Source of the DNA: a virus
Virus record (IMG/VR): IMGVR_UViG_3300049001_000027
Coordinates: 1-29,280 of that record
Direction: 5' to 3' (one strand)
DNA length: 29,280 nt
The translations under genes and the position numbers were made by a program. Under the pieces are notes generated by a model that saw only the letters and a program-made list of their open reading frames with translations, was not told the origin of the DNA and made no database searches. This document shows positions 1 to 29,280 of the stretch, one piece after another. The first letter of the stretch is position 1. Every line of letters starts with the position of its first letter.

Positions 1-2
1 GT

Positions 3-1592
3 GGCAACAGCCGGGTATTGGTGCGGCCGTCCGAAATCGTCGGGTTCGCGCAAGACGACGCCAGCGAGGCGCTGATCGGCGCCTGCGGCGAGGCGGGGAT
101 ATTCGACCAGCAAGGGCGCGTGCGCGGCCGGGGCGCGCACCGCGGCCGCGCCGGGACGCTGATCGTCCACACCGGCGACAAGGTGATGGTCGCGCGCAAG
201 CGGGCGAACGGCAAGCCGGCGCCGGCCGAGTGGTTCGATACCGGGATGCACGACGGCTTCGTCTATCCGGCGGCCGAGCCGAGCCCGCGGCCGCACGGCG
301 AGCCGGTCGGCGCCGAGCCGGTCGAGCAGCTGCTCGCGCTGATCTCGACGTGGAACTGGCGGCGCGGGACGCTCGACGCGATGCTCGCCCTGGGCTGGAT
401 CGCGCAGACGTTCGTCTCGGGAGCGCTCGACTGGCGATCGCACATCTTCGTCACCGGTGGCGCCGGGACCGGCAAGTCGAGCTTCAACGGCAAGAATGGG
501 CTGTGCGATCGCCTGCTCGGCCGCGGCGCGCTGCGCACCGGCGGCGCGACCGAGGCGGCGGTGCGGCAGAAGCTGCGCGCGCAGACGATCCCGGTCATCT
601 TCGACGAATTCGAGCCGAACGCGTTCAACGCGCAGAAGCTGGCGGCGGTGCTCGAGCTCTGCCGCGTGGCGAGCTCGGGCAGCGAAATGCACAAGGGCGG
701 CAGCGATCACAACGCGGCCGAGTTCGTGCTCAATTCGTGCTTTCAGTTTTCCGCGATCCTGACGCCGCACATGGAGCCGCAGGATCGCAGCCGGTTCGCC
801 ATCCTCGAGCTCGAGCCGTTGCCGGGCGATGCGGTCAAGCTCAACCTCGAGGCCGCCAACCTGCCGGCGATCGGCGCGTCGTTGATGCGGCGGATGTTCG
901 ACGGCTGGTGGCGATGCGGGGCGACCTATGCGCTGTACCACGCCGAGCTGATCAAGCGCGGGCATTCGAACCGCTCGGCCGACACGTTCGGGACGTTGCT
1001 CGCGTGCGCGGATCTGGCGCTGTACGACCAGGTTCCCGATCGCGAGCTGCTCGAGGATTGGGCGCGGCGGTGTGCGCCTGGCGCGTTGTCCGAGATCTCG
1101 GAGGCCGCGCTCGATCACGACGCCTGCCTGCAGCACCTGGTCACCACGACGGTCCAGGCGCGCGGTGGCGATCTGCGCGAGACGCTCGGCACCTGGATCG
1201 GCCGCGGGGTCGGCCGCGTGCCGGTCGAGAGCGAGGGCGCGCGCGGGAAGCTGCAGGAATTCGGGTTGAAGGTGGTGACCGCTCGCGAGCTGCCCGAACC
1301 CGGGCCCGATGGGAGGCCGCGATATGGGGCGGTCGAGCATATCGCCGGCCAGAGCTGTTACCTGGCGATCGCCCAGGACCACCGCTCCCTCGCTGAAATC
1401 TTCGGGCCCACCAAGTGGCAGGCCGGCGGCTGGGGCCAGACGCTTGGCCGCGCGCCTGGCGGCCTGCGTGGGATCAAGGTGAAGTTCGCCAAGCGATCGC
1501 TGACCGCCGTCCTGGTGCCGATCGAGCACGTGGTCGACCGTGACGAGGTCGAAGGGTTCATGCCCTGCGCCGGCGTCGGAGGCGCATCATGA
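3..1592 (+). CDS. Phage replication ATPase/helicase-like protein (5'-truncated)
   Basis: This gene is cut by the left edge of the window. The reading frame is open back to base 3 and the residues there look like coding sequence, so the TTG at 18 is probably not the true start. A P-loop of the form GGAGTGKSS lies near 457-483 and a Walker B-like VIFDEFE near 595-615. An arginine-containing stretch (MEPQDRSRFAILELEPL) follows near 770-825 and could be a sensor or arginine-finger region. This layout fits the SF3/DUF927-like ATPases that many temperate phages use as replicative helicase-primase proteins, so the inferred role is origin melting or unwinding in the cytoplasm. It sits directly upstream of an iteron-rich gap that looks like an origin. 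The exact family cannot be fixed without a profile search; a non-helicase AAA ATPase is the main alternative. Confidence 0.6.
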   Translation, partial: GNSRVLVRPSEIVGFAQDDASEALIGACGEAGIFDQQGRVRGRGAHRGRAGTLIVHTGDKVMVARKRANGKPAPAEWFDTGMHDGFVYPAAEPSPRPHGEPVGAEPVEQLLALISTWNWRRGTLDAMLALGWIAQTFVSGALDWRSHIFVTGGAGTGKSSFNGKNGLCDRLLGRGALRTGGATEAAVRQKLRAQTIPVIFDEFEPNAFNAQKLAAVLELCRVASSGSEMHKGGSDHNAAEFVLNSCFQFSAILTPHMEPQDRSRFAILELEPLPGDAVKLNLEAANLPAIGASLMRRMFDGWWRCGATYALYHAELIKRGHSNRSADTFGTLLACADLALYDQVPDRELLEDWARRCAPGALSEISEAALDHDACLQHLVTTTVQARGGDLRETLGTWIGRGVGRVPVESEGARGKLQEFGLKVVTARELPEPGPDGRPRYGAVEHIAGQSCYLAIAQDHRSLAEIFGPTKWQAGGWGQTLGRAPGGLRGIKVKFAKRSLTAVLVPIEHVVDRDEVEGFMPCAGVGGAS

Positions 1593-1619
1593 GCCGCCTG
1601 ATACCGACGCGCGCGGCCA

Positions 1620-1674
1620 GCGCGACGCAGTCGCGCGGTGCGGCCGCGCACTTCATGCGCGACTTTAGTCGCGC
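1620..1674. repeat. Two tandem dyads GCGCGAC-n-GTCGCGC
   Basis: Two nearly identical inverted repeats occur 37-38 bp apart, centre to centre. The first is GCGCGAC / GTCGCGC at 1620-1636 with a 3-nt spacer. The second is GCGCGACT / AGTCGCGC at 1657-1674 with a 2-nt spacer. Both lie just after the stop codon of the ATPase gene. They could be paired operators or RNA hairpins. The T-rich run TTCTTTTTTATTT starts about 30 nt after the second dyad, which is too far for a textbook intrinsic terminator. Confidence 0.45.
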
Positions 1675-1798
1675 TCCACTTCACTTGCGTCGGTCTATCG
1701 ACGTCTTCTTTTTTATTTGCACCCGCACCCCGGCCCGTTGGGGAGCAGGGATTGATTGGCGGCACATTCGCTGGCGCGAGCACGGGCCCGGGGGGCAC

Positions 1799-2026
1799 GG
1801 TTCTACGGTTCCGAACGGGTCAGGGGGTAGAACCAACAAGCCATTGGAAACGTGTGGTTCTGTGGTTCTGTTCTATGGCCCTTCACGTGATGCGCGGGCG
1901 GACAGGTGCGCGCGTGTGTGTAGCTTGGACCGTCAGAACCATAGAACCATAGAACCACTCTTCAGGATCGGCAGAAAACAGCCACTTTCTGACGGTGGGG
2001 CGGTTCTCTCCCGGTTCTGCGGTTCC
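1799..2026. repeat. Iteron cluster GGTTCT/AGAACC with 8-bp periodicity
   Basis: Eleven copies of GGTTCT/GGTTCC or the complement AGAACC fall within 228 bp. Forward copies start at 1799, 1807, 1856, 1864, 2002, 2013 and 2021. Reverse copies start at 1829, 1935, 1943 and 1951. Several neighbours are exactly 8 bp apart, for example AGAACCAT repeated from 1935 to 1958. The forward pair at 1856-1871 and the reverse triplet at 1935-1958 form a large interrupted inverted repeat. Regular iterons beside an ATPase gene and a nearby AT-rich patch suggest a replication origin or a cooperative protein-binding array. Confidence 0.6.
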
Positions 2027-2347
2027 GTGCCGAATAAAATAGGGGGTGGATATTCGACCTGGGGACGCACCGCGCCGTCCAGGCTCGATCTGCACCTGAT
2101 CGCTGGGGGTGCGCGGCAAAACTTTCGGGCTCGGCGGCGCGCGATCGGCGCCGATCTCGGCCGGCTGCAGCTCGCCGGCTCGATCGTCGAAAGTGGCGGA
2201 TTTCCGCCGTTTTCTGAGGGTCGATCGGGGCGTGTTGGAATGGTGATGTCGGAATGGTCGCGCGAAACCGTGTCGATCCAGCCGGTTAGCTGGCCGATGC
2301 GTAAGCTTTCGGGGCTGACCGCCGATCGCGCCTGGCGCCGTGCGGAG

Positions 2348-2391
2348 GACCCCCGGGGGGTCGACCTGGCAGGCGAGGGGGTGGGCCCCCC
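2348..2391. repeat. GC-rich palindromes upstream of the terminase genes
   Basis: GACCCCCGGGGGGTC at 2348-2362 is almost perfectly self-complementary. It is followed by GGGGG TGGG CCCCCC at 2377-2391. Both would form strong hairpins. No T-run follows either one. Their place about 270-310 bp before the small terminase gene is compatible with a packaging-site element, but no direct evidence exists. Confidence 0.3.
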
Positions 2392-2657
2392 AGCGCGCGT
2401 CGACCAGATCGGGAGCATGTCGGCGCTGCATGCGTTCGGGATTTTCTTCGATCACCGATCATCTGGCCAGTCGAACCCCGGCGAAAGCATGAGGGGCGCA
2501 AACGGGTCGGGGTGCGGGTGCGCTCTAGCCCTTGGCGACCCGGCCGCGGGCGGCGCGGTCCAGGTCGGGCATGACGAACGGGTCGGGGATAGGGGCGTTT
2601 CCTCTGCCAATCGGGAGGCCGACGGCAAGGTGGCGACGCTATGGGCGGGGGTCCATC

Positions 2658-3284
2658 ATGTCAACGGCTGACAGCGGTGACGCCGGCGTGGCGCGCACGG
2701 CGCTCGAGGAAGCGAAGGCGCTCGTCACCCAGGCGCAGGCCGAGCAGCCCGAGCAGCTCGAGCTGGACGGCGTCACGCCCGAGGACATCGCGGACGCGCG
2801 CGCCGAGCTCGGCCCCAACGCTGGCGGCCTTTCAGTGCTCAATCGAGCTCGCGAACGCAAGCGCGGCCGGCCGCGCGGCGCACGCAACAAGCGAACCGAC
2901 GATTTCGCCCGCTACCTGCTGAGTTTCGGCCAGCATCCGGCACTGACGATGATGCAAATTCAGGCGTCCGATCCGGCCGTCCTGCAGGAAAACAGCCGTC
3001 GCCAGGTCACCAAGGTGCTCAAGGGCGGCAAGGGCGAAGCCGATCGGTTGGTCGAGGTCACCGAGGAAACGCTGAGCTACGAGGGGGCACAATCGCTGCG
3101 GGTCCGCTGCGCCGAGGCGCTGCTGCCGTACCTCGAGAGCAAGAAGCCGGTCGCGATCGACATGTCGTTCACTGGCGTCGGCAACCTGGTGATCGAGGGC
3201 GTAACGCACACCCGCGACGAAATGACCGAGCTGCAGGATGCCGAGTTCATGGAGCTCGACGACGAGGAGGGCGCTGGTGGTTGA
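2658..3284 (+). CDS. terS: Terminase small subunit-like DNA-packaging protein
   Basis: The product has 208 residues. An upstream in-frame ATG at 2532 exists, but the residues before 2658 are low-complexity and do not look like protein, so the ATG at 2658 behind a G-rich ribosome binding site was chosen. The N-terminal third is acidic and Gln-rich. A basic patch with RKRGRPRGARNKR at about residues 60-75 looks like a DNA-binding tail. Helices follow, with a RCAEALLPYLESKKP stretch typical of phage small terminase or packaging-associated proteins. The small subunit recognises the packaging site and recruits the large subunit to start headful or cos cutting. The assignment rests on this pattern plus the large terminase just downstream. 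The stop overlaps the next gene by 8 bp. Confidence 0.6.
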   Translation: MSTADSGDAGVARTALEEAKALVTQAQAEQPEQLELDGVTPEDIADARAELGPNAGGLSVLNRARERKRGRPRGARNKRTDDFARYLLSFGQHPALTMMQIQASDPAVLQENSRRQVTKVLKGGKGEADRLVEVTEETLSYEGAQSLRVRCAEALLPYLESKKPVAIDMSFTGVGNLVIEGVTHTRDEMTELQDAEFMELDDEEGAGG

Positions 3285-3570
3285 TGCGCCCGCTCCCAAA
3301 AGTGGGAACAGCATGCCCCCGATGGCGCGCGAGTTGCGGCGCCTGCTGCTGCTCGATCGCGCCCGGATCGTGCTCGGCGGCGCTGAGAAGCTCGCCACGG
3401 CGCTGGGGATCGGCCGGCGAGCCGTGAACCACAAGCTGGCGGCCGAGCGATCGCTGACCAATCATGACCTCGAGCTGGCGGCCCGCGCGCTCGACGGCAG
3501 GGCCCGCGAGATCGATCAGCTGGCGAGCGATATTCGCGCGATGATCGCCATGTCGGCGGTCGACCAGTGA
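3277..3570 (+). CDS. Small helix-turn-helix protein between the terminase genes
   Basis: The product has 97 residues. GTG at 3277 is taken as start because GAGGAGG (3264-3270) sits 6 nt upstream. An earlier in-frame ATG at 3238 would overlap the small terminase by far more and has no such site. Residues about 36-56 (AEKLATALGIGRRAVNHKL) form a helix-turn-helix of the Cro/cI-like kind, with A-x-x-L-G-I at the turn. A second helical segment rich in Ala, Arg and Asp follows. It overlaps the small terminase by 8 bp and the large terminase by 4 bp (GTGA), so all three are translationally coupled. It may regulate late transcription or act as a second packaging-site binder; neither is shown. Confidence 0.7.
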   Translation: MVDAPAPKSGNSMPPMARELRRLLLLDRARIVLGGAEKLATALGIGRRAVNHKLAAERSLTNHDLELAARALDGRAREIDQLASDIRAMIAMSAVDQ

Positions 3571-5120
3571 GCGCCGCACGTCGCCTCGTCTCGCCGGGCC
3601 CGATCGCGGACGCTTTCATGCAAAGCCGCGCGTTCATTTGCGGGATTATCGGCCCGGTCGGCTCCGGCAAGACGATGGCCGCGCTGCAAAAGGGGCTGCG
3701 CCTGGCGGCGCAACAGGGCGGCCGCGTCGACGACAAGGGTGTTTTGTGGCGCAAGGCGCGGATCGGTGTGATCCGCGAAAGCTATCCGAGCCTGGAAAGC
3801 ACCACGCTCAAGAGCTGGTTCAACGTCGTGCCGGAGAGCGAAGGTAAATTCGGCTGGCGCGCGCCCTACGTCCACAAATTCCGCAAGATCCTGCGTCGCG
3901 AGGGCAATCGCCCCGATGGCCGGCCGATCGACGTGCTCGAGGTAGAATTCGAGTTCCGCGCGATCGGCAATCTGTCGGTCGAGGAAGCTTGCCGCGGCTG
4001 GGAAGTGAACGCGGTCATCATCGACGAAGCCGATTTGCAACCCGAGGACCTGGTTTCCTTCCTGACCGGCCGTATCGGGCGCTTCTCCGATCTCGATCCT
4101 GAAAGCGTCGTGGATCCGCAGATCATCCTCTCGCTCAACATGCCCGATATCGAGAACCACATCTATCAGCTGCTGATGGATCACGAGCTCGACACGGGCG
4201 AGCTGAGCGAAGAGGACCGCGCCGAGCTCGATCGCGTGCTCGATGGCCGGCCGCTGATCGAGGCGTTCATCCAGCCGGGCGGCCGCGAACCGAACGCAGA
4301 AAACCTGCATAACCTATCGGGCGGGCGCGGTTATTACATCCTGCAGGTCGCGTCGAACAAGCATAAGCCGGGCTATGTCGATCGCATGGTCGACAACAAG
4401 CCGGTGCCGTTGCAACACGGCCAACCGGTCAATGAGAAGTTCGTCCATTCGGCCCATGTGCGACCGCTGCCGTTCGATCGGCGCCGTAAATTGATCGTGG
4501 GGCTCGACCAGGGATTGTTCGCCGCCGCGGTGGCGCTGCAGCGCGACCAGGGCGGTGACATCCGCACGCTCGCCGAGCTGGTGAACTACGATCCGAAGAA
4601 AAAGAAACTGCTGAAGGTCGGCCCATCGGCGTTCGGCCGGGCGGTCAAGGCTATGCTCGGCGAGCGCTTCCCCGAGCTGACGCCCGACATGATCCGCGTC
4701 GTCGCGGATCCGGCAGCTTTCGCGGCCGACGATCGCGAGGACAATGAGCACGACTGGATCCGCGCCTGCCAGAAAACGCTGGGGCTCAAGATCCATCGCG
4801 CGAAATCGAACAAGGCGGCCCTGCGTAACGAGGCGATCTGGCAGGCCCAGGATCGCACCGGCGGCTATGCCGTCGATCCGAGCTGCAAGCACCTGATCAA
4901 GGGGCATTTGGGCGGCTACCGCTACGCCAAGGCCGAGCTCGGCACGGGCGAAACGCGCGGCCACCTCGAGATCGCCAACACGATCTACACGCACGTCGCC
5001 GACGCGGAGCAATACGCCGCGCTCGAGGGCGAGCACGTCATTGGCGATATCCGCGGCAAGGAACGCCGGCGGGCGCCGGTCAAGGTCGACGGCAATTTCG
5101 ACGAGCTAGGAGGTATCTGA
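3567..5120 (+). CDS. terL: Terminase large subunit (ATPase and nuclease)
   Basis: The product has 517 residues and starts with GTG inside the previous gene's stop. A Walker A motif GPVGSGKT lies at residues 29-36 and a Walker B with catalytic acid, VIIDEAD, at about 150-156. The C-terminal RNase H-like nuclease is marked by VGLDQG with Asp314, VVADPAA with Asp381, and a HVADAEQYAAL stretch near the C-terminus. That order matches phage large terminases, which translocate DNA into the prohead by ATP hydrolysis and cut the concatemer. The length is normal for a podovirus protein. The neighbours, small terminase upstream and portal downstream, support the call. The stop overlaps the next start by one base (TGATG). 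Confidence 0.92.
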   Translation: MSAARRLVSPGPIADAFMQSRAFICGIIGPVGSGKTMAALQKGLRLAAQQGGRVDDKGVLWRKARIGVIRESYPSLESTTLKSWFNVVPESEGKFGWRAPYVHKFRKILRREGNRPDGRPIDVLEVEFEFRAIGNLSVEEACRGWEVNAVIIDEADLQPEDLVSFLTGRIGRFSDLDPESVVDPQIILSLNMPDIENHIYQLLMDHELDTGELSEEDRAELDRVLDGRPLIEAFIQPGGREPNAENLHNLSGGRGYYILQVASNKHKPGYVDRMVDNKPVPLQHGQPVNEKFVHSAHVRPLPFDRRRKLIVGLDQGLFAAAVALQRDQGGDIRTLAELVNYDPKKKKLLKVGPSAFGRAVKAMLGERFPELTPDMIRVVADPAAFAADDREDNEHDWIRACQKTLGLKIHRAKSNKAALRNEAIWQAQDRTGGYAVDPSCKHLIKGHLGGYRYAKAELGTGETRGHLEIANTIYTHVADAEQYAALEGEHVIGDIRGKERRRAPVKVDGNFDELGGI

Positions 5121-5359
5121 TGGTTTGGCTTTTTCCCGCCGCCAAGGCGGCAGGCGGTCTTCTCAAGGCGGTGGGGATCATTTCGACCCCGGGCAAGACG
5201 CCCGAACCGCTGCCGACCGTGACCCGCGACGACGCCGCGGCAACGGTCGCCGCAACCGATGAAATTCGACGCCGGCGCGGTGGCGCGGCGGACATCGTCA
5301 ACGGACCAAGCGGCGCCGAGGCCGCTTTGTCCGGCGGCAAACTCACCCTCGGTAGCTGA
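5120..5359 (+). CDS. Small conserved phage protein, unknown function
   Basis: The product has 79 residues. The start ATG shares a base with the terminase stop (TGATG), and the upstream AGGAGGT forms a strong ribosome binding site. The N-terminus is hydrophobic with small residues (WLFPAAKAAGGLLKAVGII). The middle is basic (IRRRRGGAADIV) and the C-terminus ends in GGKLTLGS. Short proteins of this shape, with an Arg-rich patch and a Leu-Gly C-terminus, are frequent beside podovirus head genes, but their role is not known to me. Coupling to the terminase gene implies late expression. Confidence 0.65.
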   Translation: MVWLFPAAKAAGGLLKAVGIISTPGKTPEPLPTVTRDDAAATVAATDEIRRRRGGAADIVNGPSGAEAALSGGKLTLGS

Positions 5360-5371
5360 AAGGATCGATGA

Positions 5372-6019
5372 ATGACCGACACGACCACGCGCGAGCAGGA
5401 ATTGCTCGAGGAATTCAAGGCGGGGCTCGACCCCGATGCGGCGCCACAGCTCGCACAGCGCATCGCCGCTCTCGAAGCCGATCGCGATCGCGCGAGTGAT
5501 GCGGCCGGCACGGTGCAGCGCGAGCGTGACGATGCCGTCACCGCAAAGGAAGCGGCCGAAAAGGAACGCGACGAGGCGATCGCGCGCGCCGATGCGGCGG
5601 ACAAGGCGACCAAGGCAGCGAAATCGAAGCTCGAGCGCAGCACGTCGCCCGCAAAACCGCGCAAGCTCGGCGAGATGAACGACGGCCTGACCGGCGAAGA
5701 TCTCGACGACGCCCTGGCCGAGGCGGCCGCAGACGAAAAGTCGATCGAGATCGCGTTTTCGGATGGGTCGAAAGAACTGATCGGCATCCCTCCCGTGTCG
5801 GTGCAGGGCGACGTCTGGCGGCCGCACGCGCTGGGCAAGATGCTCCGCGATCCGGTGGCGATCGACGGCCCCGTCGCCGGCTCCGGCCGGGCCGGGTTCC
5901 AGATCGTCGGCTACGCGCTGCTGATCGACGGCAAGCAGGTTGCCTACACCAGGCGGTCGGACCCCGTGAACGTCGGGCCGGGCCAGAAGATCACGCTCGC
6001 GGACGATATCTACTTCTAG
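5372..6019 (+). CDS. Coiled-coil phage protein of unknown function
   Basis: The product has 215 residues and starts 12 bp after the previous gene, behind AAGGA. Residues about 20-95 are strongly charged and heptad-like (repeated E-R-D-x-A patterns), so a long coiled coil is expected. The C-terminal half, from about residue 115, appears globular and beta-rich, including IEIAFSDGSKELIGIPPVSV and VGYALLIDGKQVAYTRR. No family is recognised. The gene sits in the head module between terminase and portal, so it may be an assembly factor or a minor head protein; this is only positional inference. Confidence 0.7.
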   Translation: MTDTTTREQELLEEFKAGLDPDAAPQLAQRIAALEADRDRASDAAGTVQRERDDAVTAKEAAEKERDEAIARADAADKATKAAKSKLERSTSPAKPRKLGEMNDGLTGEDLDDALAEAAADEKSIEIAFSDGSKELIGIPPVSVQGDVWRPHALGKMLRDPVAIDGPVAGSGRAGFQIVGYALLIDGKQVAYTRRSDPVNVGPGQKITLADDIYF

Positions 6020-6087
6020 CTTCGCGCTTGATCTCAAGCCGGACCGGGCCGCGCGGACTAGCGGCATAGCAGAAGACGGAGAAGACC

Positions 6088-6303
6088 ATGTTTACTGTAA
6101 AGGTTGTCGAGCAAAACCCCGAGGGCGTGGTGTCAGAACACTTGTTCGAAGCATCGGGCCTTCGGAGTGATCGCGATGCTGTCTATGCCGATATGGCAGA
6201 CGGCAGCATCGCTACTTACCAGTTCAACAAAAGGCAGGACATTGCGCAGGATATGTTCGTCATGAACCGGTTCGGCGCGACCGTATCCACTTATCGACTT
6301 TGA
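6088..6303 (+). CDS. Small isolated protein, possible moron
   Basis: The product has 71 residues, with ACGGAGAAG as ribosome binding site just upstream of the ATG. The sequence suggests a small beta-rich fold ending in MNRFGATVSTYRL; no function is recognised. Unlike its neighbours it is not overlapped. It has 68 bp of non-coding DNA before it and 50 bp after it, and a hairpin at 6311-6330 follows. Its codons are visibly less GC-biased (for example TTT ACT GTA AAG GTT). These traits suggest an independently acquired cassette inserted between head genes. Confidence 0.65.
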   Translation: MFTVKVVEQNPEGVVSEHLFEASGLRSDRDAVYADMADGSIATYQFNKRQDIAQDMFVMNRFGATVSTYRL

Positions 6304-6310
6304 CGACACC

Positions 6311-6340
6311 GGGCGCGAGACGGCGCGCCCCATTTCCTTT
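6311..6340 (+). terminator. Possible intrinsic terminator before the portal gene
   Basis: GGGCGCG (6311-6317) pairs perfectly with CGCGCCC (6324-6330) across a 6-nt loop. The following CATTTCCTTT is only a weak U-tract. It lies directly after the 71-residue gene and before the portal ribosome binding site, so it may partly reduce read-through. Confidence 0.4.
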
Positions 6341-6353
6341 CCGGGGGTAGCAC

Positions 6354-8009
6354 ATGGCCGACGACAAGCTGCAGGATGACGATCTGGTCAAGGCGCACCT
6401 GCGCAATCACGATCGCCTCAGGGGATTGCGCACGCCCTGGGAAAGCGTCTTTCGCGAGATCGACGAGCGGGTCAATCCACTCGGCGCCGGCGGCTGGGAC
6501 AGCTCAACGCCCGGCCGCGTCGCGGGGGCGAGGAATTTCGACGTCACGGCCGTCGAGGGGCTCGATCGCTTCCAGGCCGCGATGCTGGCGATCACGGTTC
6601 CCTACCAGACCCAATATATCAAGCTCCGGTTCGGCGACAAAGACCTCGACAAGCTGCCCAATGTGCGCCGCTGGTGCGAATATGCCGGCGATCGCCTCTA
6701 TGCGATGCGGTACGCGCCGCACACCGGGTTCGGCGTCCAGGCCGGCGAGGACATGCGACAGCTCGGCAGCTACGGCACCGGCGCGCTGTGGAGCGGCGTC
6801 AAGCCAGGCCGCGGCCTGTTCTACAAGGCGCTGCATCTCTCCGAAATATTCATCGAAGAGGATTTCAGCGGTCAAGTCAGTACCGTGCACCGCGAATACC
6901 AGTTGACCGCACGGCAATGCTTGCAGGAATTCGGCGGCGATGCCCTAACCGGCAAGATGCGCGACGCGGTGCAGAAGAACAAGCTCGACGACAAGTTCCG
7001 CATTATTCACATCGTCTGCCCGAACGGCGATCTGCAGCCCGACGCGATCGATAACCGCTCGATGTTGGTCGACAGCATCACGATCGCGCTCGACGACAAG
7101 GCGATCCTGCGTCGCGGCGGGTTCCATTCGATGCCGATCGCGGTCTCGCGCCATGTCACCGGGCCGGGCGATGTCTATGGCCGCTCGCCCGCGTTGAAGG
7201 TGCTGCCGACGATCAAGGGCGTCAACGTGATGCAGCAAACCAACATGCGCGCCGGGCAGAAGATCGTCGACCCTGCGCTGGCGTTCTACGACGACGACGG
7301 CATCACCAGCCTGGTGACCAAGCCGGGCGGCGCCAACCCCGGCCTGGTCAACGAGCGCGGGCAGCTCATGGTCCAGGCGATGCCCACGGGGTCGAACCTG
7401 CCGGTGGGCCTGGAGATGGTCGAGGGCGAGCGCCAGGTCATCCGCACCGCGTTCCTGGAAGACTTCTTCAAGCTGCTGACCGACGAGAGCCCACAGCGAT
7501 CGGCGACAGCCGTGCTCGAAATCGCGTCGAAACAGGGCGTGCTCGTCTCGCCTTATGCCTTCCGCTACCAGACCGAGAAGCAAAACCCGGTCACCCAGCG
7601 AGATCTCGACCTGGCATTGCGCGCGGGGCAGATCGACCCGTTCCCGCCCGAAGTGCTCGAGGCGGGCGCCTATCCAATCATCGAATATGAAAACCCGCTG
7701 TCGCGCATGGCGCGTGCTGAGGAAGCGGCCGGCTTCACGCGCTGGATCGAGACGATGGCGCCGATGGCGCAGCTCGACAGCGGTGTGTTCGACCATGTCA
7801 ACACCGACGCGGCCGCGCCTGGCCTGGCCGATGTGCTCGGCGTGCGGCCGAGCTGGATTTCGACGCCCGACGAAGTCGCGACCAAGCGCAAGGCGCGCGC
7901 GGATGCCCAGGCCGAGCAATCGGGGGTCGATCAGCTCGCGACGGCGGCGGGTGCCTTCAAGGATCTCGCCTCGGCGAACGCGACCGCGCAACAGACGCAG
8001 GCGGCATGA
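6354..8009 (+). CDS. Portal (head-tail connector) protein
   Basis: The product has 551 residues, behind CCGGGGGTAGC. The N-terminal pattern, with PWESVFREIDERVNP near residue 25, then a region around TYGTGALW-like sequence (SYGTGALWSGVKPG, about residue 140), matches the podovirus head-to-tail connecting protein family (T7 gp8-like). Twelve copies form the ring at the unique vertex through which DNA is packaged and later ejected. A typical C-terminal segment rich in Ala and Gln follows. The length is in the usual 500-560 range for this family. The stop overlaps the next start by 4 bp (ATGA), in a tight head-assembly block with the Bbp19-like and scaffold genes. Confidence 0.9.
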   Translation: MADDKLQDDDLVKAHLRNHDRLRGLRTPWESVFREIDERVNPLGAGGWDSSTPGRVAGARNFDVTAVEGLDRFQAAMLAITVPYQTQYIKLRFGDKDLDKLPNVRRWCEYAGDRLYAMRYAPHTGFGVQAGEDMRQLGSYGTGALWSGVKPGRGLFYKALHLSEIFIEEDFSGQVSTVHREYQLTARQCLQEFGGDALTGKMRDAVQKNKLDDKFRIIHIVCPNGDLQPDAIDNRSMLVDSITIALDDKAILRRGGFHSMPIAVSRHVTGPGDVYGRSPALKVLPTIKGVNVMQQTNMRAGQKIVDPALAFYDDDGITSLVTKPGGANPGLVNERGQLMVQAMPTGSNLPVGLEMVEGERQVIRTAFLEDFFKLLTDESPQRSATAVLEIASKQGVLVSPYAFRYQTEKQNPVTQRDLDLALRAGQIDPFPPEVLEAGAYPIIEYENPLSRMARAEEAAGFTRWIETMAPMAQLDSGVFDHVNTDAAAPGLADVLGVRPSWISTPDEVATKRKARADAQAEQSGVDQLATAAGAFKDLASANATAQQTQAA

Positions 8010-8326
8010 GCGAGGCCAATAAACGACGTTGGCGCGCGCTGCAGATCTCGCGATCGTGGAAGGGCCTTTTGCCGCGCGCGATCGCGCGGCGCTGGGCCTA
8101 TCGCGAGGCGTTCACCGTCGACGGCCGGCTGCGTGTCGCGGCCGAGCATGTGCTTTCCGATCTCCGCGACTTCAGTTTCGCGCGGACGTCGGCCTTCGAT
8201 CCCGATCCGATCATCATGGCGCGGCGTCAGGGTCGCCGCGATGTGTGGTTGCGGATCTCCGGATACCTCGAGCTGGACGAGGAGCAAGTCCAGAAACTCA
8301 TGGAGATAGACGATGGCTTTGGATGA
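8006..8326 (+). CDS. Bbp19-like phage protein
   Basis: The product has 106 residues and overlaps the portal stop by 4 bp. The core DLRDFSFARTSAFDPDPII, followed by RQGRRDVWLRISGYL, is the signature I associate with the Bbp19 family named after a Bordetella phage BPP-1 protein (short helical proteins with FDPD and GRRxVWLRI motifs). The function is not established to my knowledge. It is regularly found between portal and scaffold in this group of podoviruses, so a role in head assembly or the head-tail junction is likely. The next gene starts inside its 3' end with a 14-bp overlap. Confidence 0.75.
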   Translation: MSEANKRRWRALQISRSWKGLLPRAIARRWAYREAFTVDGRLRVAAEHVLSDLRDFSFARTSAFDPDPIIMARRQGRRDVWLRISGYLELDEEQVQKLMEIDDGFG

Positions 8327-9245
8327 GACGGACGGCGCCGGCGGTACCGGTGGGGATACGGGTGGCGCAGCCGACCTGGTCGGTGGTGGCACCGGCGGCG
8401 ATCAGCAGCACCAGCAGCAGCAGGATGGCGGCGGTGGTGGCGATCAGCAGCAGCAGCAACAGGAGGCGGCTCCCGATTGGTATGAAAAACTGTCGGGCGC
8501 GACCTCGGAAGGCGAGACCGCATCGAACCGCGATTGGGTGCAGTCGCTGGGGGTCAAGGATCTCGACGGCCTGGTCAAGGTTGCGCGCGACAACCAGCGT
8601 GCGGCCCGCGATGGCGACCGGATCAAGGTGCCGGGCGAAGGCGCCAAGCCGGAAGAGATCGCCGAGTTCCGCAAGTCGATCGGTGTGCCCGAGGATGGCA
8701 AGGGCTATGAGATCAAGGGGCCGGAAGGGGTCAAGCTCAACCAGCCGCTGATCGACCGGCTCGCGGACGCGGCCGCCAAATCGGGCGTTCCCAAGGGTGC
8801 CTTCGAGGCGACGGTCGGCGAATATATCAAGGCGCAGCTGGATGAGGCGACGGCCGAGAATACGCGCCAGGACGGGCTCGCGGCCGATTGGGTCAAGGCC
8901 CAGGGGGCGAAGAAAGACGAGCAGCTCGCGCACGTCGACACGGCGGCGCGCGCGCTAGGCTTCACGCGCGGCGACATGCAGGCGATGCGATCGTCGTTCG
9001 GCGCCGATCGCGCGCTGACCATCCTGGCGAAGCTCGGGTCCGGCATGGCCGAGGACACGATGCTGACCGGCGGCAAGGGACGGTTCGGCGTCACGACGGC
9101 GGAAGCGACGGCGGAAATTGAGCGCCTCAAGAGCGATCCCGAATTCCAGAAAAAGGTGCTGGTGCCCGGCTCGCCGGAACGGCAGCGCTGGGACCGGCTC
9201 AACAAAGCCCAGGCCGAAGGCAGGGCCAAGGCGGAGGATGGATGA
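8313..9245 (+). CDS. Capsid scaffolding protein
   Basis: The product has 310 residues. The start ATG at 8313 lies inside the previous gene, behind GGAGATAG. The first 50 residues are disordered, with Gly/Asp and a poly-Gln tract (residues 31-50). The rest is acidic and helical, with EIAEFRKSIGVPEDGKGYEIKG around residue 112-133 and a charged Arg/Lys-rich C-terminus. A soluble helical protein of about 300 residues immediately before the major capsid gene fits a phage scaffold that directs procapsid assembly and leaves the mature head. The SIGVPEDGxGYEI segment is common in such scaffolds. The CAG/CAA tract at 8403-8462 is unusual. Confidence 0.8.
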   Translation: MALDETDGAGGTGGDTGGAADLVGGGTGGDQQHQQQQDGGGGGDQQQQQQEAAPDWYEKLSGATSEGETASNRDWVQSLGVKDLDGLVKVARDNQRAARDGDRIKVPGEGAKPEEIAEFRKSIGVPEDGKGYEIKGPEGVKLNQPLIDRLADAAAKSGVPKGAFEATVGEYIKAQLDEATAENTRQDGLAADWVKAQGAKKDEQLAHVDTAARALGFTRGDMQAMRSSFGADRALTILAKLGSGMAEDTMLTGGKGRFGVTTAEATAEIERLKSDPEFQKKVLVPGSPERQRWDRLNKAQAEGRAKAEDG

Positions 9246-9480
9246 TTTTTTCGCGCGACCCGCTTGACCGGCGAGTCGACCTATGAACTTAGTGTTTCCG
9301 GCGGCGCGGGGGAGCGGCCACGTTTCTCCTCGCCGCTTAAGTCCTGGCCTAGCCTCGTTCGCCCCGGGCCCCCCGCTGGATTGCGGCGCCGATCGCAGGC
9401 GTTAAACGATAGAGAGGGCGGGCGGTTTCGCCCCTTACCCCTTCGAAATCAGCTCAAACCTGTTTTCGTGAGGGGTCATC
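9246..9480 (+). other. Leader region upstream of the capsid gene
   Basis: This is the longest gap (235 bp) inside the structural operon, and it is not well explained by any reading frame. It opens with a T6 run right after the scaffold stop and holds a GC-rich palindrome near 9361-9375 and a small GGCG-GTTT-CGCC hairpin near 9421-9432. It ends with GAGGGG (9470-9475) before the capsid ATG. A separate capsid promoter or an mRNA processing or leader function is plausible, but I found no clear -35/-10 pair. Confidence 0.35.
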
Positions 9481-10407
9481 ATGGCCGACGTCAATACAAC
9501 CGCAAATTATGAATTCTCGAACAACCTCGAGCTCGTCCTCAACCAGACCAAGTCCCTGCTCATGGACACGGTCGAGACGCAGCCGTGCACGAGCGCCGAG
9601 AAGGAAACCGTCAAGGATCTGATCGGCAACACTCAGCCCGAGGAAGCCGATGAGCGCAACGGCGATCTCAAGGAAACCGATCCCGGGCATGATCGCGTCT
9701 GGATCGTCAAGCCCAACGAGCTCTATTTCAACAAGTTCGTCGACGGCGCCGACCAGCTCGCGACCGCGATCTCGCTGGACGGTGCCTATACGTTGGCGGC
9801 GATGGCAACCGTCAACCGCGCCAAGGACGATCAGATCCTGGCCGGCATCTATGGTTCGATCATCAGCGGCAAGGATGGCACCACCACTACGCCATTCCCG
9901 AGCGGCAACATCGTGCCGGTCACCACGGGTGGCGCGTCGGGTGCGCAGCGGATGAACACCGCCAAGCTGCGGGCCGCCAACAAGATGCTCGACCAGAATT
10001 TCGTCGAGGCGACCGACCAGAAATACATGATCCTGGACGCCGAGCAGAACGACGATCTGCTGAGCGAGATCCCGGCGACCTCGAGCGACTTCACCGGCGC
10101 CTTCGGCGGCGTGTTCGACAACGGCAAGATCGTCAAGATGCTCGGTTGGAATTTCATCCACATGGAGCTCCGCAACCCGATGCTGCGCGCCATGACGAAG
10201 GGCCTGACGATCGACGGCAGCGGCTATACCAAAACGCCGTTCTGGGTGAAGTCTGGTGTCCGCGCGGGCATCTGGCAGGCGCTCCGCACGGCGATCAAGG
10301 ACCAGCCGTCCAAGGTCAACAGCCGTTCGGTGTTCGCCGGCACCACGATCGCGGCCACCCGGACCCAGGCGGGCAAGGTCGGCATCATCCTCAACAGCGA
10401 AGCGTAA
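9481..10407 (+). CDS. Major capsid protein
   Basis: The product has 308 residues, with a strong ribosome binding site (GAGGGG, 6 bp upstream of the ATG). The position right after the scaffold, the length, and the mixed alpha/beta composition fit an HK97-fold major capsid protein of the BPP-1/T7-like podovirus type. Examples of the pattern are DRVWIVKPNELYFNKFVDGA, MNTAKLRAANKMLDQN and a C-terminal TIAATRTQAGKVGIILNSEA. The protein forms the icosahedral head shell and would be the most abundant phage product. The 235-bp leader and the terminator further downstream are consistent with extra expression of this gene and the next. The alternative, another abundant virion protein, is unlikely given the gene order. 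Confidence 0.85.
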   Translation: MADVNTTANYEFSNNLELVLNQTKSLLMDTVETQPCTSAEKETVKDLIGNTQPEEADERNGDLKETDPGHDRVWIVKPNELYFNKFVDGADQLATAISLDGAYTLAAMATVNRAKDDQILAGIYGSIISGKDGTTTTPFPSGNIVPVTTGGASGAQRMNTAKLRAANKMLDQNFVEATDQKYMILDAEQNDDLLSEIPATSSDFTGAFGGVFDNGKIVKMLGWNFIHMELRNPMLRAMTKGLTIDGSGYTKTPFWVKSGVRAGIWQALRTAIKDQPSKVNSRSVFAGTTIAATRTQAGKVGIILNSEA

Positions 10408-10416
10408 CCGGCGCGC

Positions 10417-10430
10417 CTCCCCCGGGGGAG
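10417..10430 (+). repeat. Palindrome containing the decoration-gene ribosome binding site
   Basis: CTCCCCCGGGGGAG is a perfect 14-bp palindrome. Its 3' arm (GGGGGAG) is the likely Shine-Dalgarno sequence of the gene starting at 10438. Hairpin formation or dimerising strands could mask this site. Confidence 0.5.
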
Positions 10431-10437
10431 AAAGAAC

Positions 10438-10881
10438 ATGGCAGATTTTTACGCTCTCGAGCAGGTTGGTGGCCCCGATGGCACCCAGGCGCCGCCCAAG
10501 AAGCTCGATGGCCGCATGGTCGGCGCGAAGGATCGCGTGATCCGGGCGACCAAACCGACCGGCCAGGCGCTGGCGAGCGGCGACCGCCTCTATCTCGGCA
10601 AGCTGCCGATCGGATCGATGGTCCGCGGCTTCTCGGTCAACTCGGACACGTCGTTCGGGACGTCGACGCTGTCGATCGGCACGACGGCGACGCCGGCACT
10701 GTACGTCAACGGCAAGACCATGACCGCGACCGACACGCCGACCAGCGTCGGCCCGAAGGCGTCGGCGGCGATCGCCGCGCCACTCTCGGCCGACCAGGAC
10801 ATCTGGCTGACCGTGGGGACCGCGACGATCGCCGGCGCGACGGTGGCGGCTTTCTACATCACCTACACGACCGCGAACTGA
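10438..10881 (+). CDS. Probable capsid decoration (cement) protein
   Basis: The product has 147 residues. It starts 30 bp after the capsid stop, with the ribosome binding site inside a palindrome. It is small, rich in Thr, Ala, Ser and Gly, and looks entirely beta-stranded (for example MVRGFSVNSDTSFGTSTLSI and a final VAAFYITYTTAN), as expected for a jelly-roll or beta-sandwich that binds the outer capsid surface. In BPP-1 a cement protein (Bbp16) is encoded beside the capsid protein (Bbp17), and the order here is the same. The role is therefore inferred from position and composition rather than from a clear motif. A head-fibre or minor head protein is the alternative. A strong terminator follows it. 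Confidence 0.55.
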   Translation: MADFYALEQVGGPDGTQAPPKKLDGRMVGAKDRVIRATKPTGQALASGDRLYLGKLPIGSMVRGFSVNSDTSFGTSTLSIGTTATPALYVNGKTMTATDTPTSVGPKASAAIAAPLSADQDIWLTVGTATIAGATVAAFYITYTTAN

Positions 10882-10920
10882 CGCGGCAGGGTTCGGCCTA
10901 ACCGGGGGCGGTGGGCCGAG

Positions 10921-10962
10921 CGTCGGGGTGGTGGCCGTCTCCACCACCCCGGCGTCATTTTT
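10921..10962 (+). terminator. Strong intrinsic terminator after the capsid and decoration genes
   Basis: The arms 10921-10934 (CGTCGGGGTGGTGG) and 10941-10954 pair over 14 positions with one T-G wobble, across a 6-nt loop (CCGTCT). TCATTTTT follows directly. It is the clearest rho-independent structure in the window. It lies inside the late operon, so it would reduce transcription of the tail genes relative to the capsid genes unless antitermination acts. Confidence 0.75.
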
Positions 10963-10976
10963 GAAGGAGGCCAGTC

Positions 10977-11177
10977 ATGGCGGCACAGGTGAAATTGACG
11001 ATGCAGCGCGGCAAACCCGCCCTGAAAGACGTCGTAGTCGCGGCTGGATCGGCCGAGGCGCAGAGCGACACGATGTCGCTCAATATCGACTATACCAAGA
11101 TCACCAAGGGAGACGCGTTGATCATGATCGACGCGATCCGACAGAAAATCTTCGCGTCCAAGTGGCCGATGCTCTGA
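10977..11177 (+). CDS. Small conserved phage protein, unknown function
   Basis: The product has 66 residues, and the ribosome binding site GAAGGAGG (10963-10970) before its ATG is among the best in the window. It is basic at the N-terminus and contains a helix near the C-terminus (KGDALIMIDAIRQKIF). It sits just after the terminator and 17 bp before the tail tubular A gene. No family is recognised. A minor virion protein or head-completion factor is possible from position alone. Confidence 0.65.
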   Translation: MAAQVKLTMQRGKPALKDVVVAAGSAEAQSDTMSLNIDYTKITKGDALIMIDAIRQKIFASKWPML

Positions 11178-11194
11178 GCTGACGGAGCGCAAGC

Positions 11195-11812
11195 ATGGCC
11201 GACTATGTCTCGATCGCGAATTTGGCGGCGTCGAAGCTGGGCGAGGACGATCAACTCCGTTCGCCCGAGGATGACACGCACCTCGGCCGCACCGTCGCCG
11301 CGGTGTGGGACCTGGTCCGCCAGGCGGCGCTGCGCGATCACAGCTGGAATTTCGCGATGAAGCGCGCGGCGCTGCCGAAGTCGGCGGCGGCCGCGCCATT
11401 TCCGTGGCGCTCGTCCTTTCCGCTGCCGGCGGACAATCTGCGCCTGGTCGAAGTGCTCGACCTGCAGGCACGGTCAGCCTATCAGATCGAGGGCCGCGCG
11501 ATCCTGTGCAATTCGGACGGCCCGGTCCACATCCGCTACATCACCGACGTCGCCGAGCCCGCGTTGTGGGACCAGCTCTTCGTCGAAGCGTTCGCCTGCC
11601 GGCTGGCATTCCAGATCTCCGATCGGATCACCGGCGACAGCAACCGCAAACAGGCGGCCTGGGCCGAGTACCAGGCCGCGCTCGCCCAGGCGAAGCGCGT
11701 CGACGCGCGAGAAAACCCGCAAGTGGCATGGGAAGCCGGGAGCTGGGAAACCGCGCGCCTCGGCGTCGATGAATGCCGCGTCTCGCCAGGGACGGGCACG
11801 ATATGGCCCTAG
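11195..11812 (+). CDS. Tail tubular protein A-like (gp11 family)
   Basis: The product has 205 residues. The N-terminal region (VSIANLAASKLGEDDQLRS) and the WDLVRQAALRDHSWNFAMKR stretch at about 37-58 are typical of the T7 gp11-like tail adaptor family: an all-helical head-completion protein with a conserved HxWNFA box. The protein forms the ring between portal and nozzle in short-tailed phages. A later AFACRLAFQISDRITGD helix also fits. The C-terminal 40 residues are less conserved in kind. The next gene begins 10 bp before this stop. Confidence 0.85.
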   Translation: MADYVSIANLAASKLGEDDQLRSPEDDTHLGRTVAAVWDLVRQAALRDHSWNFAMKRAALPKSAAAAPFPWRSSFPLPADNLRLVEVLDLQARSAYQIEGRAILCNSDGPVHIRYITDVAEPALWDQLFVEAFACRLAFQISDRITGDSNRKQAAWAEYQAALAQAKRVDARENPQVAWEAGSWETARLGVDECRVSPGTGTIWP

Positions 11813-14037
11813 AGCGGCCGATCGCGACAAGCTTCAACGGTGGCGAGCTCAGCCCGCGCATGGGCGGGAGGGTCGATACCTCGATATATTCCGTCGGGCT
11901 GGCGGTGTGCGAGAATTTCGTGCCGACTGTCGAGGGCGCGTTGGTGAAGCGGCCCGGCTTCGAATATATCGAGCCGGCGGCGGTAACGGCGACCTGGCTG
12001 ACCAGCTTTCGCTTCAATCTCACCCAGGACTATGTGATCGAGTGGAGCGACGGCAAGCTGCGCTTCTACACCAACGGCGCGCGGATCGAGACGTCGCCGG
12101 GCGTCCCGTTTGAAGTTGTCGTGCCGTACACGGCGGCCGAGGCCCCGCTGGTCAGCGCGCAACAGAGTTTCGACCGGCTGTATCTCGATCATCCCAATCA
12201 CCCGCCCGCGCGCCTGACGCGAACCTCGGCGACAACCTTCGCCTATGACGTGGCCGAGCTCGTGAACGGCCCGTTCGCCGATGCCAATATCGACGACACG
12301 ATCTCGGTCAGCGCGAGCGCCACGACGGGCAGCGGCGTAGCGCTGTCGGCGACCGCCAGCATCTTCACGTCCGACGATGTCGGCACGCTCTTTCGCCTCG
12401 AGGCGCAGGATTTCTCGGCGATCCCGGCGTGGATGCCTGGGATCAACGGCATTGTCGTCGGAACGAGCAAGGTCCGCAACGACGGCAAGGTCTATCTGGC
12501 GGTCGGCACCTCGAGCGACCATCGCACCGGGCAACAGGCGCCGATCCACACCAGCGGCACCGAATGGGACGGCATCGCCAGCGGCCAGGACATCAATGCC
12601 AAGGGGCCGTACGGCGTCCAGTGGGAATATCTGTACGACCGCTTCGGTATCGCCCTCATCACCGCGGTGGGGAGCGGCACCGCCGCGACGGCCGACATCG
12701 TTCGCAGACTGCCCGACGCGATCGTCACCGGGACCTGGCGCTGGGCGCATGCTTCGCTGTCGGCCGGGCGTGGCTGGCCGAGCGTCGTCAAGGCGTGGAA
12801 CGGGCGGTTGATCCACTTCCGCGGTTTCGACATGCTGGCCAGCGTCGCGGGCGACTTCCTCAATCATGCGACCTTCGATCCGACCGGCCTGCTCGAGGTC
12901 GATCTCGCGTTCCGGCGCACCCTGACGGCGGACGATCCGGTGCTATGGGCGCTCGGCGATCGCCGGCTGATCGTCGGCACGGCGTCGGCCGAGATCGCGA
13001 TCGGCTCGATCAACGAAGCCGTGGCGCTCAGCGGGGACAACGTCCAGGCGGTGCCGCAGTCGAATTACGGCAGCGAAGCGGTGTTCCCGCTGCAGATCGG
13101 ATCGACCGCGGCGGTGTTCGTCCAGCGCGGCGGCCGCAAGTTGCGCCAGGCCGAATACGATTTCGCGCGCGATCGCTATATCGCCGAAAATATCACGATC
13201 TGGGCCCGGCATATCACCGGCGGCGGCATCGTCCAGCTCGCCTATCAGCAGGAACCCGAGCAGCTCCTGGTCGCGCTGCGCTCGGACGGCCAGCTCGTCA
13301 CGCATCCGCAGGCGCCCGAACAGGACATCAAGGGCATGGCGCGGATCCGCGTCGGCGGCGACGGCGTGGTCAAGTCGGTCACGACGATCGCGGCGGCGGA
13401 CGGCAAGACCGATGAACTGTGGGCGCTGGTCGACCGCGACGGCGCGCTGAGCGTCGAACGCATGGCGCCGTGGCGCGACGATGGCGATCCGATCGAAACA
13501 TCGTTCTTCGTCGACGGCGGGGTCACGGCGATCGCCGGCATCGGCCAGGTCCATTTCTCCAACCTGATGCACCTGGCCGGCCGCGAGGTGTGGGTGCTGG
13601 CGGACGGCGGGGTCATCACCGGTATCACCATCGCCAATGACGGGACCTTCTCGATCTCGCCCGACGCGATCCCGAGCGATCGCCCCTACATCATCACGGT
13701 CGGCCTGCCCTACACCGCGACGGCGACGACGCTGCGCCCCGAGCTGCGCGGCAATGGCCAGACCAGCCAGGGCATTCGCCAGCGCGTCGTGCAGCTCATC
13801 CTTCGGCTGATCGAGACGACGGGGCTGCGCGTTGGCGTCCAGGGCGGAAAGCTCGACGAGCTGATCAACCGCGCCGGCAACGACACGATGGACGCGCCGA
13901 TCCCATTGTTCACCGGCGACACCGGTCAGAAGCTGTCGGGCAATTGGGACCGCACGGGTCAATCGACCGTGGTCAGCGACGCGCCGCTGCCGGCGGTGAT
14001 CGTCGCCGCCATGCCGACCGTGAACGCGACGACATGA
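11803..14037 (+). CDS. Tail tubular protein B-like (tail nozzle)
   Basis: The product has 744 residues from the ATG at 11803. An in-frame ATG at 11773 would add ten residues of poor quality and a longer overlap. The N-terminus IATSFNGGELSPRMGGRVD, followed by CENFVPTVEGALVKRPGFEYI, is a hallmark of the large podovirus nozzle or tail-tube proteins (similar in role to T7 gp12). The body is beta-rich with many short repeats, as expected for a propeller-like hexamer at the tail tip. It is translated in the same operon as the tail adaptor upstream and overlaps the next gene by 4 bp. The detailed subfamily is not assigned. Confidence 0.8.
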   Translation: MALERPIATSFNGGELSPRMGGRVDTSIYSVGLAVCENFVPTVEGALVKRPGFEYIEPAAVTATWLTSFRFNLTQDYVIEWSDGKLRFYTNGARIETSPGVPFEVVVPYTAAEAPLVSAQQSFDRLYLDHPNHPPARLTRTSATTFAYDVAELVNGPFADANIDDTISVSASATTGSGVALSATASIFTSDDVGTLFRLEAQDFSAIPAWMPGINGIVVGTSKVRNDGKVYLAVGTSSDHRTGQQAPIHTSGTEWDGIASGQDINAKGPYGVQWEYLYDRFGIALITAVGSGTAATADIVRRLPDAIVTGTWRWAHASLSAGRGWPSVVKAWNGRLIHFRGFDMLASVAGDFLNHATFDPTGLLEVDLAFRRTLTADDPVLWALGDRRLIVGTASAEIAIGSINEAVALSGDNVQAVPQSNYGSEAVFPLQIGSTAAVFVQRGGRKLRQAEYDFARDRYIAENITIWARHITGGGIVQLAYQQEPEQLLVALRSDGQLVTHPQAPEQDIKGMARIRVGGDGVVKSVTTIAAADGKTDELWALVDRDGALSVERMAPWRDDGDPIETSFFVDGGVTAIAGIGQVHFSNLMHLAGREVWVLADGGVITGITIANDGTFSISPDAIPSDRPYIITVGLPYTATATTLRPELRGNGQTSQGIRQRVVQLILRLIETTGLRVGVQGGKLDELINRAGNDTMDAPIPLFTGDTGQKLSGNWDRTGQSTVVSDAPLPAVIVAAMPTVNATT

Positions 14038-14561
14038 CCGAAGCCGTGGTCATCCGCCCGATGCTCGCGCAAGACGCGATCGCGATCGAGCGCCAGCCCT
14101 CGCAGCGCGTCCAGCTCGGCATCGACATGACCGGGGCGATGACGCTCGAGCTCGCGCAATCCATGATCGACGGTGGCGAAGCCTGGACGGCCGAGCAAAG
14201 CGGCCGGATCGTCGCGATCATGGGGCTGCGCGAGACGTTCCCGGGCGTCCAGGGCGTCGCCTGGGCGGTGCTCGCGCCGGGGATCGGCGCGGCGCATCTC
14301 GCTGTCTCGAGGCACGCGCGGCGCCGCATCGCCGATAGCCCGCTACGCCGGATCGAGGCGGTGGTCGAAGCCGCGGTCGACGCCGAGGCGATCCTGCTCA
14401 CCTTTCCCGGGCTCGACCCGGGCCAGCTGCTCGAGGCGGTGATTTCCGTGAAGGGGCCACAGATTGCCTGGGCCCGTTCGGTCGGCCTGACGCCGGCGCA
14501 TGTTCTACGCCGGTTCGGCGGCCGGTCCGAGACGCACGTCCTGTTCGAGAGGATCGCCTGA
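14034..14561 (+). CDS. gp13-like internal virion protein with GNAT-like fold
   Basis: The product has 175 residues from the ATG at 14034, chosen because it forms an ATGA overlap with the nozzle gene. Residues 30-90 resemble the phage T7-like gp13 family, which adopts an acetyltransferase-like fold: MIDGGEAWTAEQSGRIVAIMGL, then a short beta strand and helix. The C-terminal VGLTPAHVLRRFGGRSETHVLFERIA resembles the final strand of such proteins. In T7 gp13 is needed for correct assembly of internal virion proteins. Whether this copy has enzymatic activity cannot be judged from sequence. Confidence 0.7.
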   Translation: MTEAVVIRPMLAQDAIAIERQPSQRVQLGIDMTGAMTLELAQSMIDGGEAWTAEQSGRIVAIMGLRETFPGVQGVAWAVLAPGIGAAHLAVSRHARRRIADSPLRRIEAVVEAAVDAEAILLTFPGLDPGQLLEAVISVKGPQIAWARSVGLTPAHVLRRFGGRSETHVLFERIA

Positions 14562-15013
14562 TGGCCGAAGCCGCAGCCGCCATGCAGGCCGCCGGGAGCA
14601 TCATCAGCGGCATCTCGAGCTATGAGACCGGCAAGTATAACCGCGACGTGTCGAACACGATGGCGACCGAGGCGGAGCGCACGGGCGCCGACCAGGAGAC
14701 GCGGATCCGCGAGAACGCCCGCGCCGTGCTTGGGCAGCAGGTTGCCGCCCAGGGCGCGGATGGCTTCCAGATGGGCACCGGCAGCGCGCTGGATGCGCTG
14801 GCACAGACGCAGGTCAATGCCGCGCTCGACGCGCTGACCGCGCGGCGCGAGGCGACGACGCGCGCTCGCGGGCTGCGCATCCAGGGCGCGCAGGCATATG
14901 CGGCCGGAAAGAACGCGCTGTTTCAGGGCCTGCTTGGCGCAGCGAGCGGCGCGGCCAAGGGATCGAGCGACTGGGCGTCGGCAAGCGCCGGCATGACGGG
15001 CGGCATGGGCTGA
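14561..15013 (+). CDS. gp14-like internal virion protein
   Basis: The product has 150 residues, joined to the previous gene by TGATG. It is small, Ala/Gly/Ser-rich and helical, with AAMQAAGSIISGISSYETGKYN at the N-terminus, a coiled helix with DALAQTQVNAALDALTARR in the middle, and a Gly-rich C-terminus. This matches the gp14-type ejection proteins of T7-like phages, which insert into the outer membrane during DNA delivery. It is followed by two larger internal virion proteins, the same order as in T7 (gp14, gp15, gp16). Confidence 0.7.
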   Translation: MAEAAAAMQAAGSIISGISSYETGKYNRDVSNTMATEAERTGADQETRIRENARAVLGQQVAAQGADGFQMGTGSALDALAQTQVNAALDALTARREATTRARGLRIQGAQAYAAGKNALFQGLLGAASGAAKGSSDWASASAGMTGGMG

Positions 15014-17001
15014 TGCCCGACGAACGCGGCTATACCCCGCAATTGGGGCCGGCGGCGCCGGCCGCGATCCCGCTGGCGTCGCCGGCCGATTTCGGCGCCG
15101 GCATTGGCCAGGGGCTCGAGCAGCTCGGCGAGACGCTCCACGACAGCAACATCCGCGCGTTCAAGATCGAGCGCGCGCAGAAGGCCGACCAGGAACAGAC
15201 CGACTTCGCGTCGCGGTTTGCAACGGCGCGGTTCGATCTCGACAAGGCGCGGATCGCGGCGCGGGCGAATGCGGCACCGGGGGCGGCCGGCCACACGGAC
15301 GCGATGACATCGGCGTTCGACGGCGCGACCAGCTCGCTGCTCGACGGCATCACCGAAACCAGCTTGCGCAATTCCGCCAAGGCGCAGATCGACGGCTATC
15401 GCAGCTCGTTCCTTGGCGGGGAGGAGGAATTCGAGACCGCCAAGCGCGGGCTGAAGGTCGCGACCGACGCGAGCAACGCGCTCGACACGATGACCGCGAC
15501 CGTGCGGACCAGCGACGATCCCAAGACCTACACGCAAAACACCCTGTCGTTCGATGACCTAGCCAACGGCCTGACCGGTGTCCCCGACGATGTCCGCGAG
15601 CAGTTGCGCAAGGAGGGCCATACGAAGCTGGCTGATGCCTATCTCGACAATATGACCGACAAGAACCCAGCCGCGGCGATCGCGCTGATCGACAGCGGGG
15701 CGTTCAATGATGTGCTCAATGGCGAGCAGCTCGACCGTAAGCGCGCCCAGGCCGATGTCGGCGTCCGGCGGATCGCGAGCGAACAGCAGCATCAGGCGGC
15801 GATCGCGAAGTCGGCGCTGAGCGAGCAGATCGCGACCGTCAAGGCCCAGCTCGGTGCCGGCGTCGACGTGCCCGACGATCAGCTGGCCACCCTATCGCAG
15901 CAGGCCGGGGCGGTTGGCGATACGTCCAATGCTTTCGATCTCGCCGACGCGCGGGTCCGCAACAACTTCAACAAGCTCAGCAAGGGCTGGACACCCCAAC
16001 AATGGGAGGGACAGCGCAACCAGCTCCGCGCCCTGGGCGACAAGCGTACGCCGCAGCAGGATATCCTGCTCGACCAGGTCGAGAAGCGGATGCCGGGCGC
16101 AGTCGCCGAGTTCGACAAGGATCAATGGGGTTGGGCCGCGAGTAATGGCATTGCCCCTCCGAATGTCGATCTGAACGATCCCGTGTCAATTGCAGCGCGG
16201 CGCCAGCTGCAGGGCGCCATCTCTAGAGCGAGTGGCCGGCCTGCCCCGTTCTTCACGCCGGCACAACGAGACACACTCAGAGCGGAGGCCGAAGGAAGCC
16301 CGGCCGGCGAGGTCGACGTGATCAACAAGGTCGCGGCGATCGGCGGCCGCGACGCGGTGACCGAGATGCTGGGGATCCTGCCGAGCGATCCGAAGGCGGC
16401 GCGCCTGGTGCTGCTCAATCCGACTGCTCGAGCCTCGGCGCTCGCCGGGATCAAACTGCTTGCCGAGCGCCCGGACCTGCTCAAGGACAATGTCGCGCGC
16501 CAGCCGTTCGCGCAACGCCTTGGCGTCGCCGGCTCGTTGATGGACGGCAACCAGCTCGACGGCGTCTACGCCGTCGCCAAGGGCCTGTACGTCGACGGGC
16601 AGCGCAAGGCCGGCAAGGACCCGACGGTGCTCGATCAGGGGGCGTTCGACATGTCGATCCATCGGGCGCTGGGCGGCCGGTTCGATGGGCAGCATTGGTT
16701 CGGCGGGGTGTGGAAGTGGGGCAGCGACACCGTTCTGCTCCCCCAGACGATAACTGGCCGCCAATTCGAGAGCGCGATGACCTGGCTCGGCAATGCCAAA
16801 TGGGACGCCGCCAGCAAGAATTACCCGGTGTACGACGACGGCAGCAAGATGCCGAATGCCGCGCTCGGCCAACTGATCCCGGTGCTCCGGCCTGACGGCT
16901 ATTACGAATTTCACGGCCCGAATGGGATGATCGTTCACCGGAAGTCCGGCGGCAACTTCACGATCGATCTGGAGCCGGTTGGTCGGCGCTATCCTCAATG
17001 A
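15013..17001 (+). CDS. gp15-like internal virion (ejection) protein
   Basis: The product has 662 residues, with its start inside the previous gene's stop. The N-terminal segment LGPAAPAAIPLASPADFGAG, then a long charged helical stretch, is typical of internal virion proteins in this gene position. The rest is mainly helical with low-complexity Ala/Asp patches. It has no recognisable enzyme motif. By position it is equivalent to T7 gp15, which forms part of the periplasmic tunnel used for DNA ejection. Overlap with the next gene is 4 bp (ATGA). Confidence 0.7.
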   Translation: MPDERGYTPQLGPAAPAAIPLASPADFGAGIGQGLEQLGETLHDSNIRAFKIERAQKADQEQTDFASRFATARFDLDKARIAARANAAPGAAGHTDAMTSAFDGATSSLLDGITETSLRNSAKAQIDGYRSSFLGGEEEFETAKRGLKVATDASNALDTMTATVRTSDDPKTYTQNTLSFDDLANGLTGVPDDVREQLRKEGHTKLADAYLDNMTDKNPAAAIALIDSGAFNDVLNGEQLDRKRAQADVGVRRIASEQQHQAAIAKSALSEQIATVKAQLGAGVDVPDDQLATLSQQAGAVGDTSNAFDLADARVRNNFNKLSKGWTPQQWEGQRNQLRALGDKRTPQQDILLDQVEKRMPGAVAEFDKDQWGWAASNGIAPPNVDLNDPVSIAARRQLQGAISRASGRPAPFFTPAQRDTLRAEAEGSPAGEVDVINKVAAIGGRDAVTEMLGILPSDPKAARLVLLNPTARASALAGIKLLAERPDLLKDNVARQPFAQRLGVAGSLMDGNQLDGVYAVAKGLYVDGQRKAGKDPTVLDQGAFDMSIHRALGGRFDGQHWFGGVWKWGSDTVLLPQTITGRQFESAMTWLGNAKWDAASKNYPVYDDGSKMPNAALGQLIPVLRPDGYYEFHGPNGMIVHRKSGGNFTIDLEPVGRRYPQ

Positions 17002-19625
17002 GCGATCGCAAGGCGCCACCATCGGTCTTCGTCGACGACAGCGTCGACACACGCGCACCGGCTCCCGGCATCCCGGCCCCGGTCAGTACCGGCGACATCC
17101 TCGGCGCCAATTGGACCCTCTCGCGACAGGATCAGATCGACGCGCCGGCGATGGCGGAGGATGTCGCCTATGCGCCGCTCGCCTCCGCGCTGGTCGACCG
17201 GCTGCCGACCAACTGGATCGGCATGAAGGATGTCGATCGCTACAGCACGCCGGCGGGCCGTGGCGTCGTGTCGCACTATAAGCCCGCCGAGATCTGGGAA
17301 GACATCGAGCGGATCCGCGCGAGCGAACCCAATTTCCTCGCCGACGTGCCGGCGAAAAGTCCGCAGGAATTTACCGCCTGGGTGAAGGCGAACGAATTGG
17401 CGAAGCGTCGCCAGGCGCAGGATGTCGTTCGCCGCCAGAGCGGCTTTGGCCAACAGGCGCTCGGGTTCGGCGCGGGCATGGCGGCGAGTTTCCAGGACCC
17501 GATCAACCTGCTCGGGATGACCATGCTGGGGCCCGCTGCCGGCGGTGGCCGATCGCTGTTGAGCGTGGCCGCGCGCGACGCCGTGACCAACATGGCGATC
17601 GAGACCGCCGAGCTGCCGGTGATTTCCAGCAACCGTGCACAATTCGGCGAGACGATGACGCCGACCGACATGCTCGCCGACGTCGGGTTTGCGGGCGCGG
17701 CGGGCGCCGCCTTCCCGCTGGCCACCCACGGGATCGGCGCCGGCGGTCGCGCCCTAGCGACCGGCGGCCGCGCTGTCGGCGACGCGATCGCGGATAGCGA
17801 CGTCGCGCGATCGGCGCAGCGCTATTTCGCGCCCTGGGCGCTCGGCCGCGCCAATCTCGACCAGGTCGGCGATGCCGAGGTCTCGCGGATGTTCTCCGAC
17901 AGCGTCCCGTTCGAGGCGCGCACGCCCGAGGCGCAAGCCGGGCTGTATGTGATGAACCGCGAAAGCGAGGTCCGCGACGCGAGCCCCTATGTCGCAACGC
18001 CAGGCGGGCTCGATGCCAATGCCGAGAAGCTGACCGCGACCAGCGACGCGCTGTCACGGCCGGCGACGCTGGGCAATACGTCGGCGCCAGCACGGCCGCG
18101 CGGTCGCATCACCTCGCCGATCAGCCAGAACAGCATCATCGGGTTCGTGATGAACGACCTCGAGGGCGGCGCGAAGGTGGTCCATTACAATGATGCGGAT
18201 GGCGGGGTTACCAAGTTCGGGATCGCGCAGAAATTCAACCCAGGTGTCGACGTCGCCAATCTGACCGAGGCCGAGGCCGGCGCGATCGCGCGGCGCCGCT
18301 ACTGGTTGCCCGAGTTCAACAACGCGGATCCGCGCGTCGCCGCGGTGGCGTTCGACGCCGGCTATATCAACTCGCCGTCGCTGGCGCGGCGGATCATCGG
18401 CGAAGCCGGCGACGACGTCGACAAGGCGGTCTCGATCTATCGCGACGCGCTCAACCGGATCGCCGACCGCAATCCGGGCAAGGAAAAATACCGCAAGGGC
18501 TGGATGAACCGGGTCGACAAGCTGGCGCGGTTCGTCGGCGATGCCGACGCCTCGAGCGTGCGCCTGGCGCCGGAGGGGTTCGGCGATGATGAGATTGCGT
18601 ATCGATCGGCGCAAGAGGATCTGAACCGGCAGGAGCTGCAGCTCGCCGACGACACGCCAGCACGACCCGACCCGGTGCGGGACTATGTCGATCGGCTGTC
18701 CGCCGGCGACGACGTGAGCGCGACGATCGATCGTCAGTTCGCGAGCAGCAACCATCCGGCGATCGACGCCGAGATCGCGCGACGATCGACGATCGGCGTC
18801 GACGGTCACCCCGACGAGCTGGGCGGCGGTGCGCCGGCCGATCGCGTCGTCGCCGTCGACGGGCCGAGCGACGCGCAAACGCAAATGGCCGTGCGGCATT
18901 ATGTCCGCGAGGCGATCGCCGAACCGACGCCGGAGATGGTCGCGCACGATCTCGGGATCGAGGAAGGCGCGGCGCGCAAAGCGCTGGCGCTGGTCGATGA
19001 CAATCGCGCCGTTGGGCCATCGTACCTGCAGCGCGTGGCCAGTGTGATCCGACCGCGCGACGCGGTCGTACATCCGCTAAAAGGTCCCGATCTGTCGGCG
19101 ATGGTGATAGACCCGGCCGGAAAAATCCATCTTCTCGATACCGACCATCACGACTTCCGGGAAGCGATGCCACCCCGTGAGGCTCTCGGCTATGCGGCGA
19201 TAACGATGTCGCGCCACGAACTGGCGCTGCGGCGTGCCGTCGAGCCGACCGCTGCGCAGGATCGGGCAATCAAGGAATTGGCGAGCAGGGGCGCGCGCGA
19301 AGGCCGACCGTTGACCGAAGGTGGCGTAACTGGCGTTCCCGAAAAAGCATTCCCGCTCACGGACTATCGCGCGTCATTTTCCGAGGAGCCGGCGGGCGGG
19401 CCGCCCCCACTAGACCCGTCGACGCATGGCATCGCCGATGCCGGCGGCGCCGAGGCGCGTCAGGTCGCCGACAGCATCTTTCACGACCTGACCGCGCTCG
19501 CGCTGGCCGGTGACGACATCCGGGTGCCGCTGGTCGAGGGCGGCCCCGAACTCAGCGCGGCCGACCTGGTCGCGAGCCTCGCGATCGACGACGTGGCGAT
19601 CGCCGCGGTGAAGGCCTGTCTATGA
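16998..19625 (+). CDS. Virion protein with embedded GH108-like peptidoglycan hydrolase domain
   Basis: The product has 875 residues. Residues about 150-195 hold a hydrophobic stretch (ALGFGAGMAASFQDPINLLG). Residues about 375-515 form a lysozyme-like domain: FVMNDLEGGAKVVHYND, then GGVTKFGIA, and later VAAVAFDAGYINSPSLARR. The pattern E-G-G ... D-x-G-G-x-T-x-x-G-I is the GH108 signature, with Glu389 as the probable catalytic acid. Tail-associated muralytic enzymes open the cell wall locally during ejection, as the transglycosylase part of T7 gp16 does. The C-terminal third shows no known domain. It precedes the largest ejection protein, so the two may together replace T7 gp16. Confidence 0.75.
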   Translation: MSDRKAPPSVFVDDSVDTRAPAPGIPAPVSTGDILGANWTLSRQDQIDAPAMAEDVAYAPLASALVDRLPTNWIGMKDVDRYSTPAGRGVVSHYKPAEIWEDIERIRASEPNFLADVPAKSPQEFTAWVKANELAKRRQAQDVVRRQSGFGQQALGFGAGMAASFQDPINLLGMTMLGPAAGGGRSLLSVAARDAVTNMAIETAELPVISSNRAQFGETMTPTDMLADVGFAGAAGAAFPLATHGIGAGGRALATGGRAVGDAIADSDVARSAQRYFAPWALGRANLDQVGDAEVSRMFSDSVPFEARTPEAQAGLYVMNRESEVRDASPYVATPGGLDANAEKLTATSDALSRPATLGNTSAPARPRGRITSPISQNSIIGFVMNDLEGGAKVVHYNDADGGVTKFGIAQKFNPGVDVANLTEAEAGAIARRRYWLPEFNNADPRVAAVAFDAGYINSPSLARRIIGEAGDDVDKAVSIYRDALNRIADRNPGKEKYRKGWMNRVDKLARFVGDADASSVRLAPEGFGDDEIAYRSAQEDLNRQELQLADDTPARPDPVRDYVDRLSAGDDVSATIDRQFASSNHPAIDAEIARRSTIGVDGHPDELGGGAPADRVVAVDGPSDAQTQMAVRHYVREAIAEPTPEMVAHDLGIEEGAARKALALVDDNRAVGPSYLQRVASVIRPRDAVVHPLKGPDLSAMVIDPAGKIHLLDTDHHDFREAMPPREALGYAAITMSRHELALRRAVEPTAAQDRAIKELASRGAREGRPLTEGGVTGVPEKAFPLTDYRASFSEEPAGGPPPLDPSTHGIADAGGAEARQVADSIFHDLTALALAGDDIRVPLVEGGPELSAADLVASLAIDDVAIAAVKACL

Positions 19626-22057
19626 GCTTGCGCGCCTGCCTCCCGGGAATGATCGATCGCGGCGAGGTCGACCAGGCCAAGGCCGACGAGATCGCCGGGA
19701 TCTATGACGAAGTCCGCGCCCAGTTCGCGGCGGAGGGCGGGGAAGCGACCGCCGACGCGCTGGCGAGCAAGGCTACGTTCGACGAGCTCGAGCGCCGCGC
19801 GATCCGCCGCAAGGTGGTCGAGGGCGCCCAGCTGCTCGCCAAGCGCGACATCCTGCAGAAAATGCGCGGGTTCGGCGGCGGCGATGGCGGCGGCCCGATT
19901 GACCCGAAAGCGGCCGAGGGCTTTTTCGATCGAGTGCCCGGCGCGAATTGGTCGAATGTCGAGGGTCGGCGCAAGGCAATCATGGCGCGGTCGCATTCGA
20001 TGATCGACGGCATCCTGGCGAAGTTCCATGCCGGGGTGACCGGCGTGATCGCCCACAAGGCCGAGCTGGCCGACCTGGTGCGCGAATTGTTCGGCGAGGA
20101 TACCGGCAACGCGGCCGCGCGCCAGCTTTCCCAGGCGTGGACCGACACGGCCGAGATGCTGCGACGGCGCTTCAATGCCGCCGGTGGCGATATCGGCAAG
20201 ATGGAGCGCTGGGGCCTTCCGCAAAGCCACGATACCAGGTCAGTGCGTCGCGCCGGCTATGACGCGTGGCGCGATTTCATCTGGGACCGCCTCGATCGCG
20301 TCGAGATGCAGGATCGCCGGACCGGCCTGCCGTTCACCGACCAGGCGCTCGACGGCGCGTTGCGCGACACATGGGAGACGATCCGCACCGATGGCTGGAA
20401 CGACCGCACGCCCGGCGCTGCCGGTCGCGGCGCCCTCGCCAATCAGCGCGGCGACCCGCGCTTCCTCCGCTTCAAGTCGGCGGACGCCTGGTCCGAATAT
20501 GCCGAGCGGTTCGGGGCAGGCACTGCCTACGATGCGATGATGGGGCATATCCAGGGGATGTCGCGTGACATCGCATTGATGGAGATCCTCGGGCCCAATC
20601 CTAACGCGACGGTGTCCTGGCTGAAGGACACGATCCAGCAATCGGCCGCGCTCGACAGCTCGGCCGGAAGTAAGGCGACCGATCACGCTTATGCGGCAAC
20701 CAAGCGGATCGACCGGCTCTACACCGAACTGACGGGCGCGGCGCATCGCCCCGAGAACCGAACGCTGGCGCTGGCCTTCTCCTCGATCCGATCGATCCAG
20801 ACGGCCTCAAAGCTGGGCAGCGCGTTCATCTCGGCGGTTCCGACCGATCCGATGTTCGGCGTGATGGCGCGGCTCTACAACGGGCTGCCGGTCACCCGGC
20901 TGATCGGCGACTATGCCAAGCTGTTCGGCCCCGGCCTCGCCGACAAGCAACTCGCCATCCGGCAAGGGATGATCGCGGAGGAATGGTCACATCGGACGGC
21001 GGGGCAGTCGCGCGCGCTCGGCGAGGAATTGTCGGGAGAGGTCGCGTCGCGCCTGGCCGAGGGCGTGCTGCGCGTCTCCGGCCTGCAGCGCTACACCCAG
21101 GCGGGCCGCTGGGCATTCGGCATGGAATTTGTCAGTCACTTGACCAACCAGGCCGCCAAGGCGTGGGACGCGCTCGAGCCCGCCTATCAGCGCATGCTCG
21201 AGCGCGGCGGGATCGACGCGACCGCGTGGGCGAAGATCCGTGCAACCCCGCTCGAAATGGATCGTGGCGCACCCTGGCTAAAGCCCGTCAATGTCGAGGA
21301 CCGCGACCTGGGCGACAAGCTGATGGAGATCATCCACAGCGAGATGCTCTATGCCGTGCCCGAGGTCGATTTGCGGACCCGCGCCTTCGTGAATTCGCGC
21401 ATCGCCAAGGGGACCTGGATGGGCGAGATCGCGCGGTCGACCTTGTTGTTCAAGGGGTTCGGCATCTCGATGATCGGGATGCAGTCGCGCCGCATCATGG
21501 AGCTCGCGAACCGCTCGCCTTGGTCGGCCCTAGGCTACGCCGGCGGGCTAGCGATCCTCACAACCTTGGGCGGCGCCTTGGCCGCGCAGATGAAAGCGCC
21601 GCTCGCCGGCAAGGATCCGCGGCCTATGGACGATCTGTCATTCTGGGGCGCCGCGGCGCTGCAGGGTGGCGGGTTCGGCATCTTCGGCGACTTCCTGCAG
21701 AGCCAGGAAAATCGCTTCAATGGCGGCATCGCGACGACCATCGCCGGCCCGATCGCCGGCGACGCTCAGGGTTTGTTCAACGCGGCGAAGTCGAAGAAGC
21801 CCGCCTGGACGGCCGCGCAGGCGGCGCGGCAATGGCTCCCCGGCGGATCGCTGTGGTTCGCGCGCCTAGCGTTCGATCGCAACGTCACCGATCAGCTGCA
21901 GGAAACGCTCGATCCCAATTACCGTCAGGCGTGGGATCGGATGAAAAAGCGCGCGGCCGACCAGCGGACGCGGATGTGGTGGGAGCCCGGCCACCCGCTG
22001 CCCGATCGCGCGCCCGACTTCGGCAACGCGATCGGCAACGGCCAGGCCGCGCCATGA
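19622..22057 (+). CDS. Large internal virion (ejection) protein
   Basis: The product has 811 residues, starting within the previous stop. It is helical for most of its length, with a Trp/Arg-rich middle (for example RRAGYDAWRDFIWDRLD). Hydrophobic segments near residues 638-658 (YAGGLAILTTLGGALAAQM), and Gly-rich ones just after, could be membrane-inserting. A protein of this type at the end of a gp13-gp14-gp15 series is the equivalent of the membrane-spanning C-terminal part of T7 gp16, which completes the DNA channel through the inner membrane. Specific evidence is limited to composition and order. It overlaps a small downstream gene by 4 bp. Confidence 0.7.
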   Translation: MSLRACLPGMIDRGEVDQAKADEIAGIYDEVRAQFAAEGGEATADALASKATFDELERRAIRRKVVEGAQLLAKRDILQKMRGFGGGDGGGPIDPKAAEGFFDRVPGANWSNVEGRRKAIMARSHSMIDGILAKFHAGVTGVIAHKAELADLVRELFGEDTGNAAARQLSQAWTDTAEMLRRRFNAAGGDIGKMERWGLPQSHDTRSVRRAGYDAWRDFIWDRLDRVEMQDRRTGLPFTDQALDGALRDTWETIRTDGWNDRTPGAAGRGALANQRGDPRFLRFKSADAWSEYAERFGAGTAYDAMMGHIQGMSRDIALMEILGPNPNATVSWLKDTIQQSAALDSSAGSKATDHAYAATKRIDRLYTELTGAAHRPENRTLALAFSSIRSIQTASKLGSAFISAVPTDPMFGVMARLYNGLPVTRLIGDYAKLFGPGLADKQLAIRQGMIAEEWSHRTAGQSRALGEELSGEVASRLAEGVLRVSGLQRYTQAGRWAFGMEFVSHLTNQAAKAWDALEPAYQRMLERGGIDATAWAKIRATPLEMDRGAPWLKPVNVEDRDLGDKLMEIIHSEMLYAVPEVDLRTRAFVNSRIAKGTWMGEIARSTLLFKGFGISMIGMQSRRIMELANRSPWSALGYAGGLAILTTLGGALAAQMKAPLAGKDPRPMDDLSFWGAAALQGGGFGIFGDFLQSQENRFNGGIATTIAGPIAGDAQGLFNAAKSKKPAWTAAQAARQWLPGGSLWFARLAFDRNVTDQLQETLDPNYRQAWDRMKKRAADQRTRMWWEPGHPLPDRAPDFGNAIGNGQAAP

Positions 22058-22164
22058 CGCTCAATCCACTTTCGCCCGGCGCCGATCGGCGCTATCAACG
22101 CGATGTCGGCAAGACGGTGCCGGCACCGCCCCACAATCTGACTACCCCGGGGGGTGCCCGATGA
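22054..22164 (+). CDS. 36-residue microprotein before the tail fibre
   Basis: This short frame has ATGA overlaps with both neighbours: the start lies in the ejection-protein stop, and the stop overlaps the tail-fibre start. The product MTLNPLSPGADRRYQRDVGK plus 16 further residues is polar and basic, with a Pro-rich end. Because the frame exactly fills the space between two coupled genes, I take it as a real gene, either a small virion component or simply a coupling cistron. No family is recognised. Confidence 0.6.
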   Translation: MTLNPLSPGADRRYQRDVGKTVPAPPHNLTTPGGAR

Positions 22165-25100
22165 CCGTCGCCGCGTTGCCATCTACGATCAGTTATATCG
22201 AGGACGGGTCGACCGTCGCCTTTGCCGCGCCGTTCCGCTTCAAGGCGCCACAGCATTTGATCGCCACGCGGTATTTCGCGGATGGCAGCGACCAGGTGCT
22301 GACCTACGGCACCGATTACACCGCGACCGGTGGAACGACCGACGCCGGTGGCACGCTGACCGTCACGGCCGCGGCGGTGTCCGGCACCCGGCTGGCGATC
22401 CAGCGCCGCACCCCGCGCAGCCAGTCGATGTCGTACACGACGAACGACCGGTTCCCGGCGAAAAGCCATGAGGGCGCGCTCGATAACGAGATGCTGATCG
22501 CGCAAGAGGATGGCGACGCGATCACAGACCATGAGACGCGTGGCGTCTTCGCGCCGATCGGCGAGGACGGCTATCTGTTGCCGACCCGTGCCGATGGCGC
22601 CGGCAAGCTGATCGGCTTCGACGACGATCCGGGCGCGCGGCGGCTCAAGGCGTATGCGCTGTCGGCGACCGCGCTCGAGAGCCTGGCGTCAATCGCGCCG
22701 GCGATCGCCACGGTCGCGGCCAACATCACCCAGCTCCAGGCGGTTTATCTGGATCTCGGCAATATCGACGACGTCGCGGATGACCTGATCAGCATCGTGG
22801 CGATCGCCGGCAGTCTGACCAACCTCAACGCGCTGGCCGGCGACCTGACGAATATCAACAATGTCGCGGCCAACCTGACCACGATCAACAACGTCGCCGC
22901 GAACATCACGACGATCGCGGCCGTCGGCGGGTCGATCGCCAACGTCAACGCCGTGGCGACCGACATGGCGCTGGGGGCCGGCGCGTCGTTCATCCTTCGG
23001 GCGCCGCAGGCGGCGATCGACGCAGTTGCCGCGATCGCGACGGTGACAGCGTTGATCGCGGCCATTCCGACCGGCGCCGGCGTGCGCCTCGAGGGGGCCG
23101 GTATCCCGGCCAATAACCTCGGCTCGCCGGCGGCGATCTATTACGACACGACGACGGCCATCACTTACACCAAGGTGGGAACGGCCTGGTCGCTCGGCGC
23201 GGTGACCGACGTCAATGCCGGCTGGATCCACTACGACCTCAGCCTAAACGCGACCTATCCGACCGCGTTGTTGCCGATCACGCGCGCCAATCCCGCGACA
23301 GCGCTGGCGACGAACCTCTGCTATCACGATGCGCCCGGCACGGCCTACCAGACCTTCTCGGCCGGCCAGCCAATCAGGCGTAACGACCTCGGCGCGGCGT
23401 TCATGCCGCAGTCGCGCAACGTCTTCCTCAATTCGACGGCGCCTGCCGACCAGACGGCGATCGCGGTCCCGGTCGGCAAGATCATCATCTGGAGCCACCA
23501 CGACGCCGGCGTCACCGTTACGTCGGCCGCCAACGGGGCGGTGGGTAGTGGCTTCAATCCGGTCACATCGGGTGTTCCGCAGGTCCTGACGATCACGACG
23601 GCGGGCAATATCAGCGTCACGCATTCGGGCGCCGGCACCTGGTATGTCTGCCAGGTCGAATATAACCCCAACGTCTCGTTCACGAACAACTCGTGCGCGA
23701 CGCCGCTGATCATCACCGCAGGCGCCCCGGTCACGCGCGATTGGGATGACGGGATTGCGGCAAGCGACCTGCTCAACGCGCTCAAGGCGTCGTCGGGCAC
23801 GTTCCTCCTCGAGCTTTCGCGGATAGAAACGCAGACAGGTTTCGGACGCACCCTTGGTGTCGTCGGGCTCAACGGCTCGACCAGCATCGGCATCAATGCC
23901 GCGGCGGCGATCGGCTTCCGTGGCTTCAACGTCTCGGCGCCGATGGCGAACTGGGCGTGGAATACCGGAACCGGTAGCAGCCAGAAGTTCGCCTTCGCAT
24001 GGAGCGGCGCGACGGCAAGCTTTGGTGCCGGCGATGGGTTGCCGGTCATCGATACGGTTGCCTTCAATGGCGGGGTAGCTGTTACCTCGGCCGCGATCGG
24101 CGGCCGCGGCAACGGTTCCGGCCAGCAAGTCTTCGGCGGCTGGGTCAAGCGTATCAAGTGGCGTGCGGCGGCCGATCGCCTCAGCGAGCGCGCCTTGTTC
24201 GATCAATATACCGCGACGATCATCCCAACGGTCGCGATTTCTGGCAGCAAGCTCATCCGAGTTTCGATGCCGGGTAATTCCCTGCCCAACACCAAAACCG
24301 GTGTGGCGGCGGTAAAGGCCAACACCCGCGACAGCATCCACATCTTCAAAGGCACGAGCCATTCCGCGGGCGTGCAGCCCGGCAGCTCGCCGTCCGCGAA
24401 CAGCATGCCGGCCAAATACGCGGCGCGTCTGTCGGTGCAATATGGCATCCCCGCGCGCTATGCCGGGTGGTTCGGCAACAACAATTCGGCGCCTGGCGCC
24501 GGGGCGAGCATCTATCGCCCGGACCGCCTGACATTTTCGGCGGGCTTCATCAACTATGGCGTCCAGCTCGGGGGCGCTTCGATCAAGACCTCGACCAACG
24601 GCGCGGTCATCACCGACGTCGTCCCGGGGATCAGCGACACCTACGGTTTCTATTACTGGACGTTCCCGGGCTACGGCAATTGGACGCTCGCCGACGGCAA
24701 CGGCCACAGCAAGACGGTGCCGGCCGCAACCGCGTATACCGCGAGCGCCGCGGCCGGCGTGATGACGGTGAGCGGCATGCCCGCGGGCGCCTATATCGCT
24801 CTCGGCGACGTGCTGACCGGCGGCACCATGCCGGCCGGAACGACGGTCACCGGCTTCGGGACCGGCACTGGCGGCAACGGCACCTATACGATCAGCAGCA
24901 CGGCGACCGTCACCAGCGCGACGATCAACTCGATCGGCCTGCGTCTGGTCTCGCTGATGCCGGCGGATGGCGTCGTCCGTGGATCGAACACGTTTACGAT
25001 GACGAGCAACGACAGCTTGCCCAAGACGGCCTGCGGCGGCCTCGAGCGCGACAGTCTCGTCAAGTCGGTGCTCGTCATCAACGGCGGCACCTCGCTGCGC

Positions 25101-25562
25101 ACGGCGGTCACGCTGGCGACCGACGCGGTCAATTCCGGCGCGGCCGAAAACAGCGTTATGGCTGTCGAGCGGGCGCTGGCGGCGGATCTCACGCATTTTG
25201 AGGCCGTGACCAACGACGCGTCGACGGGCACGCCAGAGACCATCTACTTCACCGCAGTCATGGCCTCCATCGCGCAAGGCCTGGTGTTCGGCGACGTGGT
25301 TGTCTCGGGCGATCCGCCGACCGCGCCCGGCACGATCCCGCAGGCGACGCAGGATCGCTACACCTGGCTCGAATATCGCGCCGCCTACAATTACGGCGTG
25401 CCGATCATCGCATTGCCCGACGTTCTCGGTCCGCGCCTCAAATGGGCGAATATGGGCCTGTACAGCAGCGACACGACCCACGGCACCGGTAACACGACGG
25501 TCAGCTTCAACGGGGACATCTGGGGCAACATGGTTGCCGACTTCGTCGGCGCCAACGTCTGA
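22161..25562 (+). CDS. Tail fibre/receptor-binding protein with SGNH-hydrolase-like C-terminal domain
   Basis: The product has 1133 residues. Residues 1-125 match the T7 gp17-type virion attachment domain (PSTISYIEDGSTVAFAAPF; SHEGALDNEMLIAQED). Residues 189-268 contain eight decapeptide repeats. Residues about 480-700 look like a lectin-type beta-sandwich that ends in FGGWVKRIKWRAAADRLSER. From about residue 695 the protein resembles an SGNH/GDSL hydrolase: a PGNSLPN block with Ser707 as candidate nucleophile, and DTTH with Asp1104 and His1107 as block V. A GTGTGGNGTYTIS-type module at residues about 860-930 interrupts that domain. Enzymes of this fold deacetylate polysaccharides, so the fibre may bind and modify an acetylated surface glycan. 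Confidence 0.8.
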   Translation: MTVAALPSTISYIEDGSTVAFAAPFRFKAPQHLIATRYFADGSDQVLTYGTDYTATGGTTDAGGTLTVTAAAVSGTRLAIQRRTPRSQSMSYTTNDRFPAKSHEGALDNEMLIAQEDGDAITDHETRGVFAPIGEDGYLLPTRADGAGKLIGFDDDPGARRLKAYALSATALESLASIAPAIATVAANITQLQAVYLDLGNIDDVADDLISIVAIAGSLTNLNALAGDLTNINNVAANLTTINNVAANITTIAAVGGSIANVNAVATDMALGAGASFILRAPQAAIDAVAAIATVTALIAAIPTGAGVRLEGAGIPANNLGSPAAIYYDTTTAITYTKVGTAWSLGAVTDVNAGWIHYDLSLNATYPTALLPITRANPATALATNLCYHDAPGTAYQTFSAGQPIRRNDLGAAFMPQSRNVFLNSTAPADQTAIAVPVGKIIIWSHHDAGVTVTSAANGAVGSGFNPVTSGVPQVLTITTAGNISVTHSGAGTWYVCQVEYNPNVSFTNNSCATPLIITAGAPVTRDWDDGIAASDLLNALKASSGTFLLELSRIETQTGFGRTLGVVGLNGSTSIGINAAAAIGFRGFNVSAPMANWAWNTGTGSSQKFAFAWSGATASFGAGDGLPVIDTVAFNGGVAVTSAAIGGRGNGSGQQVFGGWVKRIKWRAAADRLSERALFDQYTATIIPTVAISGSKLIRVSMPGNSLPNTKTGVAAVKANTRDSIHIFKGTSHSAGVQPGSSPSANSMPAKYAARLSVQYGIPARYAGWFGNNNSAPGAGASIYRPDRLTFSAGFINYGVQLGGASIKTSTNGAVITDVVPGISDTYGFYYWTFPGYGNWTLADGNGHSKTVPAATAYTASAAAGVMTVSGMPAGAYIALGDVLTGGTMPAGTTVTGFGTGTGGNGTYTISSTATVTSATINSIGLRLVSLMPADGVVRGSNTFTMTSNDSLPKTACGGLERDSLVKSVLVINGGTSLRTAVTLATDAVNSGAAENSVMAVERALAADLTHFEAVTNDASTGTPETIYFTAVMASIAQGLVFGDVVVSGDPPTAPGTIPQATQDRYTWLEYRAAYNYGVPIIALPDVLGPRLKWANMGLYSSDTTHGTGNTTVSFNGDIWGNMVADFVGANV
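22725..22964 (+). repeat. Eight decapeptide repeats in the tail fibre
   Basis: Eight consecutive 30-bp units encode residues 189-268, with the consensus (I/L)TxINxVAxN. Clear units include LTNINNVAAN, LTTINNVAAN and IANVNAVATD. At the DNA level the units share AAC and GTC/GCC triplets but are not identical, so they are old or selected rather than recently amplified. Such repeats usually form the trimeric shaft of a fibre. Confidence 0.75.
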
Positions 25563-26203
25563 TGTCCGATTGGCCAGCCCTGCTCGCCGCGGGCGCCTCG
25601 CTGTTGACGGTCAATGGCGCTGCGCTCGGCGTCGGCCTGCGCGAGCTGCGGCGGATGGGCCGCAAGATCAGCGTGCTCGAGAAGGAAAACGCGGTGCTTC
25701 GCGCCGAGATCTCGGCGATCGTGCGCGGCAACGGCCTGGCGCTGTCGGTGTGGACCAAGGGGATCGATCGGCGCGTACGCTGGCTGACGCCGCGGGCGAT
25801 GCGCGTGATCTTCGCGCCGCTCGATCTCAGCGACGACCAGGTCCTCGGCCGGACGTTCGGCGAGATATTCGGCAGCGAGGTCGGTCGCCAGATCGAGAGC
25901 CTCGATCGCCGCGCGATGTCCGAGCTCGACAGCACGCAGATCGACATCGTGCAGCTGCACCCCGATTTGCTGCCCATGGTCATCATCACCACGGTGACCG
26001 AAGACGAGGAAGGCAAGACGGTGTTCCAGGGCATCGCGATCCGCCTGCTCGACATGGCGCATCTCAGAAACGGCGAGAACGCCCAGGTGCTGCAGCGCCT
26101 GGTCGCGGCCGACCGACAAAACCGCCGCGCCGGCGCGCGCGACGAACTCGACCTGCCCCCGGAAGACTTGACCGCGTCGAGGACGGCGACGCCTGCGGAG
26201 TAG
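25562..26203 (+). CDS. Membrane-anchored PAS-like protein of unknown function
   Basis: The product has 213 residues, joined to the tail fibre by TGATG. Residues 5-26 (PALLAAGASLLTVNGAALGV) form a hydrophobic anchor, followed by Arg-rich residues and a short leucine-zipper helix (about 34-54, ISVLEKENAVLRAEISAIV). Residues about 60-165 have the sequence rhythm of a PAS domain: RWLTPRAMRVIFAPL, then LSDDQVLGRTFGEIFG, and finally EGKTVFQGIAIRL. PAS domains sense small ligands, redox state or light, or act as dimerisation modules. I know of no defined role for one between tail fibre and endolysin. It may time lysis or adapt the virion; both are guesses. Confidence 0.7.
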   Translation: MSDWPALLAAGASLLTVNGAALGVGLRELRRMGRKISVLEKENAVLRAEISAIVRGNGLALSVWTKGIDRRVRWLTPRAMRVIFAPLDLSDDQVLGRTFGEIFGSEVGRQIESLDRRAMSELDSTQIDIVQLHPDLLPMVIITTVTEDEEGKTVFQGIAIRLLDMAHLRNGENAQVLQRLVAADRQNRRAGARDELDLPPEDLTASRTATPAE

Positions 26204-26209
26204 AACCCA

Positions 26210-26752
26210 ATGCTTACCATCGACCAGGTGATCGATGGCGTGCTCGTCAATGAAGGCGGCTACGTCAACGACCCGCGCGATGCCGGCGGCGAAACCAATT
26301 TCGGGATCACGATCGCGACCGCGCGGCAGCAAGGCTATGCCGGCGCGATGCGCGACATGCCGCGCGATTTCGCCCGCGAGATCTACCGCCGGCAGTATGT
26401 GATCGCGCCAGGCTTCGACAAGATCTCGGCGATCGACGCGGCGATCGGCGCCGAGCTCGTCGACACCGGCGTCAACATGGGGCCCGCCGTCGCGGCGACG
26501 TTCCTGCAGCGCGCGCTGAACGGGCTCAACAACCAGGCCCGCGATTTCCCCGACATAACGGCCGATGGTGTGGCCGGAAATACCACCAGGGAGTCGCTCA
26601 GCGCGTTTCTGGCCAAGCGTGGCCCCGAGGGCCAGCGGCGCCTGCTCGCGCTCCTGAACGCCTTACAGGGCGCCAGATACCTCAGCCTGGCCGAGGGTCG
26701 GGCGGCCAACGAGGCGTTCCTCTACGGTTGGCTGGGGAGGGTTGTGGCATGA
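26210..26752 (+). CDS. Endolysin, GH108 family muramidase
   Basis: The product has 180 residues, with GGAG (26197-26200) upstream. The N-terminal half holds the GH108 signature: VNEGGYVNDPRDAGGETNFG with catalytic Glu15, followed by YRRQYV and ELVDTGVNMGPAVAATFLQR. The C-terminal part, from about residue 98, including DGVAGNTTRESLSAF, resembles the peptidoglycan-binding domain that usually accompanies this family. It would cut the glycan strands of the cell wall at the end of infection. There is no signal peptide, so export through a holin is expected; the adjacent two-helix protein is the candidate. Overlap with that gene is 4 bp. Confidence 0.9.
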   Translation: MLTIDQVIDGVLVNEGGYVNDPRDAGGETNFGITIATARQQGYAGAMRDMPRDFAREIYRRQYVIAPGFDKISAIDAAIGAELVDTGVNMGPAVAATFLQRALNGLNNQARDFPDITADGVAGNTTRESLSAFLAKRGPEGQRRLLALLNALQGARYLSLAEGRAANEAFLYGWLGRVVA

Positions 26753-27051
26753 AGCTCGCCAACATCCTCAAGGGCATCGGCGGCGATTACGAGATCGGTC
26801 GCGTCAGCCTGGCGATCGGCGGCATGTTCGCCGTGACCTCGCCGATCGCGTTCGAGTGGTACGAGGTCGGCTGGAACGGCGGCCATTTCGACGTGGCGGC
26901 CTGGTGCCTCGCTTATCCGGGCGGCCTGGTCGCGCTGGTGGCGGGCGGCGTGTTCGCGATCGCGAGCAAGGACAAGAGCGTCGCGGCCGCCAAGCAGACG
27001 CAGGCGGCGACCGATGTCGCGGCCGCGGCAGTGACGGGAGGCGCGGCATGA
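26749..27051 (+). CDS. Holin-like membrane protein
   Basis: The product has 100 residues. ATG 26749 is chosen over an upstream ATG at 26728 because it forms an ATGA overlap with the endolysin and follows GGGGAGG (26734-26740). Two hydrophobic segments are seen, at about residues 19-38 and 50-72, each followed by charged residues. A short Ala/Thr/Gln-rich cytoplasmic tail closes the protein. Small two-helix proteins next to an endolysin are commonly class II-type holins that form inner-membrane lesions. The sequence has no diagnostic motif, so the name rests on topology and position. Confidence 0.6.
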   Translation: MKLANILKGIGGDYEIGRVSLAIGGMFAVTSPIAFEWYEVGWNGGHFDVAAWCLAYPGGLVALVAGGVFAIASKDKSVAAAKQTQAATDVAAAAVTGGAA

Positions 27052-27374
27052 CCTGGCTCCAGGACAACGCCCTCAAGGTGCTCGCCGGCGCGGCCGCGCT
27101 TTGCCTGGTCCTCGCGATCGTCACCATGACGATGTGTTCGCGCCAGCGCGCGTCGACGTCGGTCGTCAAAGCGACCGAGCGAAACGACGCGGCCAAGGAC
27201 CAGGCCGCGCTCGAGCGGCGCGCCGACGACGCCGCCATCTCCAACCAACAACAGGAACGAACCGATGCGATCGATGCAGCTCCGAAGGGCCAGACAGGCC
27301 CTGCTACTCGTGCTCTCAATTGCCAGCGCTGGATGCAGCAGCACCCTGGTGCGACCAAACCCGCCGGTTGCTGA
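27048..27374 (+). CDS. Inner-membrane spanin (Rz-like)
   Basis: The product has 108 residues. The ATG overlaps the holin-like gene stop by 4 bp. A single N-terminal transmembrane helix (about residues 9-29, ALKVLAGAAALCLVLAIVTM) is followed by a polar, charged, Gln-rich periplasmic region with coiled-coil character (ATERNDAAKDQAALERRADD). This is the standard shape of an i-spanin. Together with the overlapping lipoprotein it would bridge inner and outer membranes and fuse them after the endolysin has degraded the wall. Two Cys residues near the C-terminus may help dimerisation. Confidence 0.75.
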   Translation: MTWLQDNALKVLAGAAALCLVLAIVTMTMCSRQRASTSVVKATERNDAAKDQAALERRADDAAISNQQQERTDAIDAAPKGQTGPATRALNCQRWMQQHPGATKPAGC

Positions 27375-27567
27375 CCTCGAGGTGAAGCCGAAGCCGGTGA
27401 TGCCGGCCGAGGCGATCACCGACGATACGGCCGCGGCCGACTATAGCAGCAAGGTCGAAGGCTGGGGCGACGCCGGCTGGGCGGCGGTCGGCCGGCTATG
27501 CCGCTGGGCGGCGGCGAACAAGATGCCGCATCCCGATTGCCCGCCGGTGACGGCGATCCAACCCTAA
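27265..27567 (+). CDS. Outer-membrane spanin lipoprotein (Rz1-like)
   Basis: The product has 100 residues, encoded in a different frame and overlapping the i-spanin by 110 bp. The start may be ATG 27265 or the in-frame ATG 27274. The N-terminus has basic residues, a hydrophobic stretch (LLLVLSIASAG) and a lipobox ending in Cys24 (S-A-G-C, slightly atypical at position -3). A Pro-rich segment follows (VRPNPPVADLEVKPKPVMP), as in other o-spanins. Nested or overlapping i-spanin/o-spanin pairs are the classic Rz/Rz1 arrangement. The mature protein would be anchored in the outer membrane and bind the i-spanin. Confidence 0.8.
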   Translation: MRSMQLRRARQALLLVLSIASAGCSSTLVRPNPPVADLEVKPKPVMPAEAITDDTAAADYSSKVEGWGDAGWAAVGRLCRWAAANKMPHPDCPPVTAIQP

Positions 27568-27890
27568 CCCGGCTTCCACGGCGGCGCTCGGCGCTCGAGG
27601 CCGAGCTCCACGCGCCGCCGATAGTCGCGATCGCGCGCGTCGATCTTGTCCAGCTGCGCGATATGCTCGAGCGCATAGCTGACCGCCTGGCCGATCGCGA
27701 TCGCCTCGTCGGCGGCCGTGGCGCCATACCAGGCTTTTACGACCGTCCGCCCATCCTCGATCGCCGCGACCTTCACCTCGGCATGGCATTGCCCGTCGCG
27801 CTCGCTGGTCGACCAGCGCCAGCGCCAGCCGCGCGCGATCGCGAGCTCGGCGATCGGCACGACGATCGCGGCCGCGTTCGCCTCCTTCAT
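27564..27890 (-). CDS. Minus-strand hypothetical protein at the prophage right end
   Basis: The product has 108 residues. It is the only credible minus-strand gene inside the prophage part, and it converges with the o-spanin, with stop codons overlapping by 3 bp. It reads well as a protein, with strands CHAEVKVAAIEDGRTVVKAWYG and a long charged C-terminal helix (ALEHIAQLDKIDARDRDYRR). No family is recognised. No clear ribosome binding site precedes the ATG; AAGGAGG occurs just inside the coding region instead. Genes placed alone and backwards at a prophage edge are often expressed in the lysogen, which is a possible but untested role. Confidence 0.6.
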   Translation of the reverse strand: MKEANAAAIVVPIAELAIARGWRWRWSTSERDGQCHAEVKVAAIEDGRTVVKAWYGATAADEAIAIGQAVSYALEHIAQLDKIDARDRDYRRRVELGLERRAPPWKPG

Positions 27891-27983
27891 CGTGCAGATC
27901 GCCGGCGACGTCGGCCGGTCTCGACTCGATTGAAACTCATCGCGCTATTAGAACGCAACGGGAACACCGGGCGCAAGCCTGCA

Positions 27984-28019
27984 TTCCGACATTGCGCGCC
28001 GCAGACGCCAATGTCGGAA
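27984..28019. repeat. Perfect 11-bp inverted repeat near the attachment site
   Basis: TTCCGACATTG (27984-27994) and CAATGTCGGAA (28009-28019) are exact complements, separated by 14 bp. The flanks do not contain a proper U-tract on either strand, so a terminator is unlikely. It lies about 40 bp from the tRNA fragment. It may be a recombinase or excisionase arm site, or an operator. Confidence 0.55.
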
Positions 28020-28060
28020 AAAGTGTACCAGCTAAGTCATTGAAAAATCATAAGGCGGGG

Positions 28061-28100
28061 AGCTTGGGAAGCTTCTGCTCTGCCATTGAGCTACACCCGC
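28061..28100 (-). tRNA. 5' half of tRNA-Gly(CCC); candidate right attachment site
   Basis: Read on the minus strand from 28100, the sequence begins GCGGGTGTAGCTCAATGGCA, then the D-arm closing GAGC and the anticodon arm GAAGC-TTCCCAA-GCT, with CCC at the anticodon positions. This matches what I recall of alphaproteobacterial tRNA-Gly(CCC) for the first 40 nt. After that the sequence runs into CCCCGCCTTATGA, and there is no T-arm (no GGTTCGA) or matching acceptor end. It is therefore a partial gene. A tRNA broken in the anticodon arm at the edge of a phage genome is what integration by a tyrosine recombinase would leave, so the boundary between prophage (left) and chromosome (right) is placed here. 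Confidence 0.75.
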
Positions 28101-28510
28101 ATTTCAAACACTTGGCTGCATCAAGGGCACGCGTTTTGCCGTGCTTTGCGCAGTTGGATGTTCAGCGGGCTGGGCAGTGCCACACTCCCCGGACAACGGT
28201 CAACGGTATTTGCGGTTTGAAAGGCCCCGGTTTGCCGACTGCTTGGTCTGCGAAATCGTCGCCCAGTCCAATCCGAACCGGGCGAGATACTTGCGCAGCC
28301 GATCCGCGTCGTTGGCGGTGAGAGCGACAGGGTCTTGGCGTGCATGGATATGGGCGCCCGATGGACCTGCGAGCTTATCGATCGGACTGCCCAAGTATTT
28401 GCTCATTCAGGTTGATGTTATTGCGACATAAGCAACATTATTTTCCGACTTTGGCCGGCTAGAATCCTGACAACCTCCGTAAGTCGAAGAATTCCGCGCT
28501 AGAGCCCCGA
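28101..28510. other. Flanking chromosomal spacer with no clear gene
   Basis: About 410 bp lie between the tRNA fragment and the GH16 promoter. Only a weak 68-codon minus-strand frame (28200-28406) is present. An 8-bp motif AGCAACAT (28431-28438) recurs inverted as ATGTTGCT (28516-28523) at the GH16 promoter and may be a binding site. Nothing else was recognised. Confidence 0.4.
28200..28406 (-). CDS. Doubtful 68-residue hypothetical protein
   Basis: The frame begins ATG AGC AAA at 28406, and upstream sequence on that strand is AT-rich, but no good ribosome binding site is seen. The product has a plausible amphipathic helix region (LTANDADRLRKYLARFGLDW) and an irregular C-terminus. It could be a small real gene, or the remnant of a larger one cut off by the prophage insertion. 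The family is unknown. Confidence 0.3.
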   Translation of the reverse strand: MSKYLGSPIDKLAGPSGAHIHARQDPVALTANDADRLRKYLARFGLDWATISQTKQSANRGLSNRKYR

Positions 28511-28539
28511 TTGACATGTTGCTAAAAAAGCTTCATCAT
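28511..28539 (+). promoter_or_regulatory. Sigma70-like promoter for the GH16 gene
   Basis: TTGACA (28511-28516) is a perfect -35 box. A 17-bp spacer leads to CATCAT (28534-28539), which matches 4 of 6 positions of the -10 consensus. It lies 60 bp upstream of the GH16 start codon. Confidence 0.5.
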
Positions 28540-28599
28540 TCATTGGCGCTTTGACGATCGATAGAAGTCGGCACGGCGCTTTGCCCAAGGGAGGGGATT

Positions 28600-29280
28600 A
28601 TGCGGCATATGCTGAAAGCTGCGGTTGGTGGCTGCCCGCTCGCGATGATCGTTTCGATGTGCGCATACAGTATCGGCTGGCCTCAAGCCGCTACCGCGTC
28701 GCCGCCTGCCGGCTACGCGTTGGCCTATGCCGACGAATTCAACAGTACGGCCCTCAATACGAACGACTGGTATTATCGCATCGCCGAGCCTTATCGGGGC
28801 GGATATGTTCGATCCCAGAACGTCTCGCTTGATGGAAGCAATCTGCGGCTCAGGTTCGGTTACGAAGACATAACGGGCGACGGCGTGTCCGACTATACTG
28901 GCGGCGGCATCATGTCGCGCAACAATTTCGGTTATGGTTATTATGAAGTCCGGGCCCGCTTGTTTGGCGGAACCACCGGGCTGCACTCTTCATTCTGGTC
29001 GATGGGAATCCGGCGCGACATGTCTGGCGCCGGCGGCGACCCCAAGATCGATCAGGATATCGATGCCAACCTCCAGCCCGAGAACAACCAGCTATATGAG
29101 ATTGACGGCTTCGAGCACGATTCGCCGGACAGCATGGGCATGGGCGACTTCGCGCAGTCGTCAGGCACGGTCGGCCATCGTCAGGTAGCACGGAATGGCG
29201 CGCAAATGGGCGTCAACTATGCCGACTGGAACGTGTACGGGTTCGAATACACGCCGACCTATACCAACTTCTATGTGAAC
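28600..29280 (+). CDS. Secreted GH16-family glycoside hydrolase (3'-truncated)
   Basis: The frame is open from ATG 28600 to the window end (227 codons), behind the strong site GGGAGGGG (28589-28596). Residues 1-33 look like a signal peptide (hydrophobic core around LAMIVSMCAYSIGW, probable cleavage after QAATA). The catalytic domain follows: YADEFNSTALNTNDWYYR near residues 43-60, GYYEVRARLFGG and HSSFWSMGI, then YEIDGFEHD at about residue 168-176. E-I-D-G-F-E is the GH16 catalytic motif (nucleophile and acid/base Glu around an Asp). GH16 enzymes cut beta-1,3/1,4-glucans or marine galactans such as agar and carrageenan; the substrate cannot be told from this part. It lies outside the phage module and is probably chromosomal. 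Confidence 0.85.
   Translation, partial: MRHMLKAAVGGCPLAMIVSMCAYSIGWPQAATASPPAGYALAYADEFNSTALNTNDWYYRIAEPYRGGYVRSQNVSLDGSNLRLRFGYEDITGDGVSDYTGGGIMSRNNFGYGYYEVRARLFGGTTGLHSSFWSMGIRRDMSGAGGDPKIDQDIDANLQPENNQLYEIDGFEHDSPDSMGMGDFAQSSGTVGHRQVARNGAQMGVNYADWNVYGFEYTPTYTNFYVN

Follow-up and report, generated by a model that had tools for sequence, protein, structure and literature searches.

A displaced 5' half of tRNA-Gly(CCC) marks a likely 5'-side prophage junction in a Sphingomonas-like host

The stretch of DNA analysed here (29,280 bases, hereafter the window) very likely contains one end of a temperate, podovirus-like prophage, the end with the displaced fragment; on this reading a tyrosine integrase recombined phage and host within the anticodon arm of tRNA-Gly(CCC), and the phage brought the 5' half of that tRNA with it and restored the gene at its far end. 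We also consider it probable, with somewhat less confidence, that widespread Sphingomonas elements integrate on this 5' side with a portable promoter of host type, in several of them within the codons of the catalytic tyrosine (TAY GTT GAC ... GTG GCA), and that the integrase stub persists as the host tRNA promoter after the element has decayed (L035, L042, G170).

On the minus strand, positions 28100→28061 of the window read GCGGGTGTAGCTCAATGGCAGAGCAGAAGCTTCCCAAGCT, an exact match to nucleotides 1–40 of intact Sphingomonas tRNA-Gly(CCC) genes and one far beyond chance. The match runs from the 5' end of the tRNA to the 3' strand of the anticodon stem; after nucleotide 40 the window reads CCCCGCCTTATG..., intact genes have TACGACGAGGGTTCGA... 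there, and the bases beyond are unlike any T-arm. ARAGORN calls no tRNA anywhere in the window. From this break we infer a crossover within the anticodon arm. A prophage boundary in this anticodon arm had been proposed by the initial annotation, and it is borne out by the exact 40 nucleotides, the host DNA upstream and the phage DNA that replaces the T-arm; the span then given, 28050–28100, was correct to within about 10 nt. The features around the junction are as follows.

28061..28100, minus strand: displaced 5' half (nt 1-40) of tRNA-Gly(CCC), att junction; exact match, no ARAGORN tRNA.
27984..28060, minus strand: putative phage-side arm (P') of the attachment site, from its sequence, an inverted repeat and similar arms in relatives.
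28101..28320, minus strand: chromosomal 5' flank of the tRNA gene, from its match to Sphingomonas genome G015.
28178..28203, minus strand: tRNA-Gly promoter-like TTGACC-N14-GTGGCA, a motif 103 nt upstream of the fragment.
28200..28406 (homologous part 28200-28320), minus strand: C-terminal remnant of an RtcR-type RNA-repair regulator (NCBIfam NF038308).
28600..29280, plus strand: glycoside hydrolase family 16 gene of the host, truncated where the record ends (Pfam PF00722).

The flank is 86% identical to G015 over 260 nt, the 40-nt fragment included, and the matched stretch of G015 lies upstream of an intact tRNA-Gly(CCC) whose T-arm continues normally and which ARAGORN calls as tRNA-Gly(ccc); the 28101–28320 side is therefore chromosomal. 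G015 is free of an insertion, its tRNA uninterrupted behind the same upstream flank as in the window. The initial annotation had counted a full tRNA in such a relative against its own reading; one is indeed found in G015, but it marks the empty site. The RtcR remnant covers model positions 505-529 of NF038308 (E=1.4e-5); in G015 the RtcR match that directly precedes tRNA-Gly(CCC) is much longer (L083 6638-8191), and the window host has the regulator reduced to its C-terminal remnant. The GH16 protein shares 84% amino acid identity with Sphingomonas pruni, and the host is a Sphingomonas-like bacterium.

In the P' arm, on the other side of the fragment, a TTTTTCAATGACTTAGC motif stands at about 28029-28045, and 27984-27994 / 28009-28019 form a perfect 11-nt inverted repeat. 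Beyond it lie the phage genes.

18..1592, plus strand: phage protein, primase/helicase-like by inspection; 66-72% identity in six viral contigs.
3567..5120, plus strand: terminase large subunit (PHROG_2, E=5e-8; 73% identity in the sibling prophage G133).
6354..8009, plus strand: head-tail connector / portal (Pfam PF12236, E=8e-84).
9481..10407, plus strand: major head protein (PHROG_3437, E=4e-44).
11195-11812 and 11773-14037, plus strand: two podovirus-type tail proteins (PHROG_394, PHROG_376).
26210..26752, plus strand: endolysin with glycosyl hydrolase 108 and peptidoglycan-binding domains (Pfam PF05838, PF09374).

With its connector and its podovirus-type tail and head genes, this is a temperate phage of podovirus type, and because it lies to the left of a chromosomal flank and a GH16 gene, the window contains a host/prophage junction. 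The endolysin gene sits near the fragment end of the prophage; the protein at 18..1592, which had no hit in a Pfam search, has relatives kept near the integrase end in sibling phages. A direct DNA search with the window phage returned one match, a distant record. The record stops before the far junction and holds no integrase gene; the PF00589 profile finds an integrase in five of nine related viral records, the other four being cut or their integrase divergent.

Two readings would take the fragment away from this phage. A chimeric contig or other assembly artefact at 28060 might be suspected in a record from a metagenome-type virus collection, but more than 20 independent genomes and viral contigs show the same junction type with the same break nucleotide, which leaves that explanation barely credible. 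The fragment might also be the old remnant of a lost element, or lie between tandem elements. Tandem arrays are known, and the promoter-like motif of the flank (28203→28178), which stayed behind with the fragment, stands at −103, a spacing typical of element arms, so that it could belong to an old P arm. Because of this element-type distance, the host locus may be a relic arm, the scar of an older element into which the present phage inserted. Against the fragment itself being such a remnant, the P' arm leads straight into the lysis end of the window phage and resembles the arms that adjoin the fragment in L017, G133 and G075, and the flank contains a GH16 gene and an rtcR remnant of chromosomal origin but no element genes; we regard this reading as decidedly unlikely.

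The far end of the phage can be seen in a complete sibling. G133 carries a 40.8-kb prophage with both junctions visible, the fragment at C9:298502 and an intact tRNA at 339273; between it and the window phage, the terminase, portal, head and tail proteins share 60–73% identity. Its order is fragment, fiber/tail, capsid, portal, TerL, primase-like gene, integrase and intact tRNA, which is the order of the window extended to the window's missing end. The G133 integrase is recognised as a tyrosine integrase by PHROG_1 (E=2e-21), its match to Pfam PF00589 being weak. An integrase gene stands directly upstream of the intact tRNA, on the same strand, in G133 and ten others of the 13 two-copy genomes examined for it, with 23–397 nt between its stop codon and the tRNA; sibling integrase reading frames are unsplit and wholly within the element. 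In another sibling, G075, the fragment is at 608 and the sequence ends at 37.7 kb, before the second junction, as in the window.

The pairing of a fragment with an intact gene recurs widely. The 40-nt 5' half followed by non-tRNA DNA is present in 21 of 295 genomes of the genus Sphingomonas, and further copies precede non-tRNA DNA in at least 7 places in viral contigs. Two copies are present in 18 genomes, always as one fragment and one complete tRNA-Gly(CCC). Fourteen of these pairs share a contig and a strand, and in every one the fragment is upstream, with the complete gene 1.9–45 kb downstream (2^-14 = 6e-5 for the orientation, although the genomes are related and hence not independent). 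This geometry (host 5' flank–5' half–P' ... P–5' half–3' half–host) is what is expected if the element brings the 5' half. The other four pairs are split across contigs (G136, G216, G237) or, in G252, lie on opposite strands. A distance of 2.09 Mb separates the intact gene of G252, C1:102834(+), from its fragment, C1:2190413(-), an arrangement that points to a large inversion of the chromosome between the att copies.

A single polymorphism tells which partner supplied the 5' part of the restored gene. At tRNA nucleotide 19 the fragment of G023 has T and its intact gene C, and G085 has the reverse; the 5' part of the intact gene is thus element-derived and the crossover lies 3' of nucleotide 19, in agreement with a putative anticodon-arm site. 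In the contig IMGVR_UViG_3300034072_001527, one intact tRNA-Gly(CCC) is followed by two successive 5' fragments (L015, L027, L009), two elements in tandem; the tRNA copies there bound a prophage of ~40 kb and a ~10-kb element in which one gene resembles a DNA methyltransferase.

These pairs bear directly on whether the host tRNA was broken. The initial annotation held that the boundary had apparently formed without restoring the gene, and weighed two explanations: a tRNA left broken and unrestored, its host relying on tRNA-Gly(UCC) to read GGG, or a rare 5'-half identity block carried by the phage. Loss might perhaps be tolerated, since tRNA-Gly(CCC) is unrecognisable at up to 3 mismatches in 22 of the 295 Sphingomonas genomes (lineage-specific loss or assembly gaps), among them S. 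pruni (G001), the closest GH16 match; such tolerance is, however, unneeded to explain the window junction. Three genomes (G075, G155, G281) do have a fragment with no intact copy and no 3' half anywhere, but their contigs end inside or beside the element, like the window, and so they are uninformative on tRNA breakage. Set against exactly one intact gene in all 18 two-copy genomes, a broken tRNA is unlikely. Nor is a boundary without restoration supported: wherever relatives show both junctions, a phage-borne 5' half has restored the gene at the far end, and what is to be expected at the left junction is not the bare 3' half once predicted for it but an intact tRNA made of the phage 5' half and the host 3' half.

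A lost gene could also be replaced by tRNA-dependent lysogeny, in which integration at a short core disrupts the host gene and a complete phage tRNA gene elsewhere makes up for it, a known mechanism exemplified by mycobacteriophage Fionnbharth (PMC10865867). We consider this very improbable here: the ~28 kb of phage DNA in the window holds no tRNA, the identity block is a full 5' half in place of a short core, and the intact gene of siblings coincides with the far junction, its 5' part coming from the phage and its 3' part from the host. That the phage carries a 5'-half identity block is thus the explanation that fits, and we hold it to be very likely.

Under integration on the 5' side, the phage attachment site would run from a P arm through tRNA nt 1–40 to a P' arm, and the tyrosine integrase would act on tRNA-Gly(CCC) within its anticodon arm. 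Beside P', integration would leave the native promoter and 5' half that belong to the host, giving the junction in the window, and at the far end the phage P arm and phage 5' half would be joined to the host 3' half. To the left of the record, at a distance of about 10 kb or more from its end, an intact tRNA would then stand beside the integrase gene, and the rebuilt tRNA could be transcribed from a host-like tRNA promoter in the P arm, as relatives carry. From the complete sibling and the 18 two-copy genomes we infer the window's own far junction, integrase and tRNA expression, and at the opposite end of the prophage, beyond the record, the host very probably retains a working tRNA.

Because the native promoter remains with the fragment after 5'-side integration, the phage must also supply transcription of the tRNA. 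Among the native tRNA-Gly(CCC) genes of uninfected genomes, many are preceded by TTGAC(A/C/G)-N14-(G/A)TGGCA, located at about −38 to −50. A similar motif precedes tRNA-Gly(TCC), and the motif used here was taken from these native tRNA-Gly genes. In its strict form it occurs in only 3 of 32 surveyed tRNA upstream regions, tRNA-Gly(TCC) and tRNA-Gly(CCC) among the three, and we therefore call it tRNA-Gly-type and not universal. When the window flank was scanned for general sigma-70 promoters, the minus strand gave nothing relevant, since tRNA promoters of sphingomonads differ from the E. coli −10.

The relaxed motif occurs 39 times in 82 distinct upstream regions (300–600 nt), nine times at −36 to −64, thirty times at −83 to −126 and nowhere else, and the distant class is associated with element arms. 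Elements with the commoner integrase type carry the host tRNA-Gly promoter form TTGAC-N14-GTGGCA 83–126 nt upstream; we read the motif as a candidate portable tRNA promoter carried by elements. The place of the candidate promoter varies with the end of the integrase gene: if that end is well upstream of the tRNA, the promoter is outside the gene, at about −104/−106; if it is close to the tRNA, the promoter falls within the gene on the catalytic-tyrosine codons, and the 3' end of the integrase gene would then double as the promoter of the rebuilt host tRNA. The G133 type of integrase has no TTGAC in its P arm; its candidate promoter, TTGCGC-N14-GGATAAGGG, matches the form of the host's native TTGCAC-N14-GGGTAAGGG in this single pair.

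Codon choice around the catalytic tyrosine follows distance from the tRNA. When these codons are 103–125 nt away they read TAY GTT GAC (TGT GTT GAC in one relic), giving TTGAC in 11/11 and both TTGAC and TGGCA in 8/11, whereas at 197–465 nt the same residues are encoded as GTC GAC, GTC GAT or GTT GAT and TTGAC is found in 0/7. Fisher's exact test yields 3e-5 for 11/11 vs 0/7, and 1.6e-4 for 8/8 vs 0/7 when three near cases with differing protein ends are omitted, both on related sequences grouped post hoc. The chance of GTT, GAC and GCA together from codon use is about 0.9%; codon use in a single element is thus too common to prove selection, and the contrast between near and far carries the argument. 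The motif is kept in stubs that have the catalytic tyrosine changed to cysteine (L042) or glycine (G170/L175) or the reading frame broken (L035); these integrase C-terminal stubs lie directly upstream of intact tRNA-Gly(CCC).

Not every relative uses the site in this way. The integrase of G036 (L060 1687-2931), 72% identical to that of G133, is 3' of an intact tRNA-Gly(CCC), and related head/tail genes in G170 (L175) also sit 3' of its tRNA, so that related elements may use either side of one tRNA; in most of the ten portal-bearing genomes the phage is elsewhere than at this tRNA.

Many elements, related and unrelated, enter one tRNA from its 5' side, and transcription of this host gene thereby passes to them. 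Should the promoter evidence hold, it would show how 5'-side integration becomes harmless, place a host tRNA under the control of mobile elements, and provide a clear two-function case in which an enzyme active site and a promoter share the same nucleotides. Reports of a broken tRNA in cut virus records call for caution, as such a fragment can be half of a restored gene.

Ordinary tRNA prophages almost always carry the 3' half of the gene and leave the host's native promoter untouched. The present system, as its siblings show it, shares with them a tyrosine integrase, a tRNA target and a restored gene; it differs in that they keep the 3' half and the native promoter, and the layout here is mirrored. 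The window junction is a member of a rare, already known 5'-side class: as given in the available part of the Islander article (Hudson, Lau & Williams; PMC4383910), 159 islands have 5' tDNA fragments vs 3,760 with 3' fragments, the former with a displaced 5' fragment upstream, as here, and an intact gene restored at the far end, as in the siblings of the window phage, and the crossover classes include anticodon-arm sites like the one proposed here. The displaced 5'-terminal piece in tRNA orientation is present in the window (nt 1-40 exact), the uninterrupted tRNA of an insertion-free relative in G015, and the restored downstream gene, which for the window phage would lie beyond the record, in G133 and all 14 same-contig, same-strand pairs. 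That part of the article neither describes tRNA-Gly(CCC) of Sphingomonas nor discusses a replacement promoter, and we found no description in the openly accessible literature of a host-type replacement promoter partly embedded in integrase codons. Fionnbharth likewise compensates its host for a tRNA gene lost to integration, but it does so with a complete extra tRNA gene (PMC10865867), of which there is none in the window's part of the phage; in the siblings studied here the target gene itself is rebuilt. The pTN3-like archaeal integrases, according to a review of archaeal recombinases (PMC8371274, citing Cossu et al. 2017), use the tRNA 5' half and have the rebuilt tRNA expressed from the integrase promoter, an arrangement rarely encountered in bacteria. 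They share with the system proposed here an attB in the tRNA 5' half, a restored gene and a replaced promoter, and differ in being archaeal, in splitting the integrase gene on integration (as in SSV-type systems) and in placing the tRNA under the integrase promoter (PMC8371274); in the siblings described here, by contrast, the integrase gene is left unsplit, and the candidate tRNA-Gly-type promoter lies near or inside its 3' end.
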